Assembly: GCF_003353065.1 (NCBI RefSeq)
Contig: NZ_CP027806.1
Location: 1,567,353-1,631,352, forward strand
DNA from: Cyclonatronum proteinivorum
GTDB lineage: Bacteria; Bacteroidota; Rhodothermia; Balneolales; Cyclonatronaceae
DNA: 64,000 bases
Direction: 5' to 3'
Part shown: positions 1 to 64,000 of the stretch, in pieces
Layout of the letters: each line of letters opens with the position of its first letter
Numbering within the stretch: the stretch's first letter is position 1
Made by a program: the position numbers and the translations under genes
Notes under the pieces: model-generated
Databases searched by the model: none
What the model saw: the letters and a program-made list of their open reading frames with translations, nothing else
What the model was told of the DNA's origin: nothing

Positions 1-299
1 TCGGGGATGTCGGTGCGCAGGGCGTCGGCGTAGCGTTCGGACAGGCAGCCCATAACGAGCAGCTGACTGACTTGCCCCGATTCCTTCAGCCGCACCCCGT
101 CGAGGATATGGTTGATGGATTCCTGTTTGGCCGATTCGATAAAACCACAGGTGTTGATGACGAGTACATCTGATCCTTCCGCTTTATCGCTGATACCAAA
201 CTGATTGGCACGGCACTGGGCGAGCAGCACTTCAGAATCTACATCATTTTTTGAGCAGCCGAGCGTGTGAACGTGAATTTTGGGAGGTTTGGTTTTCAT
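1..299 (-). CDS. rimO: Ribosomal protein S12 methylthiotransferase RimO (partial, N-terminus)
   Basis: I translated this edge fragment by hand. It starts at the ATG complementary to 297-299 and runs off the window at base 1. The N-terminus carries TLGCSKNDVDSE and then INTCGFIESAKQES and MGCLSERY. These supply the three cysteines of the UPF0004 (MTTase-N) domain, and the SKN and GFI...AK wording is typical of RimO rather than MiaB. The enzyme is a radical-SAM methylthiotransferase that modifies an aspartate of ribosomal protein S12. The radical-SAM CxxxCxxC and TRAM domains lie outside the window. It lies downstream of tatC on the same strand. Confidence 0.9.
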   Translation of the reverse strand, partial: MKTKPPKIHVHTLGCSKNDVDSEVLLAQCRANQFGISDKAEGSDVLVINTCGFIESAKQESINHILDGVRLKESGQVSQLLVMGCLSERYADALRTDIP

Positions 300-468
300 A
301 AAATGAATATAAACAAAATGATGAAGTTTTGAAGCCGCGGGAGCGCTCAATGCGTTGTGCGTACAGCTAAGCAAAAGCAAGGCTGAATCAACCTGAAGGG
401 CCGGGTAGGTTTAGGATGCCATCACCCGAAACCAAAACCCCCGAAAACCCGCAAGCGACAGCGCAGCG

Positions 469-1317
469 CTAAGGTTTGCCGCTTGCCCCCCAGATTTCTT
501 TATCGCGTTTCTTATTTACGTAGCGGCTGATATAAATGCCGAGCTGATAGAGCAAAAACAGCGGGATGCCAATCAGAAACTGCGATACCGGGTCGGGCGG
601 GGTGATGAAGGCTGCAAGCACGAAGCACATCACGATCGCGAGCTTGCGGTATTTGATCATGAATTCCGGCGTGAGAATGCCGACTTTGGAGAGGGTGTAG
701 CTAACCATGGGCAGCTGAAAGATGATGCCGCAGGCCACAATCCACATGGTGACAGCTGAGAAGTATGCGGTGATATCAATGTCGTTGCGGACGCTGTCGG
801 ACAGCTGAAACTGTGCGAAGAATTGCACGGCGAAAGGTACGAGCACGGTGTAGCCGAAAGTAACGCCGGCAAGAAAGAGTCCGGTGATGGAGAAGGCGGT
901 GAAGCGTGTTCTGCGCTTTTCTTTTGATTCGAGCGCAGGCTCGATGAATTTCCAGAGCTGATAAATAAAGAGGGGGGAGCCGATGATGAATCCCACCACG
1001 AAAAGCGTGCCCCAGTAGGTGAAAAACTGACCGGGTAAACGCCTGTTTTGCAGGGAGATGTCAACAGCGTCGAGTCCGATCCACTGATACACAAAAAAGT
1101 CTTTGTAAACCGGCCCGAGCAGTACGGTGTCAATGAAGAAATCAGAGTAGATGAAGGCAACGATGATGCCCAGCAGTACGCCGCCAAGGCCCTTGATAAT
1201 GCGCCAGCGCAACTCTTCGAGATGGTCCAGAAACGACATATTGTCGGTCTGCAATTGGGGGGGGACCGCTTTAGGCAGCTCCCGGTCCATGATTTGTCGT
1301 TGCGAGGTTGTTGACAC
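469..1317 (-). CDS. tatC: Sec-independent protein translocase TatC
   Basis: A 282-residue polytopic membrane protein. MSFLDHLEELRWRI near residue 27 is the TatC cytoplasmic N-terminal signature, and six hydrophobic segments follow, with FVLAAFITPPDPVSQ before the last ones, all diagnostic of the family. TatC is the receptor for twin-arginine signal peptides in the inner membrane and exports folded proteins. About 25 polar residues precede the signature, so a shorter start at the MSFLDH methionine is possible. No tatA or tatB lies next to it. The terminator at 1389-1423 separates it from glyA. Confidence 0.95.
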   Translation of the reverse strand: MSTTSQRQIMDRELPKAVPPQLQTDNMSFLDHLEELRWRIIKGLGGVLLGIIVAFIYSDFFIDTVLLGPVYKDFFVYQWIGLDAVDISLQNRRLPGQFFTYWGTLFVVGFIIGSPLFIYQLWKFIEPALESKEKRRTRFTAFSITGLFLAGVTFGYTVLVPFAVQFFAQFQLSDSVRNDIDITAYFSAVTMWIVACGIIFQLPMVSYTLSKVGILTPEFMIKYRKLAIVMCFVLAAFITPPDPVSQFLIGIPLFLLYQLGIYISRYVNKKRDKEIWGASGKP

Positions 1318-1388
1318 GTGCTAAATTTTCGGTTCTCGGTCTTGTTTTCAGCGGATGCTGCGTATGCAGGATAATGTAACAGAAAAAA

Positions 1389-1423
1389 CCTGCCCGGCTT
1401 AACAGAGCGGGCAGGTTTTTTTT
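1389..1423 (-). terminator. Bidirectional-type intrinsic terminator after glyA
   Basis: A perfect 8-bp stem, CCTGCCCG (1389-1396) and CGGGCAGG (1408-1415), is flanked by six A on the left and eight T on the right, so it can end transcription in either direction. Its place just past the glyA stop (1459, minus strand) suggests it ends the rpiB-glyA transcript. Confidence 0.85.
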
Positions 1424-1458
1424 CGGATGAGAAGATATACCTGGTTCGGAAATCAGGC

Positions 1459-2763
1459 TCAGATGCTTATGAAGTCGTACAGCGGGAAGCGCTCGCAAAG
1501 GGCTTTGACTTCGGCAGCTACGCTGTCGTGCACGGCTTCATCCGTCGGCTTGCTGATGGCTTTGTCGAGCAGGCGGGCCAGATATTCAAACTCGGGTTCC
1601 TTCATACCGCGGGTTGTCATAGCCGGTGCGCCAACGCGGATACCGGAGGTCACAAACGGGCTTTGGGTATCAAAGGGAACCATGTTTTTGTTAACCGTGA
1701 TTTCCGCACGTCCGAGAAGGTTTTCGGCGTCTTTACCGGTCACGTTTTTGTTGCGCAGGTCGATGAGCAACAGGTGGTTATCGGTGCCGCCGCTTACGAG
1801 CTCGTAGCCGAGCTCGGTGAGTACACGCCCCATGGCCTGGGCGTTTTTAATAACCTGTTGCTGATAGGTCACGAAATCGGGCTGCAGGGCTTCGCCAAAA
1901 GCGACGGCTTTGGCCGCGATTACGTGCATAAGCGGACCGCCCTGCGTGCCGGGGAATACGGCGCCATCCAGCACTTCGCCCCAGTTTTTGACCCGGCCAG
2001 ATTTTGGCGCTACAACGCCCAGGGTGTTTTCCGTATCACGGCCAATCAGGATCATGCCGCCACGCGGTCCGCGCAGGGTTTTGTGCGTAGTGGTAGTCAC
2101 GACATGTGCCCAGGGCAGCGGGTTATTGAGCTGTTTGGCCGCGATAAGTCCGGCGGTGTGTGCCATATCCATCCACAGAAAAGCACCGACTTCATCGGCA
2201 ATGTCGCGGAAGGCTTCGTAGTCGAAATCGCGGGTATAAGCAGAGGCGCCGATGGAAATCATGCGCGGCTTCACGGCCTTTGCTTTGTCGCGGATTTTGT
2301 TCATGTCGAGGCGGCCGGTTTCTTTTTCGACCCCGTAAAAATGGGCTTCATACAAAATGCCGCTGAAGTTCACGGGTGAGCCGTGCGTGAGATGTCCGCC
2401 GTGGGAGAGGTCGAAGCCCAGGAGCTTGTCACCGGGTTTCATCATCGCCAGATACACAGCTGCATTGGCCTGCGCCCCGGAGTGCGGTTGTACATTCACC
2501 CAGTCTGCCCCAAAAAGGCTTTTTGCACGGTCGCGGGCAAGGTCTTCCACTACGTCTACAAATTTACAACCCCCGTAGTAGCGTTTGCCCGGCAGGCCTT
2601 CGGCGTACTTGTTGGTGAGCGTGGTGCCCATGGCTTCCATCACGGCCTTAGAGGCGAAATTTTCGGAAGCAATCATTTCAGCGTTCTGGTTCTGACGCTC
2701 GGTTTCTTTTTCAATGAGCCGGTAGACTTCAGGGTCGGCGGCCATCAGGGTTTTGTTTAGCAT
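1459..2763 (-). CDS. glyA: Serine hydroxymethyltransferase
   Basis: A 434-residue PLP enzyme that interconverts serine plus tetrahydrofolate with glycine plus 5,10-methylene-THF, the main source of one-carbon units. Family blocks are complete: [43 protein letters not shown], and [15 protein letters not shown], in which Lys228 is the Schiff-base lysine. The length is near the bacterial norm. It lies 22 nt downstream of rpiB on the same strand, so the two are probably co-transcribed. The long open frames on the opposite strand (1528-2379) are antisense shadows. Confidence 0.98.
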
Positions 2764-2785
2764 AGTAGCGTTGGTTCAGGCTGGG

Positions 2786-3235
2786 TTATTCGGAAGTTGG
2801 TGGGGTAATTTTGCTGATGCGGTTGAGGTGACGCCCGCCTTCAAATTCAGCGGACATCCAGGCTTCAACAATGGCGTTGATTTCTTCTTCGCTGACGAAG
2901 CGGCCGGGCAAACACAAAATGTTGGCCTTGTTGTGCTGTGCAGCAAGGGAAGCAATTTCGGGCGACCAGGCAAGGGCTGCACGAACTTGCGGGAACTTGT
3001 TGGCGGTCATACACATGCCCTGTCCCGATCCGCAGACCAGAATGCCGCACGCATATTCGCCGTCGGTGATGGCGGTTGCCACCAGTTTTGCGAAGTCAGG
3101 ATAGTCCACGGAGTTTTTGTCGTGCGTGCCGTAGTCAACAGGTTCATGACCCAGTTTCTCAAGGGCCTTTTTGGCCAGCTCTTTGGCTTCAAAGCCGGCA
3201 TGATCGGATGCGATAGGAATAATCATAGTCTGCAA
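2786..3235 (-). CDS. rpiB: Ribose-5-phosphate isomerase B
   Basis: A 149-residue protein of the RpiB/LacA/LacB family that interconverts ribose-5-P and ribulose-5-P in the pentose phosphate pathway. Seen here are IASDHAGFEAK near the N-terminus and ILVCGSGQGMCMTANK, which holds the catalytic Cys68 and the phosphate-binding loop, then NxLCLPGRF. Methionine 1 or methionine 4 could be the start. It is the first gene of a likely rpiB-glyA operon. Confidence 0.95.
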   Translation of the reverse strand: MQTMIIPIASDHAGFEAKELAKKALEKLGHEPVDYGTHDKNSVDYPDFAKLVATAITDGEYACGILVCGSGQGMCMTANKFPQVRAALAWSPEIASLAAQHNKANILCLPGRFVSEEEINAIVEAWMSAEFEGGRHLNRISKITPPTSE

Positions 3236-3288
3236 AGGTAACGCAATTTCGGGTGATTTTGAAGTGCAGGATGTGCTTTGTCTGCAAT

Positions 3289-3996
3289 TTAGCGGGAGCT
3301 TGTAAAGGCATACATCAGCAGGTTGGTGCCCATACGCAGGGACGCCTGAACCGCTTCTTCGGGATTATCGTGCACATCATAAGCCCAGCCGTCGTGCAGG
3401 CTCGTTTCATAGGTGTAGAGCACAGCGAGACGTCCGTTGCGGAAAATGCCGAAAGCCTGCGCAGGCTTGCCGGTATGCTGATGGATTTTGGGAATGCCGT
3501 CCGGAAAGCTGAACACCTGATGATAGATCGGATGGCTGTGCGGAAGCTCAATGACTTCATCATCGGGGAAGGTTACCCGGAAAAACTCCTGCACGTAGGG
3601 ATCAAGGCCCCAGTCGTCGTCTATGTACAGGAAGCCGCCGTTATCCACGAATTCACGCACATTCGCCGCTTCAGCTTCATTGACGACAAAATTACCGTGC
3701 CCGGTTAGGAATGCGAAGGCGTAGCGGTGCAGGTCGCGGCTGCCGATGTGCACATCATCGTAACGCTCGCTCAGCGACAGCGGGATGTGCTGCCGTGCAA
3801 AGCGGATAAGGTTGGTGAGTGCAGATGGATCGTTGTACCAGTCTCCACCACCGCGGTACTGAAGCCGGGCAACGCGCAGTTCGTCATCAGCAGCAGGTGC
3901 GGCTGCAACAAGCTTGGTTGTCTGCACTTCAAGCAGCAAAAAAAGCAGGATGAGTGATAAGACGGAAAGCGGATGACGGGAATTTCTGAGCAGCAT
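3289..3996 (-). CDS. Secreted DUF4159 domain protein
   Basis: A DUF4159 protein, about 235 residues from the methionine at 3994-3996. I prefer this start because it opens a signal peptide (MLLRNSRHPL followed by a leucine-rich core ending near KLVAAAP); the frame stays open to 4101 but the added residues do not look like a leader. The mature part has VARLQYRGGGDWYNDPSALTNL and then NGGFLYIDDDWG and HPIYHQVF, the blocks typical of this ThuA/glutamine-amidotransferase-like domain found in Bacteroidota. The function is unknown; in other genomes the domain accompanies MoxR/DUF58 clusters, which are not present here. Confidence 0.8.
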   Translation of the reverse strand: MLLRNSRHPLSVLSLILLFLLLEVQTTKLVAAAPAADDELRVARLQYRGGGDWYNDPSALTNLIRFARQHIPLSLSERYDDVHIGSRDLHRYAFAFLTGHGNFVVNEAEAANVREFVDNGGFLYIDDDWGLDPYVQEFFRVTFPDDEVIELPHSHPIYHQVFSFPDGIPKIHQHTGKPAQAFGIFRNGRLAVLYTYETSLHDGWAYDVHDNPEEAVQASLRMGTNLLMYAFTSSR

Positions 3997-4332
3997 AAAA
4001 ATTGGGATGTGAGCAATGTGAAGGGTCAAATATACCGGTTTGGGATGACGGTCGAAAATCCAACGGGAGTAGGCAGAATCCATTATATTAAGGGCTGCCA
4101 ATCTGCACCCGTTCCTGTGAGCGGGGCCACAGCTGTGCAGCAGCGAATCCGGCTTGAACCGCTACAACCGCTGCATGCGATCAGCAACCCGGTAGAACAG
4201 AAATGACGTGCCTGATCAGGAGACTTTTACTGCGTCGGATGATTATTATTCGGCAGATTAATATATGACAAGTGTTTTGTTTACGTTCCGTTCAGGCATT
4301 TACTTAAATACCATTCTTTAAAAAGCTTTGAT

Positions 4333-6225
4333 ATGATGATCAGAAAGTTCGTCTTAGGTTTATTGTTCTTCTCTCTTTGTGCCGTTTCTGCGATGGCACA
4401 GCGTCCGGCCATTGAGCGGGTAGAGCCGCCTCACTGGTGGATCGGATTTAATCAAACGCAGGTACAGTTGCTGGTACACGGTCCAAACATTGGAAATACA
4501 AGGGTTAATTTTGATTATCCGGGGGTTGATCTCGTTCGTATGGTCAAAACTGAAAATCCGAACTATCTTTTCGTGTACCTCAATATCACGGATGAAGCGG
4601 AGCCCGGAACCATTACCCTTCATTTTGACGATGGTCGCCGGACCCTTCGCTACGACTATGAGATCAAGGCCCGCCTGGGCTCGGATGGGCGCCATCAGGG
4701 TTTCGACAGCAGCGATGTGATCTACCTCCTCATGCCCGATCGCTTTGCCAACGGTGATCCTACCATTGACAACATTCCGGGCATGATCGAAGGCGTAGAT
4801 ATGGATGAGCCTTTTGCCCGTAAAGGCGGCGACATTCAGGGCATTCTCGATAATCTCGACTACATCAAAGATCTTGGGATGACGGCCATCTGGCTTAACC
4901 CCATCTTCGAGAACGACATGCCCTACAATTACGCGATTGGCGCAGGCTTCTATCACGGATACGCCGCTACTGATATGTACCGCGTGGACCGCCGCTTCGG
5001 CTCCAATGAAGATTTCCGTACCCTCGTAAATACCTCGCAGGAAATGGGCATGAAGGTGATTATGGATAAAATTCACAATCACGTGGGTACCCATCACTGG
5101 TTCATCAAAGACCTGCCCTCAGCGGACTGGATTCACGATCAGGAAGTCTATGGCAACACTTCATTCCGCACGAACACCATCATGGACCCGTATGCTTCCG
5201 TCAGTGATTTCAACAGCACTGTCCGGGCCTGGTTTGTGGATGAAATGCCCGATCTCGATCAGCGCAACCCGCTTGTAGCCGACTACCTCATCCAAAACAC
5301 CCTGTGGTGGATTGAAGAGTTCGGAATAGACGGTATCCGCATGGATACGCACGCCTACCCTTACCCCGAGTACATGGCGGAATGGACCCGCATTGTGCTC
5401 GATGAATACCCGACCTTCAACATCGTTGGTGAAGTGTGGATGCCGGACGTGCCTACTACGGCCTGGTGGCAGTTCGACTCCCGTATTTCCGGCGATTACA
5501 ATTCGCACCTGCCGAGCGTCACCGATTTCCCGCTGTTTAATGCCATAGCGCGGGGCCTCAATGAAGATCCCGGCTGGGAAAGCGGCCTCACCCGCATTTA
5601 CTACACCCTCGGACAGGATTTTCTCTACACCGACCCTCTTCTCAACGTCATTTTTGTGGACAATCACGACCTTACCCGTTTTGCGGATATTGTGAACCGC
5701 GATCCCGGCAAATTCAAAATGGGTCTCTCGCTGATATACACCACGCGCGGCATTCCGCAAATTTTCTACGGTACGGAAATCATGATGGATCAGCAGGGGA
5801 TGTGGAATGATCCCGGTAAGCGGCACCCGTTTCCGGGCGGATGGCCGGGCGATGAAATCAATGCTTTCACGCACGAAGGCCGTGTGCAGCTGGGCGAAGA
5901 GCTGGGACTCCCTGTTGCCGAAATGCACGAATTTGTACGCACGCTCACACACTGGCGGAACGGGGCGGAAGTAATTCACAACGGGCGCCTGCGACACTTC
6001 ATCCCGGAAGAGAACATCTACGTGTACTTCCGCTACAACGAAGATGCCCGGGTGATGGTCATCCTCAACGGGCAGGACGAAACACAACAGCTCGATATGA
6101 GCCGCTTCATTGAGCTAACGGAAGGCTTCACAACCGGCACGGATGTAAGCACAGGCCGCGAAGTACCGCTGCACGGCAGCATATCCCTAAGCCCGCTCGA
6201 ATCCCTGATTCTGGAGATGGAGTAG
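4333..6225 (+). CDS. Secreted GH13 alpha-amylase family enzyme (cyclomaltodextrinase/neopullulanase-like)
   Basis: A 630-residue exported glycoside hydrolase. A signal peptide (residues 1-22, ending AMAQ) is followed by an N-terminal beta-sandwich like the cyclomaltodextrinase N domain (about 24-112), then the GH13 barrel with YLLMPDRFANGD. The catalytic triad is readable: nucleophile Asp338 in GIRMDTHAYP, acid/base Glu367 in NIVGEVW, and stabilising Asp446 in FVDNHD. The C-terminal roughly 80 residues form the Greek-key domain. It probably cleaves maltodextrins or cyclodextrins in the periplasm or at the surface, like SusA. No SusC/SusD pair is adjacent, so it acts as a stand-alone gene here. 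Confidence 0.93.
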   Translation: MMIRKFVLGLLFFSLCAVSAMAQRPAIERVEPPHWWIGFNQTQVQLLVHGPNIGNTRVNFDYPGVDLVRMVKTENPNYLFVYLNITDEAEPGTITLHFDDGRRTLRYDYEIKARLGSDGRHQGFDSSDVIYLLMPDRFANGDPTIDNIPGMIEGVDMDEPFARKGGDIQGILDNLDYIKDLGMTAIWLNPIFENDMPYNYAIGAGFYHGYAATDMYRVDRRFGSNEDFRTLVNTSQEMGMKVIMDKIHNHVGTHHWFIKDLPSADWIHDQEVYGNTSFRTNTIMDPYASVSDFNSTVRAWFVDEMPDLDQRNPLVADYLIQNTLWWIEEFGIDGIRMDTHAYPYPEYMAEWTRIVLDEYPTFNIVGEVWMPDVPTTAWWQFDSRISGDYNSHLPSVTDFPLFNAIARGLNEDPGWESGLTRIYYTLGQDFLYTDPLLNVIFVDNHDLTRFADIVNRDPGKFKMGLSLIYTTRGIPQIFYGTEIMMDQQGMWNDPGKRHPFPGGWPGDEINAFTHEGRVQLGEELGLPVAEMHEFVRTLTHWRNGAEVIHNGRLRHFIPEENIYVYFRYNEDARVMVILNGQDETQQLDMSRFIELTEGFTTGTDVSTGREVPLHGSISLSPLESLILEME

Positions 6226-6300
6226 GGTTGGTGCAGTTTGGAAGAAGCAATCAGGCGTATTGCAGGTCGTAAAACAACTTAATATTTTTCCTAAAAAACG

Positions 6301-6624
6301 ATGGAAATGGTCGCCCATAAGACAAACCCTCTGTCTTTCAGGACAAAACAAACAGAAGCCCTGGACGAAGCTTTCGAAACAATAATTGATTCACTCGAAG
6401 AATATGTTCGGGAGCATGATATATCAGAGTCTGAAGTGCGCTATCTGACAAAAATATTGAGCGAAGTTTATCTTGAAAAAAGAGCAAATTATTTTCTCAA
6501 GGAAAGAATCGCGATTGTGAACCGCAATTTCGCTCATTTGCTTAAAAAGCTCTCTTCCGACAAAAAAGCAGATGATTATCCGGTGAGTGTTTTTTATTAC
6601 AATCAAAAAAACTTTTTGAAGTAA
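6301..6624 (+). CDS. Hypothetical helical protein (107 aa)
   Basis: Not recognised. It is a short, charged, mostly helical protein with no signal peptide or membrane segment; an alternative start is the second methionine at 6307. The stop (6622-6624) is one base from the ATG of the next, broken reading frame (6626), so the two were probably an operon. Base composition from here to about 7230 is visibly more A+T-rich than in the neighbours, which suggests recent acquisition. Confidence 0.5.
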   Translation: MEMVAHKTNPLSFRTKQTEALDEAFETIIDSLEEYVREHDISESEVRYLTKILSEVYLEKRANYFLKERIAIVNRNFAHLLKKLSSDKKADDYPVSVFYYNQKNFLK

Positions 6625-6625
6625 A

Positions 6626-7228
6626 ATGAGCACTCGTTCGGATCCAGATAAAAATCATAGTGAAGAGCCAAAGGAGATTAGTCCCATACCTAAAGGCAAG
6701 GTTAGAGAGATTCTATCAGAGTTAGAATTTTTATCCCTATAAAAAGGGTCAAAGTCTGATTTTGATATTTCAGGTCTCGATGATGAACAATTTAAAATGG
6801 CGATTGATTTGTTAAAGCAAAATGAGCAGAATGCGTTTGGCTATCAGTCAAAAAGATTAGACGTTATTAAAGAGATTGAGTCTAAAAGGATTGATAACTC
6901 TGTAATTTTGCAAAAAACAGTTCAGACATTTATAGTCGCGACTATAGTTGTTCTTCCACTTTTTACTTTAGTGATTTGAGCTTACTCCGAAAAGTCCATT
7001 TTGAGGGTTTTAACCCCTCTTTATTTGCAATAGAGGCCACTTTTTTTTGCTGAAATTGACTTTTCGGAGCGGGCTCTGATTTTGATTTATAAAGAAGACT
7101 TCTTTATACCATGACTGACTTTTTTAACAGGTTTGTTTGGTGGTGCTGGGATTAGCAAAATGATTTCTTCTTACTTTAGTAGCTCCGGTAATGTGGAGTC
7201 TGTAATTGATAAGAAGACTCAGCCCTAA
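6626..7228 (+). pseudogene. Decayed gene with two in-frame stops and a MITE-like insertion
   Basis: One reading frame can be followed from ATG 6626 to TAA 7226. It is broken by TAA at 6740-6742, then runs on through 36 codons of sensible protein to the hydrophobic stretch VQTFIVATIVVLPLFTLVI. There it is interrupted by the 99-bp element at 6978-7076. Removing the element and one copy of its 6-bp target duplication (105 nt, a multiple of three) keeps the same frame and gives a second hydrophobic stretch (LVILIYKEDFFIP), a TGA at 7112, and a C-terminal tail (TGLFGGAGISKMISSYF ... DKKTQP) ending at 7228. The ancestral product was probably a small membrane protein of unknown function. Confidence 0.6.
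6978..7076. mobile_element. 99-bp MITE-like element with TIRs and 6-bp TSD
   Basis: The ends are GAGCTTACTCCGAAAAGTC (6978-6996) and its inverted partner (7058-7076), which match at 16 of 19 positions. The element is flanked on both sides by TGATTT (6972-6977 and 7077-7082), a perfect 6-bp target-site duplication. It has no coding capacity and no other copy is in the window. These are the features of a non-autonomous transposon that depends on a transposase encoded elsewhere. Confidence 0.8.
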
Positions 7229-7264
7229 AACATTACTCGTTTAAATTAAGCTGATCTAAATCCC

Positions 7265-7307
7265 GCCGGATGAGAAAACCTTTCCCTCATCCGGCTTTGT
7301 TTTTTTA
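7265..7307 (+). terminator. Intrinsic terminator
   Basis: A 10-bp perfect stem, GCCGGATGAG (7265-7274) and CTCATCCGGC (7286-7295), is followed by a T-rich tract. It ends the transcript of the decayed gene region upstream of the lipoprotein gene. Confidence 0.85.
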
Positions 7308-7322
7308 TCCCGATTTTAAACC

Positions 7323-8336
7323 ATGCAGTTCAGATTTACTTCCCCCTTGCTTTGCTTCATAAGTGTGTTCCTTGCAGCTTTGTTTTCGGCCTGCACCCCA
7401 TCAGTACCGCAGGAAGCAACAGTAACGAACTTCCCGGTTGAAGTGCGGCAGCAGGTTGAGCTGCCCGAAGATTTCATCTCACCACGGGTTATGACAAGTG
7501 CTGCCAAACTCGACGCATGTACCCTATTACTGACGGAATTCCGCACCAAAGCCCTGTATTATGCGGGATTGTGCGAGCCCGGTTTGCAGCAAATCTCCCG
7601 GATCGGCACAGAGCCGGGCGAATACATCTCGCCCATGCGAACCTGGAGCGCGGACGGCCTCATCGGGCTGACCGATCATGGGGAGAGTCAGTTTATCATT
7701 TATGAAGCCGACGGAAGCCTGCGTCATCATCTGTTTTATGGCGACACCCCCGGTAAATGGTTCACCTACGCCCCGCACTCCCCCTGGCTGTACCGAACCA
7801 ATGCCGGCATGTACCTCATGCGGCGCGACAACCTCGAAACCAATCAGGCACACCTCCATTTCTTGCTCCCCGAGCCTTTTCAGGTCTTCTCGATGGTCGT
7901 CCCCGGCGGCGGCATACAGCGGATTGGTGACCGCATTTTCACCATGAGCTCGCTAATGCCCTTCATCTACGTTTTTGACGAAAGCACCGAAGAAACGAGC
8001 TATCTCCACCCGGACTTCATGGCCCTCGGACTCAACAGCACAACCCTCACCGATTACACCTTTGAAGATCAGAACGATTTCCTGGCGGATATCCGGTCTT
8101 TTCAGCAGTACAACAACTTGCTCGTTCTGGAGCAAGGGGGCGAACCGCACCTTCTGGTTTCCTACACCTATCAGGGCGGCTACTGGCTCGGACTCATCAC
8201 ACAGGAAGGCGAAACCATCCTTCATCAGCAATCTGATTATTTCGTGATCGGCACCTTCGGCGACGCCCTCATAGCTGTCGATCTTGAAACCGAAGAGCTG
8301 TTTCTTCTCGATATCCATTTCGATAAACTACTGTAA
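7323..8336 (+). CDS. Lipoprotein with predicted beta-propeller fold (6-bladed, BF3164-like)
   Basis: A 337-residue lipoprotein; the signal peptide ends in the lipobox LFSAC. The mature part repeats short beta-rich blocks such as GDRIFTMSSLMPFIYVFDE and GTFGDALIAVDLETEELFLLDI, consistent with a six-bladed propeller as in the TolB-like/BF3164 lipoproteins of Bacteroidota. The substrate and role are unknown. It is a single-gene unit between the terminators at 7265 and 8401. Confidence 0.65.
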   Translation: MQFRFTSPLLCFISVFLAALFSACTPSVPQEATVTNFPVEVRQQVELPEDFISPRVMTSAAKLDACTLLLTEFRTKALYYAGLCEPGLQQISRIGTEPGEYISPMRTWSADGLIGLTDHGESQFIIYEADGSLRHHLFYGDTPGKWFTYAPHSPWLYRTNAGMYLMRRDNLETNQAHLHFLLPEPFQVFSMVVPGGGIQRIGDRIFTMSSLMPFIYVFDESTEETSYLHPDFMALGLNSTTLTDYTFEDQNDFLADIRSFQQYNNLLVLEQGGEPHLLVSYTYQGGYWLGLITQEGETILHQQSDYFVIGTFGDALIAVDLETEELFLLDIHFDKLL

Positions 8337-8400
8337 AACCGCGCAACTCTTCTCCGAAGAATAAGCAGAGCAAAAAAACACCTGATCATTCTCAATTCCG

Positions 8401-8431
8401 GAAAAATCCGGAATCCGATTCCGGATTTTTC
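8401..8431. terminator. Perfect 15-bp palindrome, bidirectional-type terminator
   Basis: GAAAAATCCGGAATC (8401-8415) is perfectly complementary to 8417-8431, with A-tract and T-tract built into the stem ends. It lies after the lipoprotein gene and only 14 nt before the ATPase start, so it should terminate the upstream transcript. Confidence 0.75.
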
Positions 8432-8444
8432 GTAAGTTTGATGG

Positions 8445-9641
8445 ATGATAAAACGAACGCTTAGTCCCTACCTGCAAAATTCCGCTAAAATGTGGAAGGC
8501 CGTGGCATTAACAGGCCCGCGGCAATCCGGCAAGACGACTCTTGCCCGGCACCTGTTTGCAGACAAGCCCTATTCAACCCTCGAAGACCCGGAAACCTTT
8601 CAGTTTGCCACAGAAGATCCCCGCGGATTTCTTGCCTCCTTTCCTGACGGTGCTGTCCTCGATGAGATACAGCGGGTGCCTGCCTTGTTTTCATATTTGC
8701 AGCGCATTCTCGATGAAAGCCGCGCTAAAGGCCTGTTCATTTTAACAGGCTCCAACAACTTTCTCCTGCAGCAAAACATATCCCAAACCCTTGCCGGGCG
8801 CGTCGCCTACCTGAACTTGCTGCCCTTTTCCCTGCATGAGCTTTCGCAAGCCAACGCCAGTGAAACGGACCCAAAGCCGGAGATTTCATTTAAGCCTGAT
8901 TCCCTCATGCTTAACGGCTTTTATCCGCCGGTACATGATCAGCAAATTCCCGGTCCGCAATGGCTGCCACAGTACATCCGCACCTACGTTGAGCGGGATG
9001 TCCGGCAAATCCGAAACATCACCGACCTCATGGCCTTCGACCGCTTTGTTAAGCTCGTTGCCGGCAGAAACGGACAGGAACTGAATGTAACCGCTTTGGC
9101 GCTGGAAGCCGGCATTGATCAGAAAACGGCTCAGGCCTGGCTCAGCATTCTGGTGAGCAGCTTTGTTATCTTTTTGCTCAAACCCTATCACCGGAACTTC
9201 AACAAAACCATCACCAAGCGCCCCAAACTGTATTTCTGGGATACAGGTCTTGTGTGCGCCTTGCTCGGTATTCGTACTACAGCTGACCTTGCACAGCACC
9301 CGGCGCGCGGAAGCCTGTTTGAATCCCTCATCGTTTCAGAAGTCGGGAAACACTTCATGCATCAGGGCCTCGAACCGCGCATGTACTACTGGCGCGACAA
9401 AAGCGGCCGCGAGCTCGATCTCATTCTCGAAAGCGGCAGCACCCCCATTCCCATAGAAATCAAAGCCGGCATGACCGTGCAACCGGCTTTTTTCAGGAAC
9501 ATCCGGTACTGGCAAAAGCTGACCGATACCCCGCAGGCCTACATCATTTACGGCGGCACACAGCGGCAGCAGCGCTCAGACGGAGCCCGGGTTATCCCAT
9601 GGGATCAGCTTACCGAAATACTGCAGGCACAACTTAGCTAA
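8445..9641 (+). CDS. AAA ATPase with DUF4143 domain
   Basis: A 398-residue member of the ATP-binding protein family with an AAA_14 domain followed by DUF4143. The Walker A motif is GPRQSGKTTLARHLF (about residues 23-37), Walker B is GAVLDEIQRVP, and a sensor-like LTGSNNFLL follows. The C-terminal half carries the nuclease-like YYWRDKSGRELDLILE ... PIEIKAG motif that marks DUF4143. The cellular role of this widespread family is not established. An alternative upstream ATG at 8441 is out of frame. No partner gene is adjacent. Confidence 0.85.
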   Translation: MIKRTLSPYLQNSAKMWKAVALTGPRQSGKTTLARHLFADKPYSTLEDPETFQFATEDPRGFLASFPDGAVLDEIQRVPALFSYLQRILDESRAKGLFILTGSNNFLLQQNISQTLAGRVAYLNLLPFSLHELSQANASETDPKPEISFKPDSLMLNGFYPPVHDQQIPGPQWLPQYIRTYVERDVRQIRNITDLMAFDRFVKLVAGRNGQELNVTALALEAGIDQKTAQAWLSILVSSFVIFLLKPYHRNFNKTITKRPKLYFWDTGLVCALLGIRTTADLAQHPARGSLFESLIVSEVGKHFMHQGLEPRMYYWRDKSGRELDLILESGSTPIPIEIKAGMTVQPAFFRNIRYWQKLTDTPQAYIIYGGTQRQQRSDGARVIPWDQLTEILQAQLS

Positions 9642-10013
9642 GCCGGCTTGCCCCTCGTCTTCAAAACCGCCTCAAAACCATCACAAACACACAGGAAAAC
9701 AGCTCCGGCTGCGTAAGCCTGCACGCAGCTGACCAATTAGTTCAGGTCTTATTTTTTTGGGGAAAACTCCTCGAACATCAGGGGCACCGTGACAGATTAA
9801 AGCTCCCAGGCCAAAGATAAATCCCTTGCTTTTTGGATTTGGAAGCAGGATCATCAAACTGAAAAAAAATGGCAGGCTCATCAGCTTCGGACTAACAGCG
9901 CCAAATTTCGCAGGTACATTAAAAAGTGTACCAGGGTTTGAGCTAAGACGGCGTCCGAAGTGTGTGTACGTCTGACGCCACTGATCTCATCACCACTTAA
10001 CCCCCGGTAAAAA
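9642..10013. other. Intergenic, no supported feature
   Basis: I see no gene, RNA or repeat here. A 66-codon open frame on the minus strand (9681-9881) has no recognisable domain and I do not call it. Confidence 0.5.
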
Positions 10014-10262
10014 ATGGAGCTGCACCCTGACCCTCGGTTTTTGATTGATCTCGTGAATGCGCGAATGCCCTACGGGCGGTTCGAAGGCAGCTGGCTCACA
10101 GATTTGCCGGTATTTTATTTGGAGTGGTTTGAAAGGCAGGGCTGGCCTTCCGGGAAACTGGGTCAGCAGCTTGCAACCATGTACGAAATCAAAATAAATG
10201 GTCTTACACGTTTGCTGCCGCCCCTCATCCGCGAGCACCGCCAAAGCAGCTCCGGAGACTGA
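10014..10262 (+). CDS. DUF3820 family protein
   Basis: An 82-residue protein. ARMPYGRFEGSWLTDLP, then YLEWFERQGWPSGKLG and MYEIKINGL, match the DUF3820 consensus (a compact cytosolic domain seen in Bacteroidota and gammaproteobacteria, sometimes labelled a quorum-sensing-regulated virulence factor by homology). Its biochemical function is not known. It stands alone, just upstream of and convergent with the tRNA cluster. Confidence 0.8.
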   Translation: MELHPDPRFLIDLVNARMPYGRFEGSWLTDLPVFYLEWFERQGWPSGKLGQQLATMYEIKINGLTRLLPPLIREHRQSSSGD

Positions 10263-10409
10263 GCCCAACTTATTTGGGTAATTCCGGGGTAGGTCGCTGT
10301 GGTAAGAAGGCGCAGTACCTGAATCCCTTCACATTGTGCGATTTACGCGGGTTTACCTTTGCATGAAAAGTCGCCCTTCGCTACTGCAACAGGTAATGCG
10401 TCACCAAAC

Positions 10410-10445
10410 AAAAAAAGGCTGATTTCATAAAGAAACCAGCCTTTA
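10410..10445 (-). terminator. Terminator of the tRNA operon
   Basis: AAAGGCTG pairs with CAGCCTTT around a loop, with a run of seven T on the minus strand. It lies immediately 3' of the last tRNA gene on that strand. Confidence 0.75.
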
Positions 10446-10449
10446 AAAG

Positions 10450-10522
10450 TACCGCGTACGGGATTCGAACCCGTGCTACCGCCGTGAAAGGGCGGCGTCC
10501 TAGGCCCCTAGACGAACGCGGC
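10450..10522 (-). tRNA. tRNA-Glu(TTC), copy 1
   Basis: A 73-nt cloverleaf with acceptor stem GCCGCGT/ACGCGGT, anticodon loop CTTTCAC (anticodon TTC) on a 5-bp CCGCC/GGCGG stem, T loop TTCGAAT and discriminator A. It is identical in sequence to the copy at 10668-10740. Confidence 0.95.
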
Positions 10523-10554
10523 ATAGAAAGTGTAACATGTGGAAGAACAAAATG

Positions 10555-10629
10555 GGAGCCCAATGGGATTTGAACCCACGGCCTCCAGGGCCACAACCTG
10601 GCGCTCTAACCTACTGAGCTATGGGCTCC
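10555..10629 (-). tRNA. tRNA-His(GTG)
   Basis: The anticodon stem CCAGG/CCTGG carries loop TTGTGGC (anticodon GTG). Position 10629 supplies the encoded extra G-1 that pairs with C73, the histidine identity element. It lies between two identical tRNA-Glu genes. Confidence 0.95.
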
Positions 10630-10667
10630 GTGAAAACCGGTCTTTCATTGCTGAGAAACCGGTTTAG

Positions 10668-10740
10668 TACCGCGTACGGGATTCGAACCCGTGCTACCGC
10701 CGTGAAAGGGCGGCGTCCTAGGCCCCTAGACGAACGCGGC
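10668..10740 (-). tRNA. tRNA-Glu(TTC), copy 2
   Basis: A 73-nt gene identical base for base to 10450-10522, with anticodon TTC. The flanks differ beyond a base or two, so only the tRNA gene itself is conserved between the copies. Confidence 0.95.
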
Positions 10741-10777
10741 ATGGGGAATATGATACACAAAAAAGAACAATAAACCG

Positions 10778-10848
10778 AGGCGACAAGCGGATTCGAACCG
10801 CTGTACGAGGTTTTGCAGACCTCTGCCTAGCCACTCGGCCATGTCGCC
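10778..10848 (-). tRNA. tRNA-Cys(GCA)
   Basis: A 71-nt cloverleaf with acceptor GGCGACA/TGTCGCC, anticodon loop CTGCAAA (anticodon GCA) on GAGGT/ACCTC, and discriminator T, the cysteine identity base. Confidence 0.95.
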
Positions 10849-10858
10849 GTATTTTGCG

Positions 10859-10932
10859 TACGCCCGCCAGGACTCGAACCTGGAACCTACTGCTTAGAAG
10901 GCAGTTGCTCTATCCGGTTGAGCTACGGGCGC
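10859..10932 (-). tRNA. tRNA-Arg(TCT)
   Basis: A 74-nt cloverleaf with anticodon loop CTTCTAA (anticodon TCT) on ACTGC/GCAGT, T loop TTCGAGT and discriminator A. Confidence 0.95.
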
Positions 10933-10968
10933 TCATATTAGCAATTAATCAAAGAACTTGCAATATCG

Positions 10969-11042
10969 TCGGGGCGACAGGATTTGAACCTGCGACCCTC
11001 TGCTCCCAAAGCAGATGCGCTACCGGGCTGCGCTACGCCCCG
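10969..11042 (-). tRNA. tRNA-Pro(TGG)
   Basis: A 74-nt cloverleaf starting with the proline-typical C1-G72 pair (CGGGGCG/CGCCCCG). The anticodon loop is TTTGGGA (anticodon TGG) on TCTGC/GCAGA, with discriminator A. It is the first gene of the six-tRNA minus-strand run. Confidence 0.95.
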
Positions 11043-11121
11043 AATGATTATTGCAAAGAATTCAAATATAAGCTTAAACAAAGCTCAATGCAAGTGTTTG
11101 AACCAAAGTTGTGTGGAATTA

Positions 11122-14100
11122 TCAGTCAGGAAGCGTGAGTTCTTCGCCCTCAAGTTCCTGTAAAATCTGAAAATAAATCCGGATTAACTGCTGATAATCT
11201 TCGCTGAAACGCGTTTGATCCGGATCTTGTAAACGCCTTCTGATTTCCCGTTCAAGCTCCTCAAGCGTCATTTCAGGGGGCTCTGAAAGCTCAATGTCTT
11301 CGGCTGAAATGCCGCGGCGTTCCTCGCTTTCGTCCCGCTGATCGAAAGCGCGCTGTGTCTCCAGCATGCGCGAGAGAATATTTTGCTGACGCTCCACGAG
11401 TATGTCATCCGTACTGCCGCCGCGCAGGTCGTTGATGGTGTCTTCCATTTCTTCCAGCATACGTTCGAATTCGCTAAGCAGCCGGTCTCCGGGGCGAAGC
11501 GCACCGCGCTGCTGCATTTCCTGAAGCTGCCGCCTTATTTCGTTCTGTTGCCGTGCCATCTGATCAAGCCGCTCCATCTGCTCCTGCGTCAGCCGGTCGC
11601 CGGCAATGTCATTTATAAAATCCTGAATCTGCTGATTCAGCTGCTGCTGCTGTTCACCCATCTGCTCCATTTGTTCCAGCATTTGCTCAGCCGACATGCC
11701 GCCGCAACCGCCGTTATCTCCGTCTCCGTCCATGTCAAGCTGATCGAGCAGATCGGCCACCATGCCCGTAAGCTGATTCAGTCCGCCCAGGGCCATGCGT
11801 TCAGCCGTTGTGGCCTGATTCCGGTTTCTCTCCCGCAGGTAATCTACACTTTGGGAAAGCACCCGCTCCACATTCAGGCGGTGCTCCAGCGCGGCATTGG
11901 TGAAAGTGGGAATTTCTTTGGCAACCTGATACAGGCTGTCCACGACCATAGCAAAATTGGACGCAATATTGCGCTGTGACCGCGCCTGCTGCACAAAGGC
12001 AATGCTGTTGGCTTCCAGCCGGAGTGTTTCCTGATTCTGATCTTCCTGCGCTTCTGAGAGCGTCAGCATGCTTTGGAAGATGGATTTCAGCGCTGCAATA
12101 TTGACGTTGATGCGTTCCTGATTCATCTGTGAGCGGGCTTGTGCCATCTGCTGACTCATATCCCGCAGCTGATCCCGGATTTGTTCCTGCTGTTCGCGGC
12201 TATCCTGCGGACTGCTGCCCGGGTCACCAAGCTGATCGATGTTTTCCTGAATCTGTTCCTGCACCTGCTGCATTTGCTCCTGCATTTGCTGTGAAAGTTC
12301 ATCCATGCGGGCCTGCTGCCGGGCAGGAGACTGTTCGGCCATGCGTTCCATTTTTTCCTGCAGGCGGTCGAGTTCCTCCTGAATGCTTTCCTGTTGCTGC
12401 TGCTGTGCTTCAGTGTCTTCCATTTCCATGAGCCGCTCTTCCTGCTGTGCAAGTTCTTCGAGCAGGGCTGCAGTGCGGTCCATGTCGGCATTCAGGCGCA
12501 GCTGCTTGAACAGTTCTACGGTCCGTTCAAGCCGCTCCTGATAGTTGCGCTCATTAAACTCCAGGTTTTCAAGGGCTTCCCGAATCTGCTGCTGATCCAT
12601 GTTTTGGAAACTCTCCTGCAGGCGCTCCATCAGCTCCATGATCTTGGGATCATCAATTTCTTCCATCAGCTGCTGCAGTTCTTCGTACAGCCTGCGGGTA
12701 TCCTCACTGATGGTGTCATCCTGCATAATTTCAGAGCGCATTTGCTCAAATTCCTGCTGCAGCTGCTGCAATTGCTCAGACACTTCCTCCTGACGTCCCA
12801 TCATTTCTTCCGTCAGGCGTTCCTGTTCCCAGCTTTGGTCCGGATTCTGAATGATGTTTTCACGCAGCTGCTGTAAGTCTTCCCTCGCTTCCTGCTGCTG
12901 ACGACTGAGGTCATCAAGACGCTGTTGTACTTCGTCTTCCTGTTCTTCCTGCTGCAGCAGGCTTTCGGCAAGTGAAGCTGCCCTGATCACATTTCGGCCT
13001 GATTCAGCCGATTTCGGGCCGTTAATTTCATCATTGTCAAAGACCTCAACCCAGTAAACGACCTCATCAGCCGATTGCAGGTTCAGCCCTGTGAGGTCCC
13101 AGTCGTAGCTCAGGTTGGCAGAGGCCGGTGCCGAACCGGATATGCGCACAGAGCCGCTGCGCACCTCATCGCTGAAGCCTTCCCGTACCTCATAGCGGAG
13201 AAACATCCCGGAAATGCCGTAGTCGTCGCGGGCTTCTACGCGAAGGGTGATGTCACGCGGGTTGCGTTTTTGGATAACCGCCTCAGGCTGCACTATACGC
13301 ACGGTCGGGTGCTGATCGCGGATTACCCGCAGGCTGAAGTTGAACGGATTCCGGTTTTCAAGCCCGTCTGCGTCGGTGAGGCTGAAGCGCAGGGTGTCAG
13401 GATCGGTGATTTGCAGGCTGTGGGCGAAACGGGTGGGTTCCGACGGGTTTGAAGGCTGCAGGGGGATGCGTGCTTCGGTCGTATCAGCCGGGTTTGCGCG
13501 TAGCAGTTCAGCTTGCGCAAGTGTTTTGTTGGTCACGCCTTCAAGTTCGAGCGTTGCGCCTTCCGGAAGCTCAATCCGGGAGAAAGGATACGTAAAACGC
13601 GTGGGCTCAAGCCGGGTGTAGGAGGGCGGCACAACCCGCGCAACGAGTTCCCTGAACCGCGGGATTTGGGATACTGTAAGAATGTATGATGAGGTCTCGA
13701 AGCCATCCATCGTAATGCGGTATTCAGAGTCTTCGAAAATCTCCTGTGGGGCAGAAACGAAGCGTCCCGGCGAGGTCATTTCCAGCGGAATGTTGCGAAA
13801 GCGTTCTTCAACCTGTGTGCGGAGCAGCAGTCCGACACTTTCGGGACGTTCCCCTTCAAAATCTACCTGCACAAAAAAGCGTCCGCCCTGTTCGACCGTT
13901 GTGGTGCCGGGCGCTACTGTAAACGTAAATGGATTCGGCCTTTCATAGGCGCTGAAAAAAGCCAGGGAGCGCGTTGCGACCCCTTCATTAAAACCAGCAT
14001 AAAATGCATTGATGAACAAGAGTGCGGCGAAAATGAGACCGGTCCGGCGGAGCAGTACGGCTGCCGGTGTAGCGCCCAGAAAACGGGTTATGCGCAGTTG

Positions 14101-14535
14101 CACGTTGTCTTCGGGCCGGGCGTCAATGGCTTCCAGCCTGCCGATGTTATGAGCTATGGCGGCTTCGCGCAGACTTGCGGAGGTCCCCGACTGTTCCTTC
14201 TCGAGATCAATCAGATAGCGCAGTTCTTCAAGCTGTGTCTGTTTGGTCAGCCTGCGGCTAAACGTAATACGTTCCGGCGCCGGTAGTTTTTGCAGCAGCA
14301 GCCAGGCGGTCACAGCTCCGGCAGAAAGTCCCGCAAACCAGAGACTTGTTTTGAGCAGAGGGGAGAGCCATGCAGATTGCTCAATCAGCATGAGAATCAA
14401 AAAGATACTCAGAAAACCGGAGAGTCCGCCGAATGCTACCGCCAGTTTCCGCTGACGGTTTGCTTTAATCCAGGCTTTTTCAGCAAGGTTTCGGTAGTAG
14501 GCTATGCGGGGATGGGTAGAAGTAGGTGTACTCAA
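11122..14535 (-). CDS. DUF4175 family membrane/coiled-coil protein
   Basis: A 1137-residue protein. N-terminal transmembrane segments (about residues 33-95 and 165-190) are followed by a beta-rich extracytoplasmic part (about 200-510) and a very long Gln/Glu-rich coiled coil (about 520-1045, for example QQEQEDEVQQRLDDLSRQQ). The order and composition match the DUF4175 proteins of Bacteroidota and alphaproteobacteria. The function is unknown; an envelope-anchored structural role is my inference. The repetitive CAG/CTG-rich coiled-coil DNA produces long shadow frames on the other strand. Confidence 0.8.
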   Translation of the reverse strand: MSTPTSTHPRIAYYRNLAEKAWIKANRQRKLAVAFGGLSGFLSIFLILMLIEQSAWLSPLLKTSLWFAGLSAGAVTAWLLLQKLPAPERITFSRRLTKQTQLEELRYLIDLEKEQSGTSASLREAAIAHNIGRLEAIDARPEDNVQLRITRFLGATPAAVLLRRTGLIFAALLFINAFYAGFNEGVATRSLAFFSAYERPNPFTFTVAPGTTTVEQGGRFFVQVDFEGERPESVGLLLRTQVEERFRNIPLEMTSPGRFVSAPQEIFEDSEYRITMDGFETSSYILTVSQIPRFRELVARVVPPSYTRLEPTRFTYPFSRIELPEGATLELEGVTNKTLAQAELLRANPADTTEARIPLQPSNPSEPTRFAHSLQITDPDTLRFSLTDADGLENRNPFNFSLRVIRDQHPTVRIVQPEAVIQKRNPRDITLRVEARDDYGISGMFLRYEVREGFSDEVRSGSVRISGSAPASANLSYDWDLTGLNLQSADEVVYWVEVFDNDEINGPKSAESGRNVIRAASLAESLLQQEEQEDEVQQRLDDLSRQQQEAREDLQQLRENIIQNPDQSWEQERLTEEMMGRQEEVSEQLQQLQQEFEQMRSEIMQDDTISEDTRRLYEELQQLMEEIDDPKIMELMERLQESFQNMDQQQIREALENLEFNERNYQERLERTVELFKQLRLNADMDRTAALLEELAQQEERLMEMEDTEAQQQQQESIQEELDRLQEKMERMAEQSPARQQARMDELSQQMQEQMQQVQEQIQENIDQLGDPGSSPQDSREQQEQIRDQLRDMSQQMAQARSQMNQERINVNIAALKSIFQSMLTLSEAQEDQNQETLRLEANSIAFVQQARSQRNIASNFAMVVDSLYQVAKEIPTFTNAALEHRLNVERVLSQSVDYLRERNRNQATTAERMALGGLNQLTGMVADLLDQLDMDGDGDNGGCGGMSAEQMLEQMEQMGEQQQQLNQQIQDFINDIAGDRLTQEQMERLDQMARQQNEIRRQLQEMQQRGALRPGDRLLSEFERMLEEMEDTINDLRGGSTDDILVERQQNILSRMLETQRAFDQRDESEERRGISAEDIELSEPPEMTLEELEREIRRRLQDPDQTRFSEDYQQLIRIYFQILQELEGEELTLPD

Positions 14536-14606
14536 AGGAATGCGGATGTAACGAATGGAAGAAATGAAACAAAGTACCGGAAACCGGCCAAAATCCCTGA
14601 AAACGC

Positions 14607-14637
14607 ACGCGCCTGTCAGGTGGTATGACAGGCGCGT
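14607..14637 (-). terminator. Hairpin terminator
   Basis: A perfect 12-bp stem, ACGCGCCTGTCA (14607-14618) and TGACAGGCGCGT (14626-14637), has a 7-nt loop and a short T run on the minus-strand side. It lies 57 nt past the MBL-fold gene stop and before the DUF4175 start. Confidence 0.65.
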
Positions 14638-14693
14638 TGACTTTCAAAACCGGGGCAGCGGGGATAGCATTCATCCGGCCGGCTATGCTAATG

Positions 14694-15569
14694 CTATAAA
14701 TCGGATAGCGTGATGGATTCTCCGGACTCGATGTAGCGCTTGCCCTGCACAAGCGTGATGACTTCATGGGTTGCGTCGTGTTCCAGAAAGAGATAGCAGC
14801 CTTCATCGTGCCATTGCTTGAGCAGCTGTTCTTTTTCGGTGAGGGTATCAGCGGGGCGCATGTCGTAGCCCATCACCCAGGGCAGGGAAACGTGGGCCGC
14901 CGTTGGAATCAGGTCGGCAGCAAATACGAGGCTGAATCCTTCCGTCCGGATGACCGGCAGCTGTTGGCCTTCGCTGTGCCCGTTCACAAAAGTCATGCTG
15001 AAGCCGGGTTCAAATTCGTCGCCTTCCCGGGTGAATTTCATGCGCTTGCTCAGCCGCATGGGTTCCAGGTTTTGGGCAAAGAAAGACGCCCGTTCGCGCA
15101 CATTCGGACTGTTGGCCGTAGCCCAGTGTTTGGCACCGACCCAGTAGTTGGCGTTCTTGAACACGAGTTCGAGCTCGCCGGCTTTGTTGAAGCGCGTAGT
15201 TCCGCCGCAGTGATCAAAATGCAGGTGTGTGAAAATGATGTCCGTGACGTCGTCAGGGCTGAAGCCATGTGCCGCGAGGGAATCCTGCAGCGTGCCATAC
15301 GGGTAGCTGAAATCGTAGATGGCTGACATCTTCTCATTGAATTTATCGCCCGAGCCATTGTCGATTAAATACAGCCGTCCGGTTTTCTCCGATTTCACGA
15401 GCAGCGACCGCATGGCCATGTCGATACGGTTTTGGTCGTCAGCCGGGATTTTCTTTTCCCACATCGGCTTGGGGATGACCCCAAACATTGCACCGCCGTC
15501 GAGTTTGAAGCGTCCGGTTTCAATGGTATACAGGGTGAAGGGGCCTTTTTGAACAGAAGAAAGTTTCAT
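14694..15569 (-). CDS. MBL-fold metallo-hydrolase
   Basis: A 291-residue metallo-beta-lactamase-fold enzyme. The zinc motif is THLHFDHCGG (HxHxDH), followed by FVNGHSEGQQ (third metal His), FAADLIPT (bridging Asp) and FLEHDATHE (last His). The layout is that of the AhlD/quorum-quenching lactonase-like subgroup, but the true substrate cannot be told from sequence. It is the last gene of a minus-strand run with the LON-domain and MerR genes upstream. Confidence 0.85.
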   Translation of the reverse strand: MKLSSVQKGPFTLYTIETGRFKLDGGAMFGVIPKPMWEKKIPADDQNRIDMAMRSLLVKSEKTGRLYLIDNGSGDKFNEKMSAIYDFSYPYGTLQDSLAAHGFSPDDVTDIIFTHLHFDHCGGTTRFNKAGELELVFKNANYWVGAKHWATANSPNVRERASFFAQNLEPMRLSKRMKFTREGDEFEPGFSMTFVNGHSEGQQLPVIRTEGFSLVFAADLIPTAAHVSLPWVMGYDMRPADTLTEKEQLLKQWHDEGCYLFLEHDATHEVITLVQGKRYIESGESITLSDL

Positions 15570-15619
15570 GCAGAATCGAATAGTTTTTTAGGGTGATGGG
15601 TACCTTGGTCGAATGAGGC

Positions 15620-16258
15620 TCACAGGTTGAAATCGAGAGGAGGAAATTCGCGGAAGTGTCCGTTGGACTTAATCAGATCGCGGGTTTCCTGAAAACCACG
15701 CAGCTGCGGGATGGAGCGCTCAATATGTTCGAGTACGTAGGTGAGCCGTTCGCGCTCTGACTTGATTTCCAGAAGGTTTTGCTTCTGCGCGAGGTCGAAG
15801 CCAACGATGTGTCCGAATCCGAATGCGTTTTTGGGATTTGCCAGGTTGGGGTTTTCAAACCGGAGGCTGGCGAGTTCTGCCAGTTCTTCAAACCGGTCCA
15901 GGACCTTTTTCAGCCGCTCTTCATCAGCTGTGCTGAGTTCCTGTTCATCGTGAAAACTGGTCACCGACCCCTGTAAAAAGCTGCGGCTGTGCGAATAGTT
16001 GCGGGTCATGAAGCGGTCACCGCCGCGGGTAACGATATCCATGCGGCCGTCGTCGTACTCAGTTTCAAGGCGCAAAATAGTCGCGAAAGTGCCTACCCGG
16101 GAAACCTGTTTATCAATATAGCTGACAATGCCAAAGGGCAGGTTGGCTTCAATACACTCCCGAACCATTTCTTTGTAGCGCGGCTCAAAAATATGAAGCG
16201 GCAGTTTATCGCCGGGAAATAAGACAAGCTGTAAGGGAAAAAGCGGGATGAAGCTCAT
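15620..16258 (-). CDS. LON peptidase substrate-binding domain protein
   Basis: A 212-residue protein made only of the Lon N-terminal domain. It starts IPLFPLQLVLFPGDKLPLHIFEPRYKEMV, and G-T-x-A and RGGDRF blocks follow. There is no AAA or protease domain. Stand-alone LON domains are common; the partner and role are unknown. A MerR-type regulator gene lies 79 nt upstream on the same strand. Confidence 0.85.
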   Translation of the reverse strand: MSFIPLFPLQLVLFPGDKLPLHIFEPRYKEMVRECIEANLPFGIVSYIDKQVSRVGTFATILRLETEYDDGRMDIVTRGGDRFMTRNYSHSRSFLQGSVTSFHDEQELSTADEERLKKVLDRFEELAELASLRFENPNLANPKNAFGFGHIVGFDLAQKQNLLEIKSERERLTYVLEHIERSIPQLRGFQETRDLIKSNGHFREFPPLDFNL

Positions 16259-16337
16259 AAAAAGAATCTGAAAATCAGTGCAAAAATGGATGTAGGCGTT
16301 AAATTGGAGGTAGTTAACATAAATGAATCAGGGCTTG

Positions 16338-16688
16338 TCAGAGTTTTTCGAGTAGCTGTTGTAACAGCAGCCTGACTTCCCGGAGATCTCGCTGCAGCTC
16401 AGAACTTTCCGGAAAAAGGTCCGGGGCATCGGCGTCCGCTGACTTGTTTTTTTTGCGGCGCCGGGCAACAATTTCTTTCTGCGCGCCGGAAGTACTGTAT
16501 TGTTTGTCGCGAATTAAAACCTTTAGCTCCATAATCAGCTCGAGATCGCGTGGGCTATAAATGCGGTTGCCGGCCCTGTTTTTGGCCGGGTTCAGTTCAT
16601 CAAAGACAGATTCCCAGTAGCGCAGCACGTGCGGTTCAATTCCGGTAAGCTGACTGACCTCGCTGATTTTGTAGTACAGTTTTTCCAT
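16338..16688 (-). CDS. MerR family transcriptional regulator
   Basis: A 116-residue protein with an N-terminal winged-helix MerR domain: YYKISEVSQLTGIEPHVLRYWESVF, NRAGNRIYSPRDLELI. It lacks an effector-binding domain and ends in a basic region and a short coil, as in the small MerR proteins common in Bacteroidota. Its target is unknown; the LON-domain gene is immediately downstream. Confidence 0.88.
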   Translation of the reverse strand: MEKLYYKISEVSQLTGIEPHVLRYWESVFDELNPAKNRAGNRIYSPRDLELIMELKVLIRDKQYSTSGAQKEIVARRRKKNKSADADAPDLFPESSELQRDLREVRLLLQQLLEKL

Positions 16689-16935
16689 GTGAACAAGTCA
16701 GAGAATCCGTATTATTGCAGGCTGTACTTTTGGCTGCGTTTACCTGCGCTTTTTTGTGACGGATGAACAGTATTAAATCCATACAGTACAGCAACAAATG
16801 ACCTGAACCGAAAAATAGATTAACCCTTAAAGGCGTCCGGATTTCGTAATACAGGTTATGAAGTAAGATAAGTTTATTCGCTCAATCTGCATAAAGTGAT
16901 TGAGCGCCCCACCCAAGCCGATTTAAAAGCTGCCT

Positions 16936-17892
16936 TTGGAAACCGTCAGTGTTGTAATACCACTTCTGGACGAACAAGACTCCCTGCCCGAGCTGTATGA
17001 AAAGCTCTGCGAGGCACTTCGGGACACGTATGCGCCGGAGTTTATTTTTGTGGATGACGGCTCAACAGATCATTCATGGCAGGTTATTGAGCAGTTATGT
17101 GCGGATGATCAGCGGGTTAAAGGGATACGCTTTAAAAGAAATTACGGCAAATCCACGGCCCTGCATTACGGCTTTCAGCAGGCAAGCGGACAATACGTAG
17201 CCACCATTGACGCAGACCTGCAGGATGACCCTGCCGAAATCCCGCTCCTGATCGAACAGATGAAGGCGCAAAACCTGGACCTGGTTTCCGGCTGGAAACG
17301 CAACCGTCAGGACCCCTTCACAAAAACGCTCCCTTCGCGGCTCTTCAATTTTGTCACCCGCAAGGTAACCGGCATCCCCCTGCACGATTTTAACTGCGGG
17401 CTCAAGGTGTACCGACAAGAAGTCGTGGGCCGGCTTGAGCTTTACGGCGAGCGGCACCGTTACATCCCCCTACTCGCCTGGTCAGACGGCTACCGCGGCA
17501 TTGGGGAGAAAAAAGTAGTGCATCATCCCCGCAAGCACGGCGTCTCGAAATTTGGCGTTTCCCGGTTTATTTATGGCTTTTTGGATTTGGTTACGCTGAT
17601 CTTCATCAATTTCTACATGCAGCGGCCCATGCACTTTTTCGGGACCGCGGGAGTACTTTCCGTCGCGGCAGGCTCGCTGATTACGACCTATCTGGTCATA
17701 ATGCGGCTATTCTACGGAGAATTTCTGGCGCGCAGACCGCTGCTGCTTTTTGGGATTCTGCTCATATTACTGGGTTTTCAGTTTTTCTCGGTAGGCCTTT
17801 TCGGAGAGATGATGGTGCGCCAAAAGCGGGATACCCGCATGGTAAACGTCGCGGAAACCAGAAATGCGGAATCCAAAGATCAGGTTGTATGA
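16936..17892 (+). CDS. Family 2 glycosyltransferase (GtrB/DPM1-like, membrane-anchored)
   Basis: A 318-residue protein starting at TTG 16936; an in-frame stop at 16924 leaves only TTG or CTG as start. The GT-A domain has SVVIPLLDEQDSLPELYEKL, FVDDGSTDHS, DADLQDDPAEI and the FNCGLKVYR block of polyprenyl-phosphate glycosyltransferases. Two C-terminal transmembrane hairpins follow (about 235-300). Such enzymes transfer a sugar from a nucleotide sugar to undecaprenyl phosphate at the inner membrane. It is the first gene of a tight group and overlaps the methyltransferase by 4 nt. Confidence 0.9.
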   Translation: METVSVVIPLLDEQDSLPELYEKLCEALRDTYAPEFIFVDDGSTDHSWQVIEQLCADDQRVKGIRFKRNYGKSTALHYGFQQASGQYVATIDADLQDDPAEIPLLIEQMKAQNLDLVSGWKRNRQDPFTKTLPSRLFNFVTRKVTGIPLHDFNCGLKVYRQEVVGRLELYGERHRYIPLLAWSDGYRGIGEKKVVHHPRKHGVSKFGVSRFIYGFLDLVTLIFINFYMQRPMHFFGTAGVLSVAAGSLITTYLVIMRLFYGEFLARRPLLLFGILLILLGFQFFSVGLFGEMMVRQKRDTRMVNVAETRNAESKDQVV

Positions 17893-18710
17893 GTCAGATT
17901 GCCTACGACCCCGTGAAGGACCGCCTTGCGGGATTGATCCGCAACCGCCGGTCGCTGCGTACCTTGTTTTATGCAGGTCTCGATCTTTTCTTTTTAAGAA
18001 GCTGGCACGTACGGCGCAAGCTGAAGGATATTTTCAGGGGCAATCCCAAAAAACTCCGCATCCTCGATGCCGGAAACGGCTTTGGTCAGTACGACCGCTT
18101 TATGCTGCGAAATCTGTCGGTAGATCACATCCTCGCAGTCGATGTAAAGGAAGACTACCTCGAAGACTGCCGGCACTACTTCGCGGCGGAAATCGCGCAG
18201 GGACGCATCATCCTTCAAAAACAGGATTTGCTGGAATTCACCGCTGAAGGCTATGATTTGGTGCTGTGTGTGGATGTGCTTGAACATATTGCCGAAGATG
18301 TAAAGGTGATGCGCAATATGATGCTCAGCCTCAAGCCGGGCGGGTATTTTCTAATGCACTCGCCTTCACATTTGGCTGAAAATGACGCGGACGGGGATGA
18401 TTTTTTTGTGGATGAACACGCCCGTGCGGGCTATGCTGCGAATGAGCTTCGGTCAAAATTCAAACGAGCCGGTCTTCAACCCCTCAGCCTGCGCTACACC
18501 TACGGCCCTGCCGGACACACGGCCTGGGTGATGCTGATCAAGTGGCCGATGCTTATGCTTAATAAGCTCGGGTTTGGGGCCGTACTTTTGTTGCCGTTTT
18601 GGTTTTTAATTACTTTTTTACCCGGTATGTTCCTCAATTGGGCTGATACGAAAATGGTGCCTGTTCAGGGAACAGGTATTCTTGGATTTGCCCGAAGACC
18701 TGATGCCTGA
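17889..18710 (+). CDS. Class I SAM-dependent methyltransferase
   Basis: A 273-residue protein. LRILDAGNGFGQYDRFML is motif I (SAM-binding GxGxG-like loop), VDVKEDY the acidic end of beta2, and YDLVLCVDVLEHI motif IV. A hydrophobic C-terminal segment (about 215-255) suggests membrane association. The start overlaps the glycosyltransferase stop (ATGA). The methyl acceptor is probably a lipid-linked or glycan intermediate, inferred from neighbours. Confidence 0.85.
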   Translation: MSQIAYDPVKDRLAGLIRNRRSLRTLFYAGLDLFFLRSWHVRRKLKDIFRGNPKKLRILDAGNGFGQYDRFMLRNLSVDHILAVDVKEDYLEDCRHYFAAEIAQGRIILQKQDLLEFTAEGYDLVLCVDVLEHIAEDVKVMRNMMLSLKPGGYFLMHSPSHLAENDADGDDFFVDEHARAGYAANELRSKFKRAGLQPLSLRYTYGPAGHTAWVMLIKWPMLMLNKLGFGAVLLLPFWFLITFLPGMFLNWADTKMVPVQGTGILGFARRPDA

Positions 18711-18804
18711 TAAGCCTGTACCGTTTGCAATAGACTTGCAGTACAATTACTTTATTGAAAGACCTAAATTATCTGATTAAAGTCACTACTTATTACATAC
18801 GCTC

Positions 18805-19569
18805 ATGATTCGCACTGCCGTACTGCTTGTCGCCGGACTCGGGAGCCGGCTTGGAGAACACACCGCAAACATCCCAAAATGCCTGATAGAAGTGGATGGG
18901 CAGCCCTTACTCGACCGAACCATACAGGCGCTTTTAGATCAGGGCATTACAAAAATAATTATTGTCGGGGGGTACAAGGCGGATGTGCTTGAGGCTTTTC
19001 TCGCGCAGCGGAACTATGCTGCGACCATCACCGTGACCTATAATCATCACTACGCGAGCAGCAATAATATCTATTCATTATGGATTGCTTTCAACCTGCT
19101 GCGCCTTAATGAAGGGTTCCTGCTCCTGGAGGGCGACCTCATCTTCGAAAGCCATATTCTTTCCGCTTTTCTGAAGGAGTCAGCGATTGCGCTCGACATC
19201 TACAAGCCCGAGATTCATTCAGGAACAACTGCGGAGCTTAGTGCATCCGGATACCTGAAGTCCCTCTTCTTTCGCCCCGAACTGCCGGAGGCACCGCTCA
19301 TCTACAAAACGGTAAATATCTACAGTTTTGAGGCTGATTTTGCGGAGCATCTGTTTTACACCCTCGATCGCTTCATTCAGAACGGACGTACCCAAATTTA
19401 CTATGAGTACGCCATTGATGAGGTCATAAAAAAGTATGGCCATAAGCTTAAGCTTGTTGATTTTTCGGAAGTTTTTTGGGATGAAATTGATTCAGAAACC
19501 GACCTGCACAGGGTGGAAGCGCACATAGCGCAGTTTAAGCTGCAGGATTCTTCAGTCCAAAAACAATGA
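18805..19569 (+). CDS. LicC-like nucleotidyltransferase (sugar/choline-phosphate type)
   Basis: A 254-residue NTP_transferase. The signature is LLVAGLGSRLGEHTANIPKCLIEVDGQPLL (G-x-G-x-R-L and PKCL), then NNIYSLWIA and a late VFWDEIDSETDLHRV block that fits the phosphocholine cytidylyltransferase-like (LicC) branch. It would activate a phosphorylated alcohol or sugar with CTP or another NTP. The stop overlaps the next start by 4 nt, which ties it to the CDP-glycerol phosphotransferase. Confidence 0.82.
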   Translation: MIRTAVLLVAGLGSRLGEHTANIPKCLIEVDGQPLLDRTIQALLDQGITKIIIVGGYKADVLEAFLAQRNYAATITVTYNHHYASSNNIYSLWIAFNLLRLNEGFLLLEGDLIFESHILSAFLKESAIALDIYKPEIHSGTTAELSASGYLKSLFFRPELPEAPLIYKTVNIYSFEADFAEHLFYTLDRFIQNGRTQIYYEYAIDEVIKKYGHKLKLVDFSEVFWDEIDSETDLHRVEAHIAQFKLQDSSVQKQ

Positions 19570-20774
19570 GCAAATCAAGCAGGACCGCTTACCCTTTGCA
19601 GTGGTTTTTCGGCCTGCTTTCGGCCTGGTTTATTCCCGCTTCAAAACCCAACGCCCACAAAGTTGTGCTGACTTCCTTCCATGGCGACGGATACCGCGGG
19701 AATACGAGGATTATTTTTGAAGCCCTGCAGGATCACCCCGAAATAGAAGCCGTTTGGCTTACCCGGAATCCGGATCTATGTGCCACGCTGCAGCAAAAGT
19801 TCGGTCACTCAAAGGCAGCCCTGCAGCATTCATGGCGGGGGCTCCGCGAGCTTGGAGAAGCCCGCGCACTGTTTCTGACCCACGGCACAAGCGACTTTGC
19901 CTTTTTAAAACTGCCGCGCCATGCGGCCATCATACAGACTTATCACGGACTTCCAACCAAGCGCGGCGAATACATGCGGCCCGGCACAGACAAGCCGCCC
20001 GGTGCGGTACACCGCAAAGTGCTGGAGTATCGCTTTCAGCCCATCACACATTTTTTGTCTTCATCAGAAACCGTATCCGAAGTGTTCTCCAAAAGATTCG
20101 GGCTTCCAGCCGGGCGTTTTCGGGAAACAGGTTTCCCCATGTATGAAAGCCTGGTGAAACGCAGCGGGGATGAGAAATCTGCGGTACTGCAAATGCTGGG
20201 CATACCGGAAACACCGCATGAAAAGCCGGCCAAAATAGTGCTCTACGCCCCGACCTACCGCCGCCGCACCCGCACCCGCTGGCTTCCTTTTGAAGCCCTG
20301 AATACCGAAAAACTCAGTGATTTTCTGGAGCATGAAAATGCATGGCTCTGTTTCCGTCCGCATCCGAATGATTTTAATCCACCCAAAAAATTGTTGGAGT
20401 GCTCGCCGCGCATTTTGCTGAGTGGTCAGCGGGTCGTAGAGCAAACGGAAGTGCTTGTCGCCGCTTCTGACGTGATTGTGACTGATTACAGCAGCGTGTA
20501 CCTCGAAGGCCTTCTCCGTGACATTCCGCCATTGTTCATCCCCTATGATCGCGACAGCTATGAGCGTGGCATGCCGCTGCCGTATGATGAATTCACCCCG
20601 GGTCCGCATATTCATTCAATGGATGATTTCCTTAGTGCGCTCTCTGAAGCCCTCAGCGGCGGAGCAAAGTACCGGGAAGCGAGAGAAAGGGTCCGGAACA
20701 TGTTCTTCCGGCATCAGGGCGACGACGCAACAGCGCGGGTCATCAAACTTCTTGAAGAAGAAATACTCCGGTAG
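19566..20774 (+). CDS. CDP-glycerol glycerophosphotransferase family protein (TagB/TagF-like)
   Basis: A 402-residue protein. TYHGLPTKRGEYMRPG, LYAPTYRRRTRTRWLPF, CFRPHPNDF and VIVTDYSSVYLEGLLRDIP are the recognisable blocks of the CDP-Glyphos_transf family, including the two catalytic His regions. Known members polymerise or prime teichoic-acid glycerol phosphate at the cytoplasmic face of the membrane. In a diderm, a polyol-phosphate glycan, capsule or lipid head-group is more likely. Translationally coupled to the LicC-like gene. Confidence 0.88.
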   Translation: MSKSSRTAYPLQWFFGLLSAWFIPASKPNAHKVVLTSFHGDGYRGNTRIIFEALQDHPEIEAVWLTRNPDLCATLQQKFGHSKAALQHSWRGLRELGEARALFLTHGTSDFAFLKLPRHAAIIQTYHGLPTKRGEYMRPGTDKPPGAVHRKVLEYRFQPITHFLSSSETVSEVFSKRFGLPAGRFRETGFPMYESLVKRSGDEKSAVLQMLGIPETPHEKPAKIVLYAPTYRRRTRTRWLPFEALNTEKLSDFLEHENAWLCFRPHPNDFNPPKKLLECSPRILLSGQRVVEQTEVLVAASDVIVTDYSSVYLEGLLRDIPPLFIPYDRDSYERGMPLPYDEFTPGPHIHSMDDFLSALSEALSGGAKYREARERVRNMFFRHQGDDATARVIKLLEEEILR

Positions 20775-20776
20775 GG

Positions 20777-21724
20777 TTAGCTGTTGGCTGTTCCGGAGTC
20801 TTGTTTTTTCTTTTTCGCTTCGATCAGCAGGTAGAGTCCGGTATTCATGAGTTTGTTGAGCGCACTCGAAACCAGCAAAAGGGCCGCTACACCCGCAGCT
20901 GAAACATCCAGAAACTGCGACAGGCCAATGCCCGCCCAAACAAACACAAGGTCTTTACTCGGCACAAACGGAAGCCGGTTGATGACGATGATGAGCGCGA
21001 GATAGGTCAGCCAGACAGACAGATCCGTACCGGGGATCACAACCGACCACTGCCAGACCAGCAGGCTGTGCTGAAGGGCGAAACGCACCGCATAAATGGA
21101 GATAATGCGAAGTGCCTCCGGCAACGGGAGCTGAAAGTAGTAGTGCCGGAAGCGAATACCCAAAAACAGCAGGATGAGGGTGAGCACACCAACTGCCAGC
21201 CAGATTCCGGCCGTCGTTTCCGGCAAAATCACGGTTGCGGGAATTACCTCGAATGTGAGCAGCAGCCCAAGGAGAATCAGCATCATGAAGTAGGAATTCG
21301 CAGCCGAAAGGATGTTGGCATCGCGCACATTCCGGGCAATTTCAGCGGCCGGTTTTCCGGTTTGCTGTGTCGCCCATACGCTGAGATACACTTCCCCTGA
21401 GTACCCTACGACTTCTTCATTATACACCCGTTTGGTGATGAATGCACGAAACAGCGAAAAACGGGGAAGCTTCCACAGGCCGCGGTAAATCAGCAGCTCG
21501 GCAAGCGGTAGGGTGAGGTACATCACCAGAAACAAAATGTAAAACAGCGGGTGCGCAGGAAGGGACTGAAATACTTCAGTCCATCCGATCTGCCACAGCT
21601 GCCATCCGATAAGCAGCACCACAGCCGCAATAACCAGCTTCTTTAGTTTCGGAAGCTTATCCTTTGCCCGCGGATCATCGCTCATCCGCCGGAAAAGGCG
21701 CTTTACAGAGTCTACGATCTTCAC
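20777..21724 (-). CDS. Polytopic membrane protein, possibly flippase-like (LPG synthase TM type)
   Basis: A 315-residue protein with a basic N-terminus and several hydrophobic segments (from LVIAAVVLLIGW to LLLVSSALNKLMNTGLYLL). The closing LPFVPSKDLVFVWAGIGLS stretch weakly recalls the UPF0104/lysylphosphatidylglycerol-synthase transmembrane family. I am not certain of the family. It converges on the CDP-glycerol phosphotransferase gene with only 2 nt between the stops. Confidence 0.5.
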   Translation of the reverse strand: MKIVDSVKRLFRRMSDDPRAKDKLPKLKKLVIAAVVLLIGWQLWQIGWTEVFQSLPAHPLFYILFLVMYLTLPLAELLIYRGLWKLPRFSLFRAFITKRVYNEEVVGYSGEVYLSVWATQQTGKPAAEIARNVRDANILSAANSYFMMLILLGLLLTFEVIPATVILPETTAGIWLAVGVLTLILLFLGIRFRHYYFQLPLPEALRIISIYAVRFALQHSLLVWQWSVVIPGTDLSVWLTYLALIIVINRLPFVPSKDLVFVWAGIGLSQFLDVSAAGVAALLLVSSALNKLMNTGLYLLIEAKKKKQDSGTANS

Positions 21725-21884
21725 AAGCTATAAAAGTCTGTTTTGCATAGGTTTGAATGCTGTTCTGAGGATGATGTTACTGTAAAAGCTGGTTAATGAG
21801 CGAAAAGAGGCGGGAGATCCGAAATATTCTAAATGCAACTTTGTTATATTTAGCGCAATTCAAAACTTCAAAAAAAACACAGCT

Positions 21885-22346
21885 ATGAAGGTATCAAAAC
21901 AATTCATCACAACCCTACTCATTTTTTTTAGTGCGGCATATATGATGGCCTGTTCTACCGGTCACAGCCATATTGACGCGAATGGCGTGGTTCTCACCCT
22001 GAATGGTGAGGAGTTGGCCCGGCAGGACGGCACAACCATTACCTATGCACAAGGCAACGCTATTACCCTGCAGCGCGGCACCTCTTCGGGTATGATTATG
22101 GTGCAGTTTATTAATGATGACAATGAGCTGTTTACGCCTGAAGGCGATGACTACTTCCTCGAGCTCACCATGTCCAATGAGGGAATCATAACCATCATGG
22201 GCGAGGCTGAAAACGGTTGGGGCGTTGAACTTAACCCTGCGCAGGTTGGCGAGACCAACATACAGTTTGAGATATTTCACGTTGATCACTCAGATTATAC
22301 TTCGCGACCGTTCAGGTTTGTCGTTGAAGATGTCGAAGTCGAGTAG
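21885..22346 (+). CDS. Small lipoprotein paired with a TonB receptor
   Basis: A 153-residue lipoprotein. The signal peptide ends AAYMMAC, and the mature N-terminus STGHSHIDANG is His-rich, which could bind metal. The rest is beta-rich and unrecognised. It lies 86 nt upstream of a TonB-dependent receptor with a terminator in between, so the two are neighbours with separate or attenuated transcripts. A role in metal capture is inference from the His cluster and the neighbour. Confidence 0.65.
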   Translation: MKVSKQFITTLLIFFSAAYMMACSTGHSHIDANGVVLTLNGEELARQDGTTITYAQGNAITLQRGTSSGMIMVQFINDDNELFTPEGDDYFLELTMSNEGIITIMGEAENGWGVELNPAQVGETNIQFEIFHVDHSDYTSRPFRFVVEDVEVE

Positions 22347-22365
22347 CCCTTGCGCTTTTTTTACC

Positions 22366-22399
22366 AAGGCTCTGTCTGTTTCAGGCAGGGCCTTTTTTT
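22366..22399 (+). terminator. Intrinsic terminator
   Basis: A 13-bp stem with two G-T wobbles (22366-22378 with 22382-22394) closes on a 3-nt loop and is followed by seven T. It separates the lipoprotein gene from the TonB receptor gene. Confidence 0.8.
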
Positions 22400-22432
22400 C
22401 CAAATAAACTATTTGTCAGAAATCCCGGGATT

Positions 22433-24673
22433 ATGAAATTCCTCGTGCTCAGCCTAATGTGGGTTGCCTTGCTGATTGTGCCGCATCATGAACTGAAATC
22501 TGCGCCGCTTTCTTCAGCTGCGGAGCTGCAGGGCCGCGTACTTGACGCGCAAACACAGGAGGGCATCGGGTATGTTTATGCACACCTCGACGAGCTCAAT
22601 CGCAGCGCAACAAGCGATCGTGACGGCAACTTTCGCTTTCAGAATATACCGGAGGGCAGCTACACACTTTTCCTCCACAGACTCGGATACCGGATGGCCC
22701 GGGTTCGGGTCGAGATCACCGCTGAGACGCAGAACAAGGTACAGATTTTTACCATTGAAAGGCAGACCTTTCGGTCCGATGACCTCATTGTAACAGCCGC
22801 TGACGGGATGGGAGCGGGCCTTATTGAGCATGCAAGCGTAAAAATTAAGGGCAATGATCTCCGCAGAGAAATGGGCATCACGCTCAGCCAAACGCTTCAG
22901 AACATGACAGGTTTTGCGGAGAGAAGCCTCGGACCTGCACCCGGCAGGCCAATCATCCGCGGGCTTTCAGGTGAGCGCGTCCTGATACTGCAGGATGGCA
23001 TCGGAACCGGAGATGTTTCTACTACAGCGGCAGATCATTCCGTGACCATTGAGCCGCTATCGGCCCGGGAGATTCAGATTGCCCGCGGACCCGCAGCGCT
23101 TGTATTCGGCGGAAATGCGGTCGGTGGCATTGTGAATGTGGTCAACAACACCATACCTACTTCCATCCCGACATCCGCCGGGGGCTCTTTTGGGTTACAC
23201 GGTCAAACGGTTAATGAGCAGCTCGGTGGCTCGTTTCAGTATCAGCACCCATTCGAAAATGCAGTGCTCACCCTTGATTTGAATGCGCGTGCCGGGCAGG
23301 ATTTTTCGACGCCTTCCGGAGACATCACCAATACCTACATCCGCACAACAAGCAACGCGGTAGGGTACAGCATGCTGCGACCCTGGGGATATGCGGGTCT
23401 TTCGGCCTCCTTATTTTTGTCGGGCTACGGTATTCCGCCGGATCCGCAGGGCGGGCACCCCAATGGCGTTGATATCGAAATGATTCGCTTTCAGCTTGCA
23501 GGTCGCGGTGAGCGTTTGCTCAATCACCGCCATTTTTATCTGATGGAAGCCGGCTTTGCCCTAACACCTTATTTCCACCGCGAAATTGAGTCCAACGGAT
23601 CCATAGGCACTGAATTTGCCCAAAACACGGCATCGGCTTTCGCGCGCTTTCGGCAGCGCGGATTCTGGATTTTCGACAGCGGACTCGCGGGTATTTCGGC
23701 TGATTTCACCGACTATCAGGTTGCCGGTTCACGGACGCCCAATTCGCGGCGGGCAGGCGGGGCGCTTTTTGCCATTCAGGAATTTAATGCGGGAAGACTG
23801 CATGCTGAAATCGGCAACCGGTTTGAATTTTCGCATGCTTTTCCGGAAGAACGCCGGATCTCTCAGGTAATCGGCGAAATCCGGCCGCGTAGCCACGCAG
23901 GCCTTGCGTCATCAGTGACAGCGGTTTACAACCTAACCGGAGACTTCTATCTCGGCAGTACTTTGCTGCATTCTTACCGCAGTCCCTCATTGGAAGAATT
24001 GTATTCCGAAGGGCCGCATCTGGCCGCCTTCACCTTTGAAATCGGAAACCCCGAACTGGATTCGGAACGCGGATTTTCAAAAGAGCTCTTTCTGAGAAAC
24101 CGCGGGCGGACCCTTGATCTCGAACTTGCTGTGTATCGTAATTATTTCTGGAGCTATATCTTTCCCCAAAATACCGGCAGAGAGAACATCCGCTTCCCCG
24201 ATCTTTTCGACTGGCAGTTTGAACAAACCGAAGCGCTGTTCTACGGTTTCGAACTGGGGGCAAATCTTCGGCTGAGCCGCTTCCTGAGTACCGGCGGAAA
24301 CCTGAGTTACACCGTTGGCCGCCGCCTCGCTGATTCAGACCTGGATCTGGAAACGCGAAACCTGCCGCTCATTCCGCCGCTAAGCGGTACCGTTTATGCA
24401 GAAGTGCGAACAGGCAGCCTCACCCTCAGACCACAGCTGCGGTTCGCAGCGGATCAGAACAGGCCCGGAGCCTTCGAAAGTGAAACCGACGGCTGGTATG
24501 CAGCCGACCTAAGCCTGAGCTGGATGCGCCAAACCGGCAGCCGCCTTCATACCTTCTCCCTCAACGGGCAAAACCTGTTCAATCAGGAATATTTTAACCA
24601 CACGTCAGTGGTAAAAGAAATCTTCCCGGAACCGGGGCGCAACATCAGTTTGCTGTACCGCATGTACTTCTGA
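22433..24673 (+). CDS. TonB-dependent receptor, ZnuD-like
   Basis: A 746-residue outer-membrane receptor. A signal peptide is followed by a CarboxypepD_reg-like domain (GRVLDAQTQEGIGYVYAHL ... GNFRFQNIPEGSYTLFL, about 33-105), a plug domain (about 125-245) and a beta-barrel ending in the terminal aromatic YRMYF. The plug text GRPIIRGLSGERVLILQDG and DHSVTIEPLSAREIQIARGPAALVFGGNAVGG resembles the ZnuD/zinc-type receptors. The substrate is therefore possibly zinc or another divalent metal, at moderate confidence. The His-containing lipoprotein upstream fits this. Confidence 0.88.
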   Translation: MKFLVLSLMWVALLIVPHHELKSAPLSSAAELQGRVLDAQTQEGIGYVYAHLDELNRSATSDRDGNFRFQNIPEGSYTLFLHRLGYRMARVRVEITAETQNKVQIFTIERQTFRSDDLIVTAADGMGAGLIEHASVKIKGNDLRREMGITLSQTLQNMTGFAERSLGPAPGRPIIRGLSGERVLILQDGIGTGDVSTTAADHSVTIEPLSAREIQIARGPAALVFGGNAVGGIVNVVNNTIPTSIPTSAGGSFGLHGQTVNEQLGGSFQYQHPFENAVLTLDLNARAGQDFSTPSGDITNTYIRTTSNAVGYSMLRPWGYAGLSASLFLSGYGIPPDPQGGHPNGVDIEMIRFQLAGRGERLLNHRHFYLMEAGFALTPYFHREIESNGSIGTEFAQNTASAFARFRQRGFWIFDSGLAGISADFTDYQVAGSRTPNSRRAGGALFAIQEFNAGRLHAEIGNRFEFSHAFPEERRISQVIGEIRPRSHAGLASSVTAVYNLTGDFYLGSTLLHSYRSPSLEELYSEGPHLAAFTFEIGNPELDSERGFSKELFLRNRGRTLDLELAVYRNYFWSYIFPQNTGRENIRFPDLFDWQFEQTEALFYGFELGANLRLSRFLSTGGNLSYTVGRRLADSDLDLETRNLPLIPPLSGTVYAEVRTGSLTLRPQLRFAADQNRPGAFESETDGWYAADLSLSWMRQTGSRLHTFSLNGQNLFNQEYFNHTSVVKEIFPEPGRNISLLYRMYF

Positions 24674-24748
24674 AAACCGGGCTGTTCTGAGTTACGCGAT
24701 GGGGTTCAGCTTGCCTCATGCGGAAATGCTATGGCGTTTCCGAAGCGG

Positions 24749-25540
24749 CTATTTAACCCTGTGACAGATACCGGCGGTTGACTCAACATTGAGGACAAAC
24801 GCAATTCCCTTACCCGGCTGATTCAGTTCGGTCGCTTCAACTATTTCCTTCAGAACCAGCTCGGTTTTCTTTTCAGGGATGAGGGTGAGCACGACTTCTT
24901 TTTCCGGTTCAATGAGCATAGAGAAAAGCTTGGTTTTTTCCCGAATGCCGGTGCCGCGTCCGTAAATGATGGTGCCGCCCTCAGCACCTGCCTTGCGGGA
25001 AGCCTCCACAACTTTATCGCAGCTTCCTTTATCTACAATCGAAACAATAAGTTGGAATTTATCAGGTGAGGGTTGCATAGCAGCATTATTTTGTGAGCTG
25101 TGGGATGAGTCGTTTTGCTGATACTCAGCGGAGCGATTGTTAAGCGGTTTCGGGCCGGAAGCCTCCGAAGCGTGACCCGCTTCATCCGGATCGGAAGGGG
25201 AGCTGTTCGGATTCACGATGTGTGCAAGTCCGGTTACCGTACTAACATCAAGTACAAAACCGATGCCTTTGCCGGGGGTATCGAGACCGGAAATTTTAGT
25301 GATGCTTTGGAGCACTTTGGTTGCAATTTCAGCATCTACGATACTGAATACTACGTCTTTTTCAGGATCATCATCAAATCCCCAAAAGTTAAAACCGGAT
25401 TCTTTACGGGTGCCGGTGCCGGGGATAATGGTTCCGCCTTTGCAGCCGGCTTTTTTGGATTCGGCTACCACTTCAGAACCCATGTTTTTGCTCACAATGG
25501 TAATGAGCAGCTTTTGGTTAGGGATAAAAAAATCAGTCAT
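24749..25540 (-). CDS. Tandem PII-like regulator
   Basis: About 263 residues from the ATG at 25538-25540; the open frame extends to 25597 but the extra residues lie inside the DUF1538 gene. Two PII-like domains are visible: KLLITIVSKNMGSEVVAESKKAG ... GKGIGFVLDVSTVTGL and FQLIVSIVDKGSCDKVVEASRKAG ... GKGIAFVLNVESTAGI, joined by a low-complexity Ser/Asn/Pro linker. Both carry GGTII-G-GTG in the T-loop position. The gene overlaps the DUF1538 stop by 8 nt, so the pair is translationally coupled and the PII protein probably regulates that membrane protein. Confidence 0.85.
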   Translation of the reverse strand: MTDFFIPNQKLLITIVSKNMGSEVVAESKKAGCKGGTIIPGTGTRKESGFNFWGFDDDPEKDVVFSIVDAEIATKVLQSITKISGLDTPGKGIGFVLDVSTVTGLAHIVNPNSSPSDPDEAGHASEASGPKPLNNRSAEYQQNDSSHSSQNNAAMQPSPDKFQLIVSIVDKGSCDKVVEASRKAGAEGGTIIYGRGTGIREKTKLFSMLIEPEKEVVLTLIPEKKTELVLKEIVEATELNQPGKGIAFVLNVESTAGICHRVK

Positions 25541-26969
25541 CTTTAGCTCCGTAAATAATTCCAAGGATGAGCACTGAGAGGATGGGGGTGAGGGCAACGA
25601 GTGAAATCATACCGAAGCCTTCTATCAGCGGGTTGCTGTCTTCGAGCTTGTCGGAAAACCCGAGTGCAATCGCAACCACAAACGTAACAGTCATTGGGCC
25701 TGTTGCCACCCCACCGGCATCGAAGGCGATAGAGGTGAACTCGCGGCTGGTAAAGAATATGAGGGTGAGCGCAATGATGTAGCCGGGCAAAACCAGGTAG
25801 ATCAGATCAATACCGTAGATAATCCGCGCCATGGCCAATCCGATCGAGAGTGCCACCCCAATTGATATGGTGAGCAGCATAACTTTTTGCGGTATAGACC
25901 CGCTCGTCACTTTTTCCACTTCCTGTATGAGAACGCGGACGGCAGGTTCAGCGAAAGTTGCCACAAATCCCAGGACAATGCCAATCGGGATAATGATCCA
26001 CTTGTTCGGCATACCGCCCAGGATGGTTCCCATTTCAGTACCTGCCGGCTGGAATCCCACGTGTACCCCGTGAAGGAAAAAGGTCATGCCAATCCAGGTG
26101 AGCAGGATGCCGAAAAAGAGACGTCCGAGTTTGGCGGCTTCCAGTTTGAGCATATAAAACTGGAAAAAAATGAAGAAGAGTATAAGCGGGGTCAGAGCAA
26201 TGGCTACTTCGCCGAGAGTTCCAAGAAAGGTATAGCCCCCGTCGGCCTGTTCGAGAACCACATCTTCCGGAATATCATAAATAATACCAAGAACGAGTAC
26301 TGCAAGTACAGGACCGATGGAGGCAAGCGCAACAAGGCCGAAACCATCCTGAGAGCTCGTTTTGCTTTTGAGTACTGAGGCGATACCGACCCCAAATGCC
26401 AGGATAAAGGGTACAGCCATGGGTCCGGTCGTTACCCCGCCGGCGTCGAATGAAATGGGCACAAAATAGGCGTCGGAAGCCGGGTGAAAGATGATGGCAA
26501 AGATGACGATATAGCCCGCAATCAGAAAGTAGTTGATAGACAAGCCCGTAATGATTCTCACCATTGAGAGGGTCACAAAAATGGCAAGACCTACTGCAAC
26601 GGTCAAAATGAGGCTGGATCTTGGAATGATGCCGCCCGAAGCGGTATCAACATAGCCGGCGAGAACCCAAACATCCGGTTCGGCGACCGTTATCGCAAAT
26701 CCCAGAATAAAGCTGAAAAGCAGTACAATCCACACCTTACCGGTTTTGGGCAGAGATGATCCGATCATCTCACCAACGGGGAGGAGTCCGCTGTGAACGC
26801 CCAAAAGGAAAAGGATGAGACCAAAGGTCACCATCCCAAGGCCGCTCAAAAAAAGCAAAAACATATCCATCGGCAGATGAATGACGCTGAATTGCAGCAC
26901 AACTATAACAAGGGCGATAGGAAAGACTGCGAGTACAACCTCTTTTACCGTTTCTTTAATAATTTCCAT
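25533..26969 (-). CDS. DUF1538 integral membrane protein (two-repeat transporter-like)
   Basis: A 478-residue, almost wholly hydrophobic protein. It consists of two homologous halves, each with LFLLGVHSG/FFLHGVHVG, an FAITVAEPDVWVL/FVATFAEPAVRVL block and the signature SFDAGGVTTGPMAVPF/AFDAGGVATGPMTVTF. This inverted or tandem duplication and the conserved motifs in the membrane suggest a transporter. The substrate is unknown. It is followed immediately by a tandem-PII gene. Confidence 0.85.
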   Translation of the reverse strand: MEIIKETVKEVVLAVFPIALVIVVLQFSVIHLPMDMFLLFLSGLGMVTFGLILFLLGVHSGLLPVGEMIGSSLPKTGKVWIVLLFSFILGFAITVAEPDVWVLAGYVDTASGGIIPRSSLILTVAVGLAIFVTLSMVRIITGLSINYFLIAGYIVIFAIIFHPASDAYFVPISFDAGGVTTGPMAVPFILAFGVGIASVLKSKTSSQDGFGLVALASIGPVLAVLVLGIIYDIPEDVVLEQADGGYTFLGTLGEVAIALTPLILFFIFFQFYMLKLEAAKLGRLFFGILLTWIGMTFFLHGVHVGFQPAGTEMGTILGGMPNKWIIIPIGIVLGFVATFAEPAVRVLIQEVEKVTSGSIPQKVMLLTISIGVALSIGLAMARIIYGIDLIYLVLPGYIIALTLIFFTSREFTSIAFDAGGVATGPMTVTFVVAIALGFSDKLEDSNPLIEGFGMISLVALTPILSVLILGIIYGAKDD

Positions 26970-27093
26970 AAAGAGGGTGAGGGGTAGACAAAAGTTGAAA
27001 TATAAAGCTGGGCATATACCCGATTAAGCTTATTTTAAGCGCCAAAGATACCGCAATTGAACCCACTGACCAAACCGTTGAAGCCGCTCTCTT

Positions 27094-27921
27094 ATGATGA
27101 AATCGTACACGGATCTGCAAGTTGCCCATGAAGCCGCACTTAAAGGCGCGGACGTTATCCGATATTTTTCCGCAAACCGGCATAAACTCACCATTGATCA
27201 CAAAGGCCGCCATGATTTGGTTACACAGGCCGATGTACAAACAGAAGAGCGTATTATCGAAACCATTCGCGAATACCGGCCTGATGATTTTTTTTTAGCG
27301 GAAGAGTCGGAGGCGCACGATCATCTGACGGATGCCAGAACCTGGATCATTGATCCCATCGACGGTACGACCAACTTTGCGCATGGCTTCCCGGCATATT
27401 GTGTTTCAATCGCGCTTTGGGAAAACAGACAACCCAAAGCAGGCGTGATTTACGAGCTCAATTCAGGCGAAATGTTTACAGCAGAAGCCGGTTCCGGTGC
27501 GTTTCTCAACGGGCAGCCGATACGCGTTTCTGACGTTAAAACCGCTTCAGCAGCCTTGCTGGGGACGGGATTCCCGTATCGTGATCTCGGTTTGATTGAC
27601 GACTACCTGCACCTTATGAAGTGCTTCATGGAGGAAACACACGGAATCCGGCGGCCGGGCAGCGCAGCCTACGATCTCGCCTGCGTTGCTGCAGGACGCC
27701 TCGATGGATTCTACGAATACGCCCTTTCTCCCTGGGATGTCGCAGCGGGCGTGCTCCTCATTCAGGAAGCCGGCGGGCAGGTTTGCGACTGGCAGGGGGG
27801 ATCCGACTGGCTTTTCGGTAAGCGCATTATCTGCGGCAATCCTGATATCACCGCTTATTTGTTTGACCGGATTCAGCATTACATCCCCCGGGAAAAAAGA
27901 AAACCACAACTGCCGCACTGA
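27094..27921 (+). CDS. Inositol monophosphatase family protein
   Basis: A 275-residue Mg-dependent phosphatase of the SuhB/IMPase fold. Metal and active-site motifs are complete: AEESEAHDH, WIIDPIDGTTNFAHGFP and SPWDVAAGVLLIQEAGG. It may act on inositol-1-phosphate or related sugar phosphates; the exact substrate cannot be read. Start at ATG 27094. Confidence 0.92.
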   Translation: MMKSYTDLQVAHEAALKGADVIRYFSANRHKLTIDHKGRHDLVTQADVQTEERIIETIREYRPDDFFLAEESEAHDHLTDARTWIIDPIDGTTNFAHGFPAYCVSIALWENRQPKAGVIYELNSGEMFTAEAGSGAFLNGQPIRVSDVKTASAALLGTGFPYRDLGLIDDYLHLMKCFMEETHGIRRPGSAAYDLACVAAGRLDGFYEYALSPWDVAAGVLLIQEAGGQVCDWQGGSDWLFGKRIICGNPDITAYLFDRIQHYIPREKRKPQLPH

Positions 27922-27925
27922 GCCC

Positions 27926-28183
27926 GGCCCGCATTATTCACCAAGAAATTTTCTTGCTGGCAAGGCAAAGCTGAAAACTCAGCGGAAGGGTACCTATGTA
28001 CCCTGAGCATGAGTTTTCAGCTTCAACGTAGCCAGCAGGGAAATTTCACTTCGTGGGAATCGCTGCGCTCTGTGCGCAGCCTTTATACCAAACTCAAATT
28101 TGAGCTACCGGTGTTTTTCGCTAAGCCAAATTTTAGCTTACACTTAGCTAATGAATTCTGTTTAATTGTGAATAATGCGGGCC
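27926..28183. repeat. 258-bp palindromic, MITE-like intergenic element
   Basis: The ends GGCCCGCATTATTCAC (27926-27941) and GTGAATAATGCGGGCC (28168-28183) are perfect 16-bp inverted repeats. Inside, GAAATTTTCTTGCTGGC (from 27945) pairs imperfectly with a segment ending near 28049. AAGCTGAAAACTCA (27968-27981) pairs perfectly with 28009-28022, and GGGTAC pairs with GTACCC at the tip. The whole left half therefore folds as one long hairpin. There is no coding capacity and no clear target duplication. It fills the space between the IMPase and bshB1 stops. Confidence 0.7.
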
Positions 28184-28200
28184 AGGTTGCAATCAGCTTC

Positions 28201-28944
28201 TTACCGGATGCGGTTGTGGGATAGGAGATAGCTGAAGTCACCAAAAGGCAGCGGTCCGCCGAGGTACTTGAAAGGTTCGCCGTACTGCACGCCGATCTGA
28301 TGACCGAAAATGCGCGCACGGCTGCGGATCATCTCAAAAAATCCTTCCCCGGAAATATACGTTTGCGGCCCGTCGTCGGTCGCAGGTACGTTGAATTGGG
28401 TTTTGAAGGCAAGGATGGCTTCCTCTTTCACCCGCTGTGTTTCCGTGATATCAAATACGAGATCAGGCTCGAAGGGCGTGTCTTGCATAAACATGAACAC
28501 ATGTTTGGGACGCCAGGGGTGTTGTGCACTGCCGTCGGGTGCGGTCGTTTCCCGCTTTTGGAGTCCGCTGTAGAACAAAGTATCACTGATTAGCTTGTGC
28601 GCGTGCCCGTGATCTGGATGGCGGTCGGTTGCAGCATTGATAAAACAAATTTCGGGCTGAAATCTCCGGACCGCAGCCATGATGGCATCCTGATGGACAC
28701 GGGAGTTAACCAGCCCGTTATCAGGCAGTCCGAGGTTTTCCCGAATGCGTAGACCGAGAATACGGGCGGCATCCTGCGCTTCGCTCAGCCGTTCTTCCGG
28801 CGTGCCGCGGGTGCCCATTTCACCTTGGGTGAGGTCTAAGACGCCGCAGCGCAGGCCCTGTTGTGTAAGTGCAGCAAGCGTGCCTGCACAGCAAAGTTCA
28901 ACATCGTCTGGGTGCGCGGCAATGGCGAGAACATCAAGTTTCAT
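28201..28944 (-). CDS. bshB1: Bacillithiol biosynthesis deacetylase BshB1
   Basis: A 247-residue LmbE/PIG-L zinc deacetylase. LAIAAHPDDVELCCAGTL holds the first zinc ligands, LTQGEMGTRGTPEERLSEA the family block, and NAATDRHPDHGHAH the remaining His ligands. The wording matches BshB1, which deacetylates GlcNAc-malate to GlcN-malate in bacillithiol synthesis, a pathway known in Bacteroidota as well as Firmicutes. bshA and bshC are not in this window. Confidence 0.9.
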   Translation of the reverse strand: MKLDVLAIAAHPDDVELCCAGTLAALTQQGLRCGVLDLTQGEMGTRGTPEERLSEAQDAARILGLRIRENLGLPDNGLVNSRVHQDAIMAAVRRFQPEICFINAATDRHPDHGHAHKLISDTLFYSGLQKRETTAPDGSAQHPWRPKHVFMFMQDTPFEPDLVFDITETQRVKEEAILAFKTQFNVPATDDGPQTYISGEGFFEMIRSRARIFGHQIGVQYGEPFKYLGGPLPFGDFSYLLSHNRIR

Positions 28945-29076
28945 ACGTTCAGATGGGTAGAAATTTAGGGTAGGAAGATGGATTAAAGTGGGTGTTAAGT
29001 GTTTGAGTCTTTCAGCTAAGGCCTATTTTTTGTATAATAGCGAAAACCCAATATCATTATTTAAATATGTCAAAGT

Positions 29077-29280
29077 ATGGCACAAACCAAAGAAACCAAT
29101 ATAAGCGGAATCGAAGAGTTAAAGAATCTGGTGCATCATATCATTCCGGAAGGGGAGTTCACCCAGCAGGCTGAAACAGCAAAAATCGTTGTGAAAGAAA
29201 AAGTAAATGAGCAGCCCCTTGCCGCTTTGGCTATTGCCTTCGGAGCTGGATTGCTGCTTGGTCTTATTCTCAAAAAATAG
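29077..29280 (+). CDS. Small DUF883/YqjD-like membrane-anchored protein
   Basis: A 67-residue protein with an amphipathic N-terminal part and one C-terminal transmembrane segment (PLAALAIAFGAGLLLGLILKK) of the type seen in DUF883/YqjD proteins. It is the first of three closely spaced genes (8 and 30 nt gaps) for small envelope proteins. Confidence 0.65.
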   Translation: MAQTKETNISGIEELKNLVHHIIPEGEFTQQAETAKIVVKEKVNEQPLAALAIAFGAGLLLGLILKK

Positions 29281-29288
29281 CTTAAATC

Positions 29289-29744
29289 ATGCTCCATAAT
29301 TCCAAAGAGCAGCTCAGGCAAATAGTCCTGGACCTTCAGTCTTACATTGAAAAAAAGATTGAGCTTAAGTCGCTCGAATTTCAGGAAAAGGGTGCCAAAG
29401 TTGCAGCAGCAGCGATCAGCAACTTCCTGGGAATCGTGCTGCTGCTTGTTGGATTGTTTTTTCTTCTGGTAACGGCTGGCCTCGGCCTTGGTGAACTCTT
29501 AGGCAGTGTCACATTAGGTTTTTTAGCCCTCTCTCTGATTTTGATCATCATAGGAGGCTACATCTATGCTACCAAGCGCAATGCGCTGAAGAAAAAGTTG
29601 GAGCGGCAAATTGGCAGCTTCCTTGATAATGTGCTTTCTGCATCAGCCTCAGAAGCTGCAGCTGATGACTCTCCGACAGCTTCTGCAACTCCGAAAACGC
29701 CTGAACCTGCAGAAGCGGCCCAAAAATCACCCCAAAAGTCCTAA
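29289..29744 (+). CDS. Phage-holin-3-6-like (YqjE-type) membrane protein
   Basis: A 151-residue protein. A charged N-terminal helix (YIEKKIELKSLEFQEKGAK) is followed by two adjacent transmembrane helices (FLGIVLLLVGLFFLLVTAGLGLGELLG; LGFLALSLILIIIGGYIY) and a Ser/Ala/Pro-rich tail. The layout matches the phage-holin/YqjE superfamily, in which no lytic role is known for chromosomal members. It is the middle gene of the small operon. Confidence 0.7.
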   Translation: MLHNSKEQLRQIVLDLQSYIEKKIELKSLEFQEKGAKVAAAAISNFLGIVLLLVGLFFLLVTAGLGLGELLGSVTLGFLALSLILIIIGGYIYATKRNALKKKLERQIGSFLDNVLSASASEAAADDSPTASATPKTPEPAEAAQKSPQKS

Positions 29745-29774
29745 TTTCAGTATTCTTTAACATCGGGCAGAACC

Positions 29775-30233
29775 ATGGCAGACAAAAGTGCAAAAGAAAT
29801 TCAGGACAAAAAGAAGGCTTTGGAAGCGGAGCTGAAAGCTTTGGAAAACCGTCTCGGGTCTTCATTTGAGCAAATAAAAGATGAGGTCGAGGGAAAAGTT
29901 GAACGCACCCGAAACAGCGTATCACCGGCATGGTGGGTGAGGAAACATCCCGGCTATGTGCTCGTCGCAGCTGCAGTGCTGGGCTTCATCGTCGCACCGC
30001 GTTCACGTAAAAGACTGCGTAACAGAGACGATAGCCATGCCCGGAAAAACAGCGATGCAGGAGGCGGAGCAGCACCCGAACGGGCACCGGTTTACTCCCC
30101 CGGTATAACGGATATAGTTTCCGGCGAAGTGAAGCGGCTGTTGATGCGTAAAGCCACTAATTTTTTGGTCGAAAAGATTGATGAACTTATCGACAAGAAT
30201 ATTGGGCCGCGCAAAAAAGACCAAAACGAATAA
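29775..30233 (+). CDS. DUF3618/YqjK-like envelope protein
   Basis: A 152-residue protein with an N-terminal coiled coil (KEIQDKKKALEAELKALENRL), a single transmembrane segment with a proline (WWVRKHPGYVLVAAAVLGFIVAP) and a basic tail. It completes a DUF883 / holin-like / DUF3618-like trio that resembles the yqjD-yqjE-yqjK arrangement of enterobacteria. The function there is linked to stress and ribosome or membrane association; here that is inference. Confidence 0.6.
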   Translation: MADKSAKEIQDKKKALEAELKALENRLGSSFEQIKDEVEGKVERTRNSVSPAWWVRKHPGYVLVAAAVLGFIVAPRSRKRLRNRDDSHARKNSDAGGGAAPERAPVYSPGITDIVSGEVKRLLMRKATNFLVEKIDELIDKNIGPRKKDQNE

Positions 30234-30468
30234 GGGTTGTACAGCCTGACTCTCCTGCACAAATCAAGGAGCTAAAACTGAGGACAAGGTTTAAGTGATA
30301 GTTATCCGCTTACGTAAAAAGTAGTTAGCGAAGGGAAGTAAGTGAAATGAAATCCCTTAATTTACAATTAAGCTACACGTATGTACTGGATTTGTTTTAA
30401 TGGAATATGACTCATGCCATTACCTCCGAAACTAATCCCGTATCTGATCGTCTAACCTCAGCATATTC

Positions 30469-30491
30469 GCCGGCAGAAACCGGCTTTTTTT
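30469..30491 (+). terminator. Intrinsic terminator
   Basis: GCCGG (30469-30473) pairs with CCGGC (30480-30484), then seven T. It lies about 235 nt past the last gene of the trio and 29 nt before the TolC gene. The 30234-30468 stretch otherwise shows nothing I can name; a short untranslated RNA there is possible but unsupported. Confidence 0.7.
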
Positions 30492-30519
30492 GTGCACTAT
30501 TAACCAAATCAGGATTTGA

Positions 30520-31926
30520 ATGGCTCTATTATCTCAGAAACTATGCATCAGCGTTTCATTGGTGACTTTTGCTTTAATCTGTACACTTGTGCCTGAAATT
30601 ACAAAGGCACAGGTGCAGCAAATTACGCTCAATGAAGCAGTTTCAATCGCACTGGAAAAAAGTATTGAAATACAACAGGCAGCAAACAACCTGGAGCGTA
30701 GTGATGCGGCTGTGCAGAGCGCCTATGGTCAGTTTCTGCCAAACCTGAACGCAACAATGGGAGCCAACCGTACGACGGGGCGTCAGTTTAATCAGGCAAC
30801 CATCTCTTTTGATGATTTCACGCAGAATGCAATCAGCGGAAACCTGGGGACAAGTGTGCCGCTGTTCACAGGCTGGCAAAATATCAGCAATTTGAGGCAG
30901 GCGCGAACCGACCGTGAAGCGGCGCAGACCTCCTTTGAGCGGCAACGGGAAGACATCATCTTTAACACCGCTTCATCCTTCCTTCAGGTCATTCTGAACC
31001 TCGAGTTGCTTGAAATTGCTAAGGACAATCTTGAAACCGCAAAAAAGCAGCTCGAACAAGTAGAAGCGCAGGTTGACGTCGGCATGCGCCCCATCGTAGA
31101 TCAATTCAATCAGGAAGCGGAGGTTGCCAACAATGAGTTACTCGTAATTCAGCGGCAGAGTCAGGTGAACACCTCAAAAGTACAGCTGATTCGGTTGCTG
31201 CAGCTCGATGCTTTGCAGGATTACGAGTTTATTGTGCCGGACATCAGCACAGAAGCCATTATCCCGCAGCACTTTGAGCTTACAGAATTAATCGAAGCTG
31301 CCCTCTCAAACCGGAAAGATATCAGAGCGGCAGAATTGCAGATTGAATCTGCCGAATTCGCGCTCAGAAGCGCCCGCAGCGGTTACCTGCCTACGCTTAG
31401 CTTCAGTGCGAGTATCTCTTCATCTTATGGCGATCAGTATCGTCTGCGAACACCCGCTCCAGGTGGTCAAGGCTTTGTTACTGAAACCGTTGGTTTCAGT
31501 GATCAGTTTTTCGATCAGCGGATTAACCGTGGTTTAGGCTTCAACCTCAGTATTCCCATCTTCGACCGCTTTCAAACCCGAACAGCGGTTACCAATCGTC
31601 AGATTGATTTGAAAAACAGCAGACTTGCTCTAATCGACCGTCAGTCGCTTGTTTTTCAGGAAGTGCGGCAGGCGTATGAAGATTATGTCGCCCTCACACA
31701 AGAGCTTGCAACTACGGAAATTGCCCTTCGGGCAGCCGAGAAAGCTTTTGAAACACAGCAGGAGCGTTATAATGTGGGATCGAGTACCCTCATTGAATTA
31801 ACGCAGGCCAACAACGCTTTTTTCCAGGCTTCCTCCCAAAGGGTACAAACTATCTATCAGTTTGTTTTTCAGGAAAAATTACTCGACTACTTCCTCGGTC
31901 GTATAACAGAGGACGTCACTTTCTAA
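30520..31926 (+). CDS. TolC family outer-membrane efflux protein
   Basis: A 468-residue protein with a signal peptide ending TKAQ. Duplicated OEP repeats follow: LNEAVSIALEKSIEIQQAANNLERSDAAVQSAYGQFLPNL in the first half and LIEAALSNRKDIRAAELQIESAEFALRSARSGYLPTL in the second. Long coiled-coil helices complete the trimeric channel-tunnel fold. An ABC ATPase gene lies downstream but no membrane-fusion protein or permease lies between them, so the pump it serves is not defined here. Confidence 0.92.
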   Translation: MALLSQKLCISVSLVTFALICTLVPEITKAQVQQITLNEAVSIALEKSIEIQQAANNLERSDAAVQSAYGQFLPNLNATMGANRTTGRQFNQATISFDDFTQNAISGNLGTSVPLFTGWQNISNLRQARTDREAAQTSFERQREDIIFNTASSFLQVILNLELLEIAKDNLETAKKQLEQVEAQVDVGMRPIVDQFNQEAEVANNELLVIQRQSQVNTSKVQLIRLLQLDALQDYEFIVPDISTEAIIPQHFELTELIEAALSNRKDIRAAELQIESAEFALRSARSGYLPTLSFSASISSSYGDQYRLRTPAPGGQGFVTETVGFSDQFFDQRINRGLGFNLSIPIFDRFQTRTAVTNRQIDLKNSRLALIDRQSLVFQEVRQAYEDYVALTQELATTEIALRAAEKAFETQQERYNVGSSTLIELTQANNAFFQASSQRVQTIYQFVFQEKLLDYFLGRITEDVTF

Positions 31927-31955
31927 CGGAAAGCTGTTCTTGTTACCTTGCAATT

Positions 31956-31990
31956 AAAAAGCCCGCTGATTTCCGTCAGGGGCTTTTTTT
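31956..31990 (+). terminator. Intrinsic terminator after tolC-like gene
   Basis: AAAAAGCCC and CTGA (31956-31969, one bulged G) pair with 31976-31988, and T residues follow. It separates the TolC gene from the ABC ATPase. The 31991-32183 gap holds nothing else that I can support. Confidence 0.8.
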
Positions 31991-32183
31991 ATGGATAGTT
32001 AAAAATTTTTATAAGGGTAAAGTGTTGATTATACTATGCTTGTTGGGGTGTTTGTGGGTGTATTGAAAAAAAATAAGGTTATTGTGTAACAAGCCTGCCG
32101 TAAGGGCGTAACAGCCACCCATGTCCAACAGGAAAACGCTGCAAGGACATTGCATAGCATAATATTAATTACGGAAAAATCTT

Positions 32184-32906
32184 ATGAACAGCGCATTGAT
32201 CGACATTTATGAAATGACCAAAACTTACTTTATGGGCCATCAGCGGGTTGATGCCCTGCGCGGGGTAAGTCTTTCTATCAAACAAAACGAGTACGTCGCA
32301 ATTATGGGTCCGTCGGGATCGGGTAAATCCACCTTAATGAATATGCTCGGCTGTCTCGATACCCCTTCAAGCGGAACCTATCACCTGAATGGTCAGGATG
32401 TAAGCAAGCTGAGTGATGATGAGCTTGCGGGTGTACGAAATAAGGAAATCGGCTTTGTGTTTCAGACCTTCAATCTTCTTCCGCGATCAACCTGCCTATC
32501 CAATGTAGAGCTACCGCTTATTTACGCCGGAATGCCAGCGGATGAACGGCGGAAACGGGCCATTGAAATGCTGGAAAGCGTGAATCTTGGTGACCGGATT
32601 TATCACCGGCCTAACGAGCTTTCCGGGGGACAGCGGCAGCGGGTTGCTGTTGCACGGGCACTGATCAATAATCCGTCTATCATTCTGGCGGATGAGCCTA
32701 CAGGTAACCTTGACAGCAAAACCGGCGTGGAAATCATGCGACTGTTTGAAAAGCTTTACCTGGGAGGAAACACCATTATCGTAGTAACACATGAAGAAGA
32801 AATTGCAGCCCATGCCCGCCGGATTATCCGCCTGCGGGACGGGCTTCTCGAAAGCGATACTCTCGTTGAAAATCCGACTCTGGCAACGCAAACGCTTTCA
32901 GCATAG
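32184..32906 (+). CDS. ABC transporter ATP-binding protein (MacB/LolD type), orphan
   Basis: A 240-residue ATPase with Walker [14 protein letters not shown]-loop [10 protein letters not shown], signature [15 protein letters not shown], Walker [13 protein letters not shown] and H-loop VTHE. The [13 protein letters not shown] segment is typical of the MacB/LolD group. These proteins energise MacB-type or FtsX-like permeases for export or lipoprotein release. No permease gene is adjacent, which is unusual; it must work with a partner encoded elsewhere. Confidence 0.92.
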
Positions 32907-32947
32907 GATATTTCTAAAGACGGTTTATACCCCAAACATAAACATAA

Positions 32948-33083
32948 GGTAAGCCCTATCCTAAAGTGTAGCGTTAGTTGATACACATCAGGAGGCTTGC
33001 AAACCCAAATAGCCGGTATCCCTAACACCGGCTTTGGGCTTACCCTAAAGCTTTGTCGTCGGAAGGCGGCAAAGCTTTTTTTA
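32948..33083 (+). ncRNA. Candidate structured RNA with terminator
   Basis: GGTAAGCCC (32948-32956) can pair perfectly with GGGCTTACC (33036-33044). This encloses an inner hairpin, AGCCGGT (33011-33017) with ACCGGCT (33027-33033). An A/T-rich terminator stem follows (AAAGCTTTGTCG at 33047-33058 with 33067-33078, then T residues). Alternative pairing of CCCAAAT-AGCCGGT with ACCGGCTTTGGG would compete with the outer stem. It could be a small RNA, or a leader that acts on the downstream aroE. No known riboswitch class is recognised. Confidence 0.4.
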
Positions 33084-33228
33084 TGTTCAGGGAGGGCAAT
33101 TTTGGTTGCTGCAACCGCACCGTGCATTTCATGGTTATCTTTGGTATTCTCTGAGGCACGAATATTCCTTTTCTTTTTCTTTCCGACCCGGTCTGATGGC
33201 CGGGGGCTGGAATCTTTCAGATACCTGC

Positions 33229-34113
33229 ATGATTGCGATTCACGATTTTTTGAAGAGACCACCGGTTCAGCCGTTTTATGCGGTTATTGGTCACCCTGTA
33301 GCACAGAGTAAATCGCCGCTGATTCACAACATGGCGCTGAAACACAACGGTTTGCCGGGCATTTACACGGCGATTGACACACCGGGTACGGCCTATGCTT
33401 TTGTGGGGAAGCTGCTTGGGCACAAAATGTTTCGGGGGCTGAATGTTACCATTCCGCACAAGAGCCGCATTATGGACGCGCTTGATGTGGTTGATGCGCT
33501 TGCGATCGAGGTGGGCGCGGTGAATACGGTGAATCCGACCCGTACCGGTTTGGCGGGCTACAACACGGATGTTGCCGGTTTTGAGGAAACATTGCGTCCG
33601 CATGCGCTGTGGATGACCGGCAGTCCGGCGGTGGTGCTGGGCAGCGGCGGTGCGGCGCGGGCAGCGGTTGCCTCGCTGAAAGAAATGCGGGTGCCGGTTG
33701 CGTTTGTGGTGTCGCGCAAGCCCCGGGAAATCAGCGTGAACTGGCCGTCGCGCATCAACGGGGTGGAAGTGCGGCTGATTGGCTATGAGCAGTTGCGCGC
33801 ACATTTGCGGGAAAGCGCAGCGGTGATTAACACGACGCCGCTGGGCATGTTTCCCAATCCGGGGAAGTCGCCGGTGCCGTTTGATCTGACGGACGAGCTC
33901 AAAGGCAAGGTCTGCATGGATGCCATCTACAACCCGCTCGAAACGCATTTTATGAAGCAGGCCCGCAACGCAGGCGCGCATGCTGTGCTGGGCGGACTTA
34001 CCATGTTTGTGGAACAGGCCGCTGCAGCTTTCCGGATCTGGACCGGGCGCGGATTCCCGAAAGAAGAAGCGGCAGAAGCCATCAGTAAGTCGCTTCCTGC
34101 TGCAAAACCCTAA
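33229..34113 (+). CDS. aroE: Shikimate dehydrogenase
   Basis: About 294 residues from the ATG at 33229. The frame is open from 33106, but the extra N-terminus is not family-like. AVIGHPVAQSKSPLIHNMAL, GLNVTIPHK (catalytic Lys), GAVNTV, YNTDVAGF and VLGSGGAARAAV (NADP-binding glycine loop) are all present. The enzyme reduces 3-dehydroshikimate to shikimate in aromatic amino-acid synthesis. The methionine at 33196 is another possible start. Confidence 0.93.
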   Translation: MIAIHDFLKRPPVQPFYAVIGHPVAQSKSPLIHNMALKHNGLPGIYTAIDTPGTAYAFVGKLLGHKMFRGLNVTIPHKSRIMDALDVVDALAIEVGAVNTVNPTRTGLAGYNTDVAGFEETLRPHALWMTGSPAVVLGSGGAARAAVASLKEMRVPVAFVVSRKPREISVNWPSRINGVEVRLIGYEQLRAHLRESAAVINTTPLGMFPNPGKSPVPFDLTDELKGKVCMDAIYNPLETHFMKQARNAGAHAVLGGLTMFVEQAAAAFRIWTGRGFPKEEAAEAISKSLPAAKP

Positions 34114-34246
34114 AATTCATTGGAGCACCTTTTCTTTAAGACGCCCTTATCCAGCAGCATTCTGTGCAAAATCAGCTGAATTTTTTAAGGGACTGATGCT
34201 GTTTTTTCTCCCAAATCTATCCTTATCCCGACAACACCTTTTTTTT

Positions 34247-35008
34247 ATGACGCAGCAAGCGGCATCGTTTTCTTCTGTTGATACCCTCGACTGGCATCCT
34301 CATCCCCGGGTCAAAGCCGTCTTTAGTCTCAAAAATCTGCGGTTTCGGAAGGATGCCGCGATTCCCGGACTCAATCTGGGCTACAATACGCCGGAGCAGG
34401 ATGAAATCACAAATGCGAACCGCGAGCAGTTTTTCCGTGCCTGTGGTGCCGATCCCGCGAAGACTTCCTGGGGACTTCAGGTACACGGGGCGCGGGTACA
34501 GCGGGTCACCGAACCGGGCGTTTACCCCGATACAGATGCGCTGGTGACCTCCGTGCCTGGTTTCGCGCTTGGTGTGTTTGTGGCCGACTGTGCCGCGGTG
34601 CTGCTGGCTGATCCGGAAGCGGGCGTGATTGCTACGGCGCATGCCGGCTGGAAGGGCGCGGTAGCGGGCATTCTGCCGGAGACCATTCGCGTAATGGAAA
34701 CTGCCGGTGCACGCGCTGCGAAGCTTCGGGCATTTGTGAGTCCCTGCATTTCCGCTGCCCACTTTGAGGTTGGGGAGGAGGTCGCAGCCCAGTTTCCGGA
34801 GGCGTTTGTGGACCGGAACCGGTCGCGTCCGCATGTGGACCTCAAGGGTTTTGTGGTGCATCAGCTGCTTGAGGCCGGGCTTGCAAAAGATGCCATCCGG
34901 ATAGCGGATGGCTGCACAATGGGCGATGCGGAGCGCTTTTATTCGTACCGTCGGGAAGGTGCGAAGAGCGGACGGATGATGGGGCTTATACAACTGCTGC
35001 CGGTATGA
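34247..35008 (+). CDS. pgeF: Multicopper/laccase-domain (YfiH/PgeF) protein
   Basis: 253 residues from the ATG at 34247; the frame is open further upstream through non-homologous sequence that overlaps aroE. Cu-oxidase_4 motifs are clear: WGLQVHGARV, GVFVADCAAVLLAD, ATAHAGWKGAV and VSPCISAAHFEVG, giving the His/Cys/His zinc site. Family members have purine nucleoside phosphorylase/adenosine deaminase activity and a peptidoglycan-editing role in E. coli. The stop overlaps the next gene start by 4 nt. Confidence 0.88.
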   Translation: MTQQAASFSSVDTLDWHPHPRVKAVFSLKNLRFRKDAAIPGLNLGYNTPEQDEITNANREQFFRACGADPAKTSWGLQVHGARVQRVTEPGVYPDTDALVTSVPGFALGVFVADCAAVLLADPEAGVIATAHAGWKGAVAGILPETIRVMETAGARAAKLRAFVSPCISAAHFEVGEEVAAQFPEAFVDRNRSRPHVDLKGFVVHQLLEAGLAKDAIRIADGCTMGDAERFYSYRREGAKSGRMMGLIQLLPV

Positions 35009-35904
35009 GGGTGAGCTATGCACCGGGCTATGTGGCCCCGATTACGCCCGGTCACATTTTCCCGATGAGCAAATTTGAGATTCTGCACCGCTACCTGCTC
35101 GACCGGGATGTGTTGCGCGATATGGATGTGATTACCCCGCGCCTCGTGGATTACGCGGATCTTACGCTCGTGCATACGCCCCGCTATCTCGATGGTATCC
35201 TGAACGGGAACCTGAGCCGGAAGGAGGAGCGGCGTCTTGGGCTGCCCTGGTCGCCCGGTCTCGCAACCCGATCCTGCCTTGCGGTGCAGGGCACAATCAA
35301 CGCTTCAATGATGGCCTTGCAGGATGGCATTGCCGGAAATCTGGCCGGGGGGACGCATCATGCCATGCCCGATCACGGGGAGGGTTTTTGTGTGTTCAAT
35401 GATGTGGCCGTCGCCATACGCACCCTACGGCGGGGGATGTGGATTCGGCGGGCGCTGATCATTGACCTCGATGTGCATCAGGGCAATGGCAATGCCGCCA
35501 TCTTTGCGGACGATCCCGATGTGTTCACCTTTTCCATGCACGGCGAGAAAAACTATCCGTTCCGGAAACCGCCTTCGAGCCTCGATATCGGCCTGCCCGA
35601 CGGCACCGGTGACCGTCCTTACCTCAAAACGCTGGGGGACGCGCTTGACGAGATTTTCGGTCAGTTTCAGCCGGATTTGGTGTATTACCTCGGCGGCATA
35701 GATCCGCTCGAGCAGGATCATTTCGGGAGATTATCTTTGACCATGGACGGGCTGCGTCATCGCGAACACACCGTGATTGATTACGTGCGCCGCCGCAACA
35801 TCCCGCTCGTGCTCCTGCTCGCTGGCGGCTACGCCCCAACCCATCGTGAAACCGCCATCGCCCACGCCCAAATGTTCGAGATTGCAACGGAAGTTTATGG
35901 GTGA
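35005..35904 (+). CDS. Histone deacetylase family protein (class II-like amidohydrolase)
   Basis: A 299-residue protein. GGTHHAMPDHGEGFCVFNDVAVAI carries the catalytic His-His and zinc environment, LIIDLDVHQGNG the zinc Asp and His, and YLGGIDPLEQD the second Asp region. LLAGGYAP provides the terminal catalytic Tyr area. Bacterial members deacetylate acetyl-polyamines, acetoin-pathway or other acetyl-amide substrates; the substrate here is unknown. Translationally coupled to the laccase-domain gene (ATGA). Confidence 0.88.
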   Translation: MRVSYAPGYVAPITPGHIFPMSKFEILHRYLLDRDVLRDMDVITPRLVDYADLTLVHTPRYLDGILNGNLSRKEERRLGLPWSPGLATRSCLAVQGTINASMMALQDGIAGNLAGGTHHAMPDHGEGFCVFNDVAVAIRTLRRGMWIRRALIIDLDVHQGNGNAAIFADDPDVFTFSMHGEKNYPFRKPPSSLDIGLPDGTGDRPYLKTLGDALDEIFGQFQPDLVYYLGGIDPLEQDHFGRLSLTMDGLRHREHTVIDYVRRRNIPLVLLLAGGYAPTHRETAIAHAQMFEIATEVYG

Positions 35905-35961
35905 TGGGGGTGAGCTTGGATTGCCGAAAAAGCAAATAATTTAAGGCAAACACCGGATGGT

Positions 35962-35980
35962 TCGACCCTTTCAGGGTCGC
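35962..35980. repeat. Left 19-bp direct repeat flanking the IS
   Basis: TCGACCCTTTCAGGGTCGC, a copy of the local palindromic repeat. It is identical to 37742-37760 on the other side of the insertion sequence. Confidence 0.85.
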
Positions 35981-36019
35981 CTGGAGTTTGGCTTTTGCTT
36001 GTATTTTTGAGTTTTTCGT

Positions 36020-36060
36020 AAAAAAATCCCGGTCTATGATGCATATGACCGGATTTTTTA
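36020..36060. terminator. Hairpin near the left end of the IS
   Basis: AAAAAATCC and GGTC (36021-36034, one unpaired C) pair with GACC and GGATTTTTT (36047-36059). This is a bidirectional-type terminator that would block transcription entering the element from outside. Confidence 0.7.
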
Positions 36061-36111
36061 GGATATTATTGTCTAGTTATATCACTAGATTATTCTTAAA
36101 TCCTACCGCAT

Positions 36112-36318
36112 ATGGGCTATCCTACCAAAATTCAACGCATCGACCGCAAAGCCAGCCAGCAGTGGTATGTCAATATGCCTGCCGCCGTGGCTGAAGCTAT
36201 GGAATTCCAAAAAGGCGAAACCATCGAATGGATCATCGATGACCAGCAGCATATGGTTCTTAAGCGCGACGCCAAACTCGTCAGCAGCCTTAAAAAAAAA
36301 CTGCCTCAAACGCGCTGA
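36112..36318 (+). CDS. AbrB/SpoVT-like small protein at IS 5' end
   Basis: A 68-residue protein with the AbrB/MazE swapped-hairpin look: KIQRIDRKASQQWYVNMPAAVAEAMEFQKGETIEWIIDDQQHMVLKR. It is encoded within the IS, upstream of the transposase. Its last codons run through nine consecutive A residues (36292-36300), where a -1 slip leads directly into the transposase frame. It may therefore be the N-terminal domain of a frameshift fusion, or an independent regulator. Confidence 0.65.
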   Translation: MGYPTKIQRIDRKASQQWYVNMPAAVAEAMEFQKGETIEWIIDDQQHMVLKRDAKLVSSLKKKLPQTR

Positions 36319-36374
36319 CAAGCCAGTTTGACAGCCTGCTCCACGAATCCACTCACAGTAAACTGACGCCCAAA

Positions 36375-37730
36375 ATGCAAAGACTGGTACACGATCTTGC
36401 CTACGGTCTGGTTAATTGTGGCGGTAAGCGCACGCTCACAGGCATGCTGAGCGGTAGCGGCAACCAGTTCTGTGACTGGACGGCCGCTTACCGGATGTTC
36501 AGCAAGCAGCGCTTTGACCCGCAGGACCTGCTGGATGTCAGCCTGGCGCCTGACAACGCTCCGGTCATTGCCCATATCGACGATACCCTGCTGAAAAAAA
36601 CAGGACGCAAAGTACATGGTGCGAAATGGCAGCGAGACCCGCTTGGACCCGCTTTCCACACCAATTTTATCTGGGCACAGCGCTTTGTACAGGCCAGTAT
36701 CGCCTGCCCGGCCTCTTCGCAGCTTTGTCAGGCACGGAGTATACCGGTGAGTTTTGTCCATGCGCCCATGCCGGTTAAACCCGGCCGTAATGCGGATCAG
36801 CTGCAAAAGGACGCTTACAAAGAAGCTAAAAAGAAAAGCAGGATAAGCTGTGTTGGCGCAAAGCTGGTGGGTTCATTGCGCCAGCGCCTCAACGAGTTGG
36901 GATCAGCCTCACGTCACCTGCTTGTAAGTTTTGATGGGGGGTATACCAATCGCGAAGTAATCCAAAACTTGCCGGCGCATACAACCTTCATCGGCAGGGT
37001 CCGCAAAGACGCTAAAATCTATGATCCACCTGCTGACCAGCCTGACACAGGGCGGCGGCGCTTGTACGGGGAGCCTAAGTTAACTCCGGACCAGATTCGT
37101 ACCAGTGATCAGGTAAGCTGGCAGAAGGTCAAAGCTTTCGCGGCAGGCAAGGAGCACGAGTTTAAATTAAAGGTAGTAGAAAACGTTAAGTGGAAGCCTG
37201 CGGGCGGGCACCAGCTACTCAAGCTTATTATTATCAGTCCTCTTGGGTACCGCTTGGCTAAAGGGGCGAACCTGTTGTAGCGTAAACCCGCCTTTCTGAT
37301 AACCAATGACCTGAAGTTACCGCTGCAAACCCTGCTTCAGGCTTATGTTTGGCGCTGGGAGATTGAAGTCAACTTTCGAGAGCAGAAAACCCTGATGGGC
37401 TGCGGGCAGGCACAGGTGCGCAACCAGCACTCCGCCGAAGGTGTACCTAAGTTTGTTACAGCGGTGTACAGTCTGTTACTGCTTGCCGCTGAACACTGCA
37501 GCAGGCAGAATGATCCACCGGTCCAAATGCTGCAACGTGCCAAGTGGTACCCCGAGAAAGAAAACAGCAGGTGGACGACAGGAGACATTTGTAACCGCTT
37601 CAGGGCGGAATACTACAGCAAAGCCATAGGGGTGAGTTTTGACGGCTTCATGAACAAAAGGTACCGAAAGCAGAACCACCTAAAACTGCTAAACCCGGCT
37701 TTATCGGCCATGATTAGCATCAGAACTTAG
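36375..37730 (+). pseudogene. DDE transposase (IS701/IS4-like) with an in-frame TAG
   Basis: The reading frame is open from just after the TAA at 36291 to TAG 37278, continues in the same frame to TAG 37728, and the two parts make one transposase. HIDDTLLKKTGRKVHGAKW supplies the first Asp, VSFDGGYTNREVIQNLP the second, and after the nonsense codon WRWEIEVNFREQKTLMGCGQAQVR supplies the Glu and YREK-like motif. The TAG stands in GANLL-stop-RKPAFLITND, where a tyrosine codon is likely ancestral. ATG 36375 is the first methionine. Without read-through the copy is inactive. Confidence 0.85.
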
Positions 37731-37741
37731 CCAAACTCCAG

Positions 37742-38815
37742 TCGACCCTTTCAGGGTCGCTGTAATAAAGGGATATGTATTGTTTTCTATTAAGATGTGG
37801 CTATAAACATGTGGTTATAAACATGTGACTCCTTCGGAGTCTCTTTGTTCACAGCTTCTTGCCTGTCAAAAAATTGCAATTTAAGGAATGTGTCTTGATG
37901 CGTTTATTTTAATAATTGTAGGGTTTAAGTTTTCGCAGAGCTCGCATTTAAAAGTGAATGCAATGAACCAGCAACCAATCCCGAAGGGATTGCATGTTTA
38001 TAGAAATGAATCAAGCCCGGCACATACCGACCCCGAAGGGAGTCGCACCCGCGTTGCTGCGGAAATATGTTGTGATTTGGTTCTCAGACAAGCTCATAAT
38101 ATTGAAGCTTGCTTGGGATGGTTCGACCCTTTCAGGGTCGATGTAATGGGGGAGGATATTGTTTTCTATAAACATAAGACTCTTTCAGAGTCTCTTTTAT
38201 TCGAAGCTTCTTGCTTGTTAGCAATTTGCAATTTCAGGAATGTGTCTCGCTGCGTTTATTTCAATATTTCGGGGATTTAGGGCTTCGCAGACCCTGGAAT
38301 TAAGAGCCAATGCAACGAAATGCCCACCAATCCTGAAGGGATTGCATGTTTATAGAAACGAACCCAGTCCCCGGCACAAACCGACCCCGAAGGGTGTCGC
38401 ACCCGCGATGCTGCGGAAATATGTTGTGATTTGGTTCTCAGACAAGCTCATAATATTGAAGCTTGCTTGGGATGGTTCGACCCTTTCAGGGTCGATGTAA
38501 TGGGGGAGGATATTGTTTTCTATAAACATAAGACTCTTTCAGAGTCTCTTTTATTCGAAGCTTCTTGCTTGTTAGCAATTTGCAATTTCAGCATTTTATT
38601 TTAGCTATGTGTCTCGCTGCATTTATGTCAATATTTCGAGGGTTTATGTCTTCGCAGAGCACTCAATTAAGAGTCAATCCAACCAACGGCCCATCAATCC
38701 CGAAGGGATTACATGTTTATAGAAAAAGATTCAGCTCGAGACAAAACGACCCCGAATGGGGTCGCACTGCGTTGCTGTGTGCGATGAACATGCTTTTCAA
38801 GATTGATCTGTGCTT
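37742..38815. repeat. Array of REP-like hairpins in about 350-bp repeat units next to a RAYT gene
   Basis: About 1.07 kb without genes. A roughly 350-bp unit recurs from 37888, 38237 and, less complete, 38604, with a partial unit before 37888. Each unit carries short perfect hairpins: AATCCCGAAGGGATT (37977, 38696; variant at 38329), GACTCTTTCAGAGTC (38178, 38532), GACTCCTTCGGAGTC (37827), TCGACCCTTTCAGGGTCG (37742, 38123, 38477) and GACCCCGAAGGG-type (about 38029, 38383, 38739). The first three classes carry ATAAACAT, in either orientation, exactly 2 nt from the stem. The array ends at the stop codon of the RAYT gene. Confidence 0.88.
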
Positions 38816-38816
38816 G

Positions 38817-39281
38817 TTAATCTTCGATCCATTCAAATAAATACTCATCTTTGTACTCGATCTGATAGCTCGTCAGAAATGCTTTGTATTCATCCTGAAA
38901 TGTTCGCTTGCTGTGATGCTTTTTCTGATTTTGGATGTACGAAATAACCTTGTCCAATGCTGAGTGCGAATAGGAGAAAGCGCCATAGCCTTGCTGCCAC
39001 TGGAATTTGTGTTTGCAAAACTTTTTTTCATTCACAAAAGCGGTGGATGACTTTTTTATCTCCCGTACCAAATCTGAGAGGCAGCAGGATGGTCTCATCC
39101 CGATTAAAAAATGCACGTGATCAGGCATGCCGTTGATTGCCAAAAGCTTTTGCTCTTTATTCGTAATGATCCCGTTGATGTATTTATACAACTCTTCTTC
39201 CCAAGAGGTGTGAATCAGGCTTTGCCGTCCCTTTACAGCGAAAACCACTTGTATGTAGATTTGACTAAATGTGCCTGCCAT
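38817..39281 (-). CDS. REP-associated tyrosine transposase (RAYT; IS200/IS605-like Y1 family)
   Basis: A 154-residue protein. YIQVVFAVKGRQSLI, LLAINGMPDHVHFLIGM (the HUH metal-binding motif, H-V-H), KKSSTAFVNEK and WQQGYGAFSYSHSALDKVISYIQNQKKHH (catalytic Tyr region) match the Y1 transposases of the TnpA-REP type. Family members act on single-stranded DNA at REP hairpins. The palindrome array abuts its 3' end, and paired hairpins lie 43-97 nt upstream of its start. Confidence 0.9.
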   Translation of the reverse strand: MAGTFSQIYIQVVFAVKGRQSLIHTSWEEELYKYINGIITNKEQKLLAINGMPDHVHFLIGMRPSCCLSDLVREIKKSSTAFVNEKKFCKHKFQWQQGYGAFSYSHSALDKVISYIQNQKKHHSKRTFQDEYKAFLTSYQIEYKDEYLFEWIED

Positions 39282-39323
39282 CGAGAATAACTCCTATTTT
39301 TTAGATAAGAAATTTCAGCGCAG

Positions 39324-39378
39324 CTTTCCGAACATAGCGCTCCCCTTATTTTACTTTATGTTCGGAAAGTAAAATAAG
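39324..39378. promoter_or_regulatory. Two overlapping, mutually exclusive 13-bp hairpins upstream of the RAYT gene
   Basis: CTTTCCGAACATA (39324-39336) pairs perfectly with TATGTTCGGAAAG (39357-39369). CTTATTTTACTTT (39345-39357) pairs perfectly with AAAGTAAAATAAG (39366-39378). The arms share bases, so only one hairpin can form fully. Related TAAAATAAG words recur to about 39422. The position is the 5' leader or promoter of the RAYT gene. Confidence 0.6.
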
Positions 39379-39460
39379 AATCGCGCTATTTTACTTTTAG
39401 GGGTCGAAACTAAAATAAGAATTCGTGAAAGGTAGCTTTTGGCTCATAATTGCCCCCCAC

Positions 39461-41986
39461 TCACCGCTCCAACTGCAACTTCATCCGCATAATGCGGTCC
39501 TGTAGTTTTTCGGAGGTGAGCTTGGCGCGGAGGCGGTCTACCATGATGGGGAAGGCAAAGGGGGTAGCGCGGTCGGGGCGGGTGAGGATGACTTCCTTCG
39601 CAGAAATCCGCTCGAGTACGCGGGCGAGGCGCTGCGTTTCAAGCTGAAGGGTCATGATTTCGTCGTAGCTTTGGCGCAGCAGGAAATTATCCGGGTCGTG
39701 CTCGCTGAACACGTCGAAGAGCAGGGAGGAGTTGGCCTGCAGGTGTTTGGAGCCCACGTGCTGACCCGGAAAGCCCTGGAAAATCAGGCCCGAAATGCGG
39801 GCGATTTCGCGGAAGTGACGCCGTGCCATTTCGGAGGCGTTGATGCTTTTGGGGATGTCATCATCGAGGTTTTTCGGGCTGAGCAGGCCTTCGGCTAAAG
39901 CGCGTTCAATCGGCGGCTCGGTCGGACTCAGCAGCTCGAAGCCGTAGTCGTTCATGGCAATGGAGAAGGAAATTGGGCTCAGCTGCGATATGCGCCACGC
40001 GATGAGCGCGGCAAGGCCTTCGTGCACCATGCGGCCTTCTATCGGGTAGAAAAACAGGTGCCAGCCTTCCCGCGATTTGAGCTGTTCGATGAGCAGCTGA
40101 TCGTGCCGCGGCAGCGCCGACCGCTCTTTTTGGATGTCAAGCAGCGGCTTCACGGCCTGCATTTCTTCCGAGTCCAGCTTTCCGGCGTTGGCGTCTTCAA
40201 TTTTGAGGCGGATCATTTCGGAGAGCTGCGTGCTCAGCTGCATGCGTCCGCCCATCCAACGGCTTACAGCGCCTTTTTTCGCGCTCGACTTCCGGACCTG
40301 CACCGTCAGGTCCTTCAGCCGGACAAACTCGAGGTAGCGGCCCGCAAACAAAAAGGTCTCGCCGGGTTTGAGGCGCGCGATGAAGGATTCTTCCACCGTA
40401 CCGATAAAACCGCCGCTTACAAATTTCACCTTGAGCGCCTGATCGGCCAGGATGGTGCCAATCGAAAGCCGGTGCCGTCGGGCCTTGCGCTTGTCGGTCA
40501 TCTCGTAGCGACCGTTTTCGTCAATGGTCACGCGGTTGTACTCGTCGTACCGTTTGAGGGCGTTTCCGCCGGTTGTGAGGAAACCGAGCGACCACTCCCA
40601 TTCTTCGTCCGTGAGTTCGCGGTAGGCGTAGGTGCTGCGCACGATCCGGAGCGTCGGTTCGGGCAGAAAGCCATCCCCGACCGCAAGGGTCGCCAGAAAC
40701 TGCACGAGCAGGTCCAGCGGATTCTCAAACGGGAGGCGTTCTTCGATGTAGCCCTGCGCAATGGCCGTTTGGAGGGCCGCTGATTCGATGATTTCCATCG
40801 CGTGCGTCGGCACAAACCATATCCGGCTTGTCGCGCCCGGCTGATGTCCGCTGCGTCCCGCCCGCTGCAGGAAGCGCGCCACGCCCTTCGGACTACCGAC
40901 CTGCACCACGGTCTCCACCGGACTAAAATCTACGCCCAAGTCCAGGCTTGAGGTCGAGACCACGAGCTTCAGGCGCCCTTCGTGCAGCGCGTCTTCAACC
41001 CACTGCCGGATGTCCGGATCGAGCGAGCCGTGATGCAGCGCCATCTGACCCGCCAGCATGGGGTCGGCGTCGAGCAGTTGCTGATACCAGATTTCGGCCT
41101 GCGCGCGGGTGTTGGTGAACAGCAGGGTTGAGCGGCTTTGCGCCAGAACCGGCAGCAGTTTGGGGATGAGCCGCGCCCCGATATGACCCGCCCAGCTGAA
41201 GGCTTCTGCCCGGTCCGGCAGCAGCGTGCGCACTTCCAGCTTTTTGGGGATGTCCGCTTTGATGATCACCGCGTCGCGGGTTTTCTCCGGACTCCCGCAC
41301 AGCACATCAAGCGCCTGTTCCATGTTGCCGATGGTCGCGGAAATACCCCAAATCCGGAGGTCCGGCCGGAGGTCGCGCAGCACGGCCAGCCCCAGCTCGG
41401 CCATCACCCCGCGCTTGCTTGCGAGTAACTCGTGCCATTCATCCACAATGACGGCTTCGAGGGTGCTGAACATGGAGGCGAAATTCTTTTTGGCAATCAG
41501 GATATGCAGGCTTTCGGGCGTCGTAATCAGGCACTGCGGCGGTTTTCGGTCGATTTTTTGTTTTTGCGAACTACTCGTATCGCCGGTGCGGCGCGCAACT
41601 TCCCAGGGGATTTCCATTTCGGCGCACATCCCGGTGAGGGCTTTTTCGGTGTCTTTGGCGAGCGCGCGGAGCGGGGTAATCCAGAGCACCCGAAGTCCTT
41701 TCACGGCGGGTTTGCCGCGTTTTTTGGTTTTCTTTTCGGGGGATGTGTTTCCGGGCTTCATCTGCCCGTCGAGCCAGTTCATGAGCACGGGGACCCAGAC
41801 GGCGTAGGTTTTGCCGCTGCCGGTCGGGGCATTCAGCAATCCGGATTTGCCGTGCAGAAAGTGCGTCCACAGTTCTTGCTGAAACGGAAAGGGTGCCCAC
41901 CCGCGCTGTTCAAAATATCGGGATACGACCGGCCATGATGGACGTGTGTTAAGAAATTCGGACGGATGGGAAGAGGTTGGCTCCAA
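39461..41986 (-). CDS. Ligase-associated DNA damage response DEXH-box helicase (Lhr-like)
   Basis: An 841-residue superfamily-2 helicase. Walker A is NAPTGSGKTYAVW, the Ia block LWITPLRALAKD, motif II VIVDEWHEL (DEWH), motif III WGISATIG, and motif VI QRAGRSGHQPG, followed by an Lhr-type winged-helix and C-terminal region. It matches the helicase that normally sits with an ATP-dependent DNA ligase, a nuclease and PdeM in a repair cluster. Here those partners are absent, and the RAYT array lies on one side. Confidence 0.9.
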   Translation of the reverse strand: MEPTSSHPSEFLNTRPSWPVVSRYFEQRGWAPFPFQQELWTHFLHGKSGLLNAPTGSGKTYAVWVPVLMNWLDGQMKPGNTSPEKKTKKRGKPAVKGLRVLWITPLRALAKDTEKALTGMCAEMEIPWEVARRTGDTSSSQKQKIDRKPPQCLITTPESLHILIAKKNFASMFSTLEAVIVDEWHELLASKRGVMAELGLAVLRDLRPDLRIWGISATIGNMEQALDVLCGSPEKTRDAVIIKADIPKKLEVRTLLPDRAEAFSWAGHIGARLIPKLLPVLAQSRSTLLFTNTRAQAEIWYQQLLDADPMLAGQMALHHGSLDPDIRQWVEDALHEGRLKLVVSTSSLDLGVDFSPVETVVQVGSPKGVARFLQRAGRSGHQPGATSRIWFVPTHAMEIIESAALQTAIAQGYIEERLPFENPLDLLVQFLATLAVGDGFLPEPTLRIVRSTYAYRELTDEEWEWSLGFLTTGGNALKRYDEYNRVTIDENGRYEMTDKRKARRHRLSIGTILADQALKVKFVSGGFIGTVEESFIARLKPGETFLFAGRYLEFVRLKDLTVQVRKSSAKKGAVSRWMGGRMQLSTQLSEMIRLKIEDANAGKLDSEEMQAVKPLLDIQKERSALPRHDQLLIEQLKSREGWHLFFYPIEGRMVHEGLAALIAWRISQLSPISFSIAMNDYGFELLSPTEPPIERALAEGLLSPKNLDDDIPKSINASEMARRHFREIARISGLIFQGFPGQHVGSKHLQANSSLLFDVFSEHDPDNFLLRQSYDEIMTLQLETQRLARVLERISAKEVILTRPDRATPFAFPIMVDRLRAKLTSEKLQDRIMRMKLQLER

Positions 41987-42312
41987 AGGTATAGCGGGAA
42001 GAGATAAGGGGGATGATGATTTTCCTTAATGGGTTCGGCCTACTGACAAACCGGAGGCTGTACGGGAATCATTCAAGTTCCGGTTTGCTACTGTTGAAGG
42101 AGTCGAACGGGAATCCGGCGGGTTGATGTGGTGCTGTGTTTTTTTGTGGGATGCGGGCTGTTTCGGCTTCCCAAAAAGCAAGGGACCTATCTTTGATTTG
42201 GGATTTCTAATCTGTCGCGAAAGACCGTGATGTTCACGGAGTTTCCCCCAAAAAATAAAAAACGTCCGGCATGGCAAGGCTGCGGGAGGTACGGGGAAAA
42301 GAGCTGATCATA
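41987..42312. other. Intergenic, no supported feature
   Basis: Between the helicase start and the terminator of the ALDH gene I find no gene, tRNA or clear repeat. Short open frames here lack recognisable domains. Confidence 0.5.
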
Positions 42313-42349
42313 AAAAAGGCACGCGCAGCGGGGACTGCGGTGCCTTTTT
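42313..42349 (-). terminator. Terminator of the ALDH7-type gene
   Basis: AAAAAGGCA...CGCAG (42313-42328) pairs with CTGCG...TGCCTTTTT (42335-42349). The A run on the left becomes the T tract on the minus strand, past the ALDH stop at 42387. Confidence 0.75.
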
Positions 42350-42386
42350 GAGGGGGTGCGTTGGTCGGGCCAACCCGGTGTTGCTG

Positions 42387-43916
42387 TCAGACGTCGAATT
42401 TGATGCCCTGGGCAAGCGGGAGTTCGGTGCTCCAGTTGATGGTGTTGGTTTGGCGGCGCATGTAGGCTTTCCAGGCGTCGGAGCCGGATTCGCGGCCGCC
42501 GCCGGTTTCTTTTTCGCCCCCGAAGGCGCCGCCGATTTCCGCGCCGCTTGTGCCGATGTTGACGTTTGCGATGCCGCAATCGGAGCCGCGGTGACTCAGG
42601 AAGTTTTCGGCTTCACGCATGTTGAGGGTGAAGATGGCGGAGCTAAGGCCTTGTTTTACATTGTTGTGGATGGCGATGGCTTCGTTGAGGGTGTCGTATT
42701 TGATGAAGTAGAGAATCGGTGCGAAGGTTTCGCGCTGTACGACTTCGTATTCGTTTTTGACTTCGCAGACGGCGGGGCGCACGTAGAGGCCGTTTTCGTA
42801 GCCGTCGCCTTCGAGCACTTCACCGCCGAAAATGACGGTGCCGCCTTCTTCTTTGACCTGCGCGAGGGAGCGCTGCATGGCTTCGACGGCGTCTTTATCA
42901 ATGAGCGGCCCTACGAGGGTGTCGGGCTCAAGCGGGTTGCCGATGCGGATCATTTCGTAGATTTCGAGCAAGCGGGATTTGACCTGATCGTACACTTTTT
43001 CCTGAATGATGATGCGGCGCGTGCTGGTGCAGCGCTGTCCCGCGGTGCCGACGGCGCCGAATACGGTGGCGCGCACGGCCATTTCGATATCGGCCTGATC
43101 GCTGATGATGATGGCGTTGTTGCCGCCCAGCTCGAGGATGGTTTTGCCGAGGCGCTTGCCGACGACCTGCGCGACTTCCTTGCCCATGCGGGTGGATCCG
43201 GTTGCGGAAATGAGGGGGACGCGCTCATCTTCGGTCATCCATTCGCCCACGGTGCGGTCGCCGTTGATGAGGCAGAAGATGCCTTCGGGCAGGTTGTTGG
43301 CTTTGAGGACTTCCGCAACGATGTTCTGACAGGCTACCGCGGTGAGGGGTGTTTTTTCGGAGGGTTTCCAGATGCAGACGTCGCCACAAACGGCGGCGAT
43401 CATGGCGTTCCAGCTCCAGACGGCAACGGGGAAGTTGAAGGCGCTGATGATGCCGACGGTGCCGAGCGGGTGCCATTGCTCGTACATGCGGTGTTCGGGC
43501 CGCTCGGAGTGCATGGTGAGGCCGTAAAGCTGACGGGAGAGACCGACGGCAAAGTCACAAATATCAATCATTTCCTGCACTTCGCCCAGACCTTCCTGAT
43601 AGATTTTGCCCATCTCCCAGCTTACGAGCTGACCGAGGTCGTCTTTGTGCTTGCGGAGGGCGTCGCCGATTTGCCGCACGATTTCACCACGCTGCGGGGC
43701 GGGCGTCATACGCCAGGTTTCGAAGGATTGCTGGGCGGCCTGTATGACTTGCTCGTATTCGTCGCGGGTCGTGACCGAGACTTCGCCGATTACGGAGCCA
43801 TCGGCGGGGGAGTAGCTGGTCATTTTTTCGGAGCCGGACTCGCTGCCGAGGGTTTGCTGTCCGGTTGAAGTACCATAGTTGAAGCCCTGAAGGCCGAGAT
43901 TCGATAGAAATTGCAT
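42387..43916 (-). CDS. Aldehyde dehydrogenase, ALDH7 (aminoadipate semialdehyde/piperideine-6-carboxylate) type
   Basis: A 509-residue NAD(P)-dependent dehydrogenase. Motifs include GIISAFNFPVAVWSWN, IWKPSEKTPL, ATGSTRMGKEV (cofactor loop), LELGGNNAIII (catalytic Glu) and FGAVGTAGQRCTSTRRI (catalytic Cys in GQRCTS). The tail INWSTELPLAQGI is typical of antiquitin/ALDH7. It would oxidise alpha-aminoadipate semialdehyde from lysine catabolism; that specificity is inferred from wording, not proven. The opposite strand has a long antisense shadow (42348-43868). Confidence 0.9.
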   Translation of the reverse strand: MQFLSNLGLQGFNYGTSTGQQTLGSESGSEKMTSYSPADGSVIGEVSVTTRDEYEQVIQAAQQSFETWRMTPAPQRGEIVRQIGDALRKHKDDLGQLVSWEMGKIYQEGLGEVQEMIDICDFAVGLSRQLYGLTMHSERPEHRMYEQWHPLGTVGIISAFNFPVAVWSWNAMIAAVCGDVCIWKPSEKTPLTAVACQNIVAEVLKANNLPEGIFCLINGDRTVGEWMTEDERVPLISATGSTRMGKEVAQVVGKRLGKTILELGGNNAIIISDQADIEMAVRATVFGAVGTAGQRCTSTRRIIIQEKVYDQVKSRLLEIYEMIRIGNPLEPDTLVGPLIDKDAVEAMQRSLAQVKEEGGTVIFGGEVLEGDGYENGLYVRPAVCEVKNEYEVVQRETFAPILYFIKYDTLNEAIAIHNNVKQGLSSAIFTLNMREAENFLSHRGSDCGIANVNIGTSGAEIGGAFGGEKETGGGRESGSDAWKAYMRRQTNTINWSTELPLAQGIKFDV

Positions 43917-44016
43917 AGGTCGATCAAAATATAAAATGAAAGGAAAGCGGAACCGAATGTTTCGCGATGAAAGTCTTTGTCTGCCCGTAAATTAGGGCAG
44001 TATCGCGCAAATACCA

Positions 44017-44826
44017 ACGAAAGAAACGGGTCGCGGCAGGGTGTTAAGTTTGGGCGGTAATGCAGATTCGCGCAGGTTGGTGCACCGTAGGGGCGAACCT
44101 ATGTGTCCGCCCCTACGTGTCCGCCCCGGCTTGGTTAGGATTTCGGATTTCGGAATGCGGGACGGATTGGCGGGGGATTTGATTTACAGGTGTTATGGAG
44201 GCGAAGCGCGCCATAGAATGGAGCGTATTTCGATTTTAGGCTTGCTGGAAAGGAATGGAGATAGGGAATCGAACGTGGTTGCGGGGTAAAGCGCGTGCGA
44301 GCTGCAATAAACATGCAATCCCTTCGGGATTGGTTTCAGAAGCATTTCAAGCGGTGATTTCAAAAATAAGGCAACAGGATTCAAATTGGTTTGGTCATTA
44401 GGGCGTTTGATTTATGGGAAGATTACATTTTGTTGGGTAAACCGGATTTAATATTGCTCCGATGACCCTGAAAGGGTCGAATCCTGGCAGCTGTGTCGGA
44501 AAACGGAATTTGTTGAGGGTGTCGAATTTGACAACCCAATTGAAATTAATTATTTATCCAAATTCAATTCCCCGTGCGACCCTTTCACGGGCGTTTTTTT
44601 TCTTGGGCCGTGTGTATTCTATAAACATGCAATCCCTTCGGGATTGGGCGTGTGTACAGTTTGATAGATAGAAATCGTAAACATGCGGGGTGATTTAATA
44701 CGCTGACGATTGAGTCTGTACAGGCAGGCACTGCCGATTTTGGTGTCTCTTTTTACTAATTCAAAGAGCAAGCTTGTATATTCCCACATACTTCAAAATC
44801 TTAACCGATTAAATCTTAATTACCCC
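44017..44826. other. Intergenic region with dispersed REP-like hairpins
   Basis: No gene. It holds a GTAGGGGCG/CGCCCCTAC palindrome (44087-44095 with 44108-44116), two tagged hairpins AATCCCTTCGGGATT (44317-44331 and 44631-44645), each with ATAAACAT 2 nt upstream (44307-44314, 44621-44628), and one GACCCTGAAAGGGTCGA (44464-44480). The frame upstream of the pfk start (44710-44826) is open but does not look coding. Confidence 0.8.
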
Positions 44827-45903
44827 ATGAAAATTGCAATTAATACCGGTGGTGGTGATGCGCCGGGTCTCAATGCGGTGATTCGCGCGGCAACCAAAGC
44901 TGCCCTGAACCGCGGCTGGGAAGTCCTGGGACTGCGTAACGGCTATGCTTCTCTTTACACGGATAAACCGGCTACGCGCCTCACGCCTGATAGCGTTCGC
45001 GGCATTACGATGCAGGGCGGCACCATTTTGGGGGCAGCCAACCGCGGCAATCCCTTCGAGTTTCCGGTGCTGCAGGCCGATGGTAGCTACACCTACGAAG
45101 ACCGCTCCGATGTTGTGGTCTCAAAACTTGCAGAGCTGGGTGTGGAGGCCGTAGTAGCCATCGGCGGTGACGGTTCTATGCACCTTGCGCACCGTTTGTC
45201 GGAAAAAGGTCTCAAAATTGTGGGCGTGCCTAAAACCATTGATAACGACCTTGTAGGCTGCGATACGACCCTGGGTTTTGATACGGCCTGCACCATTGCG
45301 ACCGAAGCCATCGACCGCATTACGACAACCGCGGAATCCCATCAGCGGGCGATGATTGTGGAGGTGATGGGCCGCTATGCCGGCTGGATTGCGCTGCACG
45401 CGGGGCTGGCGTCTTCGGCAGATGTGATTCTGATTCCGGAAATCCCTTTTACGCTCGAATCTGTATTTAAAAAGCTGGAACAGCTTAAGAAGCAGGGTAA
45501 AGAGCACGCTGTAATTGTCGTAGCGGAAGGAGCCCAGCTCAAAGAAGGCGGTCACTTCATTAAAGGCAAGCAGGTGGGACAGGCTGAGTTGCTCGGCGGC
45601 GCTGCGGCCTTTCTCGAAAAGGAAATCATGAGCCAAACCGGACAGGAAACCCGTTCCGTCATTTTGGGTCATCAGCAGCGGGGCGGCCGACCAAGCACCT
45701 ACGACCGCCTGATTTCACTCCGTTTCGGCGCCGAAGCCATCCGCGCTATTGAGGAAGGCGACTTCAACAAGCTCGTCGTGATGAAAGAAAATCAACTGCG
45801 CCGTATCCCGATCGCCGACGTTGCCGGCAAATTCAAAACCGTCCCGACCGACAGCGACACCATCATGACCGCCCGGGATTTAGGGATTTGCCTGGGAGAC
45901 TAA
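44827..45903 (+). CDS. pfkA: 6-phosphofructokinase
   Basis: 358 residues from ATG 44827, where the family N-terminus KIAINTGGGDAPGLNAVIRA begins. Other motifs are GGDGSMHLAHRL, VPKTIDNDLVGCDTTLGFDTA (catalytic Asp in TIDND) and EVMGRYAGWIAL. GGDGS has the glycine typical of ATP users, while PKTIDND has the lysine typical of PPi users, a mixed pattern known in a separate PFK clade. The phosphoryl donor is therefore best left open. It catalyses the committed step of glycolysis. Confidence 0.93.
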   Translation: MKIAINTGGGDAPGLNAVIRAATKAALNRGWEVLGLRNGYASLYTDKPATRLTPDSVRGITMQGGTILGAANRGNPFEFPVLQADGSYTYEDRSDVVVSKLAELGVEAVVAIGGDGSMHLAHRLSEKGLKIVGVPKTIDNDLVGCDTTLGFDTACTIATEAIDRITTTAESHQRAMIVEVMGRYAGWIALHAGLASSADVILIPEIPFTLESVFKKLEQLKKQGKEHAVIVVAEGAQLKEGGHFIKGKQVGQAELLGGAAAFLEKEIMSQTGQETRSVILGHQQRGGRPSTYDRLISLRFGAEAIRAIEEGDFNKLVVMKENQLRRIPIADVAGKFKTVPTDSDTIMTARDLGICLGD

Positions 45904-45995
45904 TCCCTTACGCTGCACGATTTAAGTACAGCAAAACCTGAAGCCGTTTACCGGCGCATATTTTTGGGGACGGAGATTTCCATTACGCCAAATTG

Positions 45996-46040
45996 AAGGT
46001 CACTTTTGCAGCTCAGCTATTGCAAGGGTGACCTTTTTTA
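45996..46040. terminator. Bidirectional terminator between convergent genes
   Basis: AAGGTCAC (45996-46003) pairs with GTGACCTT (46028-46035), with TTTGCA/TGCAA extending the stem, followed by T residues. It lies between the stops of pfkA and the pyrophosphatase. Confidence 0.75.
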
Positions 46041-46673
46041 TTGCTCGCGTACAATGCGGTAAGCTGATATCCCGCGCGCTAAAATGGCGGCAGCTTCTGC
46101 TTCATCCCCGGTTCCCATGAGTTCAACATCAGCGCCGGGCCCCTTATAGTTTGCCAGCCATGTGCTTAAAATATTCGTTATCCCCGGGAAGTTTGCGTTT
46201 AGGGCTTCGAGGGTTTCAATATTTCCGAACCAGCTGTCGGTATCAACGGCAATGAGTTTATCATCCTGCTCTCCGTCATCCTTCATGTAGAGTACGCCGA
46301 TTACACGGGTACGGATAATGGAACCCGTTTTGGCCCGCGGGCCGAGTACAAACACATCCAAGGGGTCGTCGTCTCCGCCCTCACTGGCTGGCATCAGGCT
46401 TTGCGGCACCATTCCGTAATTAGCCGGGTAGGGTAGGTAACGGATCACCCGGAGTGAATCGCCCCGTACCTCCCATTCAAGATGCCCCGTCTCTTTGTTC
46501 ACTTCCCACTTGGCATTTGAGCCTGCGGGAATTTCGATAACCGTATTCACGAGCTGCCCGCTGGCTTCGGGTGATATGCCGTGCAGGAAGTCACGATCCC
46601 TAATTGCAGTGAGCGAAGAAGTGTGATCGTAAGGCGTACCCGAATGGGTATTCTCGTTACAGCCTGATATCAC
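46038..46673 (-). pseudogene. Lipoprotein inorganic pyrophosphatase, N-terminus removed by an IS
   Basis: The remaining 211-codon frame begins at GTG 46673 and contains family I PPase motifs: NAKWEVNKETGHLEWE, YLPYPANYGMVPQS, GGDDDPLDVFVLGPR and DDKLIAVDTD. Just upstream is the cysteine of a lipobox (VCVISGC), then the IS982 end. Joining the sequence across one TATTA copy gives MRVLQIAFILIVCVISGC from an ATG at 47758-47760, a perfect lipoprotein leader and a 224-residue protein. In this genome the leader is severed, so an exported product cannot be made from the native start. Cytosolic expression from the GTG is possible but unsupported. Confidence 0.88.
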
Positions 46674-46684
46674 GCATACTATTA

Positions 46685-47727
46685 ACCTGAGTTCGATTAA
46701 TAATTAGGCTAAAGTTGATCGACAAATTGTTGAAAAAGCACAATTTATATGTCGGATAAGTCACAACAAATTGCTATATTAAGTCTACCAATAACAACAA
46801 CATAGCAAAATAATTCATGACATTATCCGACAATAAAATTACCGAAATATACTGCCTGGTTGACAACTTCTGCATCGGCTTTCATCGCTCAATGGCCAAG
46901 CATATGCTTGGAAATACCCCCAAGCGAAAGCCAAATCTGTCTACCAGCGAGGTGATCACAATTATGATTCTGTTTCATCACAGTGGATATCGCACCATCA
47001 AGTGCTTCTATACTCAATATGTCAAGGTACACATGTGTCATCTTTTCCCCAAGACCGTTTCATATAATCGCTTCGTTGAGCTTATGGCTGGTGCCAATTT
47101 GCCGCTGGCATTATTTGTCAAAGAGTGCTGTATGGGAAAGTGCACCGGTATCTCATTCATAGATTCCACTCCGCTGCGTGTGTGCAAAAACAAGCGTATA
47201 TCCAACCATAAAGTCTTCAAGGGCATTGGCCAGTTGGGTAAATCTTCAATAGGATTTTTCTTCGGATTTAAACTTCATCTGGCTGTCAATGATAAGGGAG
47301 AATTGCTCAACTTCCTGATTAGTCCGGGAAATATGGACGACCGTGATCCCCTTAAAAATCCTAACTTTATCAAAGCTTTTACAGGAAAAATGTATGCAGA
47401 TAAAGGCTATATCTCAGCGGCACTGTCCAGGATTTTGTTTGATGACGGCATTCATCTGATTACCCAAATACGCAAGAATATGAAAAATTGCCTGATGAGT
47501 CTTAATGACAAAATCCTGTTGCGAAAGAGATCTGTTATTGAGACCATAAATGATGAACTCAAAAACATGTGTCAAATTGAACATTCCCGTCATCGCTCTT
47601 TCGCTAACTTTTTGTCTAACCTGCTGTCGGGATTAGCTGCCTATTCCTTCTTTCCCAAAAAGCCCGCCATAAAGTATGAATCCGTTCATACTAACCAATT
47701 AAGCATGATTTAAAATCGAACTCAGGT
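46685..47727 (+). mobile_element. IS982-family insertion sequence, 1043 bp
   Basis: The ends are ACCTGAGTTCGATT (46685-46698) and AATCGAACTCAGGT (47714-47727), perfect 14-bp inverted repeats. The element is flanked by TATTA on both sides (46680-46684 and 47728-47732). It carries one intact transposase gene. The perfect duplication and ends suggest a recent insertion. Confidence 0.95.
46817..47713 (+). CDS. IS982 family transposase
   Basis: A 298-residue intact DDE transposase: KRKPNLSTSEVITIMILFHHSGYRTIKCFY at the N-terminus, GISFIDSTPLRVCKNKRI (first Asp), MYADKGYISAAL (second Asp) and KRSVIETINDELKN (Glu). All three catalytic acids are present and the frame is complete, so the element may be active. 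Confidence 0.93.
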   Translation: MTLSDNKITEIYCLVDNFCIGFHRSMAKHMLGNTPKRKPNLSTSEVITIMILFHHSGYRTIKCFYTQYVKVHMCHLFPKTVSYNRFVELMAGANLPLALFVKECCMGKCTGISFIDSTPLRVCKNKRISNHKVFKGIGQLGKSSIGFFFGFKLHLAVNDKGELLNFLISPGNMDDRDPLKNPNFIKAFTGKMYADKGYISAALSRILFDDGIHLITQIRKNMKNCLMSLNDKILLRKRSVIETINDELKNMCQIEHSRHRSFANFLSNLLSGLAAYSFFPKKPAIKYESVHTNQLSMI

Positions 47728-47939
47728 TATTAGGATAAATGCTATCTGTAATACTCTCATGCGGATAGAGTTATTGGTTAGAAGGTTGGCGGAATTCACT
47801 CATCATATTACAGAACCCATCAGTCGGTGCATGTAACGTTATTGTTACCAAAATGGCTTATTTAGTAGTTGGTAATGTTTGAGTAACATAAAAGGATTAT
47901 TCTTGCGCTGACTTCAAAATTCTTAATAATTGAGGAACA

Positions 47940-50702
47940 ATGATTAAAGCGCTGCTTCTGATTTTAGTCACCTTGTTATGTTCAGGGGATGTGTTCGGGC
48001 AAACCCTTCACCGCATCACCGGTTCTGTTACAGATGCGAGAGATCGCACTCCCCTTACCGGAGCAACAGTTGTTCTGGATGACACCAACCTTTTCGGTGT
48101 TGTCGGCCTTGACGGATCTTTTGTCATTCGCAATGTACCGCCTGGAACGTACACCTATACCGTTTCTTATGTGGCCTATGTTACGCAAACGGGCTCACTA
48201 ACGGTAGAAGATGAGGGCCTTGAACTACATTTCAGGCTCGAAATGAGCCGTGCAGAACTCGATGCCGTTACCCTAAGAGCCGCCCGTGATTTCCGGACAG
48301 AACAAAGCGCGAGGGTTACCGAGCAAACTTCCCCAACGGTCGTAAACGTGGTTGATGCCCGTTCTATAGAAATGTCGCCTGATGTTACGGTGGCGAACGT
48401 AGTGCAGCGTGTATCGGGTGTTTCCCTGGAGCGCAGCAGCAGCGGCGACGGGCAACATGCTATTGTAAGGGGGATGGATAAACGCTACAATTACACCCTT
48501 GTAAACGGAATCAAAATCCCGAGTCCGGAAGTCAAAAACCGCTATGTACCCCTTGATATTTTTCCGTCAGATCTGCTCGACCGCCTGATTGTAACCAAAG
48601 CACTCACCCCTGATATGGAGGGAGATGCGATTGGAGGTGTTATTGATATGCGCATGCGAAACGCACCCGATCGGTTCATCCTGAATGCCAATGTGGGCTT
48701 AGGGTATAGTCAGATCTATTCTGATCAAGACCGCCTGACTTCTGATTTTTCCGTGATTTCAACCCTTTCCCCTCATGCAGCAAACGGAGCGGACTACAGA
48801 GCATCGGTTGACGATTTCCCCTATGGCAACATAGATTTTAGAGAGGAAGGGGCACCGGTAAACCGCGTATTTGGTCTTGCCATCGGAAATCGTTTTCTAA
48901 ACAACAGGATTGGGGTGATTGCAGCCGGAAGCCTTCAGCAAAATTTCCGGGGTGCGAACAGCCTGTTTTTTGAGATGGATGTGGATCGGGAAGATAACAA
49001 TCCCTTTTATGACACCGTACAGGACAGACGGATATCAACAGAACAAATTCGCGGCGGTCTGCATGTAAAGACTGATTTCCGAATCAATGACCGACATAAA
49101 ATCGATTTTTATAACGCTCTAATTAGGCTTGAAGACCGCTTTAATCGCGCTTATGCCGATACTAATCTGCGCATCGGTCGCGGGCAGGGCGTCGGTACCG
49201 GGAGAATCAGCCAAAACTTCCGAACCCGTAATCAGCTGCAACAGATTTATAATTCGACCCTCCAAGGGACGCACCTGTTCGCAAATGACAACCTCCTTCT
49301 CGATTGGTCAGCAGTATATTCCCTCGCCACCAATGATGATCCGGACATGGTTGACCTGAAACTGATAACCGGGCGGACCATCAACAGTGCGGGGGAGTTT
49401 GTGGATGAGCCGGTACTTCTCGACCGCGATCTGACCCGACGGTGGACCAACAACGAAGACGAGGATATTGCCGGCTATTTCAATGCCCTTTATACGATGG
49501 ATTTTGCTGGTAACCTGCTTGATTTTAAGGCCGGTGCCATGTACCGTCATAAAAACCGGACCAATTCTTTCAATAGCTATCTGCTGCGTGCATCTCCCAT
49601 CACGCAAGTCTGGTCTGGGGATATCAATAATCACACCTGGAATTTGTTTAATCCCGGCGGTACACCTACAGACCCGCTCAACTATGAGTCGCAGGAAGAT
49701 GTGTTTGCCTGGTACGGGATGGCGACCTACGAGCGCGGTCGGTTTCGCGCAATTGGGGGGCTTCGCGTTGAAACTACCGATTTTTCCTGGGAAACGAACG
49801 GACCGCAAACCCTGCCCGGCAGAACGGGGCAGCGCGACTATACCGATATTTTACCAAGCATTCACCTGCGCTATCAGCCACAGGATAATATGAACCTGAG
49901 ACTGAGCTATTTTCAGTCGATCAGCCGGCCCAATTTCTTTGAGGTCATTCCTTACAGCATCAATGAAGACGACTTCCGTGAGCGCGGGAATCCTTTCCTT
50001 GAGCGTACGCAGGCCCAAAATGTAGATTTTCGTTTTGAGCTCTTCCCCGGCGCACTCGATCAGCTGATGGTCGCGCTTTTCTTCAAGGAAATCAAAGATC
50101 CCATTGAATCAGCACTTATTATTGATGGTCAGGCCATCATATTGCAACCCAATAATTTTGGGACGGCCAATAACTTCGGTTTTGAACTTGATGTTACCAA
50201 ATACATTCGCAACTGGGGTGTTCGGGCATACTACACATATACCGATTCACGCATCACCACATCCAAAATATTCCGGTTCAGAGATGATAGCGGAAACCTA
50301 ACCTCCCGCGAACTCAACCAAACACGACCGCTGCAGGGTCAAAGCCGCCACATTAGTAATCTTACCGGTCTCTACAAAAACAGCCGAACCGGCACCGACG
50401 TACAGCTATCAGCTGTGTTCACCGGCCGTCGGATCATTGGGGTTTCACCCTACTATGAGAACGACATCTGGCAGCGCTCTTTCTGGCAGATGGATTTTTC
50501 AGCCGAACAACGTGTAGGGTATGGCATAACGGCCTATCTCAAAATCAATAACCTGCTGAATACGCCGCTTAGGGCTGAGGTGCCTCTCCCGAACACGCGC
50601 AATCCGCAAGAAGCGCCCTACATCAATACCGATTCAAATACCCTCGTTCGGGAAGAATTTTTCCAACAAACCTGGCTTATTGGCCTCAGATACGCCCTTT
50701 AA
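47940..50702 (+). CDS. TonB-dependent receptor with CarboxypepD_reg-like domain
   Basis: A 920-residue outer-membrane receptor. The signal peptide ends DVFGQ, then comes a carboxypeptidase-like regulatory domain (ITGSVTDARDRTPLTGATVVLDD ... YVAYVTQ). The plug has PTVVNVVDARSIEMSPDVTVANVVQRVSGVSLER and VRGMDKRYNYTLVNGI, and a long barrel follows with a C-terminal GLRYAL. The ligand is unknown. It lies 33 nt upstream of a beta-helix lipoprotein gene, and divergent from the IS-interrupted pyrophosphatase, with which it would share the promoter region 47761-47939. Confidence 0.9.
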   Translation: MIKALLLILVTLLCSGDVFGQTLHRITGSVTDARDRTPLTGATVVLDDTNLFGVVGLDGSFVIRNVPPGTYTYTVSYVAYVTQTGSLTVEDEGLELHFRLEMSRAELDAVTLRAARDFRTEQSARVTEQTSPTVVNVVDARSIEMSPDVTVANVVQRVSGVSLERSSSGDGQHAIVRGMDKRYNYTLVNGIKIPSPEVKNRYVPLDIFPSDLLDRLIVTKALTPDMEGDAIGGVIDMRMRNAPDRFILNANVGLGYSQIYSDQDRLTSDFSVISTLSPHAANGADYRASVDDFPYGNIDFREEGAPVNRVFGLAIGNRFLNNRIGVIAAGSLQQNFRGANSLFFEMDVDREDNNPFYDTVQDRRISTEQIRGGLHVKTDFRINDRHKIDFYNALIRLEDRFNRAYADTNLRIGRGQGVGTGRISQNFRTRNQLQQIYNSTLQGTHLFANDNLLLDWSAVYSLATNDDPDMVDLKLITGRTINSAGEFVDEPVLLDRDLTRRWTNNEDEDIAGYFNALYTMDFAGNLLDFKAGAMYRHKNRTNSFNSYLLRASPITQVWSGDINNHTWNLFNPGGTPTDPLNYESQEDVFAWYGMATYERGRFRAIGGLRVETTDFSWETNGPQTLPGRTGQRDYTDILPSIHLRYQPQDNMNLRLSYFQSISRPNFFEVIPYSINEDDFRERGNPFLERTQAQNVDFRFELFPGALDQLMVALFFKEIKDPIESALIIDGQAIILQPNNFGTANNFGFELDVTKYIRNWGVRAYYTYTDSRITTSKIFRFRDDSGNLTSRELNQTRPLQGQSRHISNLTGLYKNSRTGTDVQLSAVFTGRRIIGVSPYYENDIWQRSFWQMDFSAEQRVGYGITAYLKINNLLNTPLRAEVPLPNTRNPQEAPYINTDSNTLVREEFFQQTWLIGLRYAL

Positions 50703-50735
50703 GCCAGGATTCAATACCTAACCAACAAAAATAAC

Positions 50736-52070
50736 ATGAAACTTATTACAAAATCACTGTTGATCCTCATTCTCGCTTTTGCTGTATATGCATGTTCTGA
50801 TAACAGCACAAGTGTAATCATTGATGAACCTGACAATCCGGATGTTACCACTATCGACGACAGCACGACTGAACTCGTAGGTGCCATGCGTGGTACTCTT
50901 CGTCAAGGCCGTACCTACACCATGACCGGTGATGTGATCATCCCGGAAGGTGAAGAAATTGTAATTGAGCCCGGCGTAACCGTTATTGCTGCCGGTGACG
51001 GAGGTGATATCGGGCCTGAATTTACCATTAATGGCTCGTTTAAAAGCCTTGGCACACAGGATAATCCCGTTCTGCTTACGGTGCCTCAGGAACTTCGTAC
51101 CCATGAGAACCGGTTTGCCGGTCTTTGGGGTGGTTTGCAGGGAAGCGAAACAACAGCCGCTATAGTGCTTAAATGGACCCGCATGGAATTCACCGGAGGG
51201 GAAGGCGGCCCCGGTACACCGCGTGCAGGTCGTATTCGCTACGGCATTTGGACCCTGAGTGATCAAACAGAAGTTGTAATCGAAGATTCCTGGTTCTATG
51301 GTTCTAAAGACGACCTTTATCGTCCGGTTGGCGGAAAGCTAAACATCGTGCGCAACGTTTTTGAAGAAATGGGCGAAGACGGCGGCGATATCATCAACGT
51401 GAAAGGCGGCACTGTTGGTAACATCGCTTACAACCTTGTGATTGGCGGAGCTACCAATGCATTCAAACCTTCTGATGACGGCGAAAGTACGATTCAAACT
51501 AACATCGGCATTTACAACAACACTGTCCTGAACAGTGGTTTTCGCCGCGTCGGTCTTAACCGTGGTGCCAACATCAATTTTGAAAATGGTGCCCGTGGTT
51601 TTGCTTACAACAATATAGTGGTCAACAACAAGCGTGGTATCCGTGTACTGGATGACTCTGATCTAAGCAACATTGTTATTGATAACAACCTGTATTATGG
51701 CACACATGAAGCCATGGCTGCAGAGTTTATCCCTTCTGATTCCCAGGAATCTACCCTTGCTGTACTTGGAGATAACAATTTGATCGGCGAAGCCGGTGAC
51801 CACAACCCGCTTTTCGTGAATTATGACATTAACCGCTTTTCCATGGCTGATTATGAAGCCGGTGAAAACCAGCCGCTTGAAATGAATATCGCAAGCCCCT
51901 GGAATTTCCGCCTGCAACAAGGTTCACCTGCAATCGGAGCCGGAAGAACTGACTTCGCTCCCGTACAGGTTAGCTTTACCCTTACAGGCGCAGCTGCTCC
52001 GACCATCATGCAGCCCAGCGCTGACCTCGGTGCCTATCCTACCAACGATTCCGGTCTGAGGCTCAACTAA
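50736..52070 (+). CDS. Right-handed beta-helix lipoprotein
   Basis: A 444-residue lipoprotein with lipobox VYACS. Repeated short turns such as GTVGNIAYNLVIGGATNAFKP, IGIYNNTVLNSG, FAYNNIVVNNKRGIRV and IVIDNNLYYGTHE indicate a parallel beta-helix of the pectate-lyase type. It probably sits at the cell surface beside the TonB receptor encoded immediately upstream and may capture or process its ligand. The substrate cannot be told from sequence. Confidence 0.8.
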   Translation: MKLITKSLLILILAFAVYACSDNSTSVIIDEPDNPDVTTIDDSTTELVGAMRGTLRQGRTYTMTGDVIIPEGEEIVIEPGVTVIAAGDGGDIGPEFTINGSFKSLGTQDNPVLLTVPQELRTHENRFAGLWGGLQGSETTAAIVLKWTRMEFTGGEGGPGTPRAGRIRYGIWTLSDQTEVVIEDSWFYGSKDDLYRPVGGKLNIVRNVFEEMGEDGGDIINVKGGTVGNIAYNLVIGGATNAFKPSDDGESTIQTNIGIYNNTVLNSGFRRVGLNRGANINFENGARGFAYNNIVVNNKRGIRVLDDSDLSNIVIDNNLYYGTHEAMAAEFIPSDSQESTLAVLGDNNLIGEAGDHNPLFVNYDINRFSMADYEAGENQPLEMNIASPWNFRLQQGSPAIGAGRTDFAPVQVSFTLTGAAAPTIMQPSADLGAYPTNDSGLRLN

Positions 52071-52137
52071 AGAAATGCCCGTTTACCATCGCCTGTAGTA
52101 CGGGATTTCCGACCTATTCTGAGTAAACGCATAAAAA

Positions 52138-52168
52138 AAAGCCGTACCCGTTTTTCGGGTGCGGCTTT
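52138..52168 (+). terminator. Intrinsic terminator after the receptor-lipoprotein operon
   Basis: AAAGCCGTACCCG (52138-52150) pairs with CGGGTGCGGCTTT (52156-52168, one G-T), preceded by an A run. Confidence 0.8.
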
Positions 52169-52256
52169 GTCTATTTAGGGAAAAGTTTTCGGGGTTGCAG
52201 ACTGCCCTCAACCTCAACTGAACGGCGTTTGAGGTAATCCCGGCCGGCATCATCCT

Positions 52257-52308
52257 AAAAAAAACACCAAAACCATCCGGGGAATAGCCTGCACCAGTTT
52301 TGGTGTTT
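52257..52308 (-). terminator. Terminator of the ExaC-type ALDH gene
   Basis: AAACACCAAAAC (52262-52273) pairs perfectly with GTTTTGGTGTTT (52297-52308). On the minus strand the hairpin ends in eight T. It lies 52 nt past the dehydrogenase stop. Confidence 0.8.
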
Positions 52309-52360
52309 GTAATTTTTCAGGGGATTGATTTTGCTTAGGTCCCCTTCATCCTCCTAAACA

Positions 52361-53863
52361 TCAAAAGAAGCCGAGAGCATTTTTGTTGTAGGAGATGAGC
52401 ATGTTCTTGGTCTGACGATAGTGTGCGAGCATCATTTTGTGGTTCTCGCGGCCAAAGCCGGACTTCTTGTATCCGCCAAAAGCGGCGTGCGCCGGATACA
52501 GGTGATAGCAGTTCACCCAAACGCGGCCGGCCTTGATCTGACGCGGCACCTGATACGCCTGATGCATATCCCGGGTGAAGACACCGGCACCGAGGCCGTA
52601 CATGGTATCGTTGGCGATGGCAAGGGCTTCGGCTTCATCCTTGAAGGTGGTGAGGGAAGCGACCGGGCCAAAGATTTCTTCCTGGAAAATGCGCATGTCA
52701 TTGCTGCCTTTGAACACGGTGGGTTCCACGTAGAAGCCTTCATCAATGCCGTTGCCGGCGGTCTTCCAGGCTTGTCCGCCCACAAGAACTTCGGCATTTT
52801 CTGCGCAGCCGATGTTGATGTAGTTCATAATTTTATCGAATTGCTCTTTGGAGGCCTGCGCGCCTACCATGGTTGTGTCATCGAGCGGGTGACCGCGACG
52901 GATTTTGCGCACGCGCTCCACGAGTTTTTCAATGAAGGCGTCGGCGATGTCTTCCTGCACCAGAATACGGGACGGACAGGTACACACTTCACCCTGATTC
53001 AGCGCAAACAAAGCGGCGCCTTCGAGGCATTTATCGAGGAAGGCATCGTCCGCATCCATCACGCTGCTGAAGAAGATGTTCGGGCTCTTGCCGCCCAGTT
53101 CGAGCGTGACCGGAATCAGGTTCTCGGAGGCGTACTGCATGATCAGCTGTCCGGTTGTTGTTTCACCGGTGAAGGCGACTTTTGCGATGCGCTCTGACTG
53201 CGCAAGCGGCTTCCCGGCTTCGGGACCAAATCCGTTGACGACGTTCAGTACACCTGGTGGGAGCAAATCGCCGATAAGCTCCATCACACACATGATGCTG
53301 ATCGGAGTTTGCTCGGCAGGCTTGATGACGGTACAGTTTCCGGCAGCGAGGGCAGGCGCGAGTTTCCAGGTCGCCATCAGGATGGGGAAGTTCCAGGGGA
53401 TGATTTGTCCTACGACACCGAGTGGCTCGGGGATGAGCATGCTCACAGTGTGCTCATCGAGCTCGGCAACGCTGCCTTCTTCTGCACGGATGACGCCTGC
53501 GAAGTAGCGGAAGTGATCGATGGCAAGGGGCAGGTCGGCATTCAGGGTTTCACGAACAGCCTTGCCGTTATCGACGGTCTCGACGCGGGCGAGGAACTCG
53601 AGGTTTTCCTCCATGCGGTCGGCTATTTTGTTGAGTATGATCGCCCGTTCGGTTGGCGAGGTGCGTCCCCATGCATCGGCGGCGGCATGCGCGGCATCGA
53701 GGGCCATTTCGATATCTTTTTCGTTGGAGCGGGCAGCCTTGGCGAAGGGCTTGCCGTCGATCGGAGAAATGGCATCGAAGTATTCGCCATCAACCGGCGG
53801 TACAAATTTGCCATTAATAAAGTTGTCGTACTTTTCTTTGAAGTCAGGATAAGCGTGTAGCAT
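52361..53863 (-). CDS. NAD-dependent aldehyde dehydrogenase (ExaC/AldB type)
   Basis: A 500-residue dehydrogenase. It begins [19 protein letters not shown] and has [47 protein letters not shown] (catalytic Glu) and [13 protein letters not shown] (catalytic Cys). [11 protein letters not shown] and the C-terminal [16 protein letters not shown] are characteristic of acetaldehyde/ExaC dehydrogenases. It oxidises short aldehydes to acids, for example in ethanol use. Direct-repeat sites upstream suggest a dedicated regulator. Confidence 0.93.
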
Positions 53864-53954
53864 TTGGATTGATTCCTTTGTTTAGTTATTAAAAAAGCGC
53901 TTTTATTGCGGCTTCGGAGTATAATAACCAAAGGATGAATCAATAAATAGTATC

Positions 53955-53987
53955 ATTGTGCCAAAGAATAGCGGAATTGTGCCAAAG
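53955..53987. promoter_or_regulatory. Direct-repeat operator sites upstream of the aldehyde dehydrogenase
   Basis: ATTGTGCCAAAG occurs twice, at 53955-53966 and 53976-53987, 21 bp apart (two helical turns), with a weaker CCAAAGGATGAAT at about 53928-53940 and a matching CCAAAGGATGAAT at 53982-53994. They lie 92-124 bp upstream of the dehydrogenase start, as expected for an activator such as an AraC-type protein. Confidence 0.55.
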
Positions 53988-54088
53988 GATGAATAGATCA
54001 AAGGTGGGGCTGTTTAAATCGTCTCAGAAAATCCCTATTCTATCAGAAGTTGGAACTTAAAGACTAATACGAAGCACAAAAAAATTGC

Positions 54089-54535
54089 ATGACAAAGAGC
54101 GAATCTAAATGGATGTTGCGCTTTAATAACTATTGCAATGCATTAGCAAAGTTAGAGAGTGGCGTTGATCAAATTAGACAGTCTTCCACCATCATTGCGA
54201 TTGAAAAGGAAAACTTGGATGAGATGGTTCTCGAATCTACAATCCAGCGCTTTGAATACACGCATGAGTTAGCCTGTAAACTCATGAAAGCCTACCTTGA
54301 AAATGAAGGAATTTTTAATCTGATCGGCTCCAAAGACGCTACCCGTGAAGCTTTCAAAGCTGGACTCATCGAAGATGGTGAGCTGTGGATGGAGATGATC
54401 AGAAGGCGTAACCTGAGCTCTCACACTTACGATGAAGCCAATGCACAGGGGCTGTTTGAGGAAATCCTGCATGCTTATTTACCGGCTTTTAAGGCTTTGC
54501 GTTCGAAAATGGAAACCCTGAGTCAGCTTCTGTGA
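54089..54535 (+). CDS. HEPN-type nucleotidyltransferase substrate-binding protein (HI0074/HepT-like)
   Basis: A 148-residue helical protein. LESTIQRFEYTHELACKLMKAYLE and MEMIRRRNLSSHTYDE match the HI0074 family. RNLSSH contains the Rx4H motif that forms the RNase site in HEPN toxins. The stop overlaps the start of the MNT gene by 4 nt, the usual arrangement of HEPN-MNT modules, in which the nucleotidyltransferase neutralises the HEPN protein. Confidence 0.88.
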   Translation: MTKSESKWMLRFNNYCNALAKLESGVDQIRQSSTIIAIEKENLDEMVLESTIQRFEYTHELACKLMKAYLENEGIFNLIGSKDATREAFKAGLIEDGELWMEMIRRRNLSSHTYDEANAQGLFEEILHAYLPAFKALRSKMETLSQLL

Positions 54536-54900
54536 AAAGGATAGAAGATATTGATACCGGTCTGAAACCGCAGGTCATAGCAGCCATACGCGGGGTGCTT
54601 CTTGAGTATCCGGAGATTGAATCGGCTATTTTGTACGGATCCCGCGCAACCGGACAGTGGCGCAGGGCTTCAGATATTGATCTCACGCTTACAGGTAAAA
54701 GCCTGACATACGCCCGCTTGTGTGAGATTGACTACGAACTGGATGAACTGCTGCTACCCTGGAAAATTGATCTCTCCATCCTGCACCAAATCAAAAACCC
54801 GGAACTTGTCCGACGAATTGAGATTGACGGCGTATTGCTGTATGAAGCGCATACCAAAGATGAAACGGTGACACCGTCAGTCTCGGGTAACACGAGCTGA
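54532..54900 (+). CDS. Minimal nucleotidyltransferase (MNT, HI0073-like)
   Basis: A 122-residue protein with the polymerase-beta fold signature ILYGSRATGQWRRASDIDLTLTG (GSxA then DxD), the nucleotide- and metal-binding site. It starts from GTG 54532, coupled to the HEPN gene. By analogy it would AMP-ylate or otherwise block the HEPN partner as the antitoxin of a type VII-like pair. Whether this HI0073/HI0074-type pair acts as a toxin-antitoxin system is not settled. Confidence 0.88.
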   Translation: MKRIEDIDTGLKPQVIAAIRGVLLEYPEIESAILYGSRATGQWRRASDIDLTLTGKSLTYARLCEIDYELDELLLPWKIDLSILHQIKNPELVRRIEIDGVLLYEAHTKDETVTPSVSGNTS

Positions 54901-56016
54901 TTAGTCCGCGCTTCCCAAAAACACCTCCGGATTAAGCCCCATCAAATCCTCTGTCACAAAAAGCCGGCCCTTGCGGATAAGTTCGCCGTCGAGGTACACA
55001 TCGGCGCCGATACAAACGAGATCCCAGTGCACCGAACTGTCGTTGCCGTTGGAGGCAATCTCGTAATCCTGACCCAGGGTAAGGTGGTTCGAGCCGTAAA
55101 TCTTTTCATCAAAGAGGATGTCATACATCGGCTTTTCGATGACCGGATTGGTGCCGAAGCTGAACTCCCCGAAACGGCGGGCGCCGGGATCGGTATCGAG
55201 AATACTTTGCAGGGCGTCGTTGTCCGAGCTGTCGAAATCGGTCACAAGGCCGTCTTTCACGCGCAGCTTCACAAACTCAAAGGGCTTGCCCTGATACACC
55301 GAAGGGGCATAGGTGATTTCCCCGTTGACAGAATCGAGAATGGGCGCGGAGAAAAGCTCGCCGTCGGGGATGTTGCGTTCCCCAAAGCAGGGAATCCAGT
55401 TCTGACCCTTCACCGAAAACCGAATATCGGTGCCCTCGCCCTTCAGCCATATTTCGTTGGTTTTCCGAAGGCGTGCTTCGAGGGGCAGCATGGCCTCGCG
55501 CAGTTTGGCGTAGTCGAGCAGACAGGCGCGGTAGTAGAATTCAGCGAATTCGCGGGTCGGCATTTTGGCGTTCATGGCAAAAGCCGGCGACGGATACCGG
55601 AGAATCACCCATTTGGTGTTGTTGACCCGCTCTTCAAAATGCACCGGTTTCAGGAAGTGCTCGCCGTAAGCCTTGTTCTGCGCGGGACTCACCCGGCTGT
55701 TTTCGTAAATATTTTCGGAAGCCCTGATGCCCACAAAAGCATCCATCAGCTTCATCAGCGGGAGCTGATCGGCCGCAGCCTGCAGCTTCCAGAACGCTTC
55801 GTCGCCGGTTTCGAGCAGGCTCCGGTTGATTTCGGTATCCTCAATCCGCACAAAAGGATTCGCACCCAGCGCCCTTACCTGCTCAACGAGCGCACGTACA
55901 AGCCCGATGCCGTTCAGGCCGACAAGCTGTATCATGATATTTTCACCCGGCTGAAGGGCGCAGCTGTGGGAGAGAAGGGTTTCGGCAAGCCGGGAGTCAG
56001 GAGTAGGGTAGGACAT
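54901..56016 (-). CDS. M29 family aminopeptidase
   Basis: A 371-residue metalloaminopeptidase of the AmpS/PepS/aminopeptidase T family. CFGERNIPDGELFSAP (metal-ligand Glu), RRFGEFSFGTNP (Glu), IYGSNHLTLG (His) and SSVHWDLVCIG (His, Asp) carry the M29 dimetal site. It is a cytosolic leucyl-type aminopeptidase. It converges on the MNT gene with no gap. Confidence 0.9.
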   Translation of the reverse strand: MSYPTPDSRLAETLLSHSCALQPGENIMIQLVGLNGIGLVRALVEQVRALGANPFVRIEDTEINRSLLETGDEAFWKLQAAADQLPLMKLMDAFVGIRASENIYENSRVSPAQNKAYGEHFLKPVHFEERVNNTKWVILRYPSPAFAMNAKMPTREFAEFYYRACLLDYAKLREAMLPLEARLRKTNEIWLKGEGTDIRFSVKGQNWIPCFGERNIPDGELFSAPILDSVNGEITYAPSVYQGKPFEFVKLRVKDGLVTDFDSSDNDALQSILDTDPGARRFGEFSFGTNPVIEKPMYDILFDEKIYGSNHLTLGQDYEIASNGNDSSVHWDLVCIGADVYLDGELIRKGRLFVTEDLMGLNPEVFLGSAD

Positions 56017-56436
56017 GAGGAAAGGTTTGGTTTGTGTAAGTCAATGGGATTTGTTTTCCTGCAGGAAAGATAATCAATCAGCGCTGCCAATGGGCGCAAA
56101 AAATCGTGAGGATACGTGATATTCAATTAAAGTAATGCGTCTAACAGGGCCGCTCGCGTATTGAAACCGGACAGGCCTCCGGAGCAGAATGCAGCTCTTT
56201 TTGGGCTTAAATTCCGTCGGCTAAAGACAGGTGAAAGCCGGGGATTAGCTTTGCGATGCCTTTGCTGACGGTACGAAAAGCATCTTCAAAACGCGAAAGC
56301 ACTGCTGCCCGAAAAAATCAATGCAGCATGCTGATTTCGGTGAAACAGAAGCGTTTGAGGCGATTCTGCCATACTTTGGCAGATTTTCAAAGCATTTTGG
56401 CAGATATTCAGGGATCAGATTTGATAGTTTTAAGCC
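56017..56436. other. Intergenic, no supported gene
   Basis: A 420-bp stretch between the aminopeptidase and lnt. The only pattern I see is a short direct repeat TTGGCAGAT at about 56377 and 56398, upstream of lnt. I find no gene or RNA. Confidence 0.5.
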
Positions 56437-58128
56437 ATGAAACCAACCCAACTGATCCATAGCTTTTTGCCCAGTCTGCTGAGCGGCCTGCTCCTTGGGC
56501 TTTCCGTGAATCATATCTCCGGAATCTCGTTTGCGTTTTTGCTGCCGGTTTGCCTTGTAGGACTCTTTACAGCCCTCGAAAAGCAAACTACCCGGAGGAG
56601 CTGGTTTTTGCACGGGTATGTTTTTTCATTTGTATCTCTTTTCCTCGCGCTGATTGGCTTTATCTGGGTTGAGCCCGTCGCGGGATGCATCATGGTGATT
56701 CTTGCTGCTGCCGTATATGCCCTGCCTTTTGTGCTGCTTCGTGATATTCGCCGCAGGGTAAAGACAAACAGCGGATGGGGTTTTCTGGCACTGGCCCTTA
56801 TCTGGCCGCCGTATGCATGGTTCGTGAAAGAGCTTTGGCTGGGCTTCCCGATTACGCTGTATGCCAATGCGCTCGCCAACTACCCGGTCTTCATTCAGTT
56901 TATTGACATCACCGGATACACCGGTATTTCGGCCTGGGTGATTACGCTGAATGTAGGTGTTTTCCTTCTATTCAAAGCTGTTTTGCAAAACGGGGTCTCA
57001 GACCTGCTTCACAACAAGCTGTCTCAAAAACTGCTGGCCGGCACCCTTGTCTGGTTCGCGCTGCCGCTGCTTTATGCCTGGTACGCCTACGCCGTGCTGC
57101 CCGGCACATTTCAGGGCACCGCAAGCGTAGCCGTCATTCAGTCGGAATATGCGGAGCCCAACCCCGACGCAGAAGCTGATGAAGAAGTCGTTTTCCCCAT
57201 CCTGAGTACTACTTTGGCCTTAACAGATTCGGTCATAACTCAGCATCAGCCGGATCTTGTCGTTTGGCCGGAGGGTGCCCTTCCGGCAAGGGTTAGGTCG
57301 GAAGTCAACAGTCTGATTTTTATCACCGATCGTGTGTTACGATGGCAAACGCCCCTGGCAACGGGCATCTTCGATACAGAACCAAGCCCGCGCCCGGTAC
57401 CGCCGCTTCAGCGTTATTTAGAAAGAGACTACTACCTGTACAATGCAGTGGCCATGATCACGCCCCAATTCTCCTGGAAAGTACTGATGGAGGATGCAAG
57501 CGGCAACCCGCTCCGGTTGTACCGCAAAGTAAATTTAATGCCCTTTACCGAGTATGTGCCCTTTAGTGACCGTTATCCAAAGCTGTCACAATTCGCTTTG
57601 GAGCTTGGTGAAAACAATCATTTTAGTGTGGGAGAATCTATGTCTCCGCAAGCTTTCCTGACCCGGGATGGCAGAATAGTACACACGATCCCCCTGATTT
57701 GCTGGGACATCCTCTTTGCTTCTACGCATAAAGCTGAGTTTCTGCAACAGGCTCAACTCATAACGGTGCATACAAGCGGCAGGCTCTTTGGTGACAAGCT
57801 CAAAACCTCCATCATCGGCATGAAAAACTACACCCGCCTGCGCAGCGTGGAAGCGCGGAAATCGGTTGCCAAAAGTTCCACAACCGGCTTCAGCTTTTTC
57901 ACCAATCCTTTTGGGGAGGTTTTGGAAATCATAGATCCCTTTACCGTCGGCTATTCAGTAGGAACCGTTCCGCTTCGGCAGGGGCTCAGTTTTTATAGCA
58001 TGTATCCAAACGGGTTTCCATTATTCTGCTTACTCGCACTGCTTTTGTTTACGTTTTTCCCCAATAAAAACCATGAAACCAAAAGGCTGATCATCCCTAA
58101 AAAACGAAAAAAATATAAACCAAAATGA
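56437..58128 (+). CDS. lnt: Apolipoprotein N-acyltransferase
   Basis: A 563-residue protein. An N-terminal set of transmembrane helices (about 10-225) is followed by the nitrilase domain with VVWPEGALPA (catalytic Glu), LYRKVNLMPFTEYVPF (Lys) and IPLICWDILFAS (Cys). Where many Lnt proteins read CYE, this one has CWD. It acylates the N-terminal Cys of lipoproteins in the inner membrane, which fits the many lipoproteins here. The TGA overlaps the ATG of the next gene, and bases 57794-57999 are repeated at 62474-62679. Confidence 0.9.
   Translation: MKPTQLIHSFLPSLLSGLLLGLSVNHISGISFAFLLPVCLVGLFTALEKQTTRRSWFLHGYVFSFVSLFLALIGFIWVEPVAGCIMVILAAAVYALPFVLLRDIRRRVKTNSGWGFLALALIWPPYAWFVKELWLGFPITLYANALANYPVFIQFIDITGYTGISAWVITLNVGVFLLFKAVLQNGVSDLLHNKLSQKLLAGTLVWFALPLLYAWYAYAVLPGTFQGTASVAVIQSEYAEPNPDAEADEEVVFPILSTTLALTDSVITQHQPDLVVWPEGALPARVRSEVNSLIFITDRVLRWQTPLATGIFDTEPSPRPVPPLQRYLERDYYLYNAVAMITPQFSWKVLMEDASGNPLRLYRKVNLMPFTEYVPFSDRYPKLSQFALELGENNHFSVGESMSPQAFLTRDGRIVHTIPLICWDILFASTHKAEFLQQAQLITVHTSGRLFGDKLKTSIIGMKNYTRLRSVEARKSVAKSSTTGFSFFTNPFGEVLEIIDPFTVGYSVGTVPLRQGLSFYSMYPNGFPLFCLLALLLFTFFPNKNHETKRLIIPKKRKKYKPK
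57794..57999 (+). repeat. 206-bp direct repeat, copy A (inside lnt)
   Basis: It is nearly identical to 62474-62679, with only about three substitutions (for example T/G at 57909). It encodes lnt residues starting KLKTSIIGMKNYTRL. The repeat is the left edge of a 4.67-kb duplication with the following gene. Confidence 0.92.
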
Positions 58129-61100
58129 AACAGGTAAACAGCATACTCCTTATCATAAATTGTATTCTAAAAATAATTGTATATTTTGTGGAAAATAGTT
58201 TTCAAATTTTGCATAAAAGTATCCTTTTGCTGATACTATCCATCTTCTTTGTAAGTGATGTATATGCCATGAGCTTTTTGGTAGGTAAAGCCAATGTTAA
58301 AACTCAATCTAATCTGGATAAATCTCAATATGTGTTGCCCAACGGAATGCACTTTCAAGAAGTACTAAACTTGCAACAAGCACACACTAAGTCAGCCGAT
58401 TTGACTTTTCAAAGTGCCTATACCATAGGAGGAACCGGAACAACTCAGGTTGCCAAAGTGGTAGTTGATAATGCCGGAAATATCTACGTGACCGGTGGAT
58501 TCACAGGTACCATTCAGTATGGTGCAGTTACGGTGGAAAGTACCGGTGGTTATGATTTCTTTGTTGCAAAACTCGATCCTTCGGGGAATGTTCTATGGTT
58601 TCGTGTTGCAAACGGAAGCTCTGACGTGCTTGATGAGCTTTCACTTGATGGCGGTCTTGCTTTAGCTGTTGATAATGATGGGAATGTTTATGCCGGCGGC
58701 TCATTCGTAAAAGAGCTTACTTTTGTGGATGAATTCGGTAATGAGGTCGGTTACCTCCACGACGGCAGAGATGAATTTAACAATGAGATTAATTTGGAAT
58801 TGTTCGTTGTGAAATACGATGACAGCGGCAATTTCTTATGGGCGGCAGGCGGAGAAAGCGGAAGTCCAGGTCTTGTAAACAGTTTGGCCGTCGGGGTAAA
58901 TTCCGTTAATGATATTGTTATTGATGATTTCGGAGACCCCAACGTTGTCGGTAGTTTTTCAGGAACAAATCTTTTTGATGAAACTGGAATAGTCGTTCAG
59001 GGAGAGTCCGACTTTTTTGTTGCCTCTCTTTTTGATGATGGTGAAGGAACCTATTGGATGCAAGTGTTTGGTACGCCAAACAGAGATTATGCCAAGGCAA
59101 TCACCATAGATGCCAATGGCTATTTAAACGTACTCGGTGTGGTAGGGGAAGGTCGCATGTATTTGCCTGGTGGTGATGTCTTTTGGGATAATGACACAGG
59201 CAATCCAGACACTTTTTTTATGGATTTCGATGTTGAAGATGGAGACTGGACCTTTGCTTACTTTATGGGTGCCGGTGATGAAATTATCGGTTCTTCGATT
59301 GCAACTTCATCTGATGGTAATATTTTTGTGGCAGGCTTTTTTGAAGGAGAAGTCTTATTTGAATCGGAAGTTGGTGACGATATTATCGTAACTTCTGCCG
59401 GCGATACAGATGGATTTTTAGCGAAATATGATGATGCCGGAGATGTGCTTTGGGTACAACAATTCGGAGCTGCTGGCACTGTTGCCGGTGTAAATGCCAT
59501 CATACTTGATGATAATGAAGATATCATTGTCCTCGGAAGGTACTGGGAATATGTCGTTTTTGATGCAGAATCTGATACTCCCGTAATCCTGACAACTGAC
59601 TCTGAACTAAATATGTTCATGGCTAAATACGATAAGGAGGGCAATTTTCTGTGGGCAAAAAATGTAGAGGGTTCCGGCGCTGAGAGTACTGATTTGATTA
59701 ATGATTTGGATAATCCTGATCCAACCCGTCCTTTTGGAACATGCCCGCTCTTTATCGCTTACACCAGTCAAAATGGAGGAGGTGTAGTTATGGTCGGTGA
59801 CTTTGACGGCACACTAACACTCGATGGTATTACATTAGAAGCAAATCCCGGCAAGTCAGATGGTAACCGCCTGGTCTTCATTGGTGTAATGGGTTCAGGA
59901 GATGGTGCTACTACCTATTACTATAGTGGTACCGGCAACCTGACTAACACAGCCAACTGGGGCGTCAATACGGATGGTAGTGGAGATAATCCCGCCAATT
60001 TCACAAGCGATAATCAGGTTTTTGTAGTTGATAACACCGCATCCGCTACACTTTCTGCAGCCTGGGAGGTTTCCGGAGTCGATTCGAAAGTAGTAGTCAG
60101 TGATGGCACATCCCTGATCCTGCAGGCAGCTCTTACAGCTTCGGTAGATGTAGCATCAGGCGGATCACTTACGCTTGCGCACGAAACGCTGCCTACGCTC
60201 GATGAAATTGATGATAATTCAACCGTAACCTTTACGGGAGCTGCCAACGAAATTCCAAATTGGGTGTATGGGAATTTAATTTTTGAAGACATCAATCCTG
60301 TTTTGAGTTCGATTGGATTTATGACAATCAGAGGTGATTTAACCCTTAGTGGCTCGGTAAATATGCCGGTTGCCCGCAATAACGTCCAGTATACATTTGT
60401 ATTTGCCGGTGAAGCTGTTCAAACACTAACCGGTAATGGCAATGTGATGAGAAGCTTTGGGATGGAAGTCGATAAAGCTGCCGGCTCTGTAGAAATTACG
60501 GATGGCACTGTTTTTATTGTTGAAGATGAATTAATTCTAAGAAGCGGAGAGCTCATAAACAATGGCAGCCTTGTTCTGGCTTCAACTGCCTTTGATGAAA
60601 CGGCCCGCGTTTCCGGTATCGGAACAGGTACAATAACCGGCAACATTACCCTGGAGCGCTGGCTTGATTCCAATGCTGTTCCCGGATCTGGCGCTTTCTT
60701 TGGTCTGGGGTCGCCTGTACAAACATCCTTTACAGGCGGAACTGATGCGGGCCTCCTCAGCAATATATGGACACAGGGCGGCACCGGAGCAAATGCGGAA
60801 AACGCAGATCCCAATGTGTGGTTCTTTAACGAAACCTATCCGCGCAACAGTGAACTTGATCCGGGAGGATGGACTCCCGTTGATAATTTTAACAGCAGCA
60901 TGCTGGAAGCAACCGGTTATCTGACCTACATTTTTACCAATGATGTGTTAAATCAGGCGGGTAGCTGGCCAAAAGTGCTGAGCGCTACCGGAGCTTTCAG
61001 CGAAAAAGAAAATGATGAATCAACGGTCTCATTCCCGGTTACTTTTACTGATAATAGTGTAGGGGATAGTCAGCTTGGCGGTTTTAACCTTGTGTCTAAC

Positions 61101-62066
61101 CCCTACCTGTCGGCTTTGGATTGGAATCACGCAGCATGGAACCGCACCCATTTGGAGGGCACTTTTTGGGTTCTTGAGCAGAATGGTACGTTTTCAGCTT
61201 ATACCATTGGCTCCGGCGGAACGGGTATTGCAAATGATGGCATAATTGCCAGTAATCAGGCTTTTTTTGTTCAGGCAAACGGGGAAACGCCTGTGTTGAG
61301 TGTTACCTCCGAGGCCAAAGTTGCTGGTACATCCTTCATGGGTGAAACCGAACAATACCTGATTCGGGTGAAACTGACAGGCGCTGAACACAGCGGTGAA
61401 ACCCTCATCGCATTTCATGAAGGGGTGGAAGCCCGTGGTGCAGTACTGCTCCCGCCCTTTAGTACTTCATACAGCCTGCTTTACTCAACTTTTGAAAACA
61501 ACCGAATGATCGTAAATGGTATCGGTCTCAGCAGCCTGCAGCAAGCGTATCAACATACGGTTCCGCTCTATACGGCTGCAACTTCAGGTGGCCTTCACAG
61601 ACTGATCATTTCTGAAATTCATCTCCCCGAGGGTGTTGAGGCAACCCTCTTTGAAACACAAACCGGGACAATCCGGGAAATTGGCGAGGAAACGGAAGTG
61701 ACATTTTATGCTTCCCCAACTACTGTTCAGGATGCTGAAAACCGTTTTAATATCATCCTGACATACGATGAGCCCACAGCGGTGCCGCCGGCAGAAACAC
61801 CCTCCGCGCTTACACTGCGTCAAAACTACCCGAATCCCTTCAACCCCACAACGGTGATTCGGTTCGAACTGCCCGCTACTGAAGAAGTACGCCTCGAAGT
61901 ATTCAACGTGCAGGGGCAGCGGGTAGCTACGCTGAAGAGCGGAAGCGTACAGGCGGGCGTGCACACGGTCAGCTTCGACGCCTCCGCGCTGTCAAGCGGG
62001 GTTTACCTGTACAGGCTGCAGGCCGGAAATCAGGTCATTACCCGCAAAATGACCCTTTTAAAATAG
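58125..62066 (+). CDS. Large secreted beta-propeller protein with T9SS sorting domain
   Basis: A 1313-residue surface protein. After an N-terminal hydrophobic signal region (about residues 30-48, ending DVYA) come SBBP-type beta-propeller repeats such as DNAGNIYVTGGFTG ... DFFVAKLDPSGNVLWF and DVLWVQQFGAAG (about 80-590). A beta-rich middle and a C-terminal Por-secretion sorting domain (about the last 85 residues: LRQNYPNPFNPTTVIRFELP, GQRVATL, GVYLYRLQAG) follow. It should be exported by Sec, then moved across the outer membrane by the type IX system. Its start is coupled to lnt. A paralog starts at 62790. Confidence 0.9.
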   Translation: MKQVNSILLIINCILKIIVYFVENSFQILHKSILLLILSIFFVSDVYAMSFLVGKANVKTQSNLDKSQYVLPNGMHFQEVLNLQQAHTKSADLTFQSAYTIGGTGTTQVAKVVVDNAGNIYVTGGFTGTIQYGAVTVESTGGYDFFVAKLDPSGNVLWFRVANGSSDVLDELSLDGGLALAVDNDGNVYAGGSFVKELTFVDEFGNEVGYLHDGRDEFNNEINLELFVVKYDDSGNFLWAAGGESGSPGLVNSLAVGVNSVNDIVIDDFGDPNVVGSFSGTNLFDETGIVVQGESDFFVASLFDDGEGTYWMQVFGTPNRDYAKAITIDANGYLNVLGVVGEGRMYLPGGDVFWDNDTGNPDTFFMDFDVEDGDWTFAYFMGAGDEIIGSSIATSSDGNIFVAGFFEGEVLFESEVGDDIIVTSAGDTDGFLAKYDDAGDVLWVQQFGAAGTVAGVNAIILDDNEDIIVLGRYWEYVVFDAESDTPVILTTDSELNMFMAKYDKEGNFLWAKNVEGSGAESTDLINDLDNPDPTRPFGTCPLFIAYTSQNGGGVVMVGDFDGTLTLDGITLEANPGKSDGNRLVFIGVMGSGDGATTYYYSGTGNLTNTANWGVNTDGSGDNPANFTSDNQVFVVDNTASATLSAAWEVSGVDSKVVVSDGTSLILQAALTASVDVASGGSLTLAHETLPTLDEIDDNSTVTFTGAANEIPNWVYGNLIFEDINPVLSSIGFMTIRGDLTLSGSVNMPVARNNVQYTFVFAGEAVQTLTGNGNVMRSFGMEVDKAAGSVEITDGTVFIVEDELILRSGELINNGSLVLASTAFDETARVSGIGTGTITGNITLERWLDSNAVPGSGAFFGLGSPVQTSFTGGTDAGLLSNIWTQGGTGANAENADPNVWFFNETYPRNSELDPGGWTPVDNFNSSMLEATGYLTYIFTNDVLNQAGSWPKVLSATGAFSEKENDESTVSFPVTFTDNSVGDSQLGGFNLVSNPYLSALDWNHAAWNRTHLEGTFWVLEQNGTFSAYTIGSGGTGIANDGIIASNQAFFVQANGETPVLSVTSEAKVAGTSFMGETEQYLIRVKLTGAEHSGETLIAFHEGVEARGAVLLPPFSTSYSLLYSTFENNRMIVNGIGLSSLQQAYQHTVPLYTAATSGGLHRLIISEIHLPEGVEATLFETQTGTIREIGEETEVTFYASPTTVQDAENRFNIILTYDEPTAVPPAETPSALTLRQNYPNPFNPTTVIRFELPATEEVRLEVFNVQGQRVATLKSGSVQAGVHTVSFDASALSSGVYLYRLQAGNQVITRKMTLLK

Positions 62067-62156
62067 CATGTATTCGGATTGCAGGCTGCAGACCTGCGCA
62101 CATTGCTCTTACCGCTTTCACTCTCTTTGTCACTTTTAGTTTAGCATTGTAATCCT

Positions 62157-62420
62157 ATGAAACGCATCATCCTTTCTTTTGTCACCCTGTTTTTAATTGC
62201 CCTGCTTGCCGGACTAACCCACATGGCTGATGCACAAACACAGCACCGCGACCAGCAAATCTGGCAAGAAAGCGAACAAACACAGCCGATGCAAAATCCG
62301 GGCCCGCCGCAACTTCCCGGAGCCCCGACCCAAACCCCGGTCGGTAGCGGACTTGGTATCTTGCTCATGGCCGGTGGAGCTTATGCCCTGCGCCGCCTGG
62401 GTCAGCAGCGGGGGCCCTGA
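62157..62420 (+). CDS. Small secreted protein with PID-CTERM-like tail
   Basis: An 87-residue protein: signal peptide (ending ADAQ), a short Gln/Pro-rich middle, then TPVGSGLGILLMAGGAYALRRLGQ, that is, a proline, a Gly-rich transmembrane stretch and a basic end. This layout resembles the PID-CTERM/exosortase-type sorting tails found in Bacteroidota, or alternatively a simple membrane anchor. The function is unknown. It sits between the two copies of the duplicated surface-protein unit. Confidence 0.6.
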   Translation: MKRIILSFVTLFLIALLAGLTHMADAQTQHRDQQIWQESEQTQPMQNPGPPQLPGAPTQTPVGSGLGILLMAGGAYALRRLGQQRGP

Positions 62421-62473
62421 TGCGTTATGTATGGCCGATCCGCTGCTTGACTATGATGGTTGTTGGTCAGCGT

Positions 62474-62679
62474 ACAAGCTCAAAACCTCCATCATCGGCA
62501 TGAAAAACTACACCCGCCTGCGCAGCGTGGAAGCGCGGAAATCGGTTGCCAAAAGTTCCACAACCGGCTTCAGCTTTTTCACCAATCCGTTTGGGGAGGT
62601 TTTGGAAATCATAGATCCCTTTACCGTCGGCTATTCAGTTGGAACCGTTCCGCTTCGGCAGGGGCTGAGTTTTTATAGT
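62474..62679 (+). repeat. 206-bp direct repeat, copy B
   Basis: A near-identical copy of 57794-57999, offset by 4680 bp. Homology starts abruptly at ACAAGCTCAAAACC. Confidence 0.92.
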
Positions 62680-62793
62680 CGTTACCCAACCCTATTCCCG
62701 GTTATGTGCTTAATTATACTGGTAATAATCACTTTTAAAAAACCTAAACGAAATCCTAAAAAACAATCCAAATCAAAAAAAATAAAACGATGA
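62474..62793 (+). pseudogene. Duplicated 3' fragment of lnt
   Basis: It encodes the C-terminal part of Lnt (starting YKLKTSIIGMKNYTRLRSVEARK) in an intact frame down to a TGA at 62791 that overlaps the next ATG, as in the parent gene. There is no catalytic Glu, Lys or Cys, and no natural start, so it is a non-functional leftover of the segmental duplication. The first 206 bp match lnt almost perfectly; the last third has diverged in sequence. Confidence 0.9.
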
Positions 62794-64000
62794 AAACAAA
62801 ACAAATACATTTCCTGAAAATGCTGTTTATGCTGCTTCTTTGGCAAGTTATTCCAATGTCAGCAGTACAAGCTAACCCGCCAAGCTGTTGGGGGGAGGGA
62901 AATTGTGATATGAGTAGACCTTATTTTCAACTCAATATCGATAAATCAAACTATGTTTTACCGAATGGGATGGAATATAATCAGGTACTGAATATGCAGC
63001 ATTCCAATACAAAGTCACCCGATTTAACATTTCAGAGCGCCAGTACACTTGGCCTGACCGGTGCTACACAAATCGGTCAAATGGCCGTTGATGCCCAAGG
63101 CAACCGCTACGTTACCGGCGGATTCACCGGTACCATTTCGTATGATGGGGTCATAGTGGAAAGTACCGGCGGATATGATGTCTTCATCGCTAAATTCAGT
63201 CCTGAGGGCACTTTACTTTGGTATCAGTTAGCTCACGGGAGCGAGGAAGTGGAGGAGGAGTTTTCCCTCGATGGTGGGCTTACGTTAGCCGTTGATGATC
63301 ATGGGAATGTTTATGTCGGTGGCGCTTTTGTGAAAGAGCTTCATTTTACAGATAACAATGGTGAAATCCTGAGCAGCTTAAGTGATGGCAGAGATGATGA
63401 TTTAATCAACCTTGAATTGTTTGTCGCTAAATACGATACCAACGGAAACTTCCAGTGGGCCTTAGGGGGAGATAGTGGAAGTGAAGCTTCACCCAATAGT
63501 TTAGAATTGGGAATAAATTCTGTCAACTCTGTCATGATAGATACAGATGGTTATCCGTACGTTGCCGGTGGTTTTTCCGGGACAAACCTTTTTGGTGAAG
63601 AAGTAACGGTACAAGGCGAATCCGACTTTTTTATCGCCTCACTTGATAAAGATGGAAACTATCTGTATTGGGCAAATGTGTTCGGAACACCCGGGCGCGA
63701 CCTTGCATCATCTATTTCGGTTGACGCCCTCGGCTATTTGAATATTCTGGGAATTGTTGGCGAAGGCCGGATGTATTTACCCGATTCAGATATTTATTGG
63801 GATAATGACACAGGTAATGCGGATACCTTTGTGATCAGCTACGATGTAAACGGAGAATGGTACTTTGCCAGCTTTATGGGTGCCGGAGATGATATCGTAG
63901 GAAAGAGTGTGGTATCCGCTGCGGATGGCTCCTTCTATGTAGGAGGCTTTTTTAGCGGTACTGATGCATACTTTGAAGGCTATAATAAAACCTTTGATGC
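62790..64000 (+). CDS. Paralog of the large T9SS beta-propeller protein (partial, runs off window)
   Basis: I read this open frame directly; it has no stop before base 64000. The N-terminus has a signal segment (MLFMLLLWQVIPMSAVQA), then YVLPNGMEYNQVLNMQHSNTKSPDLTFQSAS and SBBP repeats parallel to the 58125 protein (GNRYVTGGFTGTISYDGV, GGYDVFIAKFSPEGTLLWY, GNVYVGGAFVKELHF). The resemblance is strong but not identical, so the duplication is not recent throughout. A C-terminal sorting domain is expected outside the window. Confidence 0.88.
   Translation, partial: MKTKQIHFLKMLFMLLLWQVIPMSAVQANPPSCWGEGNCDMSRPYFQLNIDKSNYVLPNGMEYNQVLNMQHSNTKSPDLTFQSASTLGLTGATQIGQMAVDAQGNRYVTGGFTGTISYDGVIVESTGGYDVFIAKFSPEGTLLWYQLAHGSEEVEEEFSLDGGLTLAVDDHGNVYVGGAFVKELHFTDNNGEILSSLSDGRDDDLINLELFVAKYDTNGNFQWALGGDSGSEASPNSLELGINSVNSVMIDTDGYPYVAGGFSGTNLFGEEVTVQGESDFFIASLDKDGNYLYWANVFGTPGRDLASSISVDALGYLNILGIVGEGRMYLPDSDIYWDNDTGNADTFVISYDVNGEWYFASFMGAGDDIVGKSVVSAADGSFYVGGFFSGTDAYFEGYNKTFD

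Follow-up and report, generated by a model that had tools for sequence, protein, structure and literature searches.

Tagged hairpins as putative REP-like elements of subclass 1.2 Y1 transposases in Bacteroidota

Tagged hairpins in an intergenic gap and across the genome

Which enzyme, if any, placed the short hairpins that lie between two divergent genes of Cyclonatronum proteinivorum? The gap concerned spans 910 nt (43917-44826 of the window, that is, of the whole 64,000-nt stretch of DNA that was analysed) between the genes for an aldehyde dehydrogenase and a phosphofructokinase, the ATG at 44827 being assumed to be the start of the latter. Four items had been listed at 44087, 44317, 44464, and 44631 in the first-pass annotation, as a sign that a hairpin family is dispersed in intergenic DNA, and all four fall inside the gap. 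The reading favored here, which we regard as probable, is that the tagged hairpins are non-autonomous REP-like elements of a Y1 (HUH) transposase of subclass 1.2, encoded in this window at 38817-39281. Together they look like a new, non-GTAG REP-like system.

The unit to which these hairpins belong begins with a partner hairpin; about 23 nt with a T run at their end follow, then the ten-letter tag CTATAAACAT, 2-3 nt, and a second hairpin. Its traces in the gap are the following:

44305..44333, plus strand: half unit, made of the tag CAATAAACAT (one mismatch; 44305-44314), GC, and a hairpin (44317-44331)
44464..44478, no strand assigned: hairpin GACCCTGAAAGGGTC, without an adjacent tag
44577..44593, plus strand: apparent decayed partner hairpin (CGACCC..GGGCG), read by eye, 42 nt before the tag at 44619
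44619..44647, plus strand: tagged hairpin, made of the tag CTATAAACAT (44619-44628), GC, and the hairpin AATCCCTTCGGGATT (44631-44645)

The two tagged hairpins first described at 44317 and 44631, with their 2-nt spacing, are real: AATCCCTTCGGGATT is exact at 44317-44331 and 44631-44645, ATAAACAT stands 2 nt ahead of each, and the stretch ATAAACATGCAATCCCTTCGGGATTGG is present in two copies identical over 27 of 27 nt (44307-44333 and 44621-44647). The fuller tag CTATAAACAT is exact at 44619-44628 and carries one mismatch at 44305-44314. No partner hairpin was seen on inspecting the sequence before 44317, and the one at 44577-44593, which the strict partner motif did not score, is a reading by eye; both copies look like decayed remnants. 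When up to two mismatches are allowed, the window has six occurrences of the palindrome AATCCCTTCGGGATT, compared with 0.18 on average in shuffles. A chance origin of tags and hairpins was ruled out by shuffles together with reversed and permuted controls.

The other two listed items are not tagged members of the family. The hairpin at 44464 is perhaps a decayed relative. The palindrome GTAGGGGCG...CGCCCCTAC at 44087-44116, correctly set apart from the start as a separate palindrome, ends in GTAG on one side and in CTAC on the other (shuffle mean 0.00), has its sole full copy within the window here, and is of another kind, outside the tagged-hairpin family; it resembles the REPs with a 'double foot' that have been reported for subclass 2.4.

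The genome holding the window (G000; one contig, 4,294,247 bases) contains 50 exact copies of CTATAAACAT, compared with five of the reversed control, and ATAAACAT followed within 0-8 nt by CCTTCGG occurs 27 times, the reversed control never. All 50 exact tags fall in 17 regions. A perfect hairpin with a stem of at least 5 follows 41 of them, and the tag stays constant while the stems vary (AATCCC, AACTCC, AACCCC, GACTCT, GTCTCT). Compared with random positions drawn from the same 17 regions, 49/50 tags versus 35% of positions lie outside ORFs of at least 200 aa, 40/50 versus 30% outside those of at least 150 aa, and 29/50 (21 being inside) versus 21% outside those of at least 100 aa. The single tag inside an ORF of at least 200 aa, at 2600328, has no hairpin. 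The intergenic dispersal that had been proposed, together with a genome-wide count and a check for intergenic bias as the way to assess it, is thus borne out.

In a second subfamily noticed in the same genome (loci L002-L004, L023-L027, and L238), the partner hairpin is replaced by a GC-rich one, which is built around GCGCGCC..GGCGCGC or a close variant and is preceded by GGGCTGTACGCCC or a variant.

The proposed cognate enzyme and its array

The gene proposed to encode the cognate enzyme lies about 6 kb from the copies at 44317 and 44631, next to an array of units:

38817..39281, minus strand: Y1/HUH transposase, proposed cognate enzyme (P0001), 154 aa, with DHVH, WQ, and YIQNQKKHH
37743..38791, no strand assigned: array of units 3' of the enzyme gene, from tag matches
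37801 (plus), 37815 (plus, one mismatch), 37994 (minus), 38166 (plus), 38346 (minus), 38520 (plus), 38713 (minus): tags of the array, from the tag search
38782-38791, plus strand: decayed tag of the array, by eye, two mismatches
38028..38045, minus strand: partner hairpin CGACCCCGAAGGGAGTCG, belonging to the minus-strand tag 37994-38003, at -42
38124..38140, plus strand: partner hairpin CGACCCTTTCAGGGTCG, belonging to the tag at 38166, at -42

P0001 carries a Y1_Tnp domain (PF01797, E 8e-28) and scores under the NCBIfam cut-off for REP-associated transposases. TnpAY1 subclass 1.2 is marked by DH[IV]H, WQ, and Y---Q--HH, which P0001 has as DHVH, WQ, and YIQNQKKHH. The stretch after HH is about 30 aa long, a C-terminal domain of its own being among the features described for this subclass. 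The low copy number and low within-genome identity by which this subclass is recognized are likewise found in G000, which encodes five Y1 enzymes, the other four being 37-52% identical to P0001. Y---Q--HH is present in 77 of the 80 loci kept as the best of 302 relatives and in 154 of the 167 enzyme loci considered below, DH[VI]H in 66 of the 80 and DH[VILF]H in 154 of the 167, and WQ in 165 of the 167.

On its far side, the tagged array adjoins a region with a DDE_5 (PF13546) transposase (36375-37730), in two ORFs and apparently broken.

Tags, hairpins, and enzymes among relatives

The relatives were sampled as the best 80 of 302 loci, mostly from Bacteroidota by title and partly non-independent (L121, L124, and L125 come from one genome; L090 and L096 share 3.6 kb at 99.4%). 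A search for 8-mers before hairpins to which no tag was supplied, which gives the unbiased tag count, returned as the commonest words TATAAACA (52/80), ATAAACAT (51/80), and CTATAAAC (50/80) in these best 80 of 302. With up to one mismatch, CTATAAACAT followed by a hairpin is found in 71 of the same 80 loci, against 0-9 for 20 permuted tags, and is absent from nine, some of which have little flanking sequence. Most units belong to inverted arrays on the 3' side of the enzyme gene, and some loci have units on its 5' side. The DNA just 3' of the gene is a frequent site: a tag in minus orientation lies near +32 and one in plus orientation near +96, often in repeated form.

Two diverged enzymes, used as queries against 394 genomes of the phylum, matched in 141 and 155 of them (E <= 1e-20), and 167 enzyme loci were analysed (168 were taken; L077 was not located). 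A CTA-anchored tag of some kind was found in 142 of the 167 loci, and one repeated at least twice in 101; 12 control trinucleotides gave 6-35 (35 for TAC, which overlaps CTAC, and 6-20 for the others). The constancy of CTA itself is not independent evidence, since the search was anchored on it. An unanchored search agreed on the tag at many loci and picked out unrelated words at others. In 66 of the 167 loci there is no such repeated tag, so that a REPtron-like arrangement, with repeats flanking the Y1 gene, holds for many enzymes and not for all. Two of the five Y1 enzymes of G000, L030 and L032, are without a repeated CTA tag.

Two Y1 loci have surroundings of other kinds. The enzyme of L032 is flanked by a long palindrome around GCCCATGATTTAAATCATGGGC and, on its opposite side, by a near variant, which makes for a different anatomy, and L031, a diverged Y1 enzyme (37% identical), has its own repeats around it, with some CTATGATATG-like words before GCCCC hairpins.

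A tree was built from 93 of the 101 enzymes with repeated tags, eight being left out for an internal stop (L060, L082, L097, L107, L145, L146, L156, and L158). The tags on it form four groups: CTAYAAR (60 enzymes, class A), CTAYAAT (8, class B), CTACC (16, class C), and other (9). These groups need 12 changes on the tree, compared with a shuffled mean of 31.1 and with none of 200 shuffles as low, and the three named classes alone need four; 53 of the 89 inner branches have less than 80% support. The exceptions are L163, with a class B tag among class A enzymes, and L233 and L230, with class A tags among class C enzymes. G000 itself holds one class A and one class B enzyme, each with its own tag. 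That different enzyme branches go with different tags suggests that each enzyme would read its own tag. Among the residues that are nearly fixed and differ in class C are 9, 44, 66, 82, and 106 (P0001 numbering), which are candidates for reading the tag code. A wider proposal, for which we see the case as evenly balanced, is that the subclass 1.2 enzymes of Bacteroidota run a third ssDNA system, between IS200/IS605 and REPs, in which tag positions 4-8 would be an enzyme-read code and the clade would fix that code (YAAR.., YAAT.., CC...). Since tag and enzyme differ together in these natural pairs, ssDNA recognition can be tested by swaps.

The same loci define the anatomy of the unit. The partner hairpin was scored as a stem of 6 with no more than one mismatch. 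Among 88 loci with repeated tags, 84 have one that begins 38-45 nt 5' of the tag, and this is seen in each of the three tag classes (A 63/64, B 7/8, C 14/16), few hairpins being found at other offsets. Because the partner recurs at this distance across classes, the conserved unit comprises two hairpins with the tag between them. The tag lies mostly 1-3 nt ahead of the longest stem; its positions hold 1.3-2.0 bits, a value that is partly circular as the rows were chosen by tag. A T run precedes it, and conservation is low past the second hairpin. Near the enzyme genes of relatives, pairs of facing units with a single central hairpin in common are frequent. Inward pairs of tags at a distance of 55-72 nt are present in 45 of the 80 loci, against 0-17 for 13 other spacing classes of equal width, and a central hairpin lies between them in 41 of the 45, its stem being exactly CGACCCC in 27 of the 41 and its position most often 23 nt from each tag.

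The hairpin GTACCTACGGCAC, with an A-C mismatch in its stem, was seen to recur about 40 nt before the tag in L062, L063, L222, and L233.

The outer stems show compensatory changes among distinct sequences. For left pair 3, Watson-Crick pairing holds in 32 of 33 (A-T 14, C-G 16, T-A 2), the maximum in 500 shuffles being 22, and for right pair 1 it holds in 21 of 25, with four pair types and a shuffle maximum of 16. Every shuffle is also exceeded by right pair 3 and by left pairs 1, 4, 5, and 6. Right pairs 2, 4, 5, and 6 and left pair 2 do not exceed every shuffle and carry little information. Covarying stems in intergenic locations are also what would be seen if the hairpins acted in RNA, as terminators, mRNA 3' ends, or structured RNA, with the enzyme a bystander. 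Such a role is very improbable: at gathering scores the window has no Rfam match except tRNA, both orientations of the unit occur within one array, the unpaired tag recurs before hairpins with differing stems, and the tag class tracks the enzyme clade.

Distribution of the units and comparison with known systems

Tags and enzymes are also linked at the level of whole genomes. The tag pattern is found in 30 of the 394 genomes and a close enzyme (E <= 1e-62, a cut-off of our choosing) in 11. It is carried by 8 of the 11 genomes with a close enzyme versus 22 of the 383 others (Fisher p = 6e-8, the species not being independent), and by 7 of 10 when G000 is left aside. For at least two matches the counts are 6/11 and 10/383 (p = 7e-7). 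The reversed pattern occurs once each in 10 of the 394 genomes. Two of the eight positives, G194 and G230, have a single match. Three of the 11 enzyme-bearing genomes are without the pattern: G088 and G278 have enzymes that belong to the class B clade, and G389 is an unexplained exception. In G001, a TAA at codon 43 interrupts the enzyme gene. G005 has four pattern matches (L256-L259) and no enzyme match; its tags are perhaps orphans left after loss of the enzyme.

At the level of sites, the ORFs (at least 120 aa) of eight copy neighborhoods in G001 and G005 have only weak matches (27-45%) in the 17 regions of G000 and the window, so that these copies do not occupy the sites used in G000. Copies always at conserved syntenic positions, the pattern that the first-pass annotation had set against its own proposal, were thus not seen. 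Variation in presence, for which it had proposed a test, is illustrated by the cysE-cysK gap, which in G000 is 937 nt long and contains one tagged hairpin. In G001, G002, G003, G006, G011, and G012, the gap measures 88, 146, 38, 6, 22, and 60 nt, respectively, and no tag (up to one mismatch) was found in the cysE-cysK loci examined of these six relatives. The G005 locus ends just past cysK and has two near-tags elsewhere, with no clear hairpin after them, and for G004 there was no cysE match in the locus examined. As the G000 gap also contains GC-rich hairpin repeats, it may have grown in several steps rather than by one insertion. Neither an exact empty site nor a target-site rule emerged. 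For the gap between the aldehyde dehydrogenase and phosphofructokinase genes, phosphofructokinase orthologs of G003 and G004 (70-74%) have no aldehyde dehydrogenase match in the upstream DNA examined, and the upstream DNA of G001 and G002 shows only a 40-41% aldehyde dehydrogenase paralog.

In several arrays the units are spaced about 350-440 nt apart, a regularity that would also follow if the family had spread by tandem duplication, gene conversion, and vertical inheritance with no enzyme action. We consider this highly unlikely, as the tags occupy 17 separate regions, no orthologous flanks were found between the copies of congeners, and the cysE-cysK gaps are short and untagged in six relatives. 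Mobilization in trans by the subclass 1.2 enzyme, in line with the proposal of the first-pass annotation, is likely and would fit the presence in G000 of one such enzyme and of copies elsewhere.

A different source of mobility is suggested by the annotation of P0001, which NCBIfam assigns to the IS200/IS605 family transposases (71.2 bits for a cut-off of 55) and whose sequence relatives with solved structures include the ISHp608 TnpA (E 0.007). The hairpins would then be the ends of an autonomous IS200/IS605 insertion sequence and the scattered copies its remnants. In Lacihabitans CCS-44, identical class A enzymes are indeed found at three loci (L121, L124, and L125) whose surroundings agree at 99.3-100% over 1.3-1.6 kb, and for two of these loci the contig is about 3 kb long; the enzyme gene may be multi-copy there, whether through mobility, through duplication of a larger stretch, or as an effect of the assembly. 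Against an insertion sequence, which is unlikely, stand the single enzyme of G000, with no paralog above 52% identity, versus 50 exact tags, and the location of the units mostly in inverted arrays 3' of the gene. Related enzymes also lack shared surroundings: those of L093 and L096, in a Parvibacillus genome, have 131 of 153 residues in common, and none of the DNA aligns at E 1e-10; the same absence of aligned DNA holds for the pairs L089/L163 and L092/L108. The resemblance to IS200/IS605 elements such as IS608 and ISDra2 lies in the HUH/Y1 core, the hairpins near cleavage sites, and a 5' guide sequence, as far as the consulted passages describe them (PMC8266576); by contrast, no autonomous multi-copy element was seen in G000.

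As REP-like elements of a subclass 1.2 enzyme, the units share several features with the GTAG REPs of TnpAREP (RAYT) and with REPtrons, going by the consulted sections of three papers: they are multi-copy intergenic palindromes with an unpaired 5' tag, they adjoin a Y1 transposase in inverted arrangements, and there is one repeat family per enzyme (PMC6006769, PMC3733652, PMC8266576). They differ from GTAG REPs in having a 10-nt CTA-type tag, not GT[AG]G at the hairpin foot, mostly 2-3 nt off the stem, and a partner hairpin about 40 nt before the tag, and the motifs of the enzyme are those of class 1 rather than class 2. As in REPINs and BIMEs, tagged hairpins are paired in inverted orientation across a short spacer (the inward pairs of 45/80 loci), whereas here the tags face inward and the spacer holds a central hairpin. 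Repeats of a non-GTAG kind, both next to the gene and at other places in the genome, are also described for subclass 2.6 and class 3 enzymes; these are set apart by other enzyme motifs (Y---NP in class 2), and a CnGA foot is reported for class 3 (PMC6006769).

The closest match is TnpAY1 subclass 1.2, characterized in the same account, so far as its pertinent sections go, by DH[IV]H, WQ, and Y---Q--HH, a length of about 150 aa, and occurrence in Bacteroidota (PMC6006769). Table 1 of Quentin et al. 2018 lists no REP for this subclass, and the corresponding text describes its enzymes as generally without IS ends and without REPs (PMC6006769). Unlike the subclass as described in those parts of the paper, tagged repeats lie beside the enzyme genes here, in 71/80 loci (PMC6006769). 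The units recur beside subclass 1.2 genes in many Bacteroidota genomes; enzymes reported to be REP-less thus have tagged repeats of their own, which change with the enzyme, and the tags offer a candidate substrate to a subclass that the 2018 description had left without a known one. Judging mostly by titles and abstracts, no report of this pairing was found among the listed papers on RAYT/REP/REPIN and TnpAREP in the literature collection searched, and, by titles, none of the listed papers that contain the decamer or its complement is about REPs. Bertels and colleagues have reportedly also proposed a RAYT classification.

A mechanism can be sketched by analogy. The E. coli TnpAREP, according to the consulted part of its description, binds the folded REP and cuts at a CT located 5' or 3', GTAG being needed (PMC8266576). 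As the present tag begins with CT and lies 2-3 nt from the hairpin, it may by this analogy be a recognition, and perhaps a cleavage, sequence. The hairpins would fold when the DNA is single-stranded, for example on the lagging-strand template, and the enzyme would bind them and read the tag. The cut by the Y1 tyrosine would then fall close to the tag, perhaps at the CT with which the tag starts, in the manner of TnpAREP, and strand transfer or copying could carry units to other intergenic sites, where they would decay after arrival, as at 44317 and 44631.
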